Shown: in pieces, positions 1-64,000 of the stretch
Layout: each line of letters begins with the position of its first letter
Position numbering within the stretch: position 1 is the stretch's first letter
Origin: Cupriavidus pauculus
GTDB taxonomy: Bacteria > Pseudomonadota > Gammaproteobacteria > Burkholderiales > Burkholderiaceae
Direction of reading: 5' to 3'
Assembly: GCF_022179805.1 (NCBI RefSeq)
Contig: NZ_BPUO01000005.1
Span: forward strand, 248,001-312,000
Length of the DNA stretch: 64,000 bases
The notes under the pieces: generated by a model
The model's database searches: none
What the model was told of the DNA's origin: nothing
The model's input: only the letters and a program-made list of their open reading frames with translations
Position numbers and translations under genes: made by a program

Positions 1-409
1 TCTCGCGGTCGCCGTCGAGGTGGATCGACCACACGAAGTACGGGCTCGGCTCGTACTGGTCGATCTTCTTTTCCATCAGCAGCGCGTTGGTGCACAGGTA
101 CACGAAGCGCTTGCGGGCGATGATGCCGCGCACGATCTCGGGCATGTCCTTGTGCAGCAGCGGCTCGCCGCCGGCAATCGACACCACCGGCGCGCCGCAT
201 TCGTCCACGGCTTCCAGGCACTCGGCCACGGACAGACGCTGGTTCAGGATGGGATCCGGATAGTCGATCTTGCCGCAGCCCGAGCAGGCGAGGTTGCAGC
301 GGAACAGGGGTTCAAGCATCAGGGCCAGCGGGTAGCGCTTTTGCCCGGACAGATGCTTGCGTGCGATGTAGGCGCCTACGCGGGCGACCTGGAGAAACGG
401 AATGGCCAA
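1..409 (-). CDS. hpnH: Hopanoid biosynthesis radical SAM protein HpnH (partial, C-terminus outside window)
   Basis: Adenosylhopane synthase: HpnH joins a 5'-deoxyadenosyl radical to diploptene to start the hopanoid side chain. About the first 136 residues are present. The radical-SAM cysteines sit at C38, C42 and C45 (CNLACSGC), followed by GKIDYPDP and the SIAGGEPLL motif. The start is a TTG at 407-409 preceded by an AGGA box; no ATG fits the conserved N-terminus [11 protein letters not shown]. It lies 33 bases downstream of ispH on the same strand, so the two are probably co-transcribed. The gene continues past base 1. Confidence 0.9.
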
Positions 410-442
410 GGGGGTGCTTCCTGTCAGTTTCAGTGGATCGGT

Positions 443-1441
443 TCAGCCGGCCGCCGTATGGTCAACAAGCTGGGCGTCACTGATTTCAGTTGTTCTTCTG
501 GCCCCTGGGGCCAGCGTTGCATCGGCCAGTTCGGCCGGCAGGCGGAATTGGGCATGTTCCTCGATGCCTTCCATGACCGATACATCGACCGGTCCAAGGC
601 GTCGCAGGGCGGCAATGACATCTTCCACCATGTCCTCGGGTGCCGAAGCACCCGCGGTAATACCAACGACTCCGGCATCGCGGACCCATTCCGGGTCCAG
701 CTCGCTGCCGTCGGCGATCAGGTAGCTCGGTACGCCGCTTTCCGTCCCGATTTCGCGCAGCCGGTTCGAATTCGAACTGTTGGTGGCGCCGATCACGAGA
801 ATGACATCGACATGCGCCGATAATTCCCGAACCGCGCTCTGCCGGTTTTGCGTGGCATAGCAGATATCGCGCGTACTCGGCCCCACCAGGTTGGAAAATC
901 GCCGGTTGAGCGCCGCAATGATATTACGGGTGTCGTCCACGGACAACGTGGTCTGCGTGATATATGCGACGGGTGCGTCGTCGGGCAGGTCAAGTTGGGC
1001 CACTTCGGCCTCGTTCTGCACCAGCAGCACCTTACCCGGAATCTGCCCCATCGTGCCTTCCACCTCGGGGTGGCCGGCATGGCCGATCAGCACCACATGG
1101 CGCCCGGCGGCGGCGTACTGGCGGCCCTGGTTATGGACTTTGATAACGAGCGGGCACGTGGCGTCGATGGCGTGAAGCTCGCGACGCTGTGCTTCTGCGA
1201 TCACATCGCGGGAGACCCCGTGGGCGCTGAAGATCGTGACGGCATCGGCGGGCACCTGGTCGAGTTCCTCGACGAACCGTGCGCCTTTTTGCCGCAATCC
1301 TTCCACGACATGCTTGTTGTGCACGATTTCGTGCCGGACATACACGGGGGCGCCGTGCTTGATCAGGGCGCGGTCGACAATGTCGATGGCTCGCACCACG
1401 CCGGCACAAAAGCCCCTTGGCTGGGCAAGTATCACCTGCAT
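443..1441 (-). CDS. ispH: 4-hydroxy-3-methylbut-2-enyl diphosphate reductase
   Basis: Last enzyme of the MEP pathway, reducing HMBPP to IPP and DMAPP with a [4Fe-4S] cluster. Starting at the ATG at 1441 gives 332 aa and places C12 (PRGFCAGV), H37/H41 (HEIVHN), H74 (SAHGV) and C96 (DATCPLV) at the positions known for the E. coli enzyme; the third cluster cysteine is in [10 protein letters not shown]. The frame stays open upstream to 1507, but those extra residues do not belong to the family. Position next to hpnH and hpnA suggests this copy supplies precursor for hopanoids. It is transcribed divergently from hpnA; the 1442-1669 gap must hold both promoters. Confidence 0.95.
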
Positions 1442-1687
1442 CGAGACGGCCCCCCGACCCTCTTGTGAAGATTCGAAGACATCATTTTTTTGGTATTCCG
1501 GCATCACTTTGCCGGTGGACGGTGGTTACTATATACCGGCTCGGATTTTTGCGTTGACGGCCCGTTGGCTGTCGCCAACAAGGTCAGTCCGGTGAAAATG
1601 CGCTGCCGGGCACTGGTATAACCACGGATTAACGTTCAACGTGCACGCAACGCCAACAGGGGATTTGAAATTCACAATTGCATTCTC

Positions 1688-2662
1688 GTGACAGGAGCCT
1701 CGGGCTTTCTGGGTTCTTCGGTCATGCGCCAGGCGCTGGAGCGCGGCTTCCAGGTGCGGGTGCTGGTGCGTGCCACCAGCCCGCGTGCCAACCTGGCCGG
1801 CCTGCCGGTGGAAGTGGTCGAGGGCGACATGCGCGATCCGGCGTCGATGGCGTGTGCCATGGCCGGGGTGCGGTACCTGTTCCACGTGGCGGCCGACTAC
1901 CGGCTGTGGGCGCCCGATCCCGAGGAAATCGTCCGTTCCAACGTGGACGGCACGGTCACGACGATGAACGCCGCGCGCGACGCCGGCGTCGAGCGCATCG
2001 TCTACACCAGCAGCGTTGCCACGCTGCGCGTGGCGGGCGCCACGGGGCCGGTGGACGAGACAGCGGCCATGGCTGGCCATGAAGCCATCGGCGCCTACAA
2101 GCGCAGCAAGGTACTGGCCGAACGCGAGGTGGAGCGGCTGGTGGCCGAGGGCCTGCCGGCCGTCATCGTGAATCCGTCCACGCCCATCGGGCCGCGTGAC
2201 GTACGCCCGACACCGACCGGCCGGATCATCGTCGAGGCGGCTACCGGCAAGATTCCGGCGTTCGTCGATACGGGCCTGAACCTGGCCCATGTGGACGACG
2301 TGGCGAACGGTCATTTCCTGGCGCTGGACAAAGGCCGCATCGGCGAGCGCTATATCCTGGGTGGCCAGGACGTGCTGCTGCGCCAGATGCTGGCGGACAT
2401 CGCCGGCATGGCCGGACGCAAGGCGCCGACCATCGAATTGCCGCGCTGGCCGCTGTATCCAATCGCCCGGATCGCGGAAACCATCGCCCAGTTCACGAAG
2501 AAAGAGCCGTTCGTGACCGTGGACGGCTTGAAGATGTCGCAATACCGGATGTTCTTCACGTCGGCCAAGGCCGAGCGCGAGCTGGGATACACGGCCCGTC
2601 CGTACCAGGAGGCGCTGCGCGACGCGCTGGGCTGGTTCCGCGACAACGGCTACCTGAAGTAG
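1688..2662 (+). CDS. hpnA: Hopanoid-associated sugar epimerase HpnA
   Basis: NAD(P)-dependent extended short-chain dehydrogenase (NAD-dependent epimerase family) typical of hopanoid clusters. The Rossmann motif TGASGFLG is at the very N-terminus and the catalytic pair is Y-x3-K in AYKRSK near residue 138. The given start is the first conventional codon, a GTG at 1688, but this begins inside the first beta strand. The frame is open upstream to 1622, and an ATT at 1670, six bases after an AGGGGA box at 1658-1663, would restore a normal N-terminus (IHNCILVTGASG). It is convergent with hpnB, whose stop lies 25 bases downstream. Confidence 0.88.
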   Translation: MTGASGFLGSSVMRQALERGFQVRVLVRATSPRANLAGLPVEVVEGDMRDPASMACAMAGVRYLFHVAADYRLWAPDPEEIVRSNVDGTVTTMNAARDAGVERIVYTSSVATLRVAGATGPVDETAAMAGHEAIGAYKRSKVLAEREVERLVAEGLPAVIVNPSTPIGPRDVRPTPTGRIIVEAATGKIPAFVDTGLNLAHVDDVANGHFLALDKGRIGERYILGGQDVLLRQMLADIAGMAGRKAPTIELPRWPLYPIARIAETIAQFTKKEPFVTVDGLKMSQYRMFFTSAKAERELGYTARPYQEALRDALGWFRDNGYLK

Positions 2663-2687
2663 CCGCGTCCTGCCGGACCGTGCACCT

Positions 2688-3836
2688 TCAGGAGCGCACC
2701 GGCGCCTGGGTGCGGCCTTTCCACTGGCCGCCCCGGCGCAGATAGAAGCGGCGCGCCGAATCGAGCGTGGCACCCAGGTAGAACAAGGCCGTTACCGGCA
2801 GCAGCGGCGCCAGCCAGGCCGGCTGGCGGTATTCGCGCAGCATCGGCCGGTAGCTGGCGGCCATCAGGATCCACGCCAGCCAGGCCGGCCACAGCGCCGC
2901 GCCGCCGGCCAGCGCCAGCAGCGGGGGCGCCAGGTACGTCAGGATCATGCCCAGCGTGGCGCCGGTCAGCATCAGCGGCGAGTAGTGCAACTGGGTGTAG
3001 GCGCTGCGCGCGATCATGTTCCAGAGGCTTTGCCAGTCGTCATAGGGGCGCAGCGACACGCTGTCGTCCGCCAGATCCAGTCGGATCGACCCGCCCGCCT
3101 TGATCTTCGCCGCCAGGCTGCAATCGTCGATCAACTCACCACGAATGGCCTCGAACCCGCCGATGCGCGCCAGCGCCGAGCGGCGTGCCAGCATGCAGCC
3201 GCCGGCCGCGCCGGCCACCTTGCTGCGCGGGTCGGCGACGCTGCGGAACGGATAGAGTTTGGCGAAATAGAACACAAATGCCGGCACGATCAGGCGTTCC
3301 CACCACGATTCGCAGCGCAGGCGGACCATCAACGACGTTAGATCGCGCTGCTCGTGCTCGGCACGGGCCACCAGTTCGGCAATGGTCTTGGGGCCGTGCC
3401 AGATGTCGGCATCGGTCAGGAATACGAAGCGGGCATCGGGCATGCGCTGGTCGGCGGCGGCCAGCCCTTCGGACTGGGCCCAGACCTTGCCGCTCCAGCC
3501 CGCCGGCAGGTCGCGGGCGCCGATCACGGTCAGCGCATCGCCCTTGCCGATCGATACGGCTGCCGCACGCGCGATGTCGGCGGTGCCGTCGGTGCTGTGG
3601 TCGTCCACGACAACCAGTTGCAGCGGGCCGGCATATTGCTGGGTCAGCACGCCGGTCACGGCCCGGGCGATCACATCGGCCTCGTTGCGCGCCGGAATCA
3701 CGCCGATCACGGGCGGCCAGACGGCAGGCGAGGGGGAGGGGGCGGGCTTTTGCACGCGCCAGAATCCGGCGCGCGCGAACACCAGCACGCACCAGACCAC
3801 CAGGGTCAGCAGGGACAATCCAAACAGCAGCATCAT
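2688..3836 (-). CDS. hpnB: Hopene-associated glycosyltransferase HpnB
   Basis: Membrane-bound GT-A fold family 2 glycosyltransferase found with hopanoid genes. An N-terminal membrane segment (about residues 3-21) is followed by PARNEAD near residue 50, VVVDDHSTDGTAD near 76 and the DAD metal/nucleotide-binding triad in FLTDADIWH near 140. Two or three hydrophobic helices lie at about 270-345. At 382 aa it matches the family. It starts three bases after the stop of the ferritin-like gene, so the two form an operon. The sugar donor and acceptor are not evident from sequence. Confidence 0.85.
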   Translation of the reverse strand: MMLLFGLSLLTLVVWCVLVFARAGFWRVQKPAPSPSPAVWPPVIGVIPARNEADVIARAVTGVLTQQYAGPLQLVVVDDHSTDGTADIARAAAVSIGKGDALTVIGARDLPAGWSGKVWAQSEGLAAADQRMPDARFVFLTDADIWHGPKTIAELVARAEHEQRDLTSLMVRLRCESWWERLIVPAFVFYFAKLYPFRSVADPRSKVAGAAGGCMLARRSALARIGGFEAIRGELIDDCSLAAKIKAGGSIRLDLADDSVSLRPYDDWQSLWNMIARSAYTQLHYSPLMLTGATLGMILTYLAPPLLALAGGAALWPAWLAWILMAASYRPMLREYRQPAWLAPLLPVTALFYLGATLDSARRFYLRRGGQWKGRTQAPVRS

Positions 3837-3839
3837 TCT

Positions 3840-4844
3840 TTATTTGATGAAACGTCGCGCCAGGCGAGCCAGCTTCGGGACTGTCACCGGCCGCACAAGC
3901 CGCGCATCATACCCCGCCATGCGCCGTTCGTTCTCCACCAGGCACAGGTCGATCATGGCGCCGGCCGACAGCGTCTGCCCCAGCGATTGCGCCGCGTTCA
4001 TCGGAAAATTGGCGTCCTGCGCGGCGCCCTCGGCCTTGACGTCGATGCCCTTGGCCAGCCCAATGCGCTCGCGGATCAGGAACAGCCAGACGCGCGCCAC
4101 CTTGAGCGCAAACGCCGGGCGGCGCCACCACGGCAGGCTGGCGCGATACCAGGCTACCCAGTTGGCAAAAAACAGGATATGGCGGCCTTCTTCCTGGATC
4201 ACCGGCTCGAACGTTTCCACCAGTTCGGCCGGAAAGAAGCCCGATTCCTTGGCTGCCGCAAACAGCCCGAACGCGGCAAAGCTGTCGATGCATTCGCTGT
4301 AGCCGGTCACCAGCCAGCCCCATTCCGCGTCGGCCGGCGGCAGGTATTCGGGCTCGGGCGCCAGCGCGATACCGTACGCCTCCACCAGCTTCGACAGCAC
4401 CACCTTGTGGCGGGCTTCCTCGTCGCCATCCATTTCCAGCGCGCTGCGCAGCAACGCGTTGTCCTGGCGGCTGGCAAAGCTCTGCACGCGCACCGACGCG
4501 CGGCCTTCGGTCTGCACGGCAATGTCCCAGATCGGCAGCGAGGTCACGCGCTTGAGCGCATCGGGCGGCAGCCTGGGCCAGTCGATGACCGACGGTTTGT
4601 AGGGGTTGTGGGTTTGCAGCAGCATGTTGCAGAACATGCGTAGGTGCTCGGGAGAGCCGATGCGTACCGGCCCGTCGAGCGGATCGGTCCAGTTGCGCAT
4701 GGCGTGGTCGGCCTGTTCGATCGCAACGCGGGCCACCGTGGCAGCTACCGCCGCCGCGCGTGCCTCACTGGATTGCGGGTTCCACGCGGCGCGGGCAGCG
4801 GGCAGGCTGTCCACTTCGCCATCGATTTCGAATGCTTTTTTCAT
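3840..4844 (-). CDS. Ferritin-like di-iron domain protein, co-transcribed with hpnB
   Basis: A 334-aa, mainly helical protein with two E-x2-H pairs, E143/H146 (EEARH) and E219/H222 (EEGRH), separated by helices carrying further acidic residues such as E184. This is the ligand pattern of ferritin-like and di-iron oxidase four-helix bundles. There is no signal peptide, but the stretch after H222 (ILFFANWVAWYR) and another near 265 are hydrophobic and may contact the membrane. The start at 4844 has GGAG six bases upstream. It precedes hpnB by three bases, which points to a role in hopanoid modification or storage, but the substrate is unknown; a plain iron-binding role is the alternative. Confidence 0.7.
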   Translation of the reverse strand: MKKAFEIDGEVDSLPAARAAWNPQSSEARAAAVAATVARVAIEQADHAMRNWTDPLDGPVRIGSPEHLRMFCNMLLQTHNPYKPSVIDWPRLPPDALKRVTSLPIWDIAVQTEGRASVRVQSFASRQDNALLRSALEMDGDEEARHKVVLSKLVEAYGIALAPEPEYLPPADAEWGWLVTGYSECIDSFAAFGLFAAAKESGFFPAELVETFEPVIQEEGRHILFFANWVAWYRASLPWWRRPAFALKVARVWLFLIRERIGLAKGIDVKAEGAAQDANFPMNAAQSLGQTLSAGAMIDLCLVENERRMAGYDARLVRPVTVPKLARLARRFIK

Positions 4845-4998
4845 TGGCGCTCCGGGCAGGGGTAGCGGCAGCCATTGTAGCCAGCCGGGGCGATTGGTGC
4901 AGCAAGGGGCAGTCCGGCACAGGCCGGGCAGTCAGGGGAGGGTTGTGGGCGGATGACCGGCGCGCACGCCGGTCATCGCAAAGGGTTTCCGGGCTGGT

Positions 4999-5277
4999 TC
5001 AGCGCACGTGATGCGCGCGCTCCGCCGGGCCGGGGGGTTGACGGTGCCATTCCTGCGCGATGTCCGGAAAGACATCGATTTCGCCACGGACGATGTTCTC
5101 GATCGTGGCGCAAATCCCTTCGGTACCACGTGGCCCCACGCAGACGAGGCTGCGCGGATGGTCCGAATGGGCCGGGATGGCGTACACATGCATGCCCTCG
5201 CGATAGAGGGGATGCTGGGTCAGCCGCTCGTTCAGGATTTCGACAAAGCGGCTGGGGCTGACGGTCGGCTTGTCCAT
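4999..5277 (-). CDS. Small conserved-looking protein of unknown function (92 aa)
   Basis: I do not recognise the family. The start at 5277 has a strong AGGGAGA box at the right distance, and the codon bias fits a real gene. The protein is soluble, has no signal peptide and no cysteine pair motif. It holds a GMHVYAIPAHSDHPRSLV segment followed by two further short beta-rich segments. It is a single gene between the ferritin-like/hpnB operon and another small orphan, both on the same strand. Confidence 0.6.
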   Translation of the reverse strand: MDKPTVSPSRFVEILNERLTQHPLYREGMHVYAIPAHSDHPRSLVCVGPRGTEGICATIENIVRGEIDVFPDIAQEWHRQPPGPAERAHHVR

Positions 5278-5406
5278 CGCTTTTCTCCCTTAGGGATTTC
5301 CAGCCTATGGTGGGGACCGGCCATGTTCAAGCGGCCTGATGGTGCTTCAAGCGCTCATTGGGTCTCATCGTCACCGAATGTCACGCATATTCACGTATCG
5401 CAAAGA

Positions 5407-5667
5407 TCAGTGATGCATTCGGGAGGTGCCGGCGTCGCTTGTGATGCGGCGTCCGTCGAGCATGCCGTTGCCGGCGGCCCAGCAGGCGGCTTCGGCTTCG
5501 GCGTGGGAGGGGTAGTCGGTATAGGCTTCAATGGTGCTGTCGCAGTCGGCGCCGCCGCATTTCTCTTCGACGACGATGCGCCAGGTGTAGCGCCCTGGCG
5601 GATCTTCCAGCACGTGCATGACCAGGGTGCGGCGGTGGTCGGACAGGGACATCGGATGGGTGGCCAT
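5407..5667 (-). CDS. Small unknown protein (86 aa)
   Basis: Unrecognised. A GGGAGAAG box lies seven bases before the ATG at 5667. The predicted protein contains a beta-rich centre (YTWRIVVEEKC) with a CGGADC cysteine pair and an EAEAACWAAGN helix near the C-terminus. There is no signal peptide or membrane segment. It is the same strand as the 92-aa gene 129 bases downstream and divergent from the epimerase gene at 5823. Confidence 0.55.
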   Translation of the reverse strand: MATHPMSLSDHRRTLVMHVLEDPPGRYTWRIVVEEKCGGADCDSTIEAYTDYPSHAEAEAACWAAGNGMLDGRRITSDAGTSRMHH

Positions 5668-5822
5668 GAAACTTCTCCCGTGGGGCAGGGGCCCGGTGGA
5701 CTTTCAACATAGCACCGGCGCACGGCAATTCCAGCAGGAATTGATGCGGTGCGGCGTGCCCGGCCTTTGCGCGGTGCATCCGGGCTGATATTGTGTGTGC
5801 CCTTGGGTTTCCAGGTGCCAAA

Positions 5823-6944
5823 ATGATCGCTTCCACCCCCCTTGCCGACCGCATTGCCGCCTTGCTGGCGCACTTCGACACCGCCGTGCTGCCGGCATGG
5901 ACTGGCCCGGGCTGGAATGCGTCGACGGCGCTGGCCCACGAGGCGCTGGAGGCTGCCAGCGGCCAGCCGCTGCCGGACAAGCGCTATCGCACCATGGCCT
6001 GCGCGCGCCAGCTCTACGTGTTTGCGACGATGGGCAACCTGCCACATGCCGCCACGCTGTTCGATTCGCTGGTGCGGCATTTTGGCGATGGCGCGGGCGG
6101 GTGGATCTACAGCATCGACGCCCAGGGCGCGCCGCTCGACGCCACGCGCGACCTCTATACCCATGCCTTCGTGGTGTTTGCCTGCGCGCACTACTACCGC
6201 GCCAGCCAGGATGCCGCGGCGCTGGAGACCATGCGCCGGACCATCACCGTGATCGAGCAGCGATTTGCCGACGGCAACGGCCTGTATCACGCGGCATTGG
6301 CCAGCAACTTCGGCACCAACGACAGTGGCGTGCTGCAGAACCCGATCATGCACCTGACTGAGGCGTATCTGGCAGCCCTGGACGTCGCGGGCGAACCCTG
6401 GCTGGCGCAGCGCCTGAAGACGCTGGCCGACGCCGTGCACGGCAACTTCGTGGACCCCGCCAACGGCTGCGTGGCGGAGTTGCCGCAGGGCACGCCGGGC
6501 AACCGGATCGAGCCGGGGCATCAGTTCGAATGGTATTCGCTGGTCATGTCGGCGCCGGCGCTGTTTGCCGATGGTCCGCTGGCCCAGGCGTTGCCGCGTG
6601 CGTACGCGTTCGCGCGCCGCCATGGCGTGGCCGACGGCACGCTTGGCGTGTGCGCCGCGCTGGACGGGCAGGGCGCGATGCAGGATGCCACCGAGCGCAT
6701 CTGGGCCCAGACCGAATTTGCGCGCGCGCTGATGACCAAGGCCGTCGCCGATAACGACGCGGCGCTGCTGGCCGAACTCGAAACGTGGATCGACCGCTTT
6801 CAAGCGCGCTTCCTGCATGCCGGGGGATGGTACGAGTGCCTGGCGCCAGACGGCGCCGTGGTGCGCGCCGAAATGCCGTCGACCACGCCTTATCACCTGC
6901 TGACGTCCTGGCAGGCGCTGCGCAAGCTGCTGCCGGCAGGCTGA
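5823..6944 (+). CDS. AGE-family (N-acylglucosamine 2-epimerase-like) sugar epimerase/isomerase
   Basis: Predicted (alpha/alpha)6-barrel enzyme of 373 aa. Family marks are RYRTMACARQLYVFA near residue 55, DATRDLYTHAFVVFA near 105, the histidine-containing NPIMHLTEAYLA near 175, GHQFEWYSL near 235 and a tryptophan/glutamate-rich C-terminus. Such enzymes interconvert mannose, glucose and fructose or their N-acyl forms. The sequence resembles the YihS/mannose-isomerase side of the family more than true renin-binding epimerases. The start is the ATG at 5823; the frame extends ten codons upstream but without a ribosome site. It is convergent with the LysR gene at 6966. Confidence 0.75.
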   Translation: MIASTPLADRIAALLAHFDTAVLPAWTGPGWNASTALAHEALEAASGQPLPDKRYRTMACARQLYVFATMGNLPHAATLFDSLVRHFGDGAGGWIYSIDAQGAPLDATRDLYTHAFVVFACAHYYRASQDAAALETMRRTITVIEQRFADGNGLYHAALASNFGTNDSGVLQNPIMHLTEAYLAALDVAGEPWLAQRLKTLADAVHGNFVDPANGCVAELPQGTPGNRIEPGHQFEWYSLVMSAPALFADGPLAQALPRAYAFARRHGVADGTLGVCAALDGQGAMQDATERIWAQTEFARALMTKAVADNDAALLAELETWIDRFQARFLHAGGWYECLAPDGAVVRAEMPSTTPYHLLTSWQALRKLLPAG

Positions 6945-6965
6945 CCGGCGCGATATCCGTCGCTA

Positions 6966-7820
6966 TTAGTCGATACGCGAGCGCAGGTCGCTCTTGCGGA
7001 TCAACTGCAGCAGCGTGTCGGCCGGGCGGGACAGCCGCCGCGCGGCCAGTGTGATGAATTCCACATCGGGCAGCGCCGGCAGGGCATCGACATTGACGGG
7101 CGGCACCAGGCCGCCACCGGTCAGGTTCTTCGCTCGCACCGTGATGCCCAGCCCGCCGCGCGCGGCGGCGATGCAGCCCGAGTGACTGCTGCTGGTGCAG
7201 ACCACGCGCCAGCGCCAGCCGGCCGTGGCCAGCGTATCCAGCACGACCGAGCGCGTGACGCTGGGCTCGTTGACGAGGATCAGCGGCAGCGGTTGGCCCA
7301 CATCGACCACGGTGCCAGGACGCGCCAGCCATTCGAGCTGGCCCCGAAACAGTGGCACGCCACGCCGCTCGCCTTCACGCCGCTTGCCGACGATCAGGTC
7401 GAGCGTGCCCGCTTCGATCCATTCGTAGAGCTTGCTGGTCATGCCGATCGTGATTTCGAGTTCCACGTCCGGATGGGTGGCGCGAAAGGCGGCCAGCACG
7501 TTGGGCAGCGGGCCCTGCGCCAGGTCTTCGGACGTGCCCAGGCGCACGCTGCCCTGCAGCCTCGGCGCGCTGAACTGCTGCTCGGCGCGGGCCAGCGACT
7601 CCAGGATCAGCCGCGCGTGAACCAGCAGGGCCTCGCCGTCGGGCGTCAGGGCCAGCGAATGGGTGTCGCGCACGAACAGCCGGCGGTTCACGCTTTCTTC
7701 CAGCCGGCGAATATGGTCGCTGACCGACGATTGCGATAACCCGAGCTGGCGGCCGGCATCGGTAAAGCTGTGCGCCGTGGCCACGGTGGCGAAGGTTCGG
7801 ATCCAGACAGGATTGAGCAT
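6966..7820 (-). CDS. LysR-family transcriptional regulator, divergent from mdtD
   Basis: N-terminal winged helix-turn-helix (SFTDAGRQLGLSQSSVSDHI, residues 18-37) followed by a periplasmic-binding-like effector domain to residue 284. It is transcribed away from the MdtD-type exporter, with 130 bases between the starts. A perfect inverted repeat with the T-N11-A pattern of LysR sites lies 13 bases before its own start, so autoregulation and control of the exporter are likely. The effector is unknown. Confidence 0.85.
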   Translation of the reverse strand: MLNPVWIRTFATVATAHSFTDAGRQLGLSQSSVSDHIRRLEESVNRRLFVRDTHSLALTPDGEALLVHARLILESLARAEQQFSAPRLQGSVRLGTSEDLAQGPLPNVLAAFRATHPDVELEITIGMTSKLYEWIEAGTLDLIVGKRREGERRGVPLFRGQLEWLARPGTVVDVGQPLPLILVNEPSVTRSVVLDTLATAGWRWRVVCTSSSHSGCIAAARGGLGITVRAKNLTGGGLVPPVNVDALPALPDVEFITLAARRLSRPADTLLQLIRKSDLRSRID

Positions 7821-7832
7821 CGGGGCATTGTC

Positions 7833-7847
7833 ATCGGACTATCCGAT
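7833..7847. promoter_or_regulatory. Probable LysR operator (ATCGGA-CTA-TCCGAT)
   Basis: Perfect six-base inverted repeat with a three-base centre and the T-N11-A layout (T7834, A7846). It lies between the divergent LysR gene (start 7820) and the MFS gene (start 7951). This placement is standard for a LysR autoregulatory site; binding itself is inferred. Confidence 0.6.
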
Positions 7848-7950
7848 AACAGTCAATATAGGCAGAGGGGTTCCCGATGGGGCCCATGGTGCGTACCATT
7901 CAGCCATGTATCCGGGTTTCCCCGGATCGCAGCGCCCCCCAGATCCCCGA

Positions 7951-9366
7951 ATGAATACCGCAACACCCTCCGCCGCCCCCGATAAGGCTTTTTCCCAGAA
8001 AGCCATGTTGTGGATCGTCTTCGCCGGCTTTTTCATGCAGACGCTGGACACCACGATCGTCAACACCGCGCTGCCGTCGATGGCGCACAGCCTGGGCGAG
8101 AAGCCGCTCGACCTGAAACCGGTGGTGGTGGCCTATACGCTGACCATGGCGATGCTGACGCCGGCGTCGGGCTGGCTGGCCGACAAGTTCGGCACGCGGC
8201 GCGTGTACTTCACCGCGATCCTGATCTTCGTGCTGGGATCGGTCTTCTGCGCCACTGCCCATACGCTGCCGCAACTGGTGATCGCGCGGGTGCTGCAGGG
8301 CGTGGGCGGGTCGATGCTGCTGCCGATCGGCCGGCTGGCCGTGCTGCGCAATATTCCGGGCGAACAGTACATCGCGGCGCTGGCGTTCGTGTCCATCGCC
8401 GGGCAGGTCGGGCCGATCTTCGGCCCGGTGCTGGGCGGCTGGCTGGTGCAGAGCGCGTCGTGGCACTGGATCTTCCTGATCAACGTGCCGGTGGGGATGG
8501 TGGGCCTGTTCGCGGTGCGCCGTTATCTGCCGGCGGGCGAGGCCGGCGTGGCGCCGCCGTTCGACTGGATCGGCTGCGGGCTGCTTTCGCTGTGCATGGT
8601 CACGTTTTCGCTGGCGCTGGAAAACGGCGCGCACAGCCCGTGGAGTGCGCTGCTGGCCGCCGTCAGCATCGCCAGCGCGCTGCTCTATATTCCACACGCC
8701 CGGCGTCATGCCACGCCGCTGTTCCGGCTGGCGCTGTTTCGCGAGCCCAACTTCAGCGTGGGCCTGATCGGCAACCTGGTGTGCCGTATCGGTTCGGGCG
8801 CGGTGCCGTTCCTGCTGCCGCTGCTGTTCCAGCTGCAGCTTGGCTATTCGCCGCTGCACTCGGGGATGATGCTGCTGCCGGTGGCCATCGCCGGCACGAT
8901 TTCCAAACGGTGGATCGTGCCGCTGGTGAACCGCTTCGGCTACGACACGTTCCTGCTGGTCAACACGGTGATCGTGGGCGCGTCGATTGCGTCGTTCTCG
9001 GCGATGTCCCCGGGATGGCCGCTGGCCGTATCGATCATCCAGCTGGCCATTTTCGGCGCCGCCAATTCGATGCAGTTCGCCGCGATGAACAGCGTCACGC
9101 TCAAGGGCCTGACCCGCGAGGACGCCGGCAGCGGCAACAGCCTGTTCTCGATGGTGCAGATGCTGGCCATCGGCCTGGGCGTGACCATCGGCGGCGGCCT
9201 GGTGAGCCTGTTCTCGGCCCAGTTCGGCGTCGCGGCACCGGCCTACCGGCTGGCCTTCCTGTCCGTGGGCATCATCACGCTGCTGTCGTCACTGGTCTTC
9301 CGCCGGCTCGACGCGGAAATCCTGAACCCCAAAAGCGTGAAGCGGGCGGCGATGCAGGCGCGCTGA
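7951..9366 (+). CDS. mdtD: DHA2-family 14-TM multidrug efflux transporter, MdtD-like
   Basis: Proton-driven MFS exporter of 471 aa, the same length as E. coli MdtD. Conserved landmarks are FFMQTLDTTIVNTALPSMA (TM1 motif D1), GWLADKFGTRRV (motif A), ARVLQGVGGSMLLPIGRL (motif B), GQVGPIFGPVLGGWL (motif C), SWHWIFLINVPVG and, later, GNSLFSMVQ. Starting at the ATG at 7951 gives the usual short cytoplasmic tail; another in-frame ATG at 7906 is possible, neither having a clear ribosome site. No mdtABC or membrane-fusion gene is adjacent. Regulation is probably by the divergent LysR protein. Confidence 0.85.
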   Translation: MNTATPSAAPDKAFSQKAMLWIVFAGFFMQTLDTTIVNTALPSMAHSLGEKPLDLKPVVVAYTLTMAMLTPASGWLADKFGTRRVYFTAILIFVLGSVFCATAHTLPQLVIARVLQGVGGSMLLPIGRLAVLRNIPGEQYIAALAFVSIAGQVGPIFGPVLGGWLVQSASWHWIFLINVPVGMVGLFAVRRYLPAGEAGVAPPFDWIGCGLLSLCMVTFSLALENGAHSPWSALLAAVSIASALLYIPHARRHATPLFRLALFREPNFSVGLIGNLVCRIGSGAVPFLLPLLFQLQLGYSPLHSGMMLLPVAIAGTISKRWIVPLVNRFGYDTFLLVNTVIVGASIASFSAMSPGWPLAVSIIQLAIFGAANSMQFAAMNSVTLKGLTREDAGSGNSLFSMVQMLAIGLGVTIGGGLVSLFSAQFGVAAPAYRLAFLSVGIITLLSSLVFRRLDAEILNPKSVKRAAMQAR

Positions 9367-9373
9367 GGGTGGC

Positions 9374-10543
9374 TCAGGACGCCGACGGCGGCCAGCCGTC
9401 CCGGCCGACCAGGTCCATGAACCACTCGTGCATGGCGGAGTCCTGTACCGAGTATTCGCCCCGGGCCGACTTCCACACCAGCGCGGGCGTTCGGTCGCGC
9501 AGGCTATCCAGCGCGGCCTGTACTTTCTGCGGCGACACCGTCATACCCGGGCAGCGCTCACGGTAGAACGCGAGCGCTTCGCTGTCGTAGGGCCGGAAGT
9601 CGCGCCCCACGGCCAGCATGCGCCACATCACGGCCTGTTCCAGTGGCCGCAGTCCAAGGTAATCCGATTGCATCTGCGTGGTGTCCTGCGCCTGGCGCTT
9701 GCGCGCCGCTGCCAGCACACGCAGCTCGAACCGTTGGCCGTTGTCGGCTTCCAGCGGATTGAGGGTTTCGCCAATCGCGGCGTGAAAGAACTGCGGCCGG
9801 TAGCCGAAGCGCTGGAAGGCGTCGAGCAGGGCCAGATGGTCCACCGGTTTCAGCTCGGGGCGCTGCTGTTCGATCAGGGCGGTGACGTGGTCGACGTAGC
9901 TTTTGCCCAGCGTGGGCATCTGGTGGATCGACGATCCGTAGAACGGTGCTGCCGTGGAGTTGACCAGGCGCAGCAGCTTGTCCCGGTCGGAGCCGGACAT
10001 CACGAGCATCAGCGCGACGGTCTCGGGCGTATTCATCTGGTCGCGCGCCGCTTTTAGTGCCGCCATCACGGCTTCGCCCGCCTCGCTGGTCAGCGCGTGC
10101 TGGGCCTCGTCGATCAGCAGCGCGACGGGTTTGCCTGATGCGCGATGCAGCGCCTGCAACGCCTGCGGCAGCGTGGCGCCATCGATCCTGCCGATTTTCG
10201 AGGTGTCGATCTTGAGCGTGCCGGCAATCGTCACGCTTTCCACGCCCGCATTGCGGGCGGTGCGCGCCACCACGCCCTGATGTTCGTTCAACGCCGCCGA
10301 AATGCCGTCGGCAATCAGCTCGCCGGGGTCGCGCCGCTGGTCGGACCAGAGATCGACGTAGATCACCAGCACCTGCCGCGACTCCAGCGCGGGGCGCAGG
10401 TCGTGCTGCAGGAACATCGACTTCCCGGTGCGCCGGGGTGCCGCCAGGAACAGGCCGTTCTGGGCGTCGCCGAAGATCGCCTGCCCCAGCAGTTGCGTTG
10501 CCAGTTCGGTGGCCAGGGTGGGGCGGCTGAAGAAGCGCATCAT
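9374..10543 (-). CDS. STAND-like P-loop ATPase of unknown function
   Basis: A 389-aa cytoplasmic ATPase. Walker A is APRRTGKS (residues 35-42), Walker B is ALLIDEAQ (141-148), and an arginine-containing VMSGSDRDKL sensor-like motif follows. The C-terminal third is helical and resembles winged-helix DNA-binding domains (SPQKVQAALDSLRDRTPALV). The layout recalls AAA/STAND ATPases linked to plasmid, toxin or defence functions, but no partner gene is recognisable. The start region is AT-rich with an inverted repeat over its promoter, suggesting autoregulation. It is convergent with mdtD, seven bases away. Confidence 0.7.
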   Translation of the reverse strand: MMRFFSRPTLATELATQLLGQAIFGDAQNGLFLAAPRRTGKSMFLQHDLRPALESRQVLVIYVDLWSDQRRDPGELIADGISAALNEHQGVVARTARNAGVESVTIAGTLKIDTSKIGRIDGATLPQALQALHRASGKPVALLIDEAQHALTSEAGEAVMAALKAARDQMNTPETVALMLVMSGSDRDKLLRLVNSTAAPFYGSSIHQMPTLGKSYVDHVTALIEQQRPELKPVDHLALLDAFQRFGYRPQFFHAAIGETLNPLEADNGQRFELRVLAAARKRQAQDTTQMQSDYLGLRPLEQAVMWRMLAVGRDFRPYDSEALAFYRERCPGMTVSPQKVQAALDSLRDRTPALVWKSARGEYSVQDSAMHEWFMDLVGRDGWPPSAS

Positions 10544-10597
10544 TTATCCGGAATTATTTCGATTCGGATAATTTATGGAAATCGGGATAAAAGTCAA
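10544..10597 (-). promoter_or_regulatory. Promoter with inverted repeat TTATCCG-N14-CGGATAA
   Basis: AT-rich block upstream of the STAND ATPase. On the minus strand a TTGACT box (10592-10597) lies 17 bases from AAATTA (10569-10574). TTATCCG at 10544-10550 and CGGATAA at 10565-10571 form a seven-base inverted repeat covering the -10 box and the start region, and a related CGGGATAA lies at 10583-10590. An operator for self-repression is inferred. Confidence 0.45.
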
Positions 10598-10648
10598 TAA
10601 TTGGGTCGCGGAGATCGCCAATAAATGATGTATTAGGCGCTTTTCTGG

Positions 10649-11020
10649 TTAGTCTTCGACGCCGTTTTCCCGCAGCATCCGGTCGCACTCGTCGAGCATG
10701 TCGTGGGCGAAGGCGGACTGGTAGTTGGGGTCCAACGCTTCCATCATCTCGTGCGATGCGTAGAGGCCGGCTTCGCGAGACAGCGTGGCGGCCAGTTGGC
10801 GGGCCAGTTGGTCGCTGAGCTCCGACAGCAGGCGGCGCTCGGACAGCGCAAGCTGCAGCTTCGAGCGCGACAGCCAGTTTCCTGCCAGCGTGGCGCCCTG
10901 GCCATCGGTCATCCACTGGCCGTGCTCGTAGAACGCCGACAGCCGCTCGGCCATCAACGCGAACATCAGCGCCTTGCGGGTGTTGAAATCGATGCGGGGC
11001 GGCGGCGAAGCGGGAATCAT
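10649..11020 (-). CDS. Unknown helical protein (123 aa)
   Basis: I do not recognise it. Starting at the ATG at 11020 the protein is soluble and almost wholly helical, with LALSERRLLSELSDQLARQL in the middle and an acidic C-terminus (MLDECDRMLRENGVED). No signal peptide. The frame remains open to 11062, but the added residues look like leader sequence. It lies upstream of the STAND ATPase on the same strand, separated by the ATPase promoter, and downstream of the carboxylesterase gene. Confidence 0.6.
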   Translation of the reverse strand: MIPASPPPRIDFNTRKALMFALMAERLSAFYEHGQWMTDGQGATLAGNWLSRSKLQLALSERRLLSELSDQLARQLAATLSREAGLYASHEMMEALDPNYQSAFAHDMLDECDRMLRENGVED

Positions 11021-11074
11021 GTGAGAAGGATCTGATGGACAGGGCGCGCCATGGTAGCGCACCCGGTCATCTCG

Positions 11075-11746
11075 TCAGGCGAATCGGGCTTGCAGCCAGT
11101 CGCCGATGTCGGCAATTTCTTCCAGGCAAACCGAGTGCGGCATGTTGGTGTACGCGTGCCACGTCACCGGCTGGTCGCGCTGGACAAGAAAATCGCGGGC
11201 GCGGGTGCCCAGCGCCATCGGCACCACTTCGTCGGCCGTGCCGTGTGCGGCAAAGACCGGCGTGTCCGCATTGGCCGGCGTGGTGCCGGCGGCGATCAGT
11301 TCGGTGGACGGAATATAGGTGGACAGTGCGATCACACCGGCCAGCGTTTCGGGATGCGTGAGCGCAGTGGTGTACGCGATGGCGCCGCCTTGCGAGAAGC
11401 CCGCCAGGACGATGTTGCCGGTGGAGATGCCTCGGGCGTTCTCCCGCTCGATCAGCGCGCGGATGGCGTCGCGCGACTGCTCGATGCCGGCAACGTCGGC
11501 CTTGCGGCCTGCTTCGTCGAGCGAGTAGATGTCGTACCACGCGGGCATCACGTGGCCGCCATTGCAGGTGACCGGAATGGCTGGTGCATGCGGAAAGATG
11601 AACCGTACCGCCACGGTATCGGGCAGGCCCAGCTCGGGCACCACGGGAACGAAGTCGCTGCCGTCGGCGCCCAGGCCATGCATCCAGATCACGGCATGGG
11701 TCGGATTGGGTGCAGTTTCGATGTCGATGGCGGGCAGCAAGCTCAT
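11075..11746 (-). CDS. Carboxylesterase/lysophospholipase-type alpha/beta hydrolase
   Basis: 223-aa serine hydrolase of the phospholipase/carboxylesterase (EstB) family. The catalytic triad is visible: S118 in GFSQGG, D172 in HGTADEVV and H204 in NMPHSV; the oxyanion motif is WMHGLGADGSDF at residues 21-32. No signal peptide, so cytoplasmic. Likely hydrolyses short-chain esters or thioesters. The 11747-11848 gap to the next gene shows no obvious regulatory repeat. Confidence 0.88.
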   Translation of the reverse strand: MSLLPAIDIETAPNPTHAVIWMHGLGADGSDFVPVVPELGLPDTVAVRFIFPHAPAIPVTCNGGHVMPAWYDIYSLDEAGRKADVAGIEQSRDAIRALIERENARGISTGNIVLAGFSQGGAIAYTTALTHPETLAGVIALSTYIPSTELIAAGTTPANADTPVFAAHGTADEVVPMALGTRARDFLVQRDQPVTWHAYTNMPHSVCLEEIADIGDWLQARFA

Positions 11747-11848
11747 GGCCGTTCCTGTGGATGCGGGAAAGCGGCCAGTATCGCACGGGCGCTTGCGCGT
11801 CCGTGCGACGACCTGGCATCAGCCATCGATGGCGGAGTCGGGGTAGGT

Positions 11849-12151
11849 TCAGGCGGCCGAGGGCACGATCGGGATCGTGGACAGTCCCGGCGCAATGCGG
11901 GCGGGTGCCGTCTGGAATTGGGGCGTGTCGGCTGGCGGCGACTGCGCAAAGCGCCGGTCGGCCACGCCTTCCACGCCGGTGGCGTGTACTTCCTCGAGGA
12001 AGGCGATCATGTTGCGGTAATAATCAACTTGCATCTGCGCTTCAAGCAGGCGACGTTCTGCCTGGAAAAGCGTCAGCCTCATGTCTTGCAGTTCCTTCTC
12101 GGCGATCTTCTCTGGCGTCGGCGGACTGAACAAGTTTGCAAGCGAACGCAT
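11849..12151 (-). CDS. Small coiled-coil protein of unknown function (100 aa)
   Basis: Residues 13-55 form a strongly predicted amphipathic coiled coil (EKELQDMRLTLFQAERRLLE and onward), followed by a Pro/Ala-rich tail. The start at 12151 has GGGAGG about eight bases upstream. No enzyme motif, signal peptide or membrane segment. Small proteins with this layout often act as adaptors, but nothing here identifies a partner. Confidence 0.6.
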   Translation of the reverse strand: MRSLANLFSPPTPEKIAEKELQDMRLTLFQAERRLLEAQMQVDYYRNMIAFLEEVHATGVEGVADRRFAQSPPADTPQFQTAPARIAPGLSTIPIVPSAA

Positions 12152-12231
12152 GGCAGTTACCTCCCGGGGCTGTCGTACGGCTGATGAGTCATTCGGTTTG
12201 TGCGCGCCATGCCGTCAAATATAGACGATTC

Positions 12232-12368
12232 GGCGCAAGGTACACGATGGGTCACCATGGCCGATGTGGGGTCCCCCACAAGAACGATTGCCGTCACCCG
12301 AACGGTGGAGTAGATTGACCGCCCATGAGCCGGGAATTGCCGCAAGGCAAGCCCCGGCTTTGTCTTTG
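12232..12368 (+). ncRNA. Candidate structured small RNA with its own promoter and terminator
   Basis: The gene-free interval 12152-12584 contains a TTGTGC box (12198-12203), 16 bases, then TATAGA (12220-12225). Downstream come four hairpins: ATGG/CCAT (12247-12258), TGTGGG/CCCACA (12265-12280), CCGT/ACGG (12291-12305) and an intrinsic terminator (12328-12359) followed by TTTGTCTTT. The transcript would be about 135 nt. I see no reading frame with a ribosome site inside it. It could also be a leader or attenuator of the CobN operon that starts 220 bases downstream. No sequence I know matches it. Confidence 0.45.
12328..12368 (+). terminator. Intrinsic terminator with GCAA tetraloop
   Basis: AGCCGGG (12328-12334) pairs with CCCGGCT (12353-12359), and inside it TTGCC (12337-12341) pairs with GGCAA (12346-12350) around a GCAA loop. 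An internal AA/GC bulge separates the two stems. The U-rich tail TTTGTCTTT follows on the plus strand only. No annotated gene ends just before it, which is why a small RNA is proposed. Confidence 0.6.
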
Positions 12369-12584
12369 GCCGGACGCTCATTGTCCTTTTTACCTGCCCC
12401 CATTTTTCGGACTTGCCGATTGTGGCGAAAGCTGCCGTTTGAAACTGTTATCACCGGCCGCCGCTACAAAATTCTGCCGTCGGTAAAAAAACCACAAGGC
12501 GTCAACATCGTGCAACAGCCGGCCGCGCCATGCGCCAGGCGTCGATGACAGCGCGATGACGAGCGGCACGACCACGCGGTTAGA

Positions 12585-15500
12585 ATGCTGCGCCGGCGTC
12601 CCTTTCGCGCCTCCGACCCATCCAGCCTGCCCCCCGACGTGTTCGTACTTTCCGCCGTGTACCGGCGTCTGCTGCCGTTCCTGATCGGCCTGTGCCTGTT
12701 GCTGCCCGCGCTGGCCGGTGCGGCGCCGGTGCGCGTGGTGGTGGTGGCGTCGCAGACCCATCTGCTGCCGGCGGCGGCCGAAGCGTTTCGCGCCGCGCAC
12801 GGTAGCGGCGTGGCGGAATTCACCTTCCCGACAACCGCGCCCGATGCCGAGGTGCTGTCCCGGGCCGACGTGATCGAAGCGTGGTTCGTGCCCGGCGCGG
12901 TGCTGCGCCAGATGGCCCCGGGCGTGCAGCGAGCGCAGGCTCGGGGCGCGTTGATCCTGGCCACGCCTGCCGAGACAGCCGAGGCGAACTGGCGGGTTCG
13001 CGTCGATGCCACGCGCAACACCGCCGCCCAGGCTTACTGGGATGCCGGCGGTGTCGACAATCTCGCGGGCTTCCTGGCCTATGTGGTCGCCGCGCGGCAG
13101 CAGGCGGCCGGCGTGCCACCCATCGCCGTGCCACCGGCCAGGCCGGCACCGGCTGCCGGCATCTATCATCCGCGCGCATCGCAACCGTTTGCGTCGCTGG
13201 CCGACTACCTGCGCTGGTATCGGCGCGACGGACGCGACGGACGTGTTGGCGCCGATGCGCCATTGGTCGGCATATCGTTCTACGCCACAAACTACCGCCA
13301 GCGCGACCTGGCCCACGTGGACGCGCTGGTGGATGCGCTGGAACGGCAGGGCATCGGCGCCGTGCCGGTGTTCGGATGGCCCATCTCCAGCCTCGATGCG
13401 TTGCTGACGCAGGATGGCGCCACGCCTTTGCGCGCGCTGCTGGCGCTGAACCTGACGATTCCACGTGCCGAAGACAAGGACTGGCTGGCCCGCCATGGCC
13501 TGCACACGCTGAACCTGATCGCCACGCGCGACAGCGCGGCGGCATGGCGTGCCGATGTGCGTGGCATTGGTGGTGATCGCCTGCCGTTGCTGCTGACCGC
13601 GCCCGAGCGCAGCGGCGCCACCGAACCGATCCTGTTCGCCACGCAGGAAGACAGCGATGGCGCCAAGGCCAGTGCCGCCGTGCCGGAGCGTGTCGACGCG
13701 ATTGTCGCGCGCGTGCGTCGGTGGATCGCGTTGCAGGACAAGCCGGCCGCCAGCAAGCACGTGGCGGTGCTCTACTACAACAACCCGCCCGGGCGCGGCA
13801 ATATCGGCGCGAGCTATCTGGCCACGCTGCCATCGCTCACGGCGATTCTGCAGCGGCTGCGCGCGGCCGGCTACGACACCGGCCAGGCATTGCCCGATAC
13901 CGCCACGCTGACTGCGCTGCTGGAGGCCAACGGCCGCAATATCGAGACCTGGTCGCCCGGCGAGCTCGACCGCATGGTGCGCGCGGGACACGTCAAGCTG
14001 CTGCCGCTGGCGCAGTACCGGCGCTGGTTCGATGCGCTGCCGGCGCCGTTCCGGCAGGCGGTGCTGCGTGCCTGGGGGCCGCCCGAACGCAACCCGCTGA
14101 TGCTGGCGCGCGATGCCGATGGCCAGCCCGCTTTCGTCGTGCCGGGCCTGTTCTTCGGCAAGGTCTTCGTCGGCCCGCAGCCGCTGCGCTCGACCTTTGC
14201 CCGGGCGATGGATGCGTCGCACGACACGATCACGCCACCGCCGCATTCCTACGTAGCCGCCTACCTCTGGTACCGCCATGGGTTTGGCGCCGACGCGGTG
14301 GTACACGTGGGGCGCCATGGCACGCTGGAATGGCTGCCGGGCAAGCAGGTGGGGCAGTCCGGCGACGATGCATCGGAGGTTCTTCTGGGCGATTTGCCCA
14401 ATGCCTATCTCTATATTCAGGACGGTGGCGGCGAGGCCATCCAGGCCAAGCGTCGCGGCGCCGCGGTGCTGGTCAGCCATCTGGCCCCGCTGCTGGCCGC
14501 GGCCGGGCAACCCCCGGTACTGGCATCGCTGGATGAAGCCATCGAACAGGCCGACGCCACACGCGAAAGTGCGCCCGAGTTGTCCGCGCAATACCGGCGA
14601 CAGGCGCTGGAGCAGATCCGCACGCTGAAGCTGGACCAGCAACTGGGCCTGGACGCCAATGCGCCGTGGGACACCATCGAGCCAGCCATCCACGCGTTCC
14701 TGCACAAGGTGGAAGCCGAGCCGATGCCGCTGGGTATCCACGCGCTGGGCCAGATGCCTCGGGACGCTGACCAGCTCGATGCGCTGGCCATGATGCTGGG
14801 CGCCCAGGTCAAGACCGACGCGGCACGGCTGCATGGCTGGGCCGCCGACCTGCTGGCCGGACGCGAACCCACCACCGCCAGTGACGCTGAACGGCGCGCA
14901 CTGGCCGCCGGCCGCCAATGGCTGGCGGATCTGCGCGCGTCGCCGCAGGCGGAGCTGGACGGGCTGGTCACGGTGCTGTCGGGCCGCTACCTGCCAAGCG
15001 GCCCGCTGGGTGACCCGGTGCGCGTGCCCGACGGCCTGCCCACGGGCCGCAATCTGCACGCGTTCGACGGTGCCCGGATTCCCACGCGCGCGGCGTGGGC
15101 GCTGGGCAAGCAGATGGCGGGGCAGACGCTGGACCGCTTCCGGCGCGAGCACGGCAAATGGCCGGATACGGTATCGATGGTGCTCTGGTACGGCGAAACG
15201 GAGCGGCACCAGGGCGCCATGGAAGCCGAGGCGCTGTACCTGATGGGCGTGGAGCCGGTCTGGAACGCGCGCGGCACGGTGGAAGACGTGCGGCTTATTC
15301 CCGATGCCGAACTGGGCCGGCCGCGCATCAATGTGCTGCTGACGACTTCCGGCATCTACCGCGACGGGTTTGGCGACAAGATCGCCTTGCTCGACAAGGC
15401 CGCGCGGCTGGCCGCCGCTGCCGGAGAAAATGCAATTAGCCGCCATGATCGGGACGTCGCCGCAGAGTTGGGCCGGCAGGGCGTGGACCCGGAACAGGCC

Positions 15501-16637
15501 AGCAGACTGGCCAGGGCGCGCGTATTCGCGGCCAAGCCGGGCAACTATTCCATCGGCGTGCAGCAGATGGTCGAGCAGAGCCGTGACGCGCAGGGGCCGC
15601 CAGACGCGCTGGCGCGCCAATACCTGCGCTACATGAACTTCGCCTACTCGGCCGACGGCTGGGGCGAATCGGCGCCGGGCGCGTTGTCGAGCCACCTGAA
15701 GTCCAACCAGGCGGTGCTGTTCTCGCGCGCCAGCACGCTGTACGGCGCGCTGGACAACGACGATACCTACCAGTACGCGGGCGGGCTGACTGCCGCCACG
15801 CGCGCGGTCAGCGGCACCGCGCCGCCGCTGTGGCTGCACAACCTGCGCCGAGCGGGCGAAACGCAGACCGTGGATGCCCGCACTTGGCTGGCCACCGAGC
15901 TCAACGCACGGCAGTGGAACCCGAAATGGATCACCGCGATGCAGCGCTCTGGCTACGCCGGCGCGCGCGAGATGTACAAGGAAGTGGAGCACCTGTACGG
16001 GTTCCAGGCCACCGTGCCGGAGCAAATGGCGGGCGAGTTCTGGCAACGCACGTACGACGTATATGTGGCCGACAAGTCGAACCTGGGCATGGACGCCTTC
16101 TTCCGCGAAGCCAATCCGCACGCACGGCAGGGCATTCTGGCGCGCTTGCTGGAGGTGGACCGGCAGGGCAGCTATCGCTTTGCCGATGCCGAACGCCGCG
16201 ACCTGCTGCGCAAGTACGCGGAGAGCGTGCGGCGCGATGGCCTGTCGTGCACGGCCAATACCTGCGGCAATCCGGTCCTGATGGCGCATATCGCGCGCGC
16301 CGGCCGGCAGGCGGGTATCGACATGAAGCCGGTGGGTCGCGAACTGGCGCAGGCAGTGGTGGGACCTGCCGCAGCACGTGCGCAGGTCGCGCCGCGCACC
16401 GCGCCGGCACCGAAGTCCTTGTCGCCCACACCGTCGGCCGCCGCAGCCCCTGCCGCGCCTGCCAACGCGCAGGCGCCCACCGAACACGTCAGCGGCCAGC
16501 GGCTGGCACCGCGCGTGGCGCCGGCGCCCAGTAGGGCCGTCGAACATGCCGCGCATCCGTTGCTGGCTATCCTGCTGGCCGCGCTGACCCTTGGCGCGGG
16601 CGCGTATGCCGGCTGGCGCAGGGCACGGCGCGCGTAG
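12585..16637 (+). CDS. CobN-like metal chelatase large subunit, exported and membrane-anchored
   Basis: A 1350-aa CobN/BchH homologue keeping the family core HVGRHGTLEWLPGK near residue 575 and EAIQAKRRG near 620. Unlike cytoplasmic CobN it has a Sec signal peptide (about residues 26-46: YRRLLPFLIGLCLLLPALAG, cleavage near AGA-AP). It ends with an Ala/Pro-rich linker and a hydrophobic helix (about 1325-1343) closed by RRARRA, so the body should face the periplasm, anchored at the C-terminus. A CTANTC cysteine pair sits near 1227. Exported CobN-like proteins are known next to metal-uptake genes in other proteobacteria. A GTG at 12657 may be the true start. First gene of the cobN-chlD operon. 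Confidence 0.85.
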   Translation: MLRRRPFRASDPSSLPPDVFVLSAVYRRLLPFLIGLCLLLPALAGAAPVRVVVVASQTHLLPAAAEAFRAAHGSGVAEFTFPTTAPDAEVLSRADVIEAWFVPGAVLRQMAPGVQRAQARGALILATPAETAEANWRVRVDATRNTAAQAYWDAGGVDNLAGFLAYVVAARQQAAGVPPIAVPPARPAPAAGIYHPRASQPFASLADYLRWYRRDGRDGRVGADAPLVGISFYATNYRQRDLAHVDALVDALERQGIGAVPVFGWPISSLDALLTQDGATPLRALLALNLTIPRAEDKDWLARHGLHTLNLIATRDSAAAWRADVRGIGGDRLPLLLTAPERSGATEPILFATQEDSDGAKASAAVPERVDAIVARVRRWIALQDKPAASKHVAVLYYNNPPGRGNIGASYLATLPSLTAILQRLRAAGYDTGQALPDTATLTALLEANGRNIETWSPGELDRMVRAGHVKLLPLAQYRRWFDALPAPFRQAVLRAWGPPERNPLMLARDADGQPAFVVPGLFFGKVFVGPQPLRSTFARAMDASHDTITPPPHSYVAAYLWYRHGFGADAVVHVGRHGTLEWLPGKQVGQSGDDASEVLLGDLPNAYLYIQDGGGEAIQAKRRGAAVLVSHLAPLLAAAGQPPVLASLDEAIEQADATRESAPELSAQYRRQALEQIRTLKLDQQLGLDANAPWDTIEPAIHAFLHKVEAEPMPLGIHALGQMPRDADQLDALAMMLGAQVKTDAARLHGWAADLLAGREPTTASDAERRALAAGRQWLADLRASPQAELDGLVTVLSGRYLPSGPLGDPVRVPDGLPTGRNLHAFDGARIPTRAAWALGKQMAGQTLDRFRREHGKWPDTVSMVLWYGETERHQGAMEAEALYLMGVEPVWNARGTVEDVRLIPDAELGRPRINVLLTTSGIYRDGFGDKIALLDKAARLAAAAGENAISRHDRDVAAELGRQGVDPEQASRLARARVFAAKPGNYSIGVQQMVEQSRDAQGPPDALARQYLRYMNFAYSADGWGESAPGALSSHLKSNQAVLFSRASTLYGALDNDDTYQYAGGLTAATRAVSGTAPPLWLHNLRRAGETQTVDARTWLATELNARQWNPKWITAMQRSGYAGAREMYKEVEHLYGFQATVPEQMAGEFWQRTYDVYVADKSNLGMDAFFREANPHARQGILARLLEVDRQGSYRFADAERRDLLRKYAESVRRDGLSCTANTCGNPVLMAHIARAGRQAGIDMKPVGRELAQAVVGPAAARAQVAPRTAPAPKSLSPTPSAAAAPAAPANAQAPTEHVSGQRLAPRVAPAPSRAVEHAAHPLLAILLAALTLGAGAYAGWRRARRA

Positions 16638-16732
16638 CGGCACCGGCGGGCGGCTACCCGCCACGCCCAAATGGACAGCCTCCGCGTATGTCCGTATCCT
16701 GATCGCCTTTGCAAATCCAGCCCGATTACAGC

Positions 16733-17797
16733 ATGCAGACTTCCAAGATTCCGGCCACCATCGTCACGGGCTTCCTGGGCAGCGGCAAGACCACCTTGCT
16801 GCGCCATATCCTCGACAACGCCAACGGCCGCCGCATCGCGGTGATCGTCAACGAGTTCGGCGAACTGGGCATCGATGGCGAGATCCTCAAGGGTTGCGGC
16901 ATCGGTTGCGACGACGCTGGCGAGCCCACGGGCCAGCTCTATGAACTGGCCAATGGCTGCCTGTGCTGCACGGTGCAGGAAGAGTTCTTCCCGGTCATGG
17001 AACAGCTGCTGGAGCGCCGCGACCAGATCGACCACGTGCTGATCGAGACGTCGGGGCTGGCACTGCCCAAGCCGCTGGTGCAGGCCTTCCACTGGCCCAG
17101 CATCCGCAACGCGTTCACCGTGGACTCGGTGGTGACCGTGGTCGACGGCCCCGCCGCCGCTTCGGGCCAGTTCGCGGCCAATCCGGCCGCCGTGGACGAG
17201 CAGCGCCGCGCCGATCCGAACCTCGACCACGAATCGCCGCTGCACGAACTGTTCGAGGACCAGCTTGCCAGCGCGGACCTGGTCATCCTGAACAAGACCG
17301 ACCTGATGGACGCGGCGCAGATCGCCGCCGTGGAAGCGCTGGTGCGTCCCGAGATCCCGGCCGAGGTCAAGATCGTGCCGGCACAGGCCGGTTCGCTGGA
17401 TGTGAACAGCCTGCTGGGGCTGAATCGCGCGTCGGAAGACACGATCCACCTGCGTCCCGACCATCACGGCAGCGCCGACGATCCTGATCACGCCGACCAT
17501 CATCACGACGAATTCGACTCGGTGGTGGTGCAGGCCGGCACGGTGGAGCGCGATGCGCTGGTGGCGGCGCTGCAGAAGCTGGTGGCCGACCACACGATCT
17601 ATCGCGTGAAGGGCTTCGCCACGCTGCCGGGCAAGGCCATGCGCCTGGTGCTGCATGGCGTGGGCCAGCGCTTCGACAGCTATTTCGACCGCGCCTGGCG
17701 TGCCGGCGAGCCGCAAGGCACGCGTGTGGTGCTGATCGGGCAGGACCTGGACGGCGCCGTGCTGCAGGCGTCGCTGGATGCCGCGCTGGCGGCGTAA
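16733..17797 (+). CDS. cobW: CobW/COG0523 family GTPase, metal chaperone
   Basis: G3E-family P-loop GTPase of 354 aa. The P-loop is GFLGSGKTT (residues 13-21), the metal-binding CxCC motif is C76-L-C78-C79, and NKTD lies near 188. A histidine/aspartate-rich loop (DHHGSADDPDHADHHHDEF) separates the GTPase and C-terminal domains and would bind Co, Zn or Ni. CobW is thought to deliver cobalt for cobalamin synthesis. The start is the ATG at 16733; a TTG at 16709 is in frame but unneeded. It sits between the exported and cytoplasmic CobN genes, 12 bases before the latter. Confidence 0.92.
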   Translation: MQTSKIPATIVTGFLGSGKTTLLRHILDNANGRRIAVIVNEFGELGIDGEILKGCGIGCDDAGEPTGQLYELANGCLCCTVQEEFFPVMEQLLERRDQIDHVLIETSGLALPKPLVQAFHWPSIRNAFTVDSVVTVVDGPAAASGQFAANPAAVDEQRRADPNLDHESPLHELFEDQLASADLVILNKTDLMDAAQIAAVEALVRPEIPAEVKIVPAQAGSLDVNSLLGLNRASEDTIHLRPDHHGSADDPDHADHHHDEFDSVVVQAGTVERDALVAALQKLVADHTIYRVKGFATLPGKAMRLVLHGVGQRFDSYFDRAWRAGEPQGTRVVLIGQDLDGAVLQASLDAALAA

Positions 17798-17809
17798 CCG
17801 CCAAACGTA

Positions 17810-20800
17810 ATGCACCTGCTGTCCACCCGGCCCGGCGGCTTTGTCGATGACAACGCCGTCGTGCTGCGCATCGAGCAGACGCCGGGAGACATCGTCGTCC
17901 TGAGCGCGGCCGATACCACGCTGTCGCTGCTGGCCGGCGCGGTACCCAGGCTGGGTGCCGACTATCCGGCCGTGCGGCTGGCCAACCAGATGTACCTGCG
18001 CCAGCCGGCGTCGCTCGATTTGTATATCGACGAAGTGCTGCAGCACGCGCGCGTGGTGGTGGTGGACCATCTTGGCGGCGCCAGCGACTGGGCCTACGGG
18101 CTGGAACGCCTGCCCGAACTGGCCCGTGCGCGCGGCCAGTTGCTGGTGATGTTCTCGGGCGATCTGACCGAGGACGACAACCTGGCCCGCCTGGGCAACG
18201 CGCCGCCCGGCTTGTCGCATCAGCTCTGGGGCTATCTGCGCGAGGGCGGGGCGGGCAACGCCGAGCAATTCTTCCGCTGCCTGGGGCAGCACGCCTTCGG
18301 CCATCAGGCTCCCGTGCTGCCCGTGCAGGTATTGCCGCAGGCCACGCTGTACCACCGTGCGCATGGCGTGGCGACGGTGCAGGACTGGCGGCGCGAATGG
18401 GCATTGCGCGGCTGCGCGGGCGGCCCGGTGGTGGCGCTACCGTTCTACCGGTCGCACCTGCAGGCCGGCAACACCGATGTCTTCGATGCGCTGGCCGATG
18501 CGCTGCTCGATGCCGGCATATGCCCGTTGCCACTGGCTGTGAGTTCGCTCAAGGAGCCACTGTGCCGCGAGGTGCTGCAGCGGCTGTGCGACGCGCACGG
18601 CGTGGCGCTGGTGCTCAATACCACGGCGTTCTCGGTAGCATCGCTCGATGCTGCGGCTGACGCCGACGCACCGCTGGCCAACGACGCCCCGGTGCTGCAG
18701 GTGATCCTGAGCGGCGGCAACCGCGAGGATTGGCTGGCCGACAGCCAGGGCCTGGGCACGCGCGACGTGGCCATGCACGTGGCCATGCCCGAGGTCGACG
18801 GCCGCATCATCACGCGCGCGGTCAGCTTCAAGGGCCTGGCGTATCGCTGCCCCCATACCGAGGTCGACGTGGTGCGCTACCAGCCCGACGCCGAGCGCGT
18901 GCGCTTTGTCGCCGAACTGGCGCGCCGCTGGTGCCGCCTGCGCACACTGCCGGCCGCTGAAAAGCGTGTGGCACTGGTGCTGGCCAACTATCCGGCCAGC
19001 GAAGGGCGTATCGGCAATGGCGTCGGGCTGGACACGCCCGCGTCGGTCGTGGGCATCCTGGCGATGCTGCGCGATGCCGGATATGCAGTGGGTCCGCTGC
19101 CTGCCGATGGCGATGCGCTGATGCGCGGCCTGACGCAAGGCGTCACCAACGATCTGGACCAGCACGCATGGCGGCCCGCGTTCCAGAGCGTGGCGATGGC
19201 CGACTACAAGGCGTGGCTGGCGCAGTTGCCGCAGGCCGGGCAGGATGCCATCGCGGCGCGCTGGGGTGCGCCGGAGGCCGATCCGATGGTGCGCGACGGA
19301 CGCTTCATGGTGGCTGGCGTACGCACGGGCAACGTGTTCGTCGGTATCCAGCCGGCGCGCGCCTACGGCGTGGATGGCTACGCGAGTTACCACGATGCCG
19401 AGCTGGTGCCGCCGCACGGCTACCTGGCGTTCTACTTCTGGCTGCGACACGTGTTTGCCATCGACGCGGTGGTGCACGTGGGCAAGCATGGCAACCTGGA
19501 ATGGCTGCCGGGCAAGAGCGTGGCGCTGTCCGCCGACTGCTGGCCCGACGCGATCCTGGGGCCGCTGCCGCATCTCTATCCGTTCATCGTCAATGACCCG
19601 GGCGAAGGCGCGCAGGCCAAGCGGCGCACCCAGGCCGTGATCATCGACCACCTGATGCCGCCGCTCACGCGCGCGGAGAACTACGGGCCGCTGCAGGACC
19701 TGGAGCGCCAGGTCGACGAATACTACGAGGCGCTGAGTATCGATCCGCGCCGCGCCAGGCTGCTGCGGCGTGAGATCCTGAAATCGATCGTCGGCCAGCA
19801 ACTGCATCGCGAACTCGGCATCGACGCGCCGGCCAATGGCGCCGAGGAAGACGCGCTGTTGAACCGCACCGATGCCTGGCTGTGCGAACTCAAGGAGTCG
19901 CAGATCCGGGATGGGCTGCATGTGTTCGGCATGTCGCCGCAGGGCCGGCAGCGTCGCGATACGCTGGCCGCGCTGGGGCGATTCCCGGTGGGCGATGGCG
20001 CCGACGGCCGGTCCGGGCTGCTGACCGCGCTGGCGGCGGACCTGTCGCTGGGTGATGGCTTTGATCCGCTCGATGCCGACTGGGCCGCGCCGTGGACCGG
20101 GCCGCGTCCCGACGTACTGGCAGCCATCGACGAATCGCCGTGGCGCCACCACGGCGATACGCGCGAGCGGCTGGAAGCACTGGTGCTGCGCCTGCTCGAC
20201 AACGACGCCGCGCCCGGACCGCGCTCGGCGGCCGTGCTGGCACGCCTGCGCGAACAGGTGGCGCCGCGCCTCGATGCCTGCGGCGGACAGGAACTGCTGC
20301 AACTCGAACGTGGGCTGGCGGGCCGTTTCGTGCCGGCGGGCCCGAGCGGCGCGCCGTCGCGCGGGCGTCCCGACGTATTGCCCACCGGGCGCAATTTCTA
20401 TTCGGTCGATACGCGCGCGGTGCCCACGCGCACCGCATGGACGCTGGGGCTGCGCTCGGCCAGCCAGTTGATCGAGCGACATCTGCAGGAGCACGGCGAA
20501 TACCCGCGCGCGGTGGGGCTGTCGGTGTGGGGCACGGCGACCATGCGCACCGGGGGCGACGATATCGCGCAGGCGATGGCGCTGCTTGGCGTGCGGCCTA
20601 AATGGGCGCACGGCAGCCATCGCGTGGTCGATTTCGAGATACTGCCGATGACGGTGTTCGACCGGCCGCGCGTGGACGTGACGCTGCGGGTGTCGGGCTT
20701 TTTCCGCGATGCGTTTGCCAACCTGGTGTCGCTGTTCGATGCCGCCGTGCGGGCCGTGGCTGCGCTCGACGAGCCGGCCGACGTGAATCCCGTGCGCGCC

Positions 20801-21592
20801 CGCGTGCTGGCCGAACAGGCCGAGCTGGAGGCGCAGGGCCTGCCGGCCGACGCCGCACGCGAACGTGCGAGCTGGCGCGTGTTCGGCGCGCGTCCCGGCG
20901 ACTACGGCACCGGGCTGCAGAACCTGATCGATGGACGGAGCTGGCAGACCGATGGCGACCTGGCGCACGCCTACCTGCAGGCGGGGGGCTACGCCTACGG
21001 CCAGCGTGCCGATGGCATCGAGGCACGCGACACGTTTGCGGCCAGGCTGGCCGGGATCGATGCAGTGGTACAGAACCAGGACAACCGCGAGCACGACATT
21101 CTCGATGCCAACGACTACTACCAGTTCCAGGGCGGCATGGTGGCGGCGGTGCGCCATCTGGGCGGCGTGCAACCGGCGATCTATCACGGCGACCACGCCA
21201 ACCCGGCGGCGCCGCGCGTGCGCACGCTCAACGAGGAAATTGCGCGCGTGATCCGTACGCGCGTGGTCAATCCGAAGTGGATCGACGGTGTGCGCCGCCA
21301 CGGCTACAAGGGCGCATTCGAAATGGCCGCGACCGTGGACTACCTGTTCGGCTATGACGCCACCGCGCGCGTGGTGGGCGATCACCAGTACGCGCTGGTG
21401 GCCGACGCCTACGTGCACGACGCCGCCACGCGCGATTTCCTGGCGCAACACAATCCGCGCGCGCTGCAGTCCATCTGCGAGCGGCTGCTGGAAGCCATGG
21501 AGCGCGGGCTCTGGCAGGAGCCGGGCGACCAGAAGGCGCGGATCGAACACCATCTGCTTGACAACGAACAGCGTCTGGAAGGGATGCAATGA
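17810..21592 (+). CDS. cobN: Cobaltochelatase large subunit CobN (cytoplasmic)
   Basis: 1260-aa large subunit that inserts cobalt into hydrogenobyrinate a,c-diamide with ATP-driven small and medium subunits. Core motif HVGKHGNLEWLPGKS near residue 555 is followed by LPHLYPFIVNDPGEGAQAKR and DHLMPPLTRA, all typical of true CobN. No signal peptide or membrane helix, in contrast with the paralogue at 12585. Its stop overlaps the chlI start by four bases (ATGA at 21589-21592), showing tight translational coupling with the motor subunits. Confidence 0.95.
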   Translation: MHLLSTRPGGFVDDNAVVLRIEQTPGDIVVLSAADTTLSLLAGAVPRLGADYPAVRLANQMYLRQPASLDLYIDEVLQHARVVVVDHLGGASDWAYGLERLPELARARGQLLVMFSGDLTEDDNLARLGNAPPGLSHQLWGYLREGGAGNAEQFFRCLGQHAFGHQAPVLPVQVLPQATLYHRAHGVATVQDWRREWALRGCAGGPVVALPFYRSHLQAGNTDVFDALADALLDAGICPLPLAVSSLKEPLCREVLQRLCDAHGVALVLNTTAFSVASLDAAADADAPLANDAPVLQVILSGGNREDWLADSQGLGTRDVAMHVAMPEVDGRIITRAVSFKGLAYRCPHTEVDVVRYQPDAERVRFVAELARRWCRLRTLPAAEKRVALVLANYPASEGRIGNGVGLDTPASVVGILAMLRDAGYAVGPLPADGDALMRGLTQGVTNDLDQHAWRPAFQSVAMADYKAWLAQLPQAGQDAIAARWGAPEADPMVRDGRFMVAGVRTGNVFVGIQPARAYGVDGYASYHDAELVPPHGYLAFYFWLRHVFAIDAVVHVGKHGNLEWLPGKSVALSADCWPDAILGPLPHLYPFIVNDPGEGAQAKRRTQAVIIDHLMPPLTRAENYGPLQDLERQVDEYYEALSIDPRRARLLRREILKSIVGQQLHRELGIDAPANGAEEDALLNRTDAWLCELKESQIRDGLHVFGMSPQGRQRRDTLAALGRFPVGDGADGRSGLLTALAADLSLGDGFDPLDADWAAPWTGPRPDVLAAIDESPWRHHGDTRERLEALVLRLLDNDAAPGPRSAAVLARLREQVAPRLDACGGQELLQLERGLAGRFVPAGPSGAPSRGRPDVLPTGRNFYSVDTRAVPTRTAWTLGLRSASQLIERHLQEHGEYPRAVGLSVWGTATMRTGGDDIAQAMALLGVRPKWAHGSHRVVDFEILPMTVFDRPRVDVTLRVSGFFRDAFANLVSLFDAAVRAVAALDEPADVNPVRARVLAEQAELEAQGLPADAARERASWRVFGARPGDYGTGLQNLIDGRSWQTDGDLAHAYLQAGGYAYGQRADGIEARDTFAARLAGIDAVVQNQDNREHDILDANDYYQFQGGMVAAVRHLGGVQPAIYHGDHANPAAPRVRTLNEEIARVIRTRVVNPKWIDGVRRHGYKGAFEMAATVDYLFGYDATARVVGDHQYALVADAYVHDAATRDFLAQHNPRALQSICERLLEAMERGLWQEPGDQKARIEHHLLDNEQRLEGMQ

Positions 21593-22674
21593 CCCACTCG
21601 GCTCACTCGGCTCATTCGGCCCAAGGCGCGGCAATGCGCCCGATCTTTCCGTTCAGTGCCCTGGTGGGGCAGTCGGCGCTGCAGCAGGCGCTGCTGCTGG
21701 CGGCCGTGGACCCCGGCATCGGCGGCGTGCTGGTCACGGGCCCGCGCGGCACGGCCAAGTCCACGGCGGCGCGTGCGCTGGCTGAGCTGCTGCCGCATGG
21801 GCAGTTCGTGACGCTGCCGCTGGGCGCCAGCGAAGAGCAATTGACCGGCACGCTCGACCTGGGCCATGTGCTGCGGCAGGGCGAGGTGCGGTTCCAACCC
21901 GGCCTGCTGGCGCGCGCGCACGACGGCGTGCTGTACGTCGACGAAGTCAACCTGTTGCCCGATCCGCTGGTGGACCAGTTGCTCGACGTGGCGGCCAGTG
22001 GCGTCAACGTGGTGGAGCGCGACGGCGTATCGCACCAGCATCCAGCGCGGTTCGTGCTGGTCGGCACGATGAATCCGGAAGAGGGCGAGCTGCGGCCGCA
22101 ATTGCTGGACCGCTTCGGGCTGGCGCTGGCCCTGTCGAACTACGACGATCCGGCCGAACGGCAGGCGATCGTGCGCGCACGGCTGGCGTTCGAGTCCGAC
22201 CCCGCCGCGTTTCGTGCTGCTGTGGCGCAGCGCCAGGACGAACTGGCGCGCCAGGTGGTGCGCGCCCGCGCGGCGCTGGGTGCGCTGGATTTTGGCGATG
22301 CCGTGCACGACCGCGTCAGCGCCTTGTGCCTGGAGGCCGCCGTGGACGGCGTGCGCGCGGATCTGGTAATGCTGCGTGCCGCGCGGGCACTGGCTGCATG
22401 GCAGGGCGCGGCGGCCATCGACGCCAGTCACGTCGATGCCGTGGCCGAACTGGTGCTGCATCACCGCCGCCATACGACAGCGCCGCAGCAGCCTGCCCAG
22501 CCGGCGCCATCGTCCGCCGGCAGTCATGCCGATGATGCCGAAGGTGCCGATGGCACGAACACCGGCGATGCCGAAGCCAATCCCTGGGGCGCGATGCCGC
22601 CGCCCCAGCCGGCCGGCATTGCCAACGTCAAGCCGCTGAAGCCGTTCAGGAAGCTGCCGCCAAAAAAAGCCTGA
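21589..22674 (+). CDS. chlI: ChlI-type AAA+ small subunit of the cobalt chelatase (unshifted product)
   Basis: 361-aa AAA+ ATPase of the magnesium-chelatase ChlI/BchI family, used here with CobN. Walker A is GPRGTAKST (residues 51-59), Walker B VLYVDEVN (114-121), and a GTMNPEEGELRPQLLDRFG arginine-finger/sensor region follows. The N-terminus carries HSA repeats, so M16 (MRPIFPFSALVGQ) may be the real start. The C-terminal 70 residues are an acidic Pro/Ala/Asp-rich linker like that joining AAA+ and VWA domains in ChlD. The frame ends at a TGA six bases after an A7 run, where -1 slippage would continue into the VWA domain. Confidence 0.9.
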   Translation: MTHSAHSAHSAQGAAMRPIFPFSALVGQSALQQALLLAAVDPGIGGVLVTGPRGTAKSTAARALAELLPHGQFVTLPLGASEEQLTGTLDLGHVLRQGEVRFQPGLLARAHDGVLYVDEVNLLPDPLVDQLLDVAASGVNVVERDGVSHQHPARFVLVGTMNPEEGELRPQLLDRFGLALALSNYDDPAERQAIVRARLAFESDPAAFRAAVAQRQDELARQVVRARAALGALDFGDAVHDRVSALCLEAAVDGVRADLVMLRAARALAAWQGAAAIDASHVDAVAELVLHHRRHTTAPQQPAQPAPSSAGSHADDAEGADGTNTGDAEANPWGAMPPPQPAGIANVKPLKPFRKLPPKKA

Positions 22675-23354
22675 GCCACCGGCGGCCGTCGGCAACGGAC
22701 CGGCAGGGCGGCCATCGGTGGCGGACACCTCGACCCATCGCACTCCGGCATGCCGTGCAGGGCGGGCAGCCCGGCAGCCGCATCCACTGGCCGCGCACGC
22801 TCGGTGCCAAACGGCAGGCGCCGCTTGATTCCGGCCACCTGCGCTTCCGGCGCGCCGACGCGCGAGCCGGCGTACTGCATTGCTTCGTCCTGGACTGCTC
22901 GGGCTCGATGGCCCATGGCGAACAACTGGCGCTGGCCAAGGGCGTGCTGGTGCGGCTGATCGAACGCGCGTACCAGTCGCGTGCGGACGTGGCGCTGGTC
23001 TGCTTTGCCGGGCAACACGCCGAAGTGCGGCTGGCGCCATCGCGTGCACGTCCGTGGAATGACGACTGGATCCGGCCGATTGCCGGCGGTGGTGGCACGC
23101 CGCTGCGGCTGGGTGTGGCGCGTGCCGACCAGTTACTGGCCCGCCAGGCCCGCCGCCAGCCCGCGCAGCAGCGCTGGCTGTGGCTGCTGACCGATGGCCG
23201 TAGCGCCGAGGCGCCGGCGCGCCCGGACTGTGCCGATCACCTCGTGGTGGTGGACGTCGAACGCCATGCGCTGCCGCTGGGCCTCTGCCTGCGGCTGGCG
23301 AGCGAATGGGACGCCGACTACCGCACCGCTGATTCGCTTGCGATCGAGGCCTAA
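21589..23354 (+). CDS. chlD: ChlD-type AAA+/VWA medium subunit made by -1 frameshift at 22668
   Basis: Join of 21589-22668 and 22668-23354, giving about 588 aa. The AAA+ half and the acidic linker come from the chlI frame, and the -1 frame continues without a stop into a von Willebrand A domain. The MIDAS residues are D436-x-S438-x-S440 (VLDCSGSM), the GGGGTPL threonine and the LTDGRS aspartate. The VWA frame has no ATG, and its first usable codon is a GTG at 22755 without a ribosome site, so an independent VWA gene is less likely. ChlD bridges the ATPase ring to CobN. An alternative is a genuine frameshift mutation, made unlikely by the full signal. Confidence 0.8.
22648..22702 (+). promoter_or_regulatory. 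Programmed -1 ribosomal frameshift signal (chlI to chlD)
   Basis: Three elements line up. A Shine-Dalgarno-like AGGAAG (22648-22653) lies eight bases before the slippery run. The heptamer A-AAA-AAA (22662-22668) is in phase with the zero frame codons CCA AAA AAA GCC TGA. A stem-loop CGGCCGT/ACGG(A)CCG (22683-22702) begins 14 bases after the slip site. The layout resembles the dnaX frameshift site. Frameshifting in chlD genes that lets one gene make both small and medium subunits is described in the literature. Confidence 0.8.
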
Positions 23355-23432
23355 AGTTTTTCGCCCGTACTTCCGTTAGCCCATCGATAGCCCCGGACCA
23401 CTCGGGGCGGAAACGAGGAGCGGAAACGAATC

Positions 23433-24527
23433 ATGGCCTGGGACAACTTGAGTATGCGCACCCGCCTGGGTGCTGCATTTGGCGTCAACCTGCTGCTGAT
23501 GGCGGCCATGCTGGTGCTGGCGCTGGGCCAGGTGGCGGACGGCGGCACGCGTAGCTGGCTCTGGACGCTGGCCATCGTCGTGGTGGTATTCAGCGTGATT
23601 TGCTGGTTCCGGCTGGCGCACGCGATCGAGGCCCCGCTCAAGGAGGCGGAATTCATCGCCGAGACCGTGGCGGCGGGCGACCTGAGCAAGGATTTCGAGA
23701 CCGAGCGCGGCGGCGACTTTGGCCGTCTGCTGGGCGGGCTGGGCGAGATGGAAGACATGCTCACCGACCTGGTGACGCGGATCAAGGGCGCCAGCGATTC
23801 GATCTCGTCGGCCTCGCAGCAGATTGCCGTGGGCAACACCGACCTGTCGCAGCGCACCGAGGAGCAGGCTGCCACGCTGGAGGAAACCGCGTCGAGCATG
23901 GGCGAACTGACCGCCATGGTGAAGCAGAACACCGAGCGCGCCCGCACCGCCAACGGGCTGGCGGCGTCGGCATCGGGCATCGCCGAGCGCGGCGGCACGA
24001 TCGTCAGCAACGTGGTGCAGACCATGGACGCCATCAGCGTCAGCTCGCGCAAGGTGACCGACATCATCGCCGTGATCGAGGGCATCGCGTTCCAGACCAA
24101 CATCCTGGCCCTGAATGCCGCCGTGGAAGCAGCGCGCGCGGGCGAGCAGGGTCGCGGCTTTGCCGTGGTGGCGGGCGAGGTGCGCACGCTGGCCCAGCGC
24201 AGCGCGGCGGCGGCCAAGGAAATCAACGTCCTGATCAACGATTCCGCGCGCCAGGTGGAAAGCGGCTCGGCGCTGGTGGGCCAGGCCGGCCAGACCATGG
24301 AGGAAATCGTGCAGGCGGTGCGTCGCGTAACGCAGATCCTGGGCGAGATCGCCGTGGCATCGGAACACCAGAGCGAAGGCATCGAGCAGGTGAACGTGGC
24401 GGTCACGCAGATGGACGACGTGACGCAGCAGAACGCCGCACTGGTGGAACAAGCGGCGGCGGCATCGTCGGCGCTGGCCGATCAGGCGCAGGAACTGCAG
24501 AAGGTGGTGGGCGAGTTCAGGCTCTGA
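23433..24527 (+). CDS. Methyl-accepting chemotaxis protein lacking a periplasmic sensor domain
   Basis: 364 aa. Two closely spaced membrane helices (about 11-31 and 41-60) leave a periplasmic loop of only some ten residues. A short HAMP-like linker follows, then a complete signalling domain. The signalling tip [20 protein letters not shown] and methylation-helix motifs ([20 protein letters not shown]) are intact. With no ligand-binding domain it may sense membrane or cytoplasmic cues, or act with other receptors. GAGGAG-like sequence precedes the ATG at 23433. It follows chlD by 78 bases and is probably separately transcribed. Confidence 0.9.
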
Positions 24528-24542
24528 GCCCGGGCCGGCCGC

Positions 24543-25421
24543 TTACAGCCGGCCGCCCTGCAGCCATGCGATCACGGGCGCCCAGAAGGCCTTCATGAAG
24601 GGCGTCTCGATGGCCGCGTTGTGCGGCAGGTTCTCGAATACCACCAGCCGGCTCGGCCCCCGTGCCGCGCGGACCAGGTGCTCGGCCTGGCGGAACGGGA
24701 TGGTTTCGTCGCGCCGGCTGTGAATCAGCATCAGCGGCAGCTTCGACATGCGTAGCCGCGCCACGTTGTCCCACGGATTAGGCAGCGCCCACGCCAGCCA
24801 GCGCGGTACCAGGCCGGTGGCCACCGCCGCCGCGCGCGCCGAACAGAATCCCGCTCCGATCACCAGCCCGTCCGGCAACGGCCGCAGGCCATCCAGCACA
24901 TCGAGCAGCACGCCGCTGCCCAGCGAATAGCCCATGACATAGTGCCGCGCCGCCTGCGGTGTAGCCGCGCGGAACTGCGCAAACGCGGCCAGCGCGTCCT
25001 CGCGCAGATGGGCCACGCTCGGCGTGCCGGTGCTGGTGCCATAGCCGCTGTAGTCGAACACGAAGGAACTGATGCCGGCGGCATGCAGCAGCGCCTGCAC
25101 GGGCGCCCAGTCCGCCAGGCATTCCTCGTCGCCATGGAAGACGGCCAGCGCTGGCGCCGCCGGATTGGCCGCCGCCACCCACGATGCGTGCAACGCGCGG
25201 TCGCCGCTCTCGAACGTGAATTGGCGCGACGTCACGCCCAGGTCGTCCGGGCGCAGGGTGCCGACCTGGCCCGGGACGAATGCCTCGCGTTCGATGGCCC
25301 GGTACAACAGCAGCCTGCCGACGCCCGCCATCACCGCCAGCCCGGCCAGGCCCAGCGCCCCCGCGAACCAGCGCCGGTATTTGAAGTGGGCAGGGCGGCG
25401 GTCGTTCGGCGTCGATGGCAT
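24543..25421 (-). CDS. Alpha/beta hydrolase with N-terminal membrane anchor
   Basis: 292 aa from the ATG at 25421. A hydrophobic helix (about 19-40) follows a basic N-terminus and probably anchors the enzyme, catalytic domain outside. The triad is S166 (GYSLGSG), D238 (HSRRDETIP) and H267 (LPHNAA); HGDEE near 96-100 carries the oxyanion residues. Resembles the BAH/FrsA-like serine aminopeptidase group of hydrolases. Substrate unknown. A GGCCGGC/GCCGGCC repeat straddles its stop (24534-24554) and may end transcription from the chemoreceptor side. Confidence 0.75.
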   Translation of the reverse strand: MPSTPNDRRPAHFKYRRWFAGALGLAGLAVMAGVGRLLLYRAIEREAFVPGQVGTLRPDDLGVTSRQFTFESGDRALHASWVAAANPAAPALAVFHGDEECLADWAPVQALLHAAGISSFVFDYSGYGTSTGTPSVAHLREDALAAFAQFRAATPQAARHYVMGYSLGSGVLLDVLDGLRPLPDGLVIGAGFCSARAAAVATGLVPRWLAWALPNPWDNVARLRMSKLPLMLIHSRRDETIPFRQAEHLVRAARGPSRLVVFENLPHNAAIETPFMKAFWAPVIAWLQGGRL

Positions 25422-25618
25422 GGGAATTCGGCAAACAGCGAGGGCAGGTGTGATAACCGTAGCACTTGCGGGGCCAATGGGAAGCAGGTTTGTCTGCTGT
25501 GCTTTGGCTTGCGCTGAAAAAAACCGATACAAATCAATCGGATATCTACGAAATAAACGCGCTCTATGGCTCTGATAGAAATCTTTTTGAGCCCAGTCAT
25601 GAATTTCTCCTTGCTTAT

Positions 25619-25636
25619 CTATCTACGGGTAGATAG
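25619..25636. promoter_or_regulatory. TetR-type operator 1 (CTATCTA-CGGG-TAGATAG)
   Basis: Perfect seven-base inverted repeat around a four-base centre. The same half-sites recur at 25764-25781 and, with one change per arm, directly before the tetR gene at 26695-26712. The repeat ends ten bases before the ATG of a 44-codon frame, the same geometry as operator 3 and tetR. Confidence 0.65.
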
Positions 25637-25646
25637 TATTCGAGCC

Positions 25647-25781
25647 ATGGACAGCGACGCAGCTGACGAACCGGAAGAAAAAACGGAACGGAAGAGGCGA
25701 GACGGTCCAAGCAACACCAGGCAGTTTCAGTACCGGAAGCGGTCTTTTTTAAATCCCGGTTATCTATCTATCAGTAGATAG
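25647..25781 (+). CDS. Small ORF (44 aa), possibly a remnant of a regulator gene
   Basis: Begins MDSDAADEPEEKTERKRRDG and ends inside operator 2. The acidic-then-basic start resembles the N-terminal tails of some TetR proteins, and the operator-to-ATG spacing copies that of the real tetR gene at 26722. No ribosome site is evident. It may be a leftover after recombination between operator copies, or not translated at all. The surrounding 25422-25885 interval holds no larger gene. Confidence 0.25.
   Translation: MDSDAADEPEEKTERKRRDGPSNTRQFQYRKRSFLNPGYLSISR
25764..25781. promoter_or_regulatory. TetR-type operator 2 (CTATCTA-TCAG-TAGATAG)
   Basis: Perfect seven-base inverted repeat, four-base centre, 104 bases before the start of the repeat-protein gene. 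It is preceded by AAATCCCGGTT (25751-25761), an 11-base block also found just before operator 3 (26678-26688). The pairing suggests that both promoters share sequence and regulator. Confidence 0.7.
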
Positions 25782-25885
25782 CAGCTTGCAAGGCAGGCCG
25801 GGACAGACCGCTGAAATTGCAGCACGAACCCATTGCCACGCGATCGACAACGAACCAGATCGCCCGGCATCGCAAGGAGAGCATC

Positions 25886-26455
25886 ATGAACGCCAAGACC
25901 ATCCTGACCGCCGCCGCCCTCGCAGCCGCTTTCGTAACGGGCGCAGCCCAAGCCTCGCAGCCGACCGGTGAAGCCTACGGTTATTCGTATCGTGTGAACG
26001 ACCAACGCAGCACCTTCACTGACGGCGCCCGCATCGGCAACCGTGACCCCTTTACCGACGGCGCCCGCATCGGCAACCGCGATGCCTTCACCGACGGTGC
26101 CCGCGTAACGAACCGTGATGGCCTGGTTGCCGGCATCGGTTCGCGTGATGTCTACACCGACGGTGCCCGCGTCACCAACCGCGACGGCCTGGTTGCCAGC
26201 ATCGGTTCGCGTGACGTCTACACCGACGGTGCCCGCATCACCAACCGCGACGGCTTTAGCGACGGTGCCCGCACCGCCGACCCGTACCTTGATGGCGCCC
26301 GCTTCGTAGCCGGCCTGGACACCAAGGGTGTTTCGGCAAGCCCGGGCCGCACTGTCGATCCGTACCTGGACGGCGCCCGTGGCAACGGTCCGCGCAACCC
26401 GTACTTTGACGGTGCCCGCTCGACCGACGTCTACACCGACGGCGCCCTGGCCTGA
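25886..26455 (+). CDS. Secreted tandem-repeat protein with ten [FY]xDGA[RL] motifs
   Basis: 189 aa. Residues 1-23 are a Sec signal peptide (cleavage after AAQA), and AAGGAGA lies five bases before the ATG. The mature part is almost wholly repeats: [FY]TDGAR[I/V][G/T]NRD units of 12 residues, two 22-residue units that insert a GLVAGIGSRDV-type segment, then looser YLDGAR and YFDGAR units. I count ten DGA motifs and no cysteine. I do not recognise the family. The periodic Asp/Arg and aromatic residues suggest a beta-solenoid-like or disordered metal- or surface-binding protein. TetR operators upstream suggest inducible expression. Confidence 0.8.
   Translation: MNAKTILTAAALAAAFVTGAAQASQPTGEAYGYSYRVNDQRSTFTDGARIGNRDPFTDGARIGNRDAFTDGARVTNRDGLVAGIGSRDVYTDGARVTNRDGLVASIGSRDVYTDGARITNRDGFSDGARTADPYLDGARFVAGLDTKGVSASPGRTVDPYLDGARGNGPRNPYFDGARSTDVYTDGALA
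26015..26452 (+). repeat. Tandem coding repeats (36-bp and 66-bp units)
   Basis: Units start at 26015, 26051 and 26087 with a 36-base period. A 66-base unit starting GGCCTGGTTGCC is duplicated at 26120 and 26186 with only a few differences, which indicates recent in-frame duplication. Periods are multiples of three, so copy number can change without losing the frame. Confidence 0.85.
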
Positions 26456-26500
26456 TCGGCCGATCGAAGAAGTTTCACCATGACCTGGTGATGAAGTAAT

Positions 26501-26537
26501 GCAGACGGCACCCCACAAGGGTGCCCGTCTGCTTTTT
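26501..26537 (+). terminator. Strong intrinsic terminator after the repeat-protein gene
   Basis: GCAGACGG-CACCC (26501-26513) pairs with GGGTG-C-CCGTCTGC (26519-26532) with one bulged C and a five-base loop, followed by TTTTT (26533-26537). Confidence 0.9.
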
Positions 26538-26551
26538 GCAGGCGAACTACC

Positions 26552-26653
26552 ATGAAAGCAGTGGGACACGATGCCCTGGTCCTGGGCGGATGGCTGGCGC
26601 TATGTGCCGCCAGTGGTGCAGCCATCACAGTGGTGGTGCAGGTACTGGCCTGA
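26552..26653 (+). CDS. Possible small membrane protein (33 aa)
   Basis: Too short for ordinary ORF calling. MKAVGHDALVLGGWLALCAA is followed by SGAAITVVVQVLA: one hydrophobic helix spanning most of the peptide. An AGG lies nine bases before the ATG. It sits between the terminator of the repeat-protein gene and the tetR promoter, so it would need its own promoter or readthrough. Translation is unproven. Confidence 0.3.
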   Translation: MKAVGHDALVLGGWLALCAASGAAITVVVQVLA

Positions 26654-26665
26654 TCCGCCGGAAGA

Positions 26666-26712
26666 TTGACTCCGGGAAAATCCCGGTTGAGTATCTATCT
26701 TCGTGTAGATAA
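26666..26712 (+). promoter_or_regulatory. tetR promoter with operator 3
   Basis: TTGACT (26666-26671) is a good -35 box; GAGTAT (26689-26694) lies 17 bases on. Between them is a perfect palindrome CCGGGA-AAA-TCCCGG (26672-26686). Operator 3, CTATCTT-CGTG-TAGATAA (26695-26712), overlaps the start region and ends nine bases before the tetR ATG, the usual place for autorepression. Confidence 0.65.
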
Positions 26713-26721
26713 AGTGCAGCC

Positions 26722-27336
26722 ATGAAAACGCAACCCGTCCGCGAGCAACTGCTCGAACATACGCTGGTCTTGATCCGCAGCCGTGGCGCCAATGGGTTCA
26801 GCTATCGCGACCTGGCCGAGCTGGTGGGGGTCAAGACGTCAAGCATCCACTATTACTTCCCGGCCAAGGACGATCTGGTCCTGGAAGCGGTGCAGGAGTA
26901 CAGCCGGCGCATTTCCGCGCGGCTGGCTGGCATCGACGACAGCCTGCCGGTGCTGGAACAGGCCAAGCTGTACCTGGACCCGCTGCGCCAGACCTGCGGC
27001 TCGGGGCAGATCTGCCTGGCCGGCATGTTGTCCACCGAGATCCTGAGCCTGCCGGAGTCGGTGCACCATGTGCTCAAGGATTTCTACCGGATCAACGAGG
27101 CGTGGCTGACCAAGCTGCTGGAACGTGGCCAGCGCGAGCGTGAAACGCCGTACCCGGTGCCACCGGCGATGCTGGCGCAGGTGATCTACGGATCGCTGCA
27201 AAGCGGCCTGATCGCGGCGCGGCTGTTCGGCACCCATGAACGGCTGGACGCAGCGGCCGAGACACTGCTTGGCGCACTGTGCAACCAGCGCGCCAAGGCG
27301 CTGATGGACTCGCAAGTTACCTGCGGATCGCTGTAA
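26722..27336 (+). CDS. TetR-family repressor, probable regulator of the repeat-protein gene
   Basis: 204 aa with the helix-turn-helix at about residues 25-47 (FSYRDLAELVGVKTSSIHYY) and an all-helical ligand domain. C92 and C98 (TCGSGQICLAG) lie at the start of that domain. The pattern resembles the AcuR/YxaF-like TetR group that often senses small electrophiles, though this is inference. Three copies of one inverted repeat nearby, one directly upstream of this gene, make it the likely binding protein. An intrinsic terminator follows. Confidence 0.85.
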   Translation: MKTQPVREQLLEHTLVLIRSRGANGFSYRDLAELVGVKTSSIHYYFPAKDDLVLEAVQEYSRRISARLAGIDDSLPVLEQAKLYLDPLRQTCGSGQICLAGMLSTEILSLPESVHHVLKDFYRINEAWLTKLLERGQRERETPYPVPPAMLAQVIYGSLQSGLIAARLFGTHERLDAAAETLLGALCNQRAKALMDSQVTCGSL

Positions 27337-27357
27337 CACCAGCCCGCAACGCACGAC

Positions 27358-27393
27358 AAACCGCCCGATGGCCCTGCCACCGGGCGGTTTTTT
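27358..27393. terminator. Intrinsic terminator between tetR and the convergent hydrolase gene
   Basis: AAACCGCCCG (27358-27367) pairs perfectly with CGGGCGGTTT (27381-27390), followed by further T residues on the plus strand. It sits exactly at the convergent gene ends, so it probably serves both strands, although only the plus strand has a good U-tract. Confidence 0.85.
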
Positions 27394-28141
27394 ATTGGCC
27401 GGGCGCCGACGCACCCACCGTTTCGCAGAGCCATTGCGGGTCGTCGTGCGGCAGGTCGTGGCCGGCCCAGGGGTGGCGTGCATGTTCGGCGCTCCACGCG
27501 GTGGCCAGCCGGATCGAGCACGATGGGTTGACCAGCCGGTCGGCGTCGGACGACACGATCAAGGTGGGGCAGGCCGGCGCCGCTGACCCCGCGGAGAAGC
27601 GCGCCGCCGCTAGCAGTTGCTGCCAGGCCGCGTAGCGCGACACCGGTGCGCTCTGGCCGATCTCGACCCAGCGCGCCAGGTCGGCGTCGCGCGTGTCCAG
27701 CCGCTCGCAGGTCAACCGGTGAATGGTGCGCTCGCAGCGTGCGCGGTCGTGCCAGTGTTGCGCCATACCCAGCAGCGCGGCCCAGTTGCGCGGCCGCAGC
27801 CGCTCCGTGGCGCGGCTGAACGGCCGCATGCTCGTATTGACCAGCACCAGGCCGCCCACTTCGGCGGGCCAGGCCTCGGCCCAGTCGGTGGCTACCATCG
27901 CGCCCAGCGACATCGCCAGGATGCGCCAGGGGCCGTTGCGGTTCGATGCGTGGGCGGCGGCGCGCACGGCTTCGGTCATGCCCCGGATGGTGCCGGGAAT
28001 TGGCTGGTGGCGTGCATTGCCGTTGCCCGGCAGGTCGATCATCAGCGGCGGGGGCAGGCCATGGGCCGTCCAGCGGCTCGGCAGGTCGCCCCAGTGGCGC
28101 GACTCGCGCGTCAGGCCGCGCAGGAAGATCCAGCCGCTCAT
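27392..28141 (-). CDS. Alpha/beta hydrolase, translationally coupled to the M14 peptidase
   Basis: 249 aa with nucleophile S78 in LAMSLGA, DLPGNG (36-41) in the oxyanion region, a late aspartate in SSDADRLV and H in WAGHDLPHDDP. Similar to BioH/haloperoxidase-like hydrolases. No signal peptide. The start ATG at 28141 overlaps the stop of the M14 peptidase (ATGA, 28138-28141), so the two are made together and may act on one substrate in turn. The specific reaction is unknown. Confidence 0.75.
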   Translation of the reverse strand: MSGWIFLRGLTRESRHWGDLPSRWTAHGLPPPLMIDLPGNGNARHQPIPGTIRGMTEAVRAAAHASNRNGPWRILAMSLGAMVATDWAEAWPAEVGGLVLVNTSMRPFSRATERLRPRNWAALLGMAQHWHDRARCERTIHRLTCERLDTRDADLARWVEIGQSAPVSRYAAWQQLLAAARFSAGSAAPACPTLIVSSDADRLVNPSCSIRLATAWSAEHARHPWAGHDLPHDDPQWLCETVGASAPGQ

Positions 28142-29169
28142 GGCACGGGCTTGCCATTGCGCCAGTGCGCGCTGGCCTGCTCCAGCAGATGCTGGCGGTG
28201 CGCGCCTTGCGGCAGCCAGCGCTCCGGCGCCACTGCCACGCGGCCCAGGAAGTCGAACAGGCTCACATGCCGGCGCAGCACGCGCGCGGTGCGATGGGCC
28301 TTGATCGGATTGAAGATGCCTGCGCGCGAGAAAAGCTGGCGCGGATTCTTCTTGATCCAGAGCCACGAGCCCAGTTCCAGCGTCATCGGCAGGAACAGGC
28401 AGGCCGGCGGCGTGCGGTCGTAGGCGTAGTCCCACAGGTCGCCATGCAGCAGGTACTGGTGGCTTTGCGGCTCGAATGCGTAGCCGTGGTGCGGATGGGC
28501 CTGTTCGAACATGGTCTTGAGCAGATACATCTCCGGCAGGTGCGGCATCGGCGTGTGCGTGCGCGCATACGGAAACCAGATGCTGTCGCGCCAGCCGTAG
28601 CCCGAATGGCAATCCACGGCAAAGCTCAGCGGGCGCGGCAGCAGCTCGGACTCCACCACGCGCAGCAACGCCATGCTTTCCGCCTCCATCGGCGCGTCCG
28701 CCCGGCCCCGGTACCAGGGCAGCCAAGCGCCAATACGCTGGCCGCCGGCCAGAAACGGCACCCTGGCATCGGCATTCTGCGGCGCATTGCGCATCAGGTC
28801 CACCCCGTTCGGATTGGCACGCGTGGCCACGTACATGCCGCCCGGGTTGACGATCGGCATGAACACCAGCCGCACCGTTTCCAGTTGCCGATGCAGCAAT
28901 TCGTCCCAGCTCAGCCGGCACAGCAGCGACCGCATGTAATCCAGCACAAGCTGCGTGCCGATGCGCTCCAGGCCGTGGATGCCGCCGAAGATGCCGATGG
29001 CCGGCGCGTCGGGAGAACGCGTACCCAGGCTGGCCACGTGCACGTCGAACGTGTGGCCCAGCGCATCAACGTGGCATGCGGTGCGGGTCTCGAACCACGG
29101 GGCTCCCAGTTCCAGCAGCGTCAGCAGCTGGTCGTACTCTGGAAAGCTAGAGGAGACCGGAACGGTCAT
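28138..29169 (-). CDS. M14-family zinc carboxypeptidase-like protein
   Basis: 343 aa. Zinc ligands H65, E68 (GGIHGLER) and H188 (DCHSGYG) and the catalytic E265 (TLELGSW) follow the carboxypeptidase A pattern; NPGGMYVATRANPNGVDLMR supplies the substrate-binding Asn/Arg. No signal peptide is seen, so it should act in the cytoplasm on a peptide or amide, as in the succinylglutamate desuccinylase or MpaA-like groups. First gene of a two-gene operon with the hydrolase. Confidence 0.8.
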   Translation of the reverse strand: MTVPVSSSFPEYDQLLTLLELGAPWFETRTACHVDALGHTFDVHVASLGTRSPDAPAIGIFGGIHGLERIGTQLVLDYMRSLLCRLSWDELLHRQLETVRLVFMPIVNPGGMYVATRANPNGVDLMRNAPQNADARVPFLAGGQRIGAWLPWYRGRADAPMEAESMALLRVVESELLPRPLSFAVDCHSGYGWRDSIWFPYARTHTPMPHLPEMYLLKTMFEQAHPHHGYAFEPQSHQYLLHGDLWDYAYDRTPPACLFLPMTLELGSWLWIKKNPRQLFSRAGIFNPIKAHRTARVLRRHVSLFDFLGRVAVAPERWLPQGAHRQHLLEQASAHWRNGKPVP

Positions 29170-29190
29170 TGGCGGGGGCGTGGGGGCGGG

Positions 29191-30123
29191 TCAGTTCAAT
29201 ATAGGCGCTGGCGGCGGCGCCTCGCAACGCTGGGCGCCGATGCCAACGGGCGGCACCAGACATTCCAGCAGCGCGCCCACCAGCCGCGTGTGGCGGCGCC
29301 CGGCCAGGCAGTACAGGTATTCGTGGATGACCGGTGCCTGGCTGGCAAACGGCACCACCACCAGCGCCGGATCGCGCGGCACCTCGCCCTCGGGCATCAC
29401 GCTGGCGCCGAGGTTGTGGCGAATCGCCTCGCAGATGGCCTCGCGGCTGCCGATCACGGTATGCGACGGCATGTCCGCGCCGGCCGCCCGCAACGACGCC
29501 TCGGTGGCCTCGCGCGTCATCGACCCCTGTTCGCGCACCAGCAGGTGGCAGGCCGACAGCTCGGCCACCTCCACCCGCGGCCGGCGCGCCAGCGGATGCA
29601 CGGGATGCACCACCAGCACCATCGGGTCGGCGGCCAGCGTCACGCGGTGCAGGCGGTCGTCGTCCAGCGCATGCGACGACACCGCTGCGTCGATGCGGTA
29701 CTCGTACAGCGCGTCGATCATCTGCTTGGAATTGCCAATCTCGATGCTGATCTCGATGGCCGGATAGCGCTGCCGGAACGCCGCCACGCTGCGCAGGATG
29801 TAGTAGGGGCCAGTGGCGCCGATCCGCAGGTTGCCAAAGCGCAGGTTGCCCGCGTTGCGCAGCAGGAAATCGGCATTGCTCTCCTGCTGCATGATTTGCT
29901 CGGCCAGCGGCATCAACGCCACGCCCACGTCGCTCAGGTCCACCCGGCTGGCGCGGCGGTGGAACAGTTCCACGCCGTACAGCTCCTCCAGCTGGCGGAT
30001 GCGGCCGGTCACCGTGGGCTGGCTCACGCGTAGCTGGCGCGCGGCCGTGGTGATGCTGCCCTGTCGTGCCACCTCGTAGAAGGTCATCAGCAGATCGCCA
30101 AGCATTGGGGTTCCGGGACTCAT
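29191..30123 (-). CDS. LysR-family transcriptional regulator
   Basis: 310 aa. Helix-turn-helix at about 21-45 (GSITTAARQLRVSQPTVTGR), then a substrate-binding domain with the typical NLRIGATGPYYILRSVAAF region. It lies 21 bases upstream of the M14 gene on the same strand and is divergent from the M20 carboxypeptidase gene (30290), so it could control either. The 30124-30289 gap holds the divergent promoters; I saw no perfect inverted repeat there. Confidence 0.85.
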   Translation of the reverse strand: MSPGTPMLGDLLMTFYEVARQGSITTAARQLRVSQPTVTGRIRQLEELYGVELFHRRASRVDLSDVGVALMPLAEQIMQQESNADFLLRNAGNLRFGNLRIGATGPYYILRSVAAFRQRYPAIEISIEIGNSKQMIDALYEYRIDAAVSSHALDDDRLHRVTLAADPMVLVVHPVHPLARRPRVEVAELSACHLLVREQGSMTREATEASLRAAGADMPSHTVIGSREAICEAIRHNLGASVMPEGEVPRDPALVVVPFASQAPVIHEYLYCLAGRRHTRLVGALLECLVPPVGIGAQRCEAPPPAPILN

Positions 30124-30289
30124 GCAATAGCGGCGGACTATAAGGCGGAATTGTGACAGCGTGACGAATCCATGCGCACCGTCAATCCGTGCCGGAGAGC
30201 GGCTGGCAATAATGCCGCCTCACGGTGCGGAAGACTTCAAGAACAGCACCGACGCCGAGGGGGATTCATTCATTCAGGAGTACAACACG

Positions 30290-31553
30290 ATGCACAAGAG
30301 GTTACTCGGTGCGGTGGCTATCGCCGCCGCCATGGCGGTGTCTTACGGCTGTTCGGACAGCGCCGCATCGCCACCCACCTACGACAGCGCGCTCGATACC
30401 GCGTCCCGGGCCGAACAGGCCGCCACGCTGCAAACGCTTGAGGCGCTGGTCAATATCGAAACGGGGCCCAACGACGCCGTCGGCATGAAGGAGATGGGCG
30501 ATTACCTGGTTCCGGGGCGCCTCGGAGATCTCGGTGCCACCGTGACGCGCCACGCCGCCGCCGCAGGCGGCGTGGGCGAGAACATCGTCGGCACGTTCCA
30601 GGGCACCGGCGGCGCGAAGATCCTGCTGATGGCGCATATGGATACCGTGTATCCGCGCGGATCGCTGGCCCGGGCGCCATTCCAGATCGACGGCAACCGC
30701 GCCTACGGGGCGGGTATTGCCGACGACAAGGCTGGCATCGCCGTCATCCTGCATGCGCTGGCCATGCTGAACGCGCGGGGCTTCCGGCAGTACGGCCACG
30801 ATCACCGTGATGTTCAACACGGACGAGGAGATCGGGTCGTTCGGCTCGCGCGACCTGATCCAGCAGTTGTCGGCGTCGCATGACTACGTGTTGTCCCATG
30901 AGCCCGCCGTCGACGGTTCGGAAAGCTTTGGCATGGCGACTTCCGGCATTGCCCATGCGGAAGTCACGGTCAAGGGCGTGGCATCGCACGCGGGGGTGGC
31001 GCCCGAACTGGGCGTTAATGCGCTGACCGAGGCGGCCGACCTGATCCTGCGCACGCAGGATATCGACGACAAGGGCCGCGAGATCCGCTTCAACTGGACG
31101 CTGGCATCGGCGGGGTCGGCATCGAACGCGATTCCGGACGTGGCCAAGCTGACGGCCGACATGCGCTACGGCCGCAATGACGACTACGACGCCATCGTCG
31201 CCATGCTCGCCGAGCGTGCACAGCGCAAGCGGCTTCAAGGGTCCCAGATCGACATCGACATGAAGCGCGGGCGTCCGGCGTTCAACGCGAGCACCAAGGG
31301 CCAGGCGCTGGCAGCCAAGGGCCGGGCCATCTACGAGGAGGTGGGCGGCAAGATCTCCATCGCCAGCACGCGCACCGGCGGCGGCAGCGACGCGGCCTAT
31401 GCGGCGCTGACGGGCAAGCCCGTGCTGGAGGGGATGGGCCTGCCCGGCTTCAACTACCACACGAACGCTGACGAATACGTGCTGGTCGATGCCATTCCGC
31501 GCCGCTTGTACCTGGAGACGCGCATGATCATGGATCTGGCGCAGGGCAGGTAA
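30290..31553 (+). pseudogene. M20 glutamate carboxypeptidase-like lipoprotein, frameshifted
   Basis: Two frames together encode a full-length M20A (carboxypeptidase G2 type) enzyme. The first part (30290 on) has a lipoprotein-like signal ending YGC21 and the zinc ligands HMD and ADD; the second, readable from 30807, has NTDEEIGS, the LSHEP acid and NYHTNADE. The break is at 30791-30800, where TACGGCCACGATC reads as if one C were extra (30796-30797); deleting it restores QYGTITVMFNTDEE. All catalytic residues are intact, so this is a recent mutation, phase variation or a sequencing error. CAGGAG precedes the start. The function would be removal of C-terminal glutamate, as from folates. Confidence 0.8.
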
Positions 31554-31564
31554 GCGGTTCTTGC

Positions 31565-31592
31565 ACGCTCTCCGGCTGGCGCCGGAGAGCGT
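31565..31592. terminator. Bidirectional hairpin between convergent genes
   Basis: ACGCTCTCCGG (31565-31575) and CCGGAGAGCGT (31582-31592) form an 11-base perfect stem with a six-base loop between the M20 and phospholipase C gene ends. The T-tract is weak on both sides. Confidence 0.65.
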
Positions 31593-31619
31593 TTGCGGCA
31601 GGGGCATCAGCCACCCAGA

Positions 31620-33764
31620 TCAGCCACCCATTTCCGGATCGGACGTGGTGTGGGTACCGTTCTCGAGCCGGCCGGCAAAGCGGCGGCTGAACCCGCCCTG
31701 TGGCGTGGTCACCGAAAAGTCGTACCAGTTGGCCTGGATGCCCACGGGGTAGTGCTGGTCCAGTTCCTTGCCGGCGGGCACTTCGAACGTCCACGGGCCG
31801 TCCTTGCGGTAGGCATTGGGCTTGACCGTGAACGTGCACGACGTGCTGCCGCGATTGATCAGCGTGAGCCAGACCTGGGCCCCGGCTTCGTCATAGCAGA
31901 CGCGGATTTCGGGTGCGGCGCCGCCGCCGGCGGACTTCTGCGCCGTGATGTCGCCCACGAACGCGCGGTGGTAGCCGTTCGGACCCAGCACCCAGAAGTT
32001 GTAGCGTCCGCCGTTGCCGCTCACATCGATCTTGGCGTCGTAGGACTTGCCGGCTTCGATCGCGTAGCGACGCGGCACATCGCCCAGGTGCAGGCGGTCA
32101 TAGACATGGAACACGGCGGCCTGCTGGCCATCGTTCTTGAAACGCAGCCAGAAGGTGTTGGTGGCCGGCTCTTCCAGTCCGCTGGTGTGCAGCGAATAGG
32201 GCAGGGCGCGCGACGGCCGCGTGCCGCCCAGTTGCTTGGGCATGGTCTGGGCGGTCACGGTGGGCGTGGGGACCTGCGCCTTGGCTTCCTGCGCGGTGCG
32301 GTCGGCGTCGGCGCCGGTCTTGGTCAGCGGCGTGATGCCCAGCGCGGCGTTGCCATTGGGATTGATGAAGTCGAATGCCGACATCAGGTCGCCCATGACG
32401 GCGCGGCGGTACTCGCTGATGTTGGTCTCGGCCACGCCAAAGCGCTGTTCCAGGAAGCGCAGCACCGACGTGTGGTCGAACACCTGCGAGTTGACCCAGC
32501 CGCCTCGGCTCCACGGCGACACCACGTACATCGGCACGCGCGGGCCGGGGCCGAACGGGGTCTTGTCGACGCTGTAGTACTCGGTGGACGCATCCATCGA
32601 CGTGTAGCCGACGGGCTTGCCCGACGCGTCAAGCGCCGGTGCGCACGGGGGCGGCACGTGGTCGTAGAAGCCGTCGTTCTCGTCGAAATTGATCAGCAGG
32701 ACAGTGCGGCTCCAGATGTCGGGATTGGCCGTCAGCGCGTCGAGCACCTGCTGGGTGTACCAGGCGCCTTGCACCGGGCTCGACGGTCCGGGGTGCTCCG
32801 AATACGTGGCCGGTGCGACGATCCAGGAGACCTGGGGCAGCGTGCCGGCCGCGATATCGTCGCGCAGCGACTGCAGGAAGCCGCCATCGGGCATGGTGTT
32901 GCCGATGCCCTTGAACAGCGGATTGGTCGTGTCGTCGGCCGGCGTGTAGGCCGGGTACGGCGAACCGTTGGCGGCGTTGCCACGCGCGGTGTTGGCGGCG
33001 CGGTATTGCTGGAAGCCGGCCAGCGGGTTGTCGGTGAAGTTGTCCGGCATGTTCTGGTAGACCTTCCAGGTCACGCCGGCGGTCTGCAGGCGTTCCGGAT
33101 AGGTCGTCCAGGTGTAGTTGATGGCCGTGGCGTCCAGCGAATCGCCGCGGTTGTCGATGACCGGGCCGCCGTGGGTGCCGAACGGATCGTTGGTGCCGGT
33201 CCAGTGGAACAGGCGGTTGGTGTTGGTGCCGCCATGGAAGCTGCAGTGGTAGGCATCGCACAACGTGAAGGCATCGGCCAGCGCGTACTGGAACGTCAGT
33301 TCCTGCTTGGTGTAGTAGCCCATCGACTGCAGCTGCTTCGACGTCGGCCACGCGCTCATGCGGCCCAGGTCCCACGCGGCCTGCGCGTCGGGCTGGCTGT
33401 GCGGGGTGCCGTTGACGCGCTGCGCGTTGCCGGCGGTCTGGTCCAGGTGGTACGGCAGCACGATGCGCTTGTTGTTGCCGTTGGCGTAGGTCTGCTCGAA
33501 GACGTTGCGGCCGCCGGCCACCGGAATCGGAAAACGGTCGCCAAAGCCGCGCACGCCGTTCATGGTGCCGAAGTAGTTGTCGAACGAGCGGTTCTCCTGC
33601 ATCAGGATCACCACGTATTCCACGTCGCGGATGGACTTGGTCGCGTTATTGGCCGGAATGGCCAGCGCGCGGCGGATGGCCGGCGGAAAGGCGGAGAGGG
33701 CGGCGGTGGCGGCGGCGCTGCCACCGGCCATTTTGAGGAAATTGCGTCGGCTGCTGGAAGTCAT
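31620..33764 (-). CDS. plcN: Phospholipase C, Tat-exported (non-haemolytic PlcN type)
   Basis: 714 aa bacterial phospholipase C/acid-phosphatase-superfamily enzyme that cleaves phosphatidylcholine or -ethanolamine outside the cytoplasm. A twin-arginine signal SRRNFLKMAGG begins at residue 5, so the ATG at 33764 is the start. Catalytic-domain marks are VVILMQENRSFDNYFGTMNG, DAYHCSFHGGTNTNRLFHWTG, LINFDENDGFYDHVPPP and the late HTSVLRFLEQRFG. Two C-terminal PLC-type beta domains follow (about 500-714). A small lipoprotein gene lies 63 bases upstream on the same strand. Phosphate control is common in this family, but I did not find a Pho box. Confidence 0.88.
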   Translation of the reverse strand: MTSSSRRNFLKMAGGSAAATAALSAFPPAIRRALAIPANNATKSIRDVEYVVILMQENRSFDNYFGTMNGVRGFGDRFPIPVAGGRNVFEQTYANGNNKRIVLPYHLDQTAGNAQRVNGTPHSQPDAQAAWDLGRMSAWPTSKQLQSMGYYTKQELTFQYALADAFTLCDAYHCSFHGGTNTNRLFHWTGTNDPFGTHGGPVIDNRGDSLDATAINYTWTTYPERLQTAGVTWKVYQNMPDNFTDNPLAGFQQYRAANTARGNAANGSPYPAYTPADDTTNPLFKGIGNTMPDGGFLQSLRDDIAAGTLPQVSWIVAPATYSEHPGPSSPVQGAWYTQQVLDALTANPDIWSRTVLLINFDENDGFYDHVPPPCAPALDASGKPVGYTSMDASTEYYSVDKTPFGPGPRVPMYVVSPWSRGGWVNSQVFDHTSVLRFLEQRFGVAETNISEYRRAVMGDLMSAFDFINPNGNAALGITPLTKTGADADRTAQEAKAQVPTPTVTAQTMPKQLGGTRPSRALPYSLHTSGLEEPATNTFWLRFKNDGQQAAVFHVYDRLHLGDVPRRYAIEAGKSYDAKIDVSGNGGRYNFWVLGPNGYHRAFVGDITAQKSAGGGAAPEIRVCYDEAGAQVWLTLINRGSTSCTFTVKPNAYRKDGPWTFEVPAGKELDQHYPVGIQANWYDFSVTTPQGGFSRRFAGRLENGTHTTSDPEMGG

Positions 33765-33827
33765 GTCGGGTTGCCTGAAGTTCGGATGCGCGGATCTATG
33801 GATTGGCGATGGAGCGTGACGCGGCAA

Positions 33828-34010
33828 TCAGGGCGCGCACTTCATTTGCGGCTTCACCTCGGGCGTGCCGGTGCTCGGCGTGCCCGGGTTGTTCGGCGGC
33901 GTGTTGTTGTCGCTGTCGCCGCCGCAGGCGGTCAGGGCCGTGCAGAGCAGCAGGGCGGCCAGCGCGCCCAGCGGGCGCCGCCAGGCAACGGTTCGGATGG
34001 CTTCGGTCAT
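33828..34010 (-). CDS. Small lipoprotein (60 aa) upstream of plcN
   Basis: Signal peptide with a clear lipobox, LTAC at residues 26-29 approximately, then a Gly/Asn/Pro/Thr-rich mature tail ending KPQMKCAP. The start ATG at 34010 precedes RRPLGALAALLLC. It is likely co-transcribed with plcN and may help its secretion or simply share its regulation. Too short for family assignment. Confidence 0.6.
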   Translation of the reverse strand: MTEAIRTVAWRRPLGALAALLLCTALTACGGDSDNNTPPNNPGTPSTGTPEVKPQMKCAP

Positions 34011-34481
34011 GGTCTTTGTCTCGTGCGGGGAGGGGCAAGCTGCACCACATGGCGTGCGATGCGAAGCCGCAGCGTAAGCAGCGGACAGGTCACCCCGGTG
34101 ACACGGATCACAAGATTTCCGATACCGGCATTCGCGTTTTTGGTACTCCATGTACACACATTGCATACATGGACACGATCAAGAAATGTGCATATCCGAA
34201 CGCTTGTTCCATCGCGCAAGGCCGTAATTTCTGCTGCGATGCACCACGCGGTGTGCTAAGGTTTTAGACGTTTCCCTCAAAACACAGATAGCTTCGCCAA
34301 AGCAGCGAGCGTTGATGATTTCCGGGGAAGCCGCGCCAGTTCTCGCCTGCAGGGTAGTGACGCGAAACCGAGAACCTCTTGCGCCATTTTTGTTGCGGTC
34401 GCAACAAGCCGTGACCTTGCTTGTAAACGGGGCAGCCCGCCACCAAAGTGGTAGGCGGAAGGGCGTTCGCAGGAGCTGCAC
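34011..34481. other. Intergenic region with several inverted repeats, no gene seen
   Basis: The 471-base divergent gap between the plcN operon and the gene at 34482 is less GC-rich than its surroundings. It holds GTCACC-CC-GGTGAC (34089-34102), CCATGTA-N11-TACATGG (34148-34154 and 34166-34172) and TTGTTGCG-GT-CGCAACAA (34390-34407). The reading frames inside are short, with no ribosome sites. The repeats look like regulator sites, possibly one per operon. Confidence 0.5.
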
Positions 34482-34964
34482 ATGGAACAAGAAACGGATT
34501 ACGTCTGGCATTACACGGTAGGTACCCCGCTGGTCGCCATTGCGCGCTCGGGGCGGCTCATGCCGGCCGTATCCCATGCGGCGGCCCCGCGTTCGGGCGA
34601 CGAGATCCTCTGGTTCTCGCGCAATCAGCAATGGGACCCGTCCGCCACACGCGACGACGGGTTGAGCCACGCCAGGCAAACGCTGTCGCGTGCCGCGCTG
34701 CATGCGCGCTTCGGGCTCTACCGGTTTGGCTTGCCCGAGCGCGATATCCGGCTGTTGCCGTGGCCCACGGTCACGCGCGTGGCCGACATCGATGTCCCCG
34801 AGGCAATGACGATGGTCGCCAGCGGCCTGCGCTGCGGCGCGGCGCCCACCGACTGGATCGGCACGCTGAGTGCGATCCCGCTGCCGGAACTGCGCTTCGA
34901 ACGATGGTCCGGCGCCGCCTGGGTGCCGGCCGACCTGGACGAATTGGTGGCCCAGTTCGCCTGA
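34482..34964 (+). CDS. Unknown protein (160 aa) with an ART-like N-terminal pattern
   Basis: Starts MEQETDYVWHYTVGTPLVAI and continues ARSGRLMP. The H-Y-T, then I-x3-G-x-L pattern recalls proteins with an ADP-ribosyltransferase-like or related fold that read WHxT...IL..G.I, but this is weak. Later marks are ILWFSRNQQWDP and ASGLRCGAAPTDWIGTL. Soluble, no signal peptide. A GGAGCTGCAC box lies before the ATG. Single gene, divergent from plcN. Function unknown. Confidence 0.6.
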   Translation: MEQETDYVWHYTVGTPLVAIARSGRLMPAVSHAAAPRSGDEILWFSRNQQWDPSATRDDGLSHARQTLSRAALHARFGLYRFGLPERDIRLLPWPTVTRVADIDVPEAMTMVASGLRCGAAPTDWIGTLSAIPLPELRFERWSGAAWVPADLDELVAQFA

Positions 34965-35016
34965 GCCCGAGGATAAGCGCGAGGACGAGCCTGAGCCCGA
35001 CTCGCGCGTTGCCCGA

Positions 35017-36165
35017 CTAGCGGCTCAGGCCGCGCGCCGAAATCGGCCAGACACTTTCCACCACGCCCGCCCGGATGCCCACGATCTCGTCATGGAGGTT
35101 CAGCGTGGGATCGCAATGCCCCGGCACCAGCATCATGCGGCTACCCAGCGCGGGCAACTTTCCGACCATGTCTTCATGCTTCGGCATCACGATGCCGTGT
35201 TCGTCGTTGGCGGCCACATAGTCGAGCGTGCCCGATTGCTTGCCATTGGCCCAGATCCAGGGCAGCCCCGAATCCACAGCCAGCGACTTCAGCCCCGCAT
35301 CCACCACGACGCGATCTCCCGCCGCCACGCTCATCACTGCCGTCGCGACGAACAGGCTGTGCTCGAAGCGCAGCGCTCCCCCATAGGTGTTGGCGCCATA
35401 GTCGGCGTCCATGAACACGTACGAGCCCGGTTGGATCTCGGTGTACACGCCGCTGCCCATGTCGAACTCGACGCTGCCGCTGCCGCCACCCGTCACCACT
35501 TCGCATGGCACACCGGCTGCCTCCAGCCGTGCGATGAAGCTGCCGGCGCGATCGGCGGCGCGCGCGGCGCCGTCGCTTCGTTCGGCCCAGCCACGCAGAT
35601 GCTGGATACCGCCGTGATAGGCCTGCAGCCCGCGCATCGTCAACTGGCCATGCGCGGCGATGCGCTCCACCAATTTCAGCATCGCGGCCGGATCGGTGAC
35701 GCCGCAGCGCCCCTGGCCCACGTTGACCTCGACGAAGACATCGAGCCGCGTGCCGGCCGCGGCGGTGGCGGCGGCCAGCGTGTCGACCTGCGTCAAGTCG
35801 TCCACGCACACGCTCAGCCGTGCATGGCGCGCCAGTTCCGCCAGCAGCGCTGCCTTGGTCGGCCCGACCACTTCATTGCTGATATGGATGTCGCGCACGC
35901 CTGCCTGCATGAAGGGAATGGCTTCGGTGACCTTCTGGCAGCAGATGCCCACCGCGCCGCGCGCAATCTGCGCCAGCGAGATGTCGGGGCACTTGTGGGC
36001 CTTGGCATGCGGGCGGAGCTTGATGCCGCGCCGGTCGGCCGCGGCCTGCATGCGGTCAAGATTGGTGGCGAAGAGATCGAGGTCCAGGACCAGCGAGGGG
36101 GTGTCGATGGTGTCGGCCGGCTGGCCCGGGCGCGCGGCTGGCGGCAGATCAAAGGCGAAGGACAT
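35017..36165 (-). CDS. DSD1-family PLP enzyme (D-threonine aldolase / 3-hydroxy-D-aspartate aldolase / D-serine dehydratase)
   Basis: 382 aa fold-type III PLP enzyme. The PLP lysine lies in RPHAKAHK (K55), the phosphate-binding glycine motif is TGGGSGS near 230, and the C-terminal metal site is GHCDPTLNLHDE near 350. These enzymes cleave or dehydrate D-hydroxyamino acids with a divalent metal ion. Sequence alone does not separate the three activities. Cytoplasmic, single gene; the upstream 190 bases separate it from the divergent DUF6152 gene. Confidence 0.82.
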   Translation of the reverse strand: MSFAFDLPPAARPGQPADTIDTPSLVLDLDLFATNLDRMQAAADRRGIKLRPHAKAHKCPDISLAQIARGAVGICCQKVTEAIPFMQAGVRDIHISNEVVGPTKAALLAELARHARLSVCVDDLTQVDTLAAATAAAGTRLDVFVEVNVGQGRCGVTDPAAMLKLVERIAAHGQLTMRGLQAYHGGIQHLRGWAERSDGAARAADRAGSFIARLEAAGVPCEVVTGGGSGSVEFDMGSGVYTEIQPGSYVFMDADYGANTYGGALRFEHSLFVATAVMSVAAGDRVVVDAGLKSLAVDSGLPWIWANGKQSGTLDYVAANDEHGIVMPKHEDMVGKLPALGSRMMLVPGHCDPTLNLHDEIVGIRAGVVESVWPISARGLSR

Positions 36166-36355
36166 GTTCTGGAACGCGTGGAAGTGCGTGGTGATTGCGT
36201 GAAGTCGCGGGAAAGCGCCCGGATGTCAGGCGGGACAGAGCCGCCCACAGCGTAACACGGCGTGCGGGATGCTCCTCCTTGCGCTCCGGCCTCGGTCATC
36301 TACGATGGGTTGGGTGTCCCCGATCCTCCCGATTCCCAAGCAAAGGAGTGCTGCC

Positions 36356-36730
36356 ATGACGTTCCTGCGTATCAAGGTGTCCCGACTTGCCGCCAGCGCG
36401 GCCGCCGCGACGGCGCTGGCCAGCCTGCCCGCCATCGCCCATCACGGCTGGTCGACCTATGACGAAACGAAGCCGCTTACCGTGACCGGCAAGATCGTGG
36501 AGACGCACTACGAGAACCCGCACGCGAGCATCCGCGTCGACGTGCAGGGCAAGCGCTGGCTGGCCGTGCTGGCCCCGGTGTCGCGCATGGAATCGCGCGG
36601 CGCCACGGCGGAGAAGGTGGCCGTGGGCAAGCAGGTCACGATGGTTGGCTACGCCAGCAAGGAAAAGGCCGACGAGATGCGCGTGGAGCGCATCACGTTC
36701 GACGGCGGCCAGACCGTGGAACTGCGCTGA
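36356..36730 (+). CDS. Exported DUF6152-type protein
   Basis: 124 aa with a signal peptide (about 1-27, ending PAIAHH) and the family opening HHGWSTYDETKPLTVTGKI, then YENPHASIRVDV. AAAGGAG lies eight bases before the ATG at 36356. These small periplasmic OB-like proteins have no proven function. The gene overlaps no other and is four bases from the next gene, a four-helix membrane protein that usually accompanies this family, so they probably work as a pair. Confidence 0.75.
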   Translation: MTFLRIKVSRLAASAAAATALASLPAIAHHGWSTYDETKPLTVTGKIVETHYENPHASIRVDVQGKRWLAVLAPVSRMESRGATAEKVAVGKQVTMVGYASKEKADEMRVERITFDGGQTVELR

Positions 36731-36733
36731 CCG

Positions 36734-37234
36734 ATGGCATCGCTCGATGCCTGGGCCGGTCAGCTTTCGGCGGCGCCATTCGCGGTATGGCTGCGGGCGT
36801 CGGCCTGGGCCTATCCCGTCTGTGAAATCCTGCACCTGGCCGGCATGGCCCTGTTGTTCGGATCGATCGTGGTCGTGGATCTGCGCCTGGCCGGGTTTGG
36901 CCGTCAGTTGCCGGTGACGCTGCTGTTGCGCCATGCCCTGCCGGCGTCGCTGGTCGGCTTCGTGGTGATCGTGGCCAGCGGGGTGCTGCTGTTCGTGGCG
37001 CATGCCGACGAACTGATCGCCAATCGCGCGTTCCTGATCAAGCTGGGCCTGATCGTGTTCGGCCTGGCCAATGCCGCGTGGTTTCACGCCGGCCCGTACC
37101 GGTCGCTGCACGCCGGGCAGGGCGGCTGGGAAACGCTGCGCGCGCCGCCGCCACTGGCCCGTGTGTGCGCCGTGCTGTCGCTGGTGACCTGGGCGCTGGT
37201 CATCTGTGCCGGTCGCCTGATTGCGTACGTCTAG
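36734..37234 (+). CDS. Four-helix membrane protein (DUF6644-type), partner of the DUF6152 gene
   Basis: 166 aa with four predicted membrane helices (about 27-48, 66-88, 98-116, 140-162). The first contains a histidine (CEILHLAGMALLFGSIVVVD) that could bind haem or metal, and another lies in NAAWFHAGPYRSLH. It starts three bases after the DUF6152 stop, a typical operon joint. The resemblance to small cytochrome-like membrane proteins is only suggestive. Confidence 0.7.
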   Translation: MASLDAWAGQLSAAPFAVWLRASAWAYPVCEILHLAGMALLFGSIVVVDLRLAGFGRQLPVTLLLRHALPASLVGFVVIVASGVLLFVAHADELIANRAFLIKLGLIVFGLANAAWFHAGPYRSLHAGQGGWETLRAPPPLARVCAVLSLVTWALVICAGRLIAYV

Positions 37235-37378
37235 CCGTGAAAGTGGGCTCAAAGTGGCGTTTACATCGCATGTCTAGCCTGCAATTTGATGTAACGCAAA
37301 GAGTGTGCATCGGAGGTCTCAAGGTTTCAGGGCGCAAGACGTAAAGCTGGGCTGAACCCATACGTTTAGAGCCCCCCG

Positions 37379-38923
37379 ATGAACAACCTGAGTATTCGCC
37401 ACGGACTGCTGGCGACGCTTGTGATTTTTGGCCTGATGATCATTTTTGGCGCCGTGCTTGGCGTCAGCCAGCTAAGCGCCAGCAGCGATTCCGCGGAACG
37501 CATCCACGTGATTGCGTCGCGCGCCTTGCTGATCAACGACGCCTACAAGGACATGACGCGCGCCCGCTCGGCGCTCACGCGTGCTTACAGTTCGGCCAAG
37601 GCCAGCGGACAGGTCAACGCCGACGCGCTGGCCAGCGCGCAGAAGTCGATCAGCAAGTCGAAGGATGAACTCGACGCGTTTGACAAAGCGCCGGCCATCC
37701 GCGAGCAGGACGCTTCCACGCGCGACGACATCGTGGCCGCGGGCCGCGCCCACATGGACGTGGTGCAGCGTGGCCTCGACGCGCTGCGCGGCGGCGACCC
37801 CGATGGCTACGCTGCCATCAACGACAAGGACATCACGTCGTCGGGTGCCAAGTACTCGGCCGGCGTGGAACGCTTCCAGCAGTTCGCCTCCAAGCTCAAC
37901 GACGATGCAATGGCCGAAGGCCGGACGCGGCTGAATCGCGTGATCCTGCTGGTTTGCGTGGGGCTGGCCATGTCGGTCGCGATGATCGTCGCGGTGCACC
38001 TGGCACTGCGCCGCCTGGTGGTGACGCCGCTGAACCAGGCGCGCGACCTGATCATGCGCGTGGCCGATGGCGACCTGACGATCAAGGTGCCGCAGGCGGG
38101 CCGCAATGAAATCGGCCAGTTGCTCGACGCGTTGTCGCGCATGCAGGCCGGCCTGACGCAGACCGTGTCCAAGGTGCGCCTGGGCTCGGATGCGGTGACG
38201 GTCGGCGCGCGCGAGATTGCCGCCGGCAACACCGACCTGTCGTCGCGCACGGAGGAACAATCGTCGGCACTGGAACAAACGGCGGCCAGCATGGAGCAGC
38301 TGACGTCGACCGTTGGCAACAACGCGGAAAGCGCCACCCATGCCAGCGGCCTGGCGCGCAACGCGGCGGACCTGGCCGCGCGTGGCGGCGAGGTGGTGCG
38401 CGGCGTGGTGCATACGATGAGCGAGATCAACACGAGCTCGCAGAAGATCGTCGACATCATCGGCGTGATCGACGGTATCGCGTTCCAGACCAATATCCTG
38501 GCGCTGAACGCCGCAGTGGAAGCCGCGCGGGCCGGTGAGCAAGGCCGTGGCTTTGCGGTGGTGGCGGGCGAGGTGCGCAGCCTGGCGCAACGCAGCGCCA
38601 ATGCCGCCAAGGAAATCAAGGGCCTGATCGATTCGTCGGTAGGCAAGGTGGACGCCGGCACCCAGCAGGTGGAGCAGGCCGGCAGCACCATCGAGGAAAT
38701 CGTGGCCGCCGTGAAGCGCCTGGCCGATACCGTGAGCGAGATCTCGGCCGCGTCGATCGAGCAGTCCAGCGGTATCACGCAGGTCAGCGAGGCCGTGTCG
38801 CAGATGGAGCAGGTGAACCAGCAGAACGCCGCGCTGGTGGAGCAGGCGGCGGCCGCCGCCGATTCGCTCGAATCGCAGGCCAACCATCTGGCAGCCGCCG
38901 TGGCTACGTTCCGGCTGGCCTGA
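37379..38923 (+). CDS. Methyl-accepting chemotaxis protein with TarH-type sensor domain
   Basis: 514 aa. TM1 about 9-31, a four-helix-bundle periplasmic domain (about 35-187, opening RIHVIASRALLINDAYKDMT as in Tar/Tsr relatives), TM2 about 190-212 and a HAMP domain (RLVVTPLNQARDLIMRVADG). The signalling domain carries [20 protein letters not shown], identical over this stretch to the receptor at 23433. No CheB/CheR-binding NWETF-like tail is seen; the protein ends AAAVATFRLA. The ligand is probably a small amino acid or organic acid but cannot be read from sequence. Confidence 0.92.
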   Translation: MNNLSIRHGLLATLVIFGLMIIFGAVLGVSQLSASSDSAERIHVIASRALLINDAYKDMTRARSALTRAYSSAKASGQVNADALASAQKSISKSKDELDAFDKAPAIREQDASTRDDIVAAGRAHMDVVQRGLDALRGGDPDGYAAINDKDITSSGAKYSAGVERFQQFASKLNDDAMAEGRTRLNRVILLVCVGLAMSVAMIVAVHLALRRLVVTPLNQARDLIMRVADGDLTIKVPQAGRNEIGQLLDALSRMQAGLTQTVSKVRLGSDAVTVGAREIAAGNTDLSSRTEEQSSALEQTAASMEQLTSTVGNNAESATHASGLARNAADLAARGGEVVRGVVHTMSEINTSSQKIVDIIGVIDGIAFQTNILALNAAVEAARAGEQGRGFAVVAGEVRSLAQRSANAAKEIKGLIDSSVGKVDAGTQQVEQAGSTIEEIVAAVKRLADTVSEISAASIEQSSGITQVSEAVSQMEQVNQQNAALVEQAAAAADSLESQANHLAAAVATFRLA

Positions 38924-38938
38924 CGTAGCAACAGGGCA

Positions 38939-39532
38939 TCAGCCGGCCAGTTGTTCCTCGACGAACAGCAGCCGGTCGTTGCCCCAGTAAAGCTTGCCTT
39001 CCACGAAGAAGCTGGGCGCGCCAAAGATGCCGCGCGCCACGGCTTCCTCGGTCACGCGTTTCAGTTCGGCCTTGACCTCGGGGTCGTCCAGCATCGCCAG
39101 CGCCTCGCGCGGGTCCAGTCCCGCCTCCACCAGCACCTTGCCGATCTCCATCGGGTCGTTGAGGTTCCTGCCCGTTTCCCACATCGCGCTGTAGATCGCG
39201 TCCACATAGCGGTGGAACTCGGCATCGCCCTTGCGTTGGTAGCCGATCGCGCCGCGCATCAGCGCCAGCGTGTTGACCGGGAAATGCGGGTTGTGCCGGA
39301 ACGGCACGCCATAGCGGGCGGCCCAGCACTGCAGGTCGTGCTGCGACCAATCGCTCTTGGCCGGAATCTCCATCGGGCTATGGTTGCCCGTGCCCTTGAA
39401 CACGCCCCCCAGCAGCATCGGCCGCCAGACGATGGCCGCGGCGGTGCGCGCCGCCACGCGCGGCAGTTCCTTGTAGGCCAGATACGAATAGGGGCTGCCA
39501 AAGTCGAAGAAGAATTCCACCTGTTTCTGCAT
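38939..39532 (-). CDS. 2-hydroxychromene-2-carboxylate isomerase / DsbA-family GST-kappa-like protein
   Basis: 197 aa thioredoxin-fold enzyme: FFFDFGSPYSYLAYKELPR at the N-terminus carries the catalytic Ser of the HCCA isomerase group, and FGAPSFFVEGKLYWGNDRL near the C-terminus holds the cis-Pro. HCCA isomerase acts in naphthalene-type aromatic breakdown with glutathione, but many homologues have other roles. The second ATG (39532) is preferred because GGAG lies eight bases before it and only two before the first ATG (39538). Convergent with the chemoreceptor gene. Confidence 0.8.
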   Translation of the reverse strand: MQKQVEFFFDFGSPYSYLAYKELPRVAARTAAAIVWRPMLLGGVFKGTGNHSPMEIPAKSDWSQHDLQCWAARYGVPFRHNPHFPVNTLALMRGAIGYQRKGDAEFHRYVDAIYSAMWETGRNLNDPMEIGKVLVEAGLDPREALAMLDDPEVKAELKRVTEEAVARGIFGAPSFFVEGKLYWGNDRLLFVEEQLAG

Positions 39533-39628
39533 TTGCATGTCTCCGTCGGGGTTGTCTCTAGTGGCCGTCGCCGAGTGACTTGCATTGTGACAGCAACTGC
39601 CCGTTCGACACCAAGGCTAAATTCCGGC

Positions 39629-39675
39629 TTGACTTTATATCGTACGATATATATCTTACGATACGTCTTACGACA
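39629..39675 (+). promoter_or_regulatory. yqjI promoter with three PadR-type boxes
   Basis: TTGACT (39629-39634), 17 bases, TATCTT (39652-39657). Overlapping it are three related 12-mers: TATCGTACGATA (39638-39649, inside a 16-base perfect palindrome 39636-39651), TATCTTACGATA (39652-39663) and CGTCTTACGACA (39664-39675). Overlap with the -10 region predicts repression by the downstream PadR protein. Confidence 0.75.
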
Positions 39676-39689
39676 TAGCGGAGTGAAGA

Positions 39690-40397
39690 ATGCGACACCA
39701 ATTCGGTCACAGGGAACACGGTGGCCATTGCGGCCAGCACGGCAAACACCATGGCGGCGCCCGCGCCATGATGGCGATGAAGCTGATGGGCATGATGGGA
39801 CGCGGCGGCGGCTTCTGGTCGCAAGGCGGCGGTGGTGATTTCGACGGCGGTGACGGCTTTGATGGCGACAACCTGCGCCGCGGCCGCAAGTTCAGCGCGG
39901 AAGATCTGCAACTGCTGCTGCTGTCGTTGCTCGACGAAAAGCCGTCGCACGGCTACGAACTGATCAAGGCGCTGGAAACACGCACTGGCGGCTTCTACAA
40001 ACCGAGCCCGGGCGTGGTGTATCCCGCGCTGACCTTCCTGGAAGACGTGGGCTACGCCACGGTGGACCTGGAAGGCAACAAGAAGCGCTACCAGTTGTCG
40101 GAAGCCGGCCGCGCGCACCTGGACCAGAACCGCGCTCGGCTGGAGCAGATGGTGGCGCGCCTGCAGCATGTGGCCCGCAAGATGGACGTCATGCGCCGTG
40201 CCATGAGCGGACAGCCGCAGCGCGACGTGGACGAGGGCGGCTGGACACCCGAGCTGATACGTGCGCGTGGACGCCTGAAGCAGATGCTGATGATGCGCAG
40301 CGGTGCGACGGCCGACGAGCAGCGCCGTATCGCCGCCATCCTGGAACGCGCTGTCGACGAGATCGAACGCAGCGACAACGACCAACCGGAGACCTGA
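39690..40397 (+). CDS. yqjI: PadR-family nickel/iron-responsive repressor YqjI
   Basis: 235 aa. Residues 3-21 are histidine-rich (HQFGHREHGGHCGQHGKHH), then a Gly/Met linker, then a PadR winged-helix domain (LLLLSLLDEKPSHGYELIKA, SPGVVYPALTFLED, KKRYQLSEAGRAHL) and a C-terminal helical dimerisation region. This layout and the neighbouring ferric-siderophore reductase match YqjI-YqjH of enteric bacteria, where nickel relieves repression. GGAG lies seven bases before the ATG. Three palindromic boxes over its promoter support autorepression and control of yqjH. Confidence 0.82.
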   Translation: MRHQFGHREHGGHCGQHGKHHGGARAMMAMKLMGMMGRGGGFWSQGGGGDFDGGDGFDGDNLRRGRKFSAEDLQLLLLSLLDEKPSHGYELIKALETRTGGFYKPSPGVVYPALTFLEDVGYATVDLEGNKKRYQLSEAGRAHLDQNRARLEQMVARLQHVARKMDVMRRAMSGQPQRDVDEGGWTPELIRARGRLKQMLMMRSGATADEQRRIAAILERAVDEIERSDNDQPET

Positions 40398-40399
40398 GT

Positions 40400-41236
40400 A
40401 TGAGCGAAACCCGCGACCTGACCGTACAACGCGTGCGCCATCCGCTGAAGATGCGCCTGCTCAAGGTGCTGCGCACGCGCAAGATGTCGCCGCAATTGCT
40501 GCGCGTGACGCTGACCGGCGACGATCTGGCCGATTTCATTTCCGGATCGTTCGATGACCACGTCAAGGTGTTCTTCCCCGAGGCTGCCACCGGCCAGCCG
40601 GTGCTGCCGCAAGTGGGCCCGGAAGGCATCTCGTTTCCGGAAGGCCAGCCCCGTCCGCAGGCGCGCGACTACACGCCGCGACGCTACGACAACGCCGCGC
40701 GTGAACTCGATATCGAATTCGTGCTGCATGGCGATGGCCCCGCGTCAACCTGGGCCGCGCAGGCGCAGCCCGGCCAGTACCTGGGCGTGGGCGGCCCGCG
40801 CGGGTCGTTCGTGATTCCGCATGGGTTCGACTGGCACCTGCTGATTGGCGACGACACGGCGTTGCCAGCCATCGCGCGCCGCGTCGAGGAACTGGGCCCG
40901 GATGCGCGCGTGATCGTGGTGGCCGAGGTGGCGGACGAATCGGCGCGCATCGCGCTGGCTACCGGCCCGCTGGCCGAGGTGCACTGGATCCATCGCGACG
41001 AACATCGGAACGAGCACGGCGAAGACGCTCCGGAAGGCAGCCAGCTCACGCCCACGCTGCGCTGGCTGAGCCTGCCGGAAGGCGAGGGCTATGTGTGGGC
41101 GGCCGGCGAGGCGGCGGCCATGCGCGAGGTGCGCCAGTACCTGGTGAACGAGCGCGGCGTCCACAAGACGCGCATCCGCGCATCGGCCTACTGGAAGCGC
41201 GGCAATGCCGCCGTTCACGAAACGATCGACGACTGA
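40400..41236 (+). CDS. yqjH: Siderophore-interacting FAD protein (YqjH/ViuB family)
   Basis: 278 aa flavin reductase predicted to release iron from ferric siderophores in the cytoplasm using NADPH. The FAD-binding motif RDYTPRRYD is at residues 89-97, VGGPRGSF at about 131-138, the SIP C-terminal domain has LLIGDDTALPAIARRV, and YVWAAGEAAAMREVR precedes the terminal ASAYWKRG. It starts two bases after the yqjI stop, so it is in the same transcript and under the same metal control. Confidence 0.9.
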   Translation: MSETRDLTVQRVRHPLKMRLLKVLRTRKMSPQLLRVTLTGDDLADFISGSFDDHVKVFFPEAATGQPVLPQVGPEGISFPEGQPRPQARDYTPRRYDNAARELDIEFVLHGDGPASTWAAQAQPGQYLGVGGPRGSFVIPHGFDWHLLIGDDTALPAIARRVEELGPDARVIVVAEVADESARIALATGPLAEVHWIHRDEHRNEHGEDAPEGSQLTPTLRWLSLPEGEGYVWAAGEAAAMREVRQYLVNERGVHKTRIRASAYWKRGNAAVHETIDD

Positions 41237-41306
41237 ACCCAAAGTATGGTTTGCGTGGGGCGGCGGCGCAGCTACACTGCGAACACGCCCATCCACGGAC
41301 CTTGCC

Positions 41307-41702
41307 ATGCCGAGCCATCGCCCGCTGCCGCTGTCTCTGATTGCCGTACTGACTGCTTCGATCGGACTGGCGGCCTGCGCGCCCGATTCGTTCCGCAACT
41401 ACGAGGCGCGCGGCCTCAACAGCTATCTGGACCGCGTTCAGGACGTCTGCGCCAACACGCGGCTGGGCAGCCAGCCGCTGGGCGAATGGCTGCGCAGCGG
41501 GTCTGACGACAGCGACAGCAACTACGTCTACTGGCTCGACCAGACTTCACGGCTGTACTACAACCGCATCAGCGTGCCCCAGTATCGCGATTCCATCGCG
41601 GGCACGTTCGGCGGCGCCCAGTCCAACGCCGACGCGCTGGACTGCATCGTACGCAACCTGCCGGCGGACCGTCCTACCAGCCCGCCAGGCGGCATGTTCT
41701 GA
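41307..41702 (+). CDS. Predicted lipoprotein of unknown function (131 aa)
   Basis: Signal peptide with lipobox LAAC (C24) after PLPLSLIAVLTASIG. The mature protein has two further cysteines (DVCANTR and DCIVRNL), an SDDSDSNYVYWLDQTSRLYY centre and a Pro-rich end. No recognised domain. The start ATG at 41307 fits the signal peptide; the frame is open earlier, inside the end of yqjH. A single gene. Confidence 0.65.
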   Translation: MPSHRPLPLSLIAVLTASIGLAACAPDSFRNYEARGLNSYLDRVQDVCANTRLGSQPLGEWLRSGSDDSDSNYVYWLDQTSRLYYNRISVPQYRDSIAGTFGGAQSNADALDCIVRNLPADRPTSPPGGMF

Positions 41703-41823
41703 TTTTTCTCGCCGGCCTGTTGCGCAAAGGCAAACGGCTGGCTACTATCAGTCCGCAGTGGCCGAGACAACGGCCACGACGTCGCTCGGACGGTTCCGGG
41801 CGCTTACGTAAAGGACTACCCTC

Positions 41824-43041
41824 ATGACCGCCGAATCCGGCAAGCGCCGCTTTGCGCGCATCGATCGTCTCCCCCCGTACGTCTTCAATATCACCGCCGA
41901 GCTCAAGATGGCCGCCCGCCACCGTGGCGAGGACATCATCGACATGAGCATGGGCAACCCCGACGGTGCCACGCCGCCCCATATTGTGGCCAAGCTCGTG
42001 GATGCCGCGCAGCGGCCCGATACCCATGGCTATTCGGCGTCGAAGGGCATTCCGCGCCTGCGTCGCGCCATCTCGCACTGGTACCGCGACCGCTACGCGG
42101 TGGACATCGATCCGGACAAGGAAGCGATTGTCACGATCGGCTCGAAGGAAGGGCTGGCGCACCTGATGCTGGCTACGCTGGACCGGGGCGACACGGTGCT
42201 GGTGCCCGATCCGAGCTACCCGATCCATATCTACGGCGCGGTGATTGCCGGCGCCGATATCCGGTCGGTGCCGCTCACGCCGGGCATCGATTTCTTTGCC
42301 GAGCTGGAGCGCGCGATTCGCGGCAGCTATCCCAAGCCCAAGATGATCGTGCTGGGGTTTCCGTCGAATCCGACGGCGGCCTGCGTGGAGCTGGATTTCT
42401 TCGAGCGCGTGATCGCGCTGGCGCGCAAGCACGACATCTTCGTGGTGCACGACCTGGCCTACGCCGACATCGTGTTCGATGGCTGGAAGGCGCCGTCGAT
42501 CATGCAGGTGCCGGGCGCCAAGGACATTGCCGTGGAATTCTTCACGCTGTCCAAGAGCTACAACATGGCTGGCTGGCGCATCGGCTTCATGGTGGGTAAT
42601 CCGGACCTCGTGGCGGCACTGACGCGCATCAAGAGCTATCATGACTACGGCACGTTCACGCCGCTGCAGGTGGCGGCCATCGCTGCGCTGGAAGGTGACC
42701 AGCAGTGCGTGAAGGAGATCGCCGCCCAATACCAGGCGCGCCGCGACGTACTGGCACGCGGCCTGATCGAAGCGGGCTGGCCGGTCGATATCCCGAAGGC
42801 GTCGATGTACATCTGGGCACGCATCCCCGAGCCGTACCGCGCGCTGGGGTCGCTGGAGTTCTCGAAGCAGCTGCTGGCCAAGGCCAAGGTGTCGGTATCG
42901 CCCGGCATCGGCTTTGGCGACTATGGCGACGAGTTCGTGCGCTTCGCGCTGATCGAAAACGAATCACGCATCCGCCAGGCCGTGCGCGGCATCAAGGCCA
43001 TGTTCCGCGCAGACGGGCTGGTGAAGCCGGTGGAGGGGTAG
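41824..43041 (+). CDS. alaC: Alanine-synthesising aminotransferase AlaC
   Basis: 405 aa fold-type I PLP aminotransferase closely matching E. coli AlaC (YfdZ): [70 protein letters not shown]. The PLP lysine is K244 in [15 protein letters not shown]. It transfers an amino group from glutamate to pyruvate, giving alanine. AAGGACTACC precedes the ATG at 41824. A pair of REP-like palindromes lies directly after the stop and may end the transcript. Confidence 0.92.
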
Positions 43042-43082
43042 GGCTCTCGCTTTCCGTCACCCTCTCCCTCTTGTTTTTTGCT

Positions 43083-43208
43083 CCCCTCTCCCACGGAGTG
43101 AGAGAGGGGTTGGGGGTGAGGGCAACGAGGTTCTGCTTGCCGACAGGTGTCGCAATTTGCGCCGCCAGCCCTCACCCCCAGCCCCTCTCCCGCACGGCGG
43201 GAGAGGGG
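43083..43208. repeat. Two REP-like palindromes in inverted pair (BIME-like)
   Basis: CCCCTCTC...GAGAGGGG at 43083-43109 followed by TTGGGGGTGAGGGC, then the mirror GCCCTCACCCCCA leading into CCCCTCTCCCGC-N3-GCGGGAGAGGGG (43182-43208). The two units face each other across about 45 bases, between alaC and a convergent LysR gene. Single copies of the same core recur at 49055 and 50913. Confidence 0.8.
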
Positions 43209-43233
43209 AGCCCGTCAACGCGGATTGAGCTCA

Positions 43234-44115
43234 TCAGAAATACCCCACAAACCGCTTCATGATCGGTGACAGCGCCTCGGCCCGATGCGCCATCAAGATA
43301 CGGCTCGCCGCATCAGGTCCGGCGATCGATTGATACGCCACCCCCGGAATACCCGTCCGCGCATAAATCTCTGGCAACACCGAAACCCCCGCGCCGCTAG
43401 CCACCAGCCCAATGATCGTGGTGGCTTCACGCGCTTCCTGCGCGACGTTGGGTGCAAAGCCCGAACGGTTGCACAGCGTGGTCACATGATCGAACAGCCC
43501 GCATCCGAGCCCGCGCGGGAACAGCAGGAACCGCTCCGGTGACAGCGCGCTGATATCGATGTCCTCGCTGGCACCCGCCAGACGATGGGCTACCGGCAAC
43601 ACCGCCACGAGCCGGTCGGCCAGCACGTCGCGCACCGTGATGGTCGCTGGCGGCCGGAACTGCGGAGACGGCCGCAGGAAGGCTATGTCGATCTCGCCGT
43701 TCTCGAGCTGCTGCAACTGCTGCCCCGTGGACATATGCACCAGCTCCAGCTTGGCGTTGCGATGGGCTTCGCGGAACGAATGCACGGCGCGCGGAAACAT
43801 GTCCTGCATCGGCACCGATGCAGTGAAGCCGACGCGGATTTCCCCAGCCTCGCCCGACGCCACCTGCTTGACCACCTCGCGTGCCTGTTCCAGGTTGGTC
43901 AGCGCCGCGCGCGCCTTGTCCAGGAACAGCTCACCGGCCGGTGTCAGGGCCACGTGGTGGCGCGAGCGCTCCAGCAGTGCGCTGCCCAGTTCATCTTCCA
44001 GCGCCTTGATCTGCACGCTGAGCGGCGGCTGACTCACATGCAGCCGGCGGGCGGCCTCGCTGAAGCTCAGCGCCTCGGCCACGGCCACGAAATAACGCAG
44101 TTGGCGAAAGTCCAT
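43234..44115 (-). CDS. LysR-family transcriptional regulator, divergent from binding protein and galB-galC
   Basis: 293 aa CatR/BenM-like LysR protein: MDFRQLRYFVAVAEALSFSE, helix-turn-helix ARRLHVSQPPLSVQIKALED (about 22-41), and an effector domain with EIRVGFTASVPMQD. This subgroup usually controls aromatic or organic-acid catabolism. It is divergent from the operon starting at 44218 (binding protein, galB, galC), with a 102-base shared promoter region (44116-44217), which makes it the probable activator of that operon. Confidence 0.87.
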   Translation of the reverse strand: MDFRQLRYFVAVAEALSFSEAARRLHVSQPPLSVQIKALEDELGSALLERSRHHVALTPAGELFLDKARAALTNLEQAREVVKQVASGEAGEIRVGFTASVPMQDMFPRAVHSFREAHRNAKLELVHMSTGQQLQQLENGEIDIAFLRPSPQFRPPATITVRDVLADRLVAVLPVAHRLAGASEDIDISALSPERFLLFPRGLGCGLFDHVTTLCNRSGFAPNVAQEAREATTIIGLVASGAGVSVLPEIYARTGIPGVAYQSIAGPDAASRILMAHRAEALSPIMKRFVGYF

Positions 44116-44217
44116 TGATAGGGAATCGAAATAACGAGCTATCTGAAAACGTATTGGACAGTATCACGACCCCCGCCCAGAATGCGAGCACATCCTCACA
44201 ACAACACTGGAGACGAC

Positions 44218-45234
44218 ATGCTGCGCGGGCTCGCTGGTATTTGTAATTCGCAGGGCGGGAGCCGCCCGATCATGGCAACGTTGCTGGCAGCCGCGCTGGC
44301 GGCCCTGTCATTGGGCGCCCCGGTGGCGCATGCCGACAGCTATCCGGACAAGCCGATCCGCCTGGTGGTGCCGTACGCCGCCGGCGGCGCGGTGGACATC
44401 GTGGCGCGCTCGGTGGGCCAGCGCATGAGCCAGTTGCTCAAGCAGCCGATCATCGTCGACAACCGCCCGGGTGCCAGCACCAACATCGGCCTCGATTTCG
44501 TGGCCAAGGCCCCGGCCGACGGCTACACGATCATGATGGCCTCGAACAGCCTGGCCACCAACGCGGCGCTGTTCAGCAAGCTGACCTTCAACCCGGCCAC
44601 CGACTTCGCACCCGTGGCGCGCATCGGCGAAGCATCGCTGGTGGTGGTGGTGCCGGCAAAGTCGCCGATCAAGTCGCTGAAGGACCTGGTCGCGCAGGCC
44701 AAGGCCCAGCCGGGCAAGCTCAGCTATGCGTCTGCAGGCAACGGCAGCTCGGGCCATCTGGCCGGTGAAATGCTCAAGGACACCGCCGGCATCGACGTGC
44801 TGCACGTGCCCTACAAGGGTGGCTCGCCCGCCATCACCGACCTGATCGGCGAGCGCATCACGTTCATGCCGATCAACCCGCTGGAAGTGGTGTCGCATAT
44901 CAAGGCCGGCACGCTGCGGCCGCTGGCAGTGGCCAGCGCCCAGCATTCGGCGCAATTGCCGAACGTGCCGACGTCGAAGGAAGAGGGCCTGCCGAACTTC
45001 ACCGCATCGGTGTGGTGGGGCCTGGTCGCGCCGGCCAAGACGCCCGCGCCGATCATCAAGCAACTGAACACCGCCGCCAACACGGCACTGGCCGATCCCG
45101 AAGTGAAGAAGCAGCTGGGCCAGCTTGGCGTGACCATCGTGTCGGGCACGCCCGAGCAGTTCGGCCAGTTCGTGCGGACCGAAACCACCACGTGGAACAA
45201 CGTGATTCGCAAGGCCGGCATTACCGCCGACTGA
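44218..45234 (+). CDS. Tripartite tricarboxylate transporter (Bug-type) substrate-binding protein
   Basis: 338 aa periplasmic protein. The signal peptide ends AHADSYPDKPIRLVVPYAAG; family marks are the PYAAGGAVDIVAR beta-strand/helix, IVDNRPGASTNIGLDFVAK, GYTIMMASNSLATN, HVPYKGGSPAITDLIGERI and PLAVASAQHSAQLPNVPT. GGAG precedes the ATG at 44218; the upstream in-frame codon at 44182 is not needed. No TctA/TctB membrane genes are adjacent, as is common for this expanded family. It leads the galB-galC operon, so the ligand may be an aromatic acid or a carboxylated ring-cleavage product. Confidence 0.9.
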   Translation: MLRGLAGICNSQGGSRPIMATLLAAALAALSLGAPVAHADSYPDKPIRLVVPYAAGGAVDIVARSVGQRMSQLLKQPIIVDNRPGASTNIGLDFVAKAPADGYTIMMASNSLATNAALFSKLTFNPATDFAPVARIGEASLVVVVPAKSPIKSLKDLVAQAKAQPGKLSYASAGNGSSGHLAGEMLKDTAGIDVLHVPYKGGSPAITDLIGERITFMPINPLEVVSHIKAGTLRPLAVASAQHSAQLPNVPTSKEEGLPNFTASVWWGLVAPAKTPAPIIKQLNTAANTALADPEVKKQLGQLGVTIVSGTPEQFGQFVRTETTTWNNVIRKAGITAD

Positions 45235-45268
45235 CCGCCTCCACCGATACAGATTCAAGGAAGTCCAG

Positions 45269-46000
45269 ATGTCCCAGCAACCAGCAACCCAGCCGTCGAT
45301 CCTGGTGGTCAGCGCCCACGCGGCCGATTTCGTGTGGCGCGCGGGCGGTGCCATCGCGCTGTACGCCGAGCGCGGCTATCACGTGCGCATCGTGTGCCTG
45401 TCGTTTGGCGAGCGCGGCGAGTCGGCCAAGATGTGGCGCCAGCCGGGCATGACGATCGAACGCGTCAAGGCCGCCCGCCTGGAAGAAGCCCAGCACGCCG
45501 CCGACATCCTGGGCGGCACGCTTGAATGCTTCGACCTGGGCGATTACCCGCTGCGCGTGCCCGACGCGGCCCTGCTGCGCCTGGCCGATATCTACCGCGA
45601 GATCCGCCCCGAGCTGGTGCTGAGCCATTCGCGCGAAGACATCTACAACTTCGATCATCCGCTGGCCACGCACGTGGCACAGGAAGCGCGGGTCATCGCA
45701 CAGGCGCACGGCTACCAGCCCGACGTGCCGGTGATCGGCGCGCCGCCGGTATTCCTGTTCGAGCCGCACCAGCCCGAGCAATGCAACTGGAAGCCCGACG
45801 TGCTGCTCGACATCTCGTCGGTGTGGGAAAAGAAGCAACGCGCGTTCACGACCATGGCCGCGCAGGAACACCTGTGGGAGTACTACACCCGCGTGGCGCT
45901 GCAACGGGGCGCGCAGGCCACGCGCAATTCGGATCGCAAGGTTCTGCATGGCGAGGGTTATGCCCGCGTCTTCCCGCAAGTGACGGAGGTTCTGGCATGA
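45269..46000 (+). CDS. galB: 4-oxalomesaconate hydratase, PIG-L/LmbE fold (GalB)
   Basis: 243 aa zinc enzyme. The metal motif is H17-A-A-D20 (SAHAADFVWRAGG) in place of the usual AHPDD, a variant I associate with GalB; a later histidine lies in NFDHPLATHVAQEA. GalB hydrates 4-oxalomesaconate to 4-carboxy-4-hydroxy-2-oxoadipate in the gallate and protocatechuate 4,5-cleavage pathways. The stop overlaps the start of the next gene, the aldolase for that product (ATGA, 45997-46000), which strongly supports the call. A deacetylase of the same fold is the alternative. Confidence 0.8.
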   Translation: MSQQPATQPSILVVSAHAADFVWRAGGAIALYAERGYHVRIVCLSFGERGESAKMWRQPGMTIERVKAARLEEAQHAADILGGTLECFDLGDYPLRVPDAALLRLADIYREIRPELVLSHSREDIYNFDHPLATHVAQEARVIAQAHGYQPDVPVIGAPPVFLFEPHQPEQCNWKPDVLLDISSVWEKKQRAFTTMAAQEHLWEYYTRVALQRGAQATRNSDRKVLHGEGYARVFPQVTEVLA

Positions 46001-46710
46001 GAACGGTTGCCTATCGCAATATCCTGCGCGCCGAGTCGCGCGACATCGAATCGCTGGGCAAATATGGCGTGGCCACGGTGCACGAGGCCCAGCGCCGCAC
46101 CGGCCTGATGAAGCCGTACCTGCGTCCGATCCAGTCGGGCACGGCCATCTCCGGCAGTGCCGTGACGGCGCTGATGCATCCCGGCGATAACTGGATGATC
46201 CACGTGGCCGTGGAGATGATCCAGCCCGGCGACGTACTGGTGGTGGCGCTGACCAGTGACTGCACCGACGGCGTGTTCGGCGACCTGCTGGCCACGTCGC
46301 TGAAGGCGCGCGGGGCACGTGGCCTGATCCTGGACTCGGGCTGCCGCGACGTTTCCACGCTCAACGCGATGGGCTTTCCGGTCTGGTCGCGCGCGGTGTC
46401 GGCGCAGGGCGCCGTCAAGGAAACGGTGGGCGCGGTCAACGTGCCCGTGGTGTGCGCCGGCGCCCAGGTGCGTCCCGGCGACGTGATCGTGGCCGACGAC
46501 GACGGCGTGGTGGTGGTGGCGCGTCCGCAAGTCGCCGAGATCGCCCGCAAGGCAGCCGAACGCGAGGCGCTGGAAGCCGGCAAGCGCGACAAACTGGCTT
46601 CGGGCGTGCTGGGCGTCGACATGTACAACATGCGCCCCGGGCTGGCCGACAAGGGGCTGGTCTACCTGGACCAGACCGTGGACTGGTACAGCGGCGCCGA
46701 CGAAGCCTGA
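45997..46710 (+). CDS. galC: 4-carboxy-4-hydroxy-2-oxoadipate aldolase (GalC/LigK, RraA fold)
   Basis: 237 aa class II pyruvate aldolase. It splits CHA into pyruvate and oxaloacetate with Mg or Mn. RraA-fold signatures are the G-D-L loop (GVFGDLLATSLKARG, residues 92-106) and R117-D118 in LDSGCRD; the C-terminal YNMRPGLADKGLVYLDQTVD extension is typical of the aldolases and not of plain RraA. It overlaps galB by four bases. Oxaloacetate decarboxylase activity is also usual for this group. Confidence 0.85.
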   Translation: MRTVAYRNILRAESRDIESLGKYGVATVHEAQRRTGLMKPYLRPIQSGTAISGSAVTALMHPGDNWMIHVAVEMIQPGDVLVVALTSDCTDGVFGDLLATSLKARGARGLILDSGCRDVSTLNAMGFPVWSRAVSAQGAVKETVGAVNVPVVCAGAQVRPGDVIVADDDGVVVVARPQVAEIARKAAEREALEAGKRDKLASGVLGVDMYNMRPGLADKGLVYLDQTVDWYSGADEA

Positions 46711-46839
46711 CGCTTCACGCCTTGATCCCATAGCCCCCAAGCCGGCGCGCGCCGCCGGCGTATCTGGTATAAGACCCCCCAAGAACATCGAAGCCGATTC
46801 CCGCTGGCGCGGGCCAGTCGGCCCAGCCGGGGGAGCCAG

Positions 46840-47781
46840 ATGGAATTGCGCCAGCTTCAGTACTTCGTGCGGGTGGTCGAGCTCGGCAGCATGAGCCGTG
46901 CCGCGCTCGAACTCGACATGGTGCAATCGGCGGTCAGCCAGCAGATCAGCCGGCTGGAAAGCGAACTCGCCACACGGCTGCTGCGCCGCACACCCCAGGG
47001 CGTGACGCCCACGGAGGCCGGCCTGGCCTTCTTCCACGAAGCACAGCTCACGTTGCGCCACGCCGAGCAGGCGCGCCGCGCCGCACATCAGGCGCGGCTG
47101 TCGGGCGCGGTCAGCGTGGGCCTGGCGCCCACCACCGCGTCGGTCATCGGCGTACCGCTGATTCGCGCCATGCGCGAGCGCTATCCCGACGTGCGCCTGC
47201 ATATCGTGGAAAGCCTGTCGGGACACCTGACCGCGATGCTCAATGCACGGCAGCTCGACTTGGCGGTGCTGTTCGGCACCCACGCGGCACGTCGCTGGAC
47301 GGTGATGCCGTTGCTGGAAGAGACGTTGTTCCTGATCCAGTCCCGCCAGACGCTGCCCCAGGGCAAGGCCGATCCCCCCACAATGCGCGCGATGACGGAC
47401 CTGTCCGACGTGCCGCTGATCATGCCGACTGGCGTTCACGGGCTGCGCAGCACGCTGGACGCCGCGTTCGCACGCGCCAAGGTGACGCCGCGCATCGTGC
47501 AGGAAGTCGATTCGCTGGCCATGCTGATGGACGCGGTGGACATGGGCTTTGGCGCCACGCTGCAGCCGTGGGCGGCCGTGGGCCGCTATCCCGATGCGGA
47601 AACCCGCTTCCACCTGGCGCAGATCGACGATCCGCAGGTGGGGCGCAAGAACCTGCTCTGCAGCCTGTCTGACGACGAGCTGTCGCCGGCCGCCCTGGCG
47701 CTGCGGGTGGTGCTGGCCGACACGGCACGCGGACTGGTGCGGTCCGGCGACTGGCGCGGCGCGCGGCTGCTGGAGAGCTAA
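46840..47781 (+). CDS. LysR-family regulator (Nac/GalR-like)
   Basis: 313 aa: MELRQLQYFVRVVELGSMSR, helix-turn-helix ALELDMVQSAVSQQISRLES (about 25-44) and an effector domain. The opening is typical of the Nac/CbbR-like branch that includes regulators of aromatic pathways. It follows galC by 129 bases on the same strand and precedes the MFS gene by 75 bases, so it could regulate either side. A GC-rich imperfect stem (46742-46760) after galC may separate the transcripts. Confidence 0.85.
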   Translation: MELRQLQYFVRVVELGSMSRAALELDMVQSAVSQQISRLESELATRLLRRTPQGVTPTEAGLAFFHEAQLTLRHAEQARRAAHQARLSGAVSVGLAPTTASVIGVPLIRAMRERYPDVRLHIVESLSGHLTAMLNARQLDLAVLFGTHAARRWTVMPLLEETLFLIQSRQTLPQGKADPPTMRAMTDLSDVPLIMPTGVHGLRSTLDAAFARAKVTPRIVQEVDSLAMLMDAVDMGFGATLQPWAAVGRYPDAETRFHLAQIDDPQVGRKNLLCSLSDDELSPAALALRVVLADTARGLVRSGDWRGARLLES

Positions 47782-47856
47782 TCCGGCGCCGGGCTGGTGC
47801 AATGCCGGCCCGCTTCCTATCCTTGCTGAAGAGTGACCTGGGACAGGGTGGACGTC

Positions 47857-49044
47857 ATGCGCGCATTGATCCTCTGTTCGGTGCAGTTTCTGCTGGCGGT
47901 GACGTGGACGCTCTACGTCGCCTTCCTGCCGCAACTGGCGGCGCAGGCGGGCATCCCGCGCGCACAGGTGGCGTGGATCCTGATGATGGATCAGGTGATC
48001 TTCGTCGTCATGGATCTGGTCATGGGCGTGGCCGCCGACCGTGTGGCCAACGCGATGCGCCGCCTGGGCGGCTGGGTGCTGGCCCTGTCGGTGGTGTCGG
48101 CGCTGGCATTCGTACTGTTGTCCGGCGTCGCGTCCCCGGCGTGGCTGGTGGCGCTGACCGCGCTGTGGGCCGCCACGTCGTCGGCGTTGCGGGCGCCGCC
48201 GATGGTCATGATCGCCCGCCGCATGCAGTGTAGTGCGCCATCGTTCCTCGTGGCGTGTTCTCTGCTCGGCATCGGCCTGGCCGGGGCGGTGGCACCCATG
48301 CTCACGGCACGGCTGCGCGATGCGTCGCCGCTGCTGCCGTTCATTGCGGCCAGCGTGGCGCTGGTGATTGCCGTGGTCGCGCTGCGCGTGGTGGAGCCGG
48401 GCGCCGTCGCCCGGGTTGCCGCCGCGCCCGCAGCAGATCGCAAGCCGCCGCCGGGGCGCGCCTGGCTGCTGTTTATCGCTTTCTGGCTGCTGGCACTGGG
48501 CTTTCAGCTTCATACTGCCGTCAACTCCGCGCCCGCCTACCTGCGCTTTGTTTCGCCCGCGCAGCTCGTGCAGGTGACCCCGGCATTCTGGATCGGCTTC
48601 GCGCTGTGCGTGCTGTTGCCCGAAAGCGCCTTGCTGCGGCGCTATCCCGCGCGGCTACTGCTGCTGTGTGCGGCCGCCCTGGGCGCGCTCGCGTTGTTTG
48701 GATTCGGCGCGGCGGGATCGCTGCGGGCCGTGCTGGTGACGCAATGCCTGGCCGGCGCGTTCTGGGGCATCCTGCTGGGCACCGCACTCAATGTCACGCT
48801 GGAAGCGGGCCACGTCGGCCGCGAAGGCGTCTTCACGGGGCTGCTGTTCGCTGTTGCGGCGGTGGCCGCGTTCGCCCGTATCGCCACGGTGGCGTCGGGC
48901 GCCAGCAAGGCCGCGCCGCTGGCGGGCTGGCTGCCGTGGCTGCCCGCCGTGGCGTGGGGCATTGCCGCGTTGCTGCTGGCGGCGTTCGTGCTGGCGCCGG
49001 GGCGCTGGCAGGTGATGGCGGGCGGCACCAGGCTTGACCGCTGA
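47857..49044 (+). CDS. MFS transporter (12 TM), substrate unknown
   Basis: 395 aa from the ATG at 47857. About twelve membrane helices are predicted; the loop 2-3 motif is VMGVAADRVANAMRRLGG, a degenerate MFS motif A. A GTG at 47833 would add eight residues. The relation to the LysR gene upstream suggests co-regulation, perhaps transport of an aromatic or organic acid, but no substrate motif is recognisable. A REP-like palindrome follows the stop. Confidence 0.75.
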   Translation: MRALILCSVQFLLAVTWTLYVAFLPQLAAQAGIPRAQVAWILMMDQVIFVVMDLVMGVAADRVANAMRRLGGWVLALSVVSALAFVLLSGVASPAWLVALTALWAATSSALRAPPMVMIARRMQCSAPSFLVACSLLGIGLAGAVAPMLTARLRDASPLLPFIAASVALVIAVVALRVVEPGAVARVAAAPAADRKPPPGRAWLLFIAFWLLALGFQLHTAVNSAPAYLRFVSPAQLVQVTPAFWIGFALCVLLPESALLRRYPARLLLLCAAALGALALFGFGAAGSLRAVLVTQCLAGAFWGILLGTALNVTLEAGHVGREGVFTGLLFAVAAVAAFARIATVASGASKAAPLAGWLPWLPAVAWGIAALLLAAFVLAPGRWQVMAGGTRLDR

Positions 49045-49054
49045 CCTTTTTTCT

Positions 49055-49080
49055 CCCCTCTCCCGCGCGCGGGAGAGGGG
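49055..49080. repeat. REP-like palindrome, copy 3
   Basis: CCCCTCTCCCGC (49055-49066) and GCGGGAGAGGGG (49069-49080) form a 12-base perfect stem with two bases between. It lies 11 bases after the MFS stop, preceded by TTTTTT, and could act as a terminator, especially on the minus strand. Confidence 0.8.
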
Positions 49081-49160
49081 AGCAAGACAGCGGTTAAAGT
49101 TCGCCGCCGACTCTTGGCACAATACCTCCTTCGTCCCGCCAACCCAGGAGCGATGACCGC

Positions 49161-50900
49161 ATGACGGAACCCGATCCCATCCCAGGTACCCCCGCCATCG
49201 GCCTTGGCAGCGCGGCGCGCGAGCTGTATCGCGCGTTGTGGCTTCATGCCGCGGGCGTCCGCAAGCATCTGCTCGGCGCCGCCGGGCTGTTGTCGGCCGC
49301 GCAGTTGCTGCGGCTGACCATGCCGTGGCTGGCCGCGCAGGCCATCAACGCGCTGCAGCAGGGCAATATGGAAGTAGCCGGCCGCTGGATCGTCTACCTG
49401 ATCGGCATCTACCTACTGTCATGGCTGGTGCATGGCCCGGGCCGCGTGCTGGAGCGCAATGTGGGTGTGCGCGTGCGAGAACGTCTGGCCGACCAACTCT
49501 ATGCGCGCATCGCGGCAGCGCCGCTGGCGTGGCGCGATGGCCGGCATTCGGGCGAGCTGCAGCATCGCGTGGTGCAGTCGAGCCGCGCACTATCCGATTT
49601 CGCACAGAACCAGTTCGGCTATCTGCAAAGCGCCTTCAATTTCGTCGGGCCGATCGTGGCGCTGGCGCTGCTATCGCGTACCAGTGGTGCCATCGCGGTG
49701 ACGGGCTACGTGGTGATCGCTCTGATCATCCTGCGTTTCGACCGCATCCTGATGCAGCTCGCCCGCGCCGAAAACGACGCCGAGCGCCGCTATGCCGCCG
49801 CGCTGCTCGACTTCGTCGGCAATGCCGGCACGGTGATAGGGCTGCGGCTGCAGGCCGCGTCGCGCAAGCTGCTGGGCCACCGCATGGCGGCGGTGATGGC
49901 GCCATTGCGCCGCGCGGTGATGGTCAACGAGGGCAAGTGGTTCGCCGTGGACCTGCTGGGCATGGGGCTGACCTGGATCCTGGTAGTGGTGTACGTGCTG
50001 CAGGCGCGCCAGCCGGGGCAGGCGGTGGCGCTGGGCACCGTCTTCATGATCTATCAATATGCGCAGCAGGCCGCGACGGTGGTGGGCGCGATGGCGTCGA
50101 ACTTCCAGAGCTTCGCACGCATGCATACCGACTACGGCAGCGCGGAGCCGATCTGGCAGGCGCCGGGAGACCCCGACGCCGCCGTGCCGGACGTGGAGCC
50201 CAACGCGCGCTGGCAGACGCTGGAGTTGCGCGGCGCGACGTGGCGATACGCCAACGATGCGCGTGGCGGCCTGCATGGCATCGACCTGCGGCTGCAGCGC
50301 GGCGCGCGTATCGCGCTGATTGGCCCGAGCGGCGGCGGCAAGAGCACGCTGCTGCGTACGCTGGCCGGCCTGTATCGCCCGCAGCAAGGCGAACTCAGGC
50401 GCGACGGCGCCACGCAGGACTGGAACGCGCTGCGCACGCTGGCCACGCTGATTCCACAGGAAGCCGATGTATTCGAAGCCAGCGTGCAGGAGAACCTGAC
50501 GTTCGGCGAGCCGGCCAATCCGGGCGCATTGCATGCCGCCGTGCATGCGGGCGTGTTCGACGAGGTGCTGGAGCGCATGCCCGATGGCCTGGCCAGCCCG
50601 CTGAGCGAACGTGGCGCCAACCTGTCGGGCGGCCAGCGCCAGCGGCTGGCGCTGGCGCGCGGTGCGCTGGCGGCGCAGGGCAGTTCGTTGTTGCTGCTCG
50701 ATGAACCGACCAGCGCGCTCGACCCGCAGGCCGAGGGCCGCGTGTTCGACCGCATGTTCGCGGCGTTTCCGTCGGCGTGTATTGTGGCCTCGGTACACCG
50801 GCCAAGCCTGCTGGCAAGGTTCGACACCATCGTCGTGGTGGAGGCGGGCCGCGTGGTGGACGCCGGCCCGCGCGACGAGGTGCTGGCGCGGCGGGCTTGA
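49161..50900 (+). CDS. ABC exporter, fused permease and ATPase
   Basis: 579 aa half-transporter. The membrane domain (about 35-310) has six helices; the ATPase has Walker A GPSGGGKST near 391, Q-loop LIPQEADVFEASV, signature ANLSGGQRQRLALARGAL near 487 and Walker B SLLLLDEPTSALDP. The switch histidine lies in ASVHRPSLL. Lipid, peptide or drug export by the homodimer is the family role; the cargo is unknown. It stands alone between two REP-like palindromes. Confidence 0.88.
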   Translation: MTEPDPIPGTPAIGLGSAARELYRALWLHAAGVRKHLLGAAGLLSAAQLLRLTMPWLAAQAINALQQGNMEVAGRWIVYLIGIYLLSWLVHGPGRVLERNVGVRVRERLADQLYARIAAAPLAWRDGRHSGELQHRVVQSSRALSDFAQNQFGYLQSAFNFVGPIVALALLSRTSGAIAVTGYVVIALIILRFDRILMQLARAENDAERRYAAALLDFVGNAGTVIGLRLQAASRKLLGHRMAAVMAPLRRAVMVNEGKWFAVDLLGMGLTWILVVVYVLQARQPGQAVALGTVFMIYQYAQQAATVVGAMASNFQSFARMHTDYGSAEPIWQAPGDPDAAVPDVEPNARWQTLELRGATWRYANDARGGLHGIDLRLQRGARIALIGPSGGGKSTLLRTLAGLYRPQQGELRRDGATQDWNALRTLATLIPQEADVFEASVQENLTFGEPANPGALHAAVHAGVFDEVLERMPDGLASPLSERGANLSGGQRQRLALARGALAAQGSSLLLLDEPTSALDPQAEGRVFDRMFAAFPSACIVASVHRPSLLARFDTIVVVEAGRVVDAGPRDEVLARRA

Positions 50901-50912
50901 TGGATGTTGGAT

Positions 50913-50949
50913 TTACTCCCCTCTCCCGCCCTGCGGGAGAGGGGGTAAA
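50913..50949. repeat. REP-like palindrome, copy 4
   Basis: CCCCTCTCCCGC (50918-50929) and GCGGGAGAGGGG (50933-50944), extended outward by TTTAC/GTAAA. It lies 13 bases after the ABC exporter stop and just before the next gene. Confidence 0.8.
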
Positions 50950-50986
50950 ACATCGGACGGGTGACCGACTGCGTAAATGTGCAAAA

Positions 50987-51829
50987 ATGCCACCGTTCAC
51001 ACGAAAACTGAAAGAAGTGGGCGTTTTCAAATTTTTCCGCAAGGCCAAGGCGAAGCCGGCTGTCAAGAAGCCGGCTCCTGTCGTTGCGCCGCCCGCGCTG
51101 TACGTCCAGGACACCACCAGCTCGTACGAGCGCGTGTTCAATCGTGTGATGGCCGACGTGGTGGGTATCTCCGAAGCGGAATCGGCCGAGATCCTGGAGT
51201 TGGTCAGGCTTAGCGGCTCCGACGGCCTGAACATGGCGGGGTATTTCGAACCGGTGTTCGCCGGTTATTTCAGGGGCCGCGACTGGACCTGGACCGAGTA
51301 CGACAACTGGGTGGCGGTATTCGGCGAAATGGGCGCGTTTCCGTCGCACTGGATCGATATCGAGCTGCCGCAGAAGCCCAAGACCCGTACGGAGGAACTG
51401 CTGGGGCAGCGCCAGGGGGATATCCGCTCGTTCCTCGACGCGCAACGCGTCGAGTATCCGCCCCGTGCCACCAAGGCCCAACTGGTCGCCCTGGTCGAAC
51501 TCACGCCCGGGCTCGAGGCGTCGGACTTGTGGCAGGCCGTGCTGGCCCGCAGGCAACACGATGCGGAAGCGGCGCTGGAGCGCCGTCCCCGGCTGCTCTA
51601 TGACCTGCTGATGCGGACGATTGCCTACCGGGCCAAGAGCGAGCGCGATGTGGCGCGGGCCAAGGCGGCCGGCGTGAAGCGCTTCGACCTGATGCTGGCG
51701 TTCGAGGAAGACCGCAGGTTCGTCGAGGTGGCGCGCAGGAAGAGCCCCTCGACGGTGCCGCCGTTCTATCCCAACGATTTCACGCTGCTGCGCCCGATCA
51801 TCGAAAACGGCGACTCCGGCCAGAAGTAG
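50987..51829 (+). CDS. Unknown protein with a SAP-like motif (280 aa)
   Basis: Soluble protein with a basic N-terminus (KFFRKAKAKPAVKKPAP). The middle region AQRVEYPPRATKAQLVALV resembles the second half of a SAP nucleic-acid-binding motif, preceded by RSFLD. The C-terminal part is helical and basic (RAKSERDVARAKAAGVKRFD). The ATG at 50987 was chosen; a GTG at 51008 is equally possible, and neither has a strong ribosome site. Function unknown. Confidence 0.55.
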   Translation: MPPFTRKLKEVGVFKFFRKAKAKPAVKKPAPVVAPPALYVQDTTSSYERVFNRVMADVVGISEAESAEILELVRLSGSDGLNMAGYFEPVFAGYFRGRDWTWTEYDNWVAVFGEMGAFPSHWIDIELPQKPKTRTEELLGQRQGDIRSFLDAQRVEYPPRATKAQLVALVELTPGLEASDLWQAVLARRQHDAEAALERRPRLLYDLLMRTIAYRAKSERDVARAKAAGVKRFDLMLAFEEDRRFVEVARRKSPSTVPPFYPNDFTLLRPIIENGDSGQK

Positions 51830-51914
51830 CGCGACGCGCGGCGCGCGCTGGCGGGTACGACGGTTACAATCGGTGACTTCCTCCCTGCAGCCGCGCGCTT
51901 CCGCCCCCGTCGAC

Positions 51915-53666
51915 ATGGATCACAACCTGACCCTCATCACCACGCTCGCCGCGGGCTTTGGCATCGCGCTCGTCCTTGGATTCCTGGCCGAGCGCATGAA
52001 GATACCGGCCCTGGTTGGCTATCTGGTGTCCGGCATCATCATCGGGCCGGGCACGCCCGGCTTTGTGGCCGACGTGCACCTGGCCGCCCAGTTGTCCGAG
52101 ATCGGCATCATGCTGCTGATGTTCGGCGTGGGCCTGCATTTCTCGCTGAGCGACCTGCTGGCTGTGAAACGCATTGCAATACCGGGTGCCGTGGTGCAGA
52201 TGGGTCTCGCCACGCTGCTGGGCATGGCGCTCGGCTGGGCCTGGGGCTGGCATTGGGGCACGGGGCTGATCTTCGGACTGTCGCTGTCGTGCGCCAGCAC
52301 CGTGGTGCTGCTGAAGGCGCTGGAAAGCCGGGGCGTGCTGGAGACGATGAACGGCCGCATCGCCGTGGGCTGGCTGGTGGTGGAAGACCTGGCCACGGTG
52401 CTGGTGCTGGTGTTGCTGCCGCCGCTGGCGGGCCTGCTGGGCGGGTCGACGGGGCAGGCGGCGCAAGACTCGGGGTCGATCGGCATGACGATCTTCCAGA
52501 CGCTGCTGCAGGTGGTGGCCTTTATCGCGCTGATGCTGGTGGCGGGGCGCCGCGTGCTGCCGTGGCTGCTGTGGCAAGTGGCCAAGACCGGCTCGCGCGA
52601 GCTGTTCACGCTGGCGGTGGTGGCCGTGGCGATCGGCATCGCGTTTGGCGCGGCGGAAATCTTCAGTGTGTCGTTCGCGCTGGGGGCATTCTTTGCCGGC
52701 ATGGTGATGCGCGAGTCGCAGTTCAGTCATCGCGCGGCGGAAGAGTCGCTGCCGTTGCGCGACGCCTTCTCCGTGCTGTTCTTCGTGTCGGTCGGCATGC
52801 TGTTCAAGCCGGAAATCCTGGTGGAACAGCCGCTGCACGTGCTGGCCGTGGTGGCCGTGATCATCCTGGGCAAGTCGCTGGCGGCGTTCGTGCTGGTGCT
52901 GGCGTTCCGCTACCCGCTCAACACGGCGCTGACGGTGTCGGCCAGCCTGGCGCAGATCGGTGAGTTCTCGTTCATCCTGGCGGGCCTGGGCCTGACGCTG
53001 GGCTTGCTGCCGGAAGAGGGCATGAGCCTGGTGCTGGCCGGCGCGCTGATTTCCATTGCCTTGAATCCGCTGCTGTTCGCGGCGCTGGAGCCGGTCAGGC
53101 GCTGGATCCTGGCGCGTTCGGCCACGGCCCGCAGGCTGGAGCAGCGCGGCGACCCGTATGCCGAGCTGCCGATGACCACCGAGCGCAAGTACCTGCAGGG
53201 CCAGGTGGTGCTGGTCGGCTACGGCCGGGTGGGGCGCCGTATCGCTGCCGCGATGCAGGAGCGCAGCATCCCGTTCGTGATTGCCGACGAGAACCGCGAA
53301 CTGGTGGAAACCCTGCGCAAGGAAGGCTTTGCGGCGGTCTCGGGCAATGCCGCGGACCCGGCTGTCCTGATCCAAGCGCATATCGCCCACGCGTCCATGC
53401 TGGTGGTGGCGGTGCCGGAACCGCTGTTCGTGCGGCAAATGGTGGAAACGGCCCGTACGCTGAATCCCGAAGTCGAGATCGTCCTGCGCACCCATAGCGA
53501 GGATGAATCGAAGCTGTTCCGCAAGGAAGGGCTGGGCACGGTGTTCTACGGCGAGGAAGAGCTTGCCAAGGGCATGTCCGGCCATGTGCTGGGCCGCTTC
53601 GTGCCCGGCAACGCCAATGGCGCCCATGGCACCAACGGCGCGGGCGCCCATCCGGTAACGCCGTAG
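51915..53666 (+). CDS. ybaL: YbaL-type cation/proton antiporter with TrkA-N domain (CPA2)
   Basis: 583 aa. About twelve membrane helices (residues 10-385) of the Kef/CPA2 type: GYLVSGIIIGPGTPGFV, LSEIGIMLLMFGVGLHFSL and the helix with VVEDLATVLVLVLL that carries the exchange residues. An RCK/TrkA-N NAD-binding domain follows (VVLVGYGRVGRRIAAAM near 435), as in YbaL and KefB/C. It likely exports K+ or Na+ under stress. No KefF/G-like ancillary gene is adjacent. A GTG at 51873 would add 14 residues. Confidence 0.82.
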   Translation: MDHNLTLITTLAAGFGIALVLGFLAERMKIPALVGYLVSGIIIGPGTPGFVADVHLAAQLSEIGIMLLMFGVGLHFSLSDLLAVKRIAIPGAVVQMGLATLLGMALGWAWGWHWGTGLIFGLSLSCASTVVLLKALESRGVLETMNGRIAVGWLVVEDLATVLVLVLLPPLAGLLGGSTGQAAQDSGSIGMTIFQTLLQVVAFIALMLVAGRRVLPWLLWQVAKTGSRELFTLAVVAVAIGIAFGAAEIFSVSFALGAFFAGMVMRESQFSHRAAEESLPLRDAFSVLFFVSVGMLFKPEILVEQPLHVLAVVAVIILGKSLAAFVLVLAFRYPLNTALTVSASLAQIGEFSFILAGLGLTLGLLPEEGMSLVLAGALISIALNPLLFAALEPVRRWILARSATARRLEQRGDPYAELPMTTERKYLQGQVVLVGYGRVGRRIAAAMQERSIPFVIADENRELVETLRKEGFAAVSGNAADPAVLIQAHIAHASMLVVAVPEPLFVRQMVETARTLNPEVEIVLRTHSEDESKLFRKEGLGTVFYGEEELAKGMSGHVLGRFVPGNANGAHGTNGAGAHPVTP

Positions 53667-53673
53667 GCACGCG

Positions 53674-54693
53674 TCAGAGCCAGCGCTCCGCTTCATCCAG
53701 CAGCGCGCGTGGCGACACCATGTCGCGATGCGCAAAGCTGGCCAGCGTGAAGGACCGCACCATCGGCGGATCCCCGGGAATGCGGGCGATCAGCAGGTCG
53801 ATGTCCTGTGCCGGCGCCGGATTGTCCAGGGTCAGCAGCACGTTGGTGGCGCTGAGCCGTAGCGCCATATGTTCGATCGAAAACGACGTCGGCGCATCGG
53901 CGATGGTCTCGGCCAGGCATGCGAGCCGGTGGTCCAGTACATCGTGGGACGGGGTCAGTTGCGCCAGCTCGCGCTCGTTGGCGGCAATCTCGTCGCGCAG
54001 CGTGGCAGCCTCGGTGGCGCTGACCGCGGTGTCGGCGCCGAATACCGACCGCACGCCCGTGCCTTGCCGCTCCAGCAAGCGTAGACGGGCCACCAGCAGC
54101 GTATGTTCGTGGTCGAGTTCGTCCTGGCGCGACTTGCCCGCCGTGAAGCGCGCCAGCGCTTCCAGGGCTAGCTGATCGAACAACCGCCACACGATCTCGT
54201 CGCGCAGGGCCGCCTCCGAGGCGGCCATGATCGTGACCCGGTGCTCGCCGAAGCTGATATTGGTCTGGGGCACTTCAGATCGCATGACGTCGCCCTCCAG
54301 CGCCACGCCCAGCGTGCGCCGCTCGGTCATGGTCATCCCCAGGACGGTGAACGCGGTGGGTGTTCCGGGCGACTTGTCGAAGAACTCGCGCAGGTCCGGA
54401 GACCGGCTGAACGTCAGTTCCACGTCGTGTGGCGTGGCGAAGAACGCGTGGATGTACGGGTCCGTGCCCCAGGCGTGGGCCGTGGCCTCGCGCGGCGCGG
54501 GCAGGCCGTCGACCAGGCCGCGCACATGGGTCAGCGCCTGCTCCAGCGCGGGCCGCAGCCGGCGCCGATAGTGCGGCACCAGGCGCAGCCGGGGATTGAG
54601 CCGGGTGACGCGCTCGGCCAGTTCAGCCATCTCCCGCTTGCCGTGCCCGTCGCCGTGCGGCTTGTCGCGCCGCATCCACTCCAAGATGCCCAT
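53674..54693 (-). CDS. Unknown protein with central coiled coil (339 aa)
   Basis: Not recognised. Start ATG at 54693 has AGGAGA seven bases upstream. The N-terminal third is helical and basic, a beta-rich centre follows (DVELTFSRSPDLREFFDKSP; LGVALEGDVMRSEVPQTNIS), then a long helix (about 175-260, DELDHEHTLLVARLRLLERQ onward) probably forms a coiled coil. Soluble, no signal peptide. Convergent with the ybaL gene, seven bases apart. It may be a stress or cell-division-associated protein, but I cannot place it. Confidence 0.6.
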   Translation of the reverse strand: MGILEWMRRDKPHGDGHGKREMAELAERVTRLNPRLRLVPHYRRRLRPALEQALTHVRGLVDGLPAPREATAHAWGTDPYIHAFFATPHDVELTFSRSPDLREFFDKSPGTPTAFTVLGMTMTERRTLGVALEGDVMRSEVPQTNISFGEHRVTIMAASEAALRDEIVWRLFDQLALEALARFTAGKSRQDELDHEHTLLVARLRLLERQGTGVRSVFGADTAVSATEAATLRDEIAANERELAQLTPSHDVLDHRLACLAETIADAPTSFSIEHMALRLSATNVLLTLDNPAPAQDIDLLIARIPGDPPMVRSFTLASFAHRDMVSPRALLDEAERWL

Positions 54694-54756
54694 CGGTCTC
54701 TCCTGTATGAACGGCACGGTGCCTGGATTGTAGGCAATGAGGCGGTGCCCGAGCCC

Positions 54757-54771
54757 ATCACAAATCGTGAT
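54757..54771. promoter_or_regulatory. Inverted repeat ATCAC-N5-GTGAT upstream of the tcuA operon
   Basis: Perfect five-base arms with the T-N11-A spacing (T54758, A54770) of LysR sites, 126 bases before tcuA. No regulator gene is adjacent to the operon, so the binding protein would be encoded elsewhere. Confidence 0.4.
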
Positions 54772-54896
54772 ACCCCCATGCGGCTCAAGGGCTTAGCAGG
54801 GTTCCGCCCTGCGGATAGAGTCCCGCACAGACTCACGAAGGTATAGAAAGTCGTGTCCATCCCCACTCACAATCCCTGCACACAGGGCGCCCGCGC

Positions 54897-56327
54897 ATGA
54901 TCGACGTCCTGGTAATTGGCGGCGGCAATGCCGCCCTCTGCGCCGCACTGATGGCCCGCGAAGCCGGCGCCAGCGTGATGCTGCTGGAATCGGCCCCGCG
55001 CGAATGGCGCGGCGGCAATTCGTCCCATACCCGCAACCTGCGCTGCATGCATGACGCGCCGCAGGACGTGCTGGTCGAAGCCTATCCCGAAGAAGAGTAC
55101 TGGCAGGACCTGCTCAAGGTAACCGGCGGCCAGACCGACGAGACGCTGGCGCGGCTGGCCATTCGCGCGTCGTCGACGTGCCGCGACTGGATGCGCAGCC
55201 ATGGCGTGCACTTCCAGCCGCCGCTGTCGGGCGCGCTGCATGTGGCGCGTACCAATGCGTTCTTCATGGGCGGCGGCAAGGCGCTGGTCAACGCGTACTA
55301 CCGCAGCGCCGAGCGCCTGGGCGTGCAGATCCGCTACAACGCGCCGGTCGATGCGATCGAGCTCGACAACGGCCGCTTCGTGGCCGCGCGCATCGGCGGC
55401 GAACGCATCGAGGCCAAGGCTTGCGTGCTGGCCGCCGGCGGCTTCGAATCGAACCGCGAATGGCTGCGCGACGCCTGGGGCCAGAACGAGCGCGGCGAAT
55501 GGCCGGCCGATAACTTCCTGATCCGTGGCACGCGCTTCAACATGGGCGTGCTGCTCAAGTACATGATCGACGCGGGTGCGGACACCATCGGCGATCCGTC
55601 GCAGTCGCACTGCGTGGCCATCGACGCGCGCGCGCCGCTCTACGACGGTGGCATCTGCACGCGCATCGACTGCGTGTCGCTGGGCGTGGTGCTTAACGCC
55701 AATGCTGAGCGCTTCTACGACGAGGGCGAGGACTTCTGGCCCAAGCGCTACGCGATCTGGGGCCGCCTGGTGGCGCAGCAGCCGCAGCAGATCGGCTATT
55801 CGATCATCGACGCCAAGGCCGTGGGGCGCTTCATGCCGCCGGTGTTTCCGGGCGTCAAGGCCGACACGTTGCCGGAACTGGCGCGCAAGCTGGGCCTGGA
55901 CGAAGGCACGTTCATGCGCACCATCGACGACTACAACGCCGCGTGCCGTGTGGGCAAGTTCGACCATACTTCGCTGGACGACTGCCACACCGAGGGCGTG
56001 ACGCCGGCCAAGACCCACTGGGCACGGCCCATCGACACCGCGCCGTTCTTCGGCTACGCGCTGCGTCCCGGCATCACCTTTACCTATCTGGGTCTCAAGG
56101 TGAACCAGGAATCGGCGGTGCACTTTGGCGGCAAGCCCAGCCAGAACCTGTTCGTGGCTGGCGAGATGATGGCCGGCAACGTGCTGGGCAAGGGCTATAC
56201 GGCCGGCGTGGGCATGGCAATCGGTACGGCGTTCGGCCGCATCGCGGGCACCCAGGCGGCCAAGGCTGCTGCTTCGAACACGGCGGTATCGCATGCAACA
56301 CGGGAATCGGAATATGCAACATCTTGA
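54897..56327 (+). CDS. tcuA: FAD-dependent tricarballylate dehydrogenase TcuA-like
   Basis: 476 aa flavoprotein of the fumarate reductase/succinate dehydrogenase A type. The N-terminal dinucleotide fold is [15 protein letters not shown] (residues 6-20), the FAD contact GGNSSHTRN is at 39-47, and the C-terminal [19 protein letters not shown] closes the FAD site. TcuA oxidises tricarballylate to cis-aconitate and passes electrons to TcuB. Here the actual substrate could be another tricarboxylate (see neighbours). It overlaps tcuB by 14 bases and opens an operon running to 62339. Confidence 0.85.
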
Positions 56328-57486
56328 AGCGCTGACGCGCGAGGCGGCGGCGCTGGCCAACGGCGCGCTGCCGCTGACCACGGACGAGGCCGAAGTCGCC
56401 CGCACCCTGCAGATCTGCAATGCCTGCCGCTATTGCGAGGGCTTCTGCGCGGTGTTTCCGGCCATGACGCGCCGCCTGGAGTTTCCGAAGGCGGATATCC
56501 ACTACCTGGCCAACCTGTGCCACAACTGCGGCGCCTGCTACCACGCCTGCCAATACGCGCCGCCGCACGAGTTCGCGGTGAACATCCCGCAGGCGATGGC
56601 CAAGGTGCGCGTGCAGACCTACGGCGACTATGCCTTCCCGGCCGCGCTGGGCGGCCTGTACCGCCGCGCGGGCATGACGATGGCGCTGGCGCTGGCCGGC
56701 GGCCTCGCGCTGTTCCTGCTGATGGTGCTGGCCATGCGCGGCACGCTGTGGCATGAGCCGCTGGCCGGCAACTTCTACGCGATCTTCCCGCACAACCTGC
56801 TGGCGGCGATGTTCGGCGTGGTGTTCCTGTTCGCCTGTGGCGCGCTGGGCATCGGCGTCACGCGCTTCTGGCGCAAGGTCACGCCCGGTACGCGCATCGA
56901 CGACGAACGCGGCGCCGCCACGGGTGGCGCGGTGCATGACGCGCTGAAGCTCAAGTACCTGGACGGCGGCCACGGGCAGGGCTGCAACAATGACGACGAC
57001 GCGTTCACGCTGCTGCGCCGCCGCTTCCACCATTTCACGTTCTACGGCTTCATGCTGTGCTTTGCGGCAACCGCCGTGGCCACGCTGTACCACTACCTGC
57101 TGGACCTGCATGCACCGTATCCGGTGACGAGCGTGCCGGTGCTGCTGGGCATCGCGGGCGGCATCGGCCTGCTGGTCGGGCCGGCGGGGCTGCTGTGGCT
57201 GAACCTGCGGCGCGACGAGCGCACGATGGACACGAAGCAGAAGCCGATGGACCGTGGCTTTATCGCGCTGCTGTTCCTGACCAGCGCAAGCGGCCTGGCG
57301 CTGCTGGCCCTGCGCGATACCGGCGCCATGGCATCGCTGCTGGCCGTGCACCTGGGTATCGTGATGGCGCTGTTCCTGACGCTGCCCTACGGCAAGTTCG
57401 CGCACGGTATCTTCCGCAGTGCGGCGCTGCTCAAGTTCCATATCGAAAAACGCCGGCCGAGCGATCTCGCGCTGGGGTCGGACTGA
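56314..57486 (+). CDS. tcuB: Tricarballylate utilisation iron-sulfur/membrane protein TcuB
   Basis: 390 aa membrane protein that re-oxidises TcuA and feeds electrons to the quinone pool. Two ferredoxin-type clusters: C35-C38-C41-C45 ([11 protein letters not shown]) and C69-C72-C75-C79 ([11 protein letters not shown]). About six membrane helices follow with histidines able to bind haem. The ATG at 56314 gives the expected start; an ATG at 56293 is also in frame. Its pairing with tcuA is diagnostic. Confidence 0.88.
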
Positions 57487-57527
57487 ACCGAATCGAACCA
57501 AATAACGGAATCCCAAGGAGACACATC

Positions 57528-58316
57528 ATGACGAAACCCGGTGTGCTGAATATCCCGTCGATGCGCGGCCAGTGCAGCGAGGCGGAATGGCAGGCGCGTG
57601 TGGACCTGGCCGCGTGCTACCGGCTGGTCGAGCTGTTTGGCATGGCCGACATGATGGCCAACCATATCTCGGTGCGCGTGCCCGACGAGGACGACGCCTT
57701 CCTGATCAACCCGTACGGGATGATGTACGAGGAAATCACGGCGTCGTGCCTGATCAAGGTGGACCATGACGGCAAGATCCTGTCCAAGCCGGACTTCGGC
57801 GCGCTGAACTACGGCATTAACAAGGCCGGCTACGTGATCCACAGCGCGGTGCACCACGCCCGCCCGGAAGTGGCCTGCGTGATCCACACCCATAGCTGGG
57901 CGTCGATGGCCGTGTCGTCGCTGGAATGCGGGCTGCTGCCTATCACGCAGACCGCCATGCGCTTCCTGAAGATCGGCTATCACGACTACCAGGGCGTGGT
58001 GCTGGACACCGCCGAGCAGGAATCGCTGATTGCCGACCTGGGTAAGGGTGAAGCACTGATCCTGCGCAACCACGGCGCCATGACCGTGGGTAACTCCGTT
58101 GGCGAGGCATTCAACTGGATGCACCGGCTGGAACTGGCCTGCCGCTCGCAGGTCGCGGCCATGTCGTGCAACACGCCGCTGCAGCAGGTGCCGGCCGACG
58201 TGCTGCAGGAAACCTGGAACAACTACCAGCCCGGCACGCGGCGCCCTTACGGCCTGATGGAATGGCCGGCACTGCTGCGCAAGCTCGATCGCCTGGACCC
58301 GAGCTATCGCGACTGA
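57528..58316 (+). CDS. Class II aldolase/adducin family protein
   Basis: 262 aa zinc-dependent fold. Metal ligands H120 and H122 (HTHSWAS) and a later histidine in NHGAMTVG; the N-terminal phosphate-site NHISVRVPD and NPYGMMYEEIT are typical. AAGGAG lies seven bases before the ATG at 57528. Members cleave or decarboxylate hydroxy acids, such as fuculose phosphate aldolase or 3-oxo-tetronate decarboxylase. In this operon an acyl-lyase or decarboxylase step on the tricarboxylate breakdown product is plausible, but not shown. Confidence 0.8.
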   Translation: MTKPGVLNIPSMRGQCSEAEWQARVDLAACYRLVELFGMADMMANHISVRVPDEDDAFLINPYGMMYEEITASCLIKVDHDGKILSKPDFGALNYGINKAGYVIHSAVHHARPEVACVIHTHSWASMAVSSLECGLLPITQTAMRFLKIGYHDYQGVVLDTAEQESLIADLGKGEALILRNHGAMTVGNSVGEAFNWMHRLELACRSQVAAMSCNTPLQQVPADVLQETWNNYQPGTRRPYGLMEWPALLRKLDRLDPSYRD

Positions 58317-58398
58317 CGGCACGGAAGCCACAGAAGGGACAGGCAAGTCCCCACACAAGATCAAGATTGAAGAAAGCCCCCGCAGGTGGAGAAGACAG

Positions 58399-59373
58399 AT
58401 GAACCGCAGAACCTTGCTGGCGCAGATGCTTGCGCTTGGCGCCGCCCCGTACGTGATGGGCGCCCGTGCCCAGTCGTTGCCGAACAAGACGGTCACGCTG
58501 ATCGTGCCGTTCGCGCCCGGCGGCAACCTCGACGTGGTGGCGCGTGCCATCGCGCCAGCCCTGGAGCAGAACCTCGGCCGTAACGTGATCGTCGACAACC
58601 GCCCCGGCGCGGGCGGTGTGATCGGTGCCTCGGCCGTGGCCCGTGCCGAGCCGGACGGCAGCACGCTGCTGGTGACCACGCCGAACGCGGTAGTGGTACT
58701 GCCCAAGATGGCGCGCACCAACTTCAAGCTGGCAAGCTTCAGCCCCGTGGGACTGGTGTCGACCACGTCGCTGGTGATCGTCGTGAAGGGCGGCGATACG
58801 CGGTTCAAGGACGTCGAGGCGCTGCTGGCTTATGCGCGCGCCAACGTCGGCAAGCTGGCCGCCGGCCACGCCGGGCCGGGTACCACCAACCACATGGCGC
58901 TGCTGCAACTGGAAGATGCCGCGAAGATCCGGCTCAACCAGGTGCCGTACAAGGGCTCGGCCCCGGCGCTGATCGACCTGATGGGCGGCCAGATCGACAT
59001 GGTGGTGGACCAGTTGACCAGCTCCGCGCCGCATATCCAGTCTGGCGCGTTGCGCGTGCTGGCCGTGATGTCGCGCGAGCGTGATACCACGCTGCCCAAG
59101 GTGCCCACGCTGCGCGAGGCCGGCCTGGCCAACTTCGAGGCCACCACGGCCACCGGCTTGCTGGCGCCCGCCGGTACGCCGGCCGCTGTGGTCGATTCGA
59201 TCAACGCGGCACTGCGCCGTGCGCTGGCCGAAGGCAGCGTGCGCAGCCGGCTGCAGAGCGTGGGCAGCGTGGCCCAGGCATCGTCGCCGCAGGAACTGCT
59301 GGCGTCGCTGCAGAAGGAAGACGCACGCGCCCAGTCGCTGGCCGCGGCCGGCCGCCTCAAGGCCGCGGAATAA
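58399..59373 (+). CDS. Bug-type tripartite tricarboxylate transporter binding protein
   Basis: 324 aa with a signal peptide opening NRRTLLAQMLALGAAP, possibly Tat-like (NRRTLL), ending GARAQS. Family marks: VTLIVPFAPGGNLDVVARAI, IVDNRPGAGGVIGASAVARA, HVGPGTTNH-like hinge (GHAGPGTTNH) and VPYKGSAPALIDLMGGQID. It lies in the tcu operon, so the ligand is probably the operon's substrate, a di- or tricarboxylate. A second such protein is encoded at 60331 in the same operon. Confidence 0.88.
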   Translation: MNRRTLLAQMLALGAAPYVMGARAQSLPNKTVTLIVPFAPGGNLDVVARAIAPALEQNLGRNVIVDNRPGAGGVIGASAVARAEPDGSTLLVTTPNAVVVLPKMARTNFKLASFSPVGLVSTTSLVIVVKGGDTRFKDVEALLAYARANVGKLAAGHAGPGTTNHMALLQLEDAAKIRLNQVPYKGSAPALIDLMGGQIDMVVDQLTSSAPHIQSGALRVLAVMSRERDTTLPKVPTLREAGLANFEATTATGLLAPAGTPAAVVDSINAALRRALAEGSVRSRLQSVGSVAQASSPQELLASLQKEDARAQSLAAAGRLKAAE

Positions 59374-59385
59374 GGGGCCGATGCC

Positions 59386-60276
59386 ATGACACGACCCTGC
59401 CTGCCGCCGCTCGAAGCCGTCACGCCGCCGTCGTTCCGCGCGCCCGCCGGCGCCTGCGACAGCCATGCACATGTCTTCGGGCCCTATGCCCGCTATCCAC
59501 TGGCCGACGACCGCAGCTACACGCCGGCCGAGCATCCGGCCTCTGCGTTCATCGCGCACCTGGACCAGCTTGGCCTGACGCGCGGCGTGCTGGTGACCGC
59601 CAGCGCCAGCGGCACCGATAACAGCGTGGTGATCGATGCGCTGCGCCAGTACCCTACGCGGCTGCGCGGCATCGCGGTGCCCGCGCCCGACATCTCCGAT
59701 GCGCAGCTCGATGCCTGGCACGACGCCGGCGTGCGTGGCGTGCGTTTCAACCTGTACCAGGTGGATGGCCACGCGGTGTATCGCAATGGCGTGGGCATCG
59801 ACGTGCTGGAAGCGCTGGCGCCACAGCTCAAGGCGCGCGGCTGGCATGCGCAGATCTGGATCCACGCCCCCGACCTGGTGGAACTGGGGCCGCGCCTGAA
59901 GGCGCTGGGCCTGCCGCTGGTGATCGACCACATGGGCCGCATGGCCACGTCGCGCGGCGTGGGCGATGCCGGATTCCAGGCGCTGTGCGCGCTGCTGGCC
60001 GAGGGCGCCGCCTGGACCAAGATCTCGGGCGCCGACCGCCTGCAACCGGCCGGCGCGCCGTACCGCGAGGTGGACCCGTTCGTGGCGGCGCTGATGTCGG
60101 CCAACCCGGAGCAGGTGGTCTGGGGCACCGACTGGCCCCACATCAACTATTTCGATCCGGCGCAGATGCCGGACGACGGCGTGCTGTTCAACCTGCTGGC
60201 GCGCTGGCTGCCCAACGAGGCAGACCGCCACCGCGTGCTGGTGACCAACCCCGCGCGGCTGTACGACTTCGGGTAG
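59386..60276 (+). CDS. LigI-like amidohydrolase (2-pyrone-4,6-dicarboxylate lactonase family)
   Basis: 296 aa TIM-barrel metal hydrolase. H27 and H29 (CDSHAHVFGPYARYP), then the RSYTPAEH segment, VRGVRFNLYQ, LVIDHMGR and WGTDWPHIN followed by MPDDGVLFN all follow the order seen in LigI. LigI opens 2-pyrone-4,6-dicarboxylate to 4-oxalomesaconate, the substrate of GalB encoded at 45269. A related muconolactone hydrolase is the alternative. It starts 12 bases after the binding-protein stop. Confidence 0.8.
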   Translation: MTRPCLPPLEAVTPPSFRAPAGACDSHAHVFGPYARYPLADDRSYTPAEHPASAFIAHLDQLGLTRGVLVTASASGTDNSVVIDALRQYPTRLRGIAVPAPDISDAQLDAWHDAGVRGVRFNLYQVDGHAVYRNGVGIDVLEALAPQLKARGWHAQIWIHAPDLVELGPRLKALGLPLVIDHMGRMATSRGVGDAGFQALCALLAEGAAWTKISGADRLQPAGAPYREVDPFVAALMSANPEQVVWGTDWPHINYFDPAQMPDDGVLFNLLARWLPNEADRHRVLVTNPARLYDFG

Positions 60277-60330
60277 CACGCAGCCAGCCGGGCACCCAAC
60301 ACAACTACAACGAAGGAACGGAGACAAACC

Positions 60331-61323
60331 ATGACCCCCATCGCCCCCCGCAAGATTGGCCGCGCCACGCCGTGGCTGCTGGCCTGCGCGCTGACCGCCG
60401 GCCTGCTGCAGGCATCGCCCGCCCGCGCCGAGGACTACCCGACCAAGCCGGTGCGCGTGGTGGTGGCCTTCACGGCGGGCGGCACCACCGACATGCTGGC
60501 ACGCAGCGTGAGCCAGCAACTGGCGCAGCGGTTCAAGCAGTCGTTCGTGGTGGATAACCGGCCGGGTGCTGGCGGCAATATCGGTACCGAGTTCGTGGTG
60601 CGCGCGCCGGCCGATGGCTACACGCTGCTGGTCAACTCGGTGGGGCCGATCTCGATCAACCAGACGCTGTACAAGAAGCTCAACTACGATCCGCTGACCG
60701 ATCTGGTGCCGGTCATCCAGATTGCCGATGTGCCGAACGTGCTGGTGGTGCACCCGTCGCTGCCGGTGAAGACGTTCGATGAATTCGTGGCGTATGCCAA
60801 GGCCAACCCGGGCAAGCTCAACTACAGCTCCACGGGCGTCGGCACGTCGTCGCACCTGTCGGGCTTCATGCTGACCGAACGCATGGGCACGCAGGCCACG
60901 CACATTCCGTACAAGGGTGCAGATGCGCTGAACGACCTGCTGTCGGGACGCATCCAGTTCATGTTCGCGACGATCCCGTCGGTGATGTCGCATATCCAGG
61001 CCGGCAAGCTGCGCGCGCTGGCGGTGTCCAGCGCAAAGCGCTCGCGCTCGCTGCCCGATCTGCCCACCGTGGCGGAAAAGGGCTTTCCGGGCTTCGAGGC
61101 TGGGTCGTGGTTTGGCTTCTTCGCGCCCAAGGGCACGCCGCAGGACGTGGTGACCAAGGTGAACCAGGCCGTCAACGAGATCCTGCCGTCGCTGCAGGCG
61201 CAGATGATTCGCGAAGGCGCCGACCCGGTGGGCGGCTCGCCGAAGCAGTTTGGCGATTTCACGCGCAAGGAATACGTGAAATGGAAGGCCGTGGTCAAGG
61301 CGTCCGGCGCCACCGTCGATTGA
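60331..61323 (+). CDS. Bug-type tripartite tricarboxylate transporter binding protein
   Basis: 330 aa. The signal peptide ends SPARAEDYPTKPVRVVVAFT; family marks are FTAGGTTDMLARSVSQQLAQ, FVVDNRPGAGGNIGTEFVVR, GTSSHLSGFML and IPYKGADALNDLLSGRIQFM. GGAGAC lies before the ATG at 60331. Paired with the binding protein at 58399, so the operon may recognise two related acids or contain one duplicated function. No TctA or TctB gene is in the window. Confidence 0.9.
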   Translation: MTPIAPRKIGRATPWLLACALTAGLLQASPARAEDYPTKPVRVVVAFTAGGTTDMLARSVSQQLAQRFKQSFVVDNRPGAGGNIGTEFVVRAPADGYTLLVNSVGPISINQTLYKKLNYDPLTDLVPVIQIADVPNVLVVHPSLPVKTFDEFVAYAKANPGKLNYSSTGVGTSSHLSGFMLTERMGTQATHIPYKGADALNDLLSGRIQFMFATIPSVMSHIQAGKLRALAVSSAKRSRSLPDLPTVAEKGFPGFEAGSWFGFFAPKGTPQDVVTKVNQAVNEILPSLQAQMIREGADPVGGSPKQFGDFTRKEYVKWKAVVKASGATVD

Positions 61324-61331
61324 GTCACGCC

Positions 61332-62339
61332 ATGCCAACTGAACCTCTGCGCATCCTGATGTCAGACGCCGCGCTCCAGGCGAACGGTGCGGCCATCGAC
61401 GCCGCCGTCGGGGCGTCGGGCCAGCAACGCGCATGGACGCCGGTGGTGGTGCCGGCGGTTGACGATCCGCGCGAGGTGGATGCCGACGTCGCGTTTGTAT
61501 CGCGCGACGTCACCGGCCTGTCGACCAAGCACGAGATCCTGCCGGCCACGCGGCGGTTCTATACGGCCATGCTGGCAGCACCGTCGCTGCGCTGGACGCA
61601 TGTGCATTCGGCCGGCGCCGACCGCCCGATCTTCGGGCAGTTGCGCCAGCGCGGCGTGACGGTGACCACGTCTTCTGGTGCCAACGCGGGTGTGGTAGCC
61701 CAGACCGCGCTGGCCGGGTTGCTGGCGCTGGCACGGCACCTGCCGCAACTGATCGAGGCGCAGCGCGAAAGCCGCTGGGCGCCGCTGATCGGCAGCGGCT
61801 TGCCGCGCGACCTGCAAGGCCAGCGCGCCACGATCGTCGGCTGGGGCCCCATTGGCCAGCAGATCGGCGCGGTGCTGCGCGTGCTGGGCCTGGCGGTCAC
61901 GGTGGTCAGGCAGCGCGCGGCAACGGAGGAGGGGTTCGAGACCGTCACGTTCGACCAGTTCGACGCGGTGCTGCCGCGCACCGACTGGCTGATCCTGGCC
62001 TGCCCGCTGACCGACCGCACGCGCGGCATGGTCAGCCGCGCGGCGCTGGCACGCATGCCGGCCGGCGCACGGCTGGTGAATGTGGCGCGTGGCGAGATCG
62101 TCGACGAACCGGCATTGATCGACGCGCTGCGCGCGGGCCAACTTGGCGGCGCGTACCTCGATGTGTTTGCCCACGAACCGCTGGCCGCCACGTCGCCGCT
62201 CTGGTCGCTCCCCAACGTCATCGCGACACCCCATAGCGCCGGCTTCTCCGATGGCAACGCGGCGCGCGTGGTCGACATATTCTTGGACAATCTACGACGC
62301 TGGACAGCGCATCAACCCCTCAAAAACCGGGTGGAATGA
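61332..62339 (+). CDS. D-isomer-specific 2-hydroxyacid dehydrogenase
   Basis: 335 aa NAD(P)-dependent enzyme. The Rossmann motif is IVGWGPIGQQIGAVL near 168-182, the substrate-binding Arg is in VNVARGEIVDE near 255, with the glutamate in YLDVFAHEPLAA and the catalytic histidine in TPHSAGFS. It probably reduces a 2-oxo acid made further up the operon, or oxidises the matching hydroxy acid. It starts eight bases after the binding-protein stop and closes the operon. Confidence 0.85.
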   Translation: MPTEPLRILMSDAALQANGAAIDAAVGASGQQRAWTPVVVPAVDDPREVDADVAFVSRDVTGLSTKHEILPATRRFYTAMLAAPSLRWTHVHSAGADRPIFGQLRQRGVTVTTSSGANAGVVAQTALAGLLALARHLPQLIEAQRESRWAPLIGSGLPRDLQGQRATIVGWGPIGQQIGAVLRVLGLAVTVVRQRAATEEGFETVTFDQFDAVLPRTDWLILACPLTDRTRGMVSRAALARMPAGARLVNVARGEIVDEPALIDALRAGQLGGAYLDVFAHEPLAATSPLWSLPNVIATPHSAGFSDGNAARVVDIFLDNLRRWTAHQPLKNRVE

Positions 62340-62420
62340 GCAATTTCAGACGCGTCTGCATGTAATTGCCTGCACAACGTGGTCGCGCGGACAATGGTGG
62401 GACGCATTTCACGACCCATC

Positions 62421-62852
62421 ATGACCGTGTCCAAGACTGATTTTTCTACTCCCGATTTGCCGCCGACGTTGCCTCGCATCGTCGTTGCCGAAGACCATCC
62501 CGTTTGTCTGTTCGTGCTCGTCGAGCAGTTGCGCACCGTGGGCGGCTGCGAGGTGGTTGCCTGTGAGAATGGCGACGACGCCTGGGCCGCCGTGCGGCAC
62601 GGCGGCGTGAGCCTGCTGCAGACCGACGTGAGCTTGCCCGGCATGGATGGCCTGGCGCTGGCGCGTGCCGTGCGCGATGCGGAGCGGCGCGACGGCGCGC
62701 CCGCGTTGCCCATCGTCGCCATCACTGCCACGGCCGACCGCAAGGCCCGGCGCGAGTGCCGGGCCGCGGGCTTCAACCTGGTGCTGGCCAAGCCGGTCAG
62801 CCTGGACATGCTCCAGTACCTGGTGAAGCGCTACGGGGCACCGCCGGCCTGA
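62421..62852 (+). CDS. Stand-alone receiver (CheY-like) domain protein
   Basis: 143 aa response-regulator receiver without an output domain. Acidic pocket ED at 24-25 (VVAEDHP), phospho-acceptor D69 ([13 protein letters not shown]), the switch threonine in AITATAD and K near 124 (LAKPVS). The sequence resembles the receiver domains of BvgS/EvgS-type hybrid kinases, so it may be a free phosphate shuttle or a fragment of one. No kinase gene is nearby. An in-frame start at 62379 would add 14 residues. Confidence 0.8.
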
Positions 62853-62868
62853 CCGGCGGCGCACGCCA

Positions 62869-63510
62869 TCAACCCTTCCAGGCCGACGCGCGGATCACGC
62901 TGCAGAAATTGCCGCGATGGAAGTGCGGGTCCTTGTCCGCCAGCACATCGGCCTTGACGTTGCCGAACGTGGTGTCGGGCTTGTGCCGGATGCCGTCGTA
63001 GAACGCCGCCAGGATGTCTTCCTTGAAGTGTGGCGTGCGCGGATGCGCATGCACCACGGCTTCGCGGTCGGCATCGGCGAAGGTCTCGTAGCGGATGCCC
63101 AGCACGTCCATCTCCACGCCAGCCGTTACCAGCGCAATCTCGGGCGCCATGAATTCGGGAATGCCGGGCGTGGTGTGCAGCGCGATGGCGGTCCAGACCT
63201 TTTCCACTTCACGCTCGCCAATGCCACGGCTGCGCAGGAAGTCGGCGGCCACGTTGGCGCCGTCAACCTCGAAGCGCTTGGCCGGGCTGCTGTGGGCGAT
63301 GGTCAGGCCCATGTCGTGGAACATCGCGCCCGCATAGAGCAGTTCGGGATCGTAGTCGAGGCCGCGCTGCTTGCCAGCCAGCGCGGCCCAGTAGTACACG
63401 CGGCTCGAATGGTGAAACAGCAGCGGCGATTCGGTGTCGCGCACGAGTTCGGTGATCTCGCGGGCCAGGTGACTGTCGGGGATGGTGATGTCGCGTACGG
63501 TGAAAGGCAT
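62869..63510 (-). CDS. HD-domain phosphohydrolase-like protein
   Basis: 213 aa from the ATG at 63510, with GGAG nine bases upstream. HD residues: H in LFHHSSRVYYWAAL, HD in GAMFHDMGL near 92, and D of the later EIALVTAGVEMDVLG segment. The family includes cyanamide hydratase-like and nucleotide phosphohydrolases; the layout here (FHHSSRV, FHDMGLT, VWTAIALHTT) fits the cyanamide-hydratase-type HD group. Divergent from the GlxA-type regulator. Confidence 0.8.
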   Translation of the reverse strand: MPFTVRDITIPDSHLAREITELVRDTESPLLFHHSSRVYYWAALAGKQRGLDYDPELLYAGAMFHDMGLTIAHSSPAKRFEVDGANVAADFLRSRGIGEREVEKVWTAIALHTTPGIPEFMAPEIALVTAGVEMDVLGIRYETFADADREAVVHAHPRTPHFKEDILAAFYDGIRHKPDTTFGNVKADVLADKDPHFHRGNFCSVIRASAWKG

Positions 63511-63656
63511 GGTCGACTCCAGTTCGGTGAGGGCTTGCAACGAGTCTAGGGGTGGCAGTACCATGTCTTCAATCGTACGAATACGACGAATTGAGACATC
63601 GCCCGGCAATCCGGACGATCCAGCAACATTTGCCTCGTAACGCGCACCGCCCAGCC

Positions 63657-64000
63657 ATGCCCGCAACCCGAACCATCGGCCTTCTGGCCATCGACGGCGT
63701 CCAGCTACTGGACGTATCCGGTCCGCTCGACGTCTTTGCCGAAGCCAATGTCCAGGGCGGCGCCAAGGTGTACGAGATGAAAGTGGTGGCACTGCGGCGC
63801 GGGCCCATCACGGCGTCGTCCGGTGCCCGCCTGCTGCCGGACATCGTGATCGAGGACGATCCGGGCGGCGCCCGGCTGCCGCGCTTCCATACGCTGCTGG
63901 TGGCCGGTGCGCCGCATGCCGGCGACGCGCCGGCCGATCCGCTGGTCCTCGACTGGATTCGCCATGCGGTGCCGGGCGCACGGCGCTATGGCTCGGTGTG
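63657..64000 (+). CDS. GlxA-family (DJ-1/PfpI plus AraC) transcriptional regulator, partial
   Basis: First 114 residues only; the gene runs past the window end. The opening RTIGLLAIDGVQLLDVSGPL with DVFAEAN is the class I glutamine amidotransferase-like domain that precedes an AraC helix-turn-helix in GlxA-type regulators. It is divergent from the HD-domain gene, with a 146-base shared gap holding AATCGTACGA and TACGACGAATT, possible half-sites (63572-63594). Its target is probably the HD gene. Confidence 0.8.
   Translation, partial: MPATRTIGLLAIDGVQLLDVSGPLDVFAEANVQGGAKVYEMKVVALRRGPITASSGARLLPDIVIEDDPGGARLPRFHTLLVAGAPHAGDAPADPLVLDWIRHAVPGARRYGSV

Follow-up and report, generated by a model that had tools for sequence, protein, structure and literature searches.

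A single gene of Cupriavidus pauculus, lying in the window (the whole stretch of DNA that was analysed, 64,000 nucleotides), very probably uses programmed -1 ribosomal frameshifting to make both a ChlI-like and a ChlD-like chelatase subunit, judging from its own sequence and from those of its relatives. This was the central claim of an earlier note on the window, and it is strongly supported by conservation across loci and by covariation of a downstream stem. Frameshifting is already known in this chelatase gene family, to which Cupriavidus is an added case. The conserved parts of the signal are the slippery site, a stop one codon further on and a stem abutting that stop; the Shine-Dalgarno (SD)-like box is not among them. 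The genome context outweighs the frameshift itself, in that the chelatase is separated from ring synthesis; the function that a cobaltochelatase has when it lacks a corrin supply of its own thereby becomes directly testable.

Layout of the probable frameshift gene

The features of the locus, by position in the window, are as follows.

12585-16637, + strand: second CobN-family protein, BtuS/HmuS-like, with hydrophobic N and C termini (judged by eye)
16709-17797, + strand: cobW (TIGR02475, 495.8 bits; cut-off 332.1)
17810-21592, + strand: cobN, cytosolic cobaltochelatase large subunit (TIGR02257, 1577.7 bits; cut-off 822.05)
21589-22674, + strand: chlI-like 0-frame ORF, predicted short product of 361 aa (37.8 kDa)
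22648-22653, + strand: AGGAAG, SD-like box, 8 bases ahead of the slippery site; not conserved
22662-22668, + strand: slippery heptamer A_AAA_AAA, in phase
22668-23354, + strand: -1 frame, linker and von Willebrand (VWA) domain, 228 aa after the predicted slip
22672-22674, + strand: 0-frame stop TGA, one codon past the slippery site
22675-22722, + strand: predicted stimulatory hairpin (folding; outer-stem covariation)
22675-22682 and 22715-22722, + strand: outer arms of the hairpin
22684-22690 and 22707-22713, + strand: inner stem of the hairpin

The chlI-like ORF starts at an ATGA that overlaps the cobN stop, carries GPRGTAKS and LYVDE, which we take to be Walker A-like and Walker B-like motifs, and ends with CCA AAA AAA GCC TGA. 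The -1 frame is open from upstream of the A7 run to a stop at 23352-23354 and contains a Pfam match to VWA at about 22884-23198 with a DxSxS motif; the predicted long product, consisting of AAA+, linker and VWA parts, has 588 aa (62.9 kDa). Positions 88-342 of TIGR02442 (putative cobaltochelatase) are matched by the ChlI part and positions 457-615 by the VWA part. The two thus match consecutive portions of this model, as they also do of TIGR02031 (ChlD), and either part by itself scores under the cut-off of TIGR02442. Three A7 runs and one T7 run are found in the window, and A_AAA_AAR, counted with overlaps, matches four times per strand; the chlI/D site accounts for two of the four matches on the + strand.

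The coordinates and frames given in the earlier note (ORF at 21589-22674, A7 run at 22662-22668, VWA in -1) are correct, and the AGGAAG that it saw eight bases upstream of the run is present. Two of its distances are amended here: three bases (one codon), and not six, lie between the A7 run and the TGA, and the stem, which had been put 14 bases downstream, starts at 22675, abutting the TGA and six bases past the run. The claim that the VWA frame has no ATG and no ribosome site of its own also held. The stretch examined for -1 starts runs from the start of the open frame to a point 30 bases into the VWA match, and the one ATG, GTG or TTG in it is a GTG whose SD match is 2/6.

In the proposed mechanism, ribosomes that stay in frame would read A_AAA_AAA and halt at the TGA, giving the ChlI-like AAA+ subunit of 361 aa. 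Some ribosomes would be hindered by the hairpin six bases past the slippery site, which is a usual distance for ribosomal stimulators, and would move into the -1 frame at the two lysine codons to give the ChlD-like subunit of 588 aa. Both products would presumably assemble with the neighbouring CobN. We infer that the slip occurs in C. pauculus, and its efficiency is a matter of the same inference. It is plausible that the shift balances the subunits for CobN; cytosolic CobN (1314-1352 bits) occurs in exactly the same 20 of 60 Cupriavidus genomes as chlI/D.

Conservation of the slippery site and stop

The junction was read at 75 loci of the host's family besides Cupriavidus sp. EM10 and at 80 named loci (the best 80 of at least 592 confirmed); removal of 9 duplicates gave 147 distinct loci, the window included. 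Because these are the nearest ChlI relatives, covering part of the 154 family genomes with a chlI match, and the named set is the best 80 of at least 592, distant architectures are under-sampled. With the named loci limited in this way, the VWA domain lies in the -1 frame at 144 of the 147. Among the matches listed, all 144 have a slippery heptamer one codon before the stop, either A_AAA_AAA (95 loci) or A_AAA_AAG (49 loci), and the stop is TGA in 102, TAG in 41 and TAA in 1. The first six A are invariant across the 75 family loci, with A at the seventh position in 72 and G in 3. The Pseudomonas loci of the named set (best 80 of at least 592) all have A_AAA_AAG (42 of 42), followed by TAG in 37 and TGA in 5. 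The locus of C. campinensis MJ1, found separately, fits the pattern too.

Three of the 147 loci, among the matches listed, do not conform. Cupriavidus sp. EM10 (L014, also L199) has A6 and an extra frame change upstream, and therefore has chlI and VWA in one frame with a stop between them; this frame difference may be an assembly error. An alphaproteobacterial locus (L165) has chlI and VWA as a single fused ORF, and a further locus (L022) has the slippery site and no VWA match. Apart from EM10 and L022, the Cupriavidus loci (18 of 20) have an intact VWA frame and slippery site.

Both coding parts appear constrained. For pairs of the 18 Cupriavidus loci, median omega is 0.22 for chlI, 0.27 for VWA in the -1 frame and 0.49 for the linker; by this measure, purifying selection acts on both chlI and VWA when each is read in its proposed frame.

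The SD-like box fared differently. A match of 5/6 to AGGAGG is found in the 22 bases ahead of the slippery site in 6 of the 75 family loci, and a 6/6 match in none. An SD-like stimulator as part of the signal was rejected, the box not being conserved. The dnaX-like arrangement of SD-like box, slippery site and stem that the earlier note had described therefore stands for its slippery site and stem and falls for its box. The alignment of orthologues that it had proposed as a check gave the same division: A_AAA_AAR and the stem are kept and AGGAAG is not.

Folding and covariation of the downstream stem

Across 152 -1 loci (duplicates included; named loci the best 80 of at least 592), the first ten bases past the stop pair with a downstream segment at a mean of 8.93 of 10 Watson-Crick positions. 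The mean was 7.01 of 10 when arms were swapped between loci (maximum 7.30 of 300 rounds) and 6.46 of 10 with shuffled downstream sequence, the partner segment being the best match in every condition. A MAFFT alignment of the stem was made with 27 of 40 shortlisted loci, the 13 omitted having other loop lengths or belonging to more distant groups. In this alignment 88.0% of cells pair, compared with 79.3% in shuffles. Changes on both sides are found at 6 of 10 pairs and in 39 cells, compared with 12.2 in shuffles, where none of 500 reached 39; column pair 5-56, for example, is CG in 13 sequences and UA in 13. Further pair types among the 27 sequences are not above shuffles (12 versus 11.6, with 259 of 500 reaching 12), and pairing is lost at the two innermost positions in 12 and 13 sequences, respectively. 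On this comparative evidence the pairing of the stem is maintained by compensatory changes.

The fold of the window alone is moderately unusual (z -1.58, -2.71 and -2.36), and hairpin folds at five other loci have z of -1.92 to -5.36. A 101-base stretch of the window that begins upstream of the A7 run takes a different fold, no better than shuffles (z -0.32). It is the comparison across loci, and not the fold of the window, that carries the case for frameshifting.

Other explanations of the frame break

An accidental break, due to sequencing error or to a pseudogene, would find an example in EM10 with its different A count; but 144 of 147 distinct loci, among the matches listed, share the break and its position, which refutes this as a general account. 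The omega values on either side of the break also speak against an accident, and its likelihood is negligible. It is very improbable that the VWA domain is a separate protein made by reinitiation after the TGA. The stop does lie close to the downstream frame, and ATG, GTG or TTG occurs as a candidate -1 start at 139 of the 152 loci, an ATG at 46 (duplicates included; loci from the family and from the named set, the best 80 of at least 592). Against this, just 9 of the 152 have a start with an SD match of at least 5/6, 13 have no ATG, GTG or TTG in the -1 frame of the stretch examined, and the commonest start position is common to 33. Moreover, conservation of the -1 peptide SLSHR...HWPRTL among the 18 Cupriavidus loci extends back to the point of the slip.

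Transcriptional slippage, in which RNA polymerase would add or drop an A in the A7 run with no slip by the ribosome, is unlikely, though less so than the preceding two. The run has seven A, and such slippage at longer A runs is reported for other cases in the sections of PMC3711429 drawn on here; however, the site at 49 of the 144 distinct loci, among the matches listed, ends in G after just six A, and this heptamer (A_AAA_AAG) serves ribosomal slippage in dnaX according to the same sections. The covarying stem six bases downstream also argues against transcriptional slippage. Programmed ribosomal frameshifting is preferred. The observations that speak against frameshifting are the EM10 and fused L165 exceptions, the moderate fold of the window and the 101-base stretch that folds no better than shuffles, together with the further pair types at shuffle level and the often unpaired innermost positions of the stem.

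Comparison with known systems

Magnesium-chelatase fs-genes with a -1 shift are described for six genera, including Burkholderia and Pseudomonas, in the sections of Antonov 2013 used here (PMC3711429), where cassettes with 11, 9 and 7 A are reported to shift at 63, 40 and 10% in E. coli. Small and medium subunits are made from one fs-chlD gene according to Kuznetsov 2022 (PMC9227772), with Pseudomonas aeruginosa as a named example. The cases without the pathway given there, Spirochaeta thermophila and Brevefilum fermentans, are missing the large subunit too. The literature searched yielded no paper on a frameshift in Cupriavidus. A paper by Antonov from 2020 in Mol Biol Evol reportedly deals with fs-chlD genes.

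The gene studied here shares with fs-chlD a predicted -1 shift at an A-run and a ChlI-like short and ChlD-like long product from one gene. Its AAA+ and VWA parts are in different frames (-1), a conserved in-phase A-rich site precedes the stop, a downstream RNA structure is indicated by prediction and covariation, and no separate small- or medium-subunit gene was found in the host genome, to which this last search applies. It differs in that Cupriavidus keeps CobN yet is without the corrin-ring marker CobH. With E. coli dnaX it has in common A_AAA_AAR, a downstream hairpin and two products with a common N-terminal part, whereas dnaX has an SD-like stimulator and its shift leads to the shorter product (PMC3711429, sections used); the box is not conserved in chlI/D and the shift would lead to the longer one. 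ChlI/ChlD of magnesium chelatase and CobS/CobT of cobaltochelatase likewise combine an AAA+ small and an AAA+/VWA medium subunit with a large subunit of CobN/ChlH type, but these are separate genes in the part of PMC7689651 used here, whereas one gene is predicted to supply both subunits in Cupriavidus.

The genome paper of C. pauculus MF1, in the portion used, lists cobS-T, cobN and cobW as cobalt chelatases (PMC8941954). Separate cobS and cobT chelatase genes were rejected for the host genome, where CobS and CobT have no match, and the other six ChlI matches in that genome are weak (E 4.7e-8 or worse).

Distribution of the chelatase and of corrin pathway genes

The nearest named relatives all belong to Cupriavidus. 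One search gave EM10, whose ChlI is 92.6% identical over 78% of its length, and C. campinensis; another gave, among the matches listed and with close records possibly missing, C. basilensis OR16 and Cupriavidus sp. YR651. In a 95-tip tree the ChlI sequences of the 20 Cupriavidus genomes group together as a single clade (support 0.989), with one tip as sister (support of the parent 0.768). Within the genus, chlI/D is found in 20 of 60 genomes, with cobW at the locus in 18 of the 20 and none found at the other two (L171 and L172). Across the host's family, 154 of 299 genomes have a chlI match at E 1e-40 and 138 have CobH. Of the 16 with chlI and no CobH, 13 are Cupriavidus; the remaining 3 are small genomes from a different genus (g12), and their top chlI matches are less strong (E 1.0e-61 to 3.5e-60). 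No genome among the 299 has CobH without chlI.

The earlier note had linked the locus to cobalamin producers, and this part of its reading is not borne out. CobH/CbiC is found in none of the 60 Cupriavidus genomes, 54 of which reach 90% completeness or more with no more than 5% contamination, and CbiC/CobH has no match in the host genome, where no corrin-ring methyltransferase was seen either; corrin-ring biosynthesis in the same genome, as in cobalamin producers with fs-chlD, was thus not found. Ring methyltransferases were looked for in the host genome and CobH alone in the other 59. The four TP-methylase loci of the host genome are two uroporphyrinogen-III methyltransferases and RsmI, all above cut-off, and an RsmI-like locus below it; with these assigned, CobI, J, M and L are not seen there. 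The host genome has CobB (L193), CobQ, CbiB, threonine-phosphate decarboxylase, CobU/P, cobalamin synthase, the DBI phosphoribosyltransferase and a histidine phosphatase. For genes resembling BtuB, BtuC and BtuF the best match is the respective model, though below cut-off; the ABC ATPase next to them does best with a heme-transport model and likewise stays under the cut-off. A further GATase_3 protein (112-124 bits) is CobB in the host genome and was assigned to CobB by score class elsewhere; it occurs in 20 of 20 Cupriavidus genomes with chlI/D and in 8 of 40 without it (Fisher p 7e-10, kinship ignored).

Role of the chelatase in Cupriavidus

Oddly, corrin-ring genes appear to be missing from Cupriavidus while the chelatase is kept. 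That CobN-ChlI/D and a CobB-type protein are retained together although ring synthesis is apparently missing suggests a late route that would draw on an outside source, perhaps salvage of metal-free corrin. Tentatively, a third of Cupriavidus species would use CobN-ChlI/D (mostly with CobW), CobB, CobQ and the nucleotide-loop genes for salvage from a metal-free corrin, e.g. hydrogenobyrinic acid: CobB would amidate it, CobN-ChlI/D would insert cobalt, and CobQ and the enzymes after it would finish the molecule. If true, this would be corrin salvage before cobalt insertion.

Slightly more doubtful is a role of CobN-ChlI/D on another tetrapyrrole together with the adjoining BtuS/HmuS-like protein. 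A second CobN-family gene adjoins the module in 19 of the 20 genomes and sits at a contig end in the remaining one, which speaks for such a role, as do cobalt chelatase annotations without most corrin genes, for which Shelton 2018, in the part used, suggested overlap with other metal chelatases (PMC6461909). The retention of the CobB-type protein, however, points to a corrin a,c-diamide, and CobN scores far above the cut-off of the cobaltochelatase model. A third reading, rather unlikely, takes the module for a relic in decay after the loss of a cobalamin pathway: CobH was found in none of the 60 genomes, cobN and chlI/D persist in just 20 of them and cobW is missing at 2 of 20 loci, but the VWA frame and slippery site remain intact in 18 of 20, purifying selection is indicated, and the CobB-type protein accompanies chlI/D (20/20 versus 8/40, with kinship ignored in the test).

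The second CobN-family gene

In 19 of the 20 Cupriavidus loci this gene is situated upstream, in pieces in one of them (G005), and in G008 it is at a contig end. A match in that score class also occurs in two genomes without chlI/D (G006 and G048), and at the 9 non-Cupriavidus loci compared the second-CobN matches are cross-matches to CobN itself only. In some congeners the preceding gene is ExbB-like (L177, L178 and L183) or DUF2149-like (L181), one of each having been tested by Pfam. CobN-family membrane-anchored proteins are known as BtuS/HmuS in Bacteroides from the portions of PMC6460266 and PMC12583661 used here. The second CobN-like protein resembles them; unlike HmuS/BtuS, it has no TonB receptor among the upstream ORFs tested at the locus. 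No cobalamin riboswitch was found at gathering score in the window or in seven further loci (five congener stretches and two others of the host genome), where the only hit was 6S RNA. Elsewhere in the host genome, a TonB receptor and ExbB-like, DUF2149 and ChaN-like genes adjoin another CobN-like gene.

Slippery sites in other loci

Among the best 80 of 592 confirmed ChlI relatives, all 42 Pseudomonas loci (within L115–L166) carried A_AAA_AAG in the layout of the probable frameshift site in the window, with TAG as the stop in 37. A strong predicted stem abuts the stop on its 3' side in both of the 42 loci that were folded (L116 and L130). The A-run of Cupriavidus sp. EM10 (loci L014/L199) is A6, not A7, and a second frame change is found in its chlI tail; these features may be assembly errors or may be real.

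Gene content

Two congeners encode an additional exported-looking protein between the BtuS-like gene and cobW, and no cobW was found between the BtuS-like gene and cobN in loci L171 and L172 (genomes G028 and G044). A third CobN-family gene is present in the genome from which the window comes, and the group in which it lies is an HmuS-type set in Cupriavidus. Repeated TDGAR..NRD-like units were read by eye in an ORF of the window.

Additional features (positions within each locus or the window)
L176:8480-10168, putative exported protein, ~560-595 aa
L180:8104-9891, putative exported protein, ~560-595 aa
L186:7232-15293 (C7, same genome as the window), CobN-family, TonB heme-type receptor, ExbB-like, DUF2149 and ChaN-like genes
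window 25817-26455, repeat-containing ORF
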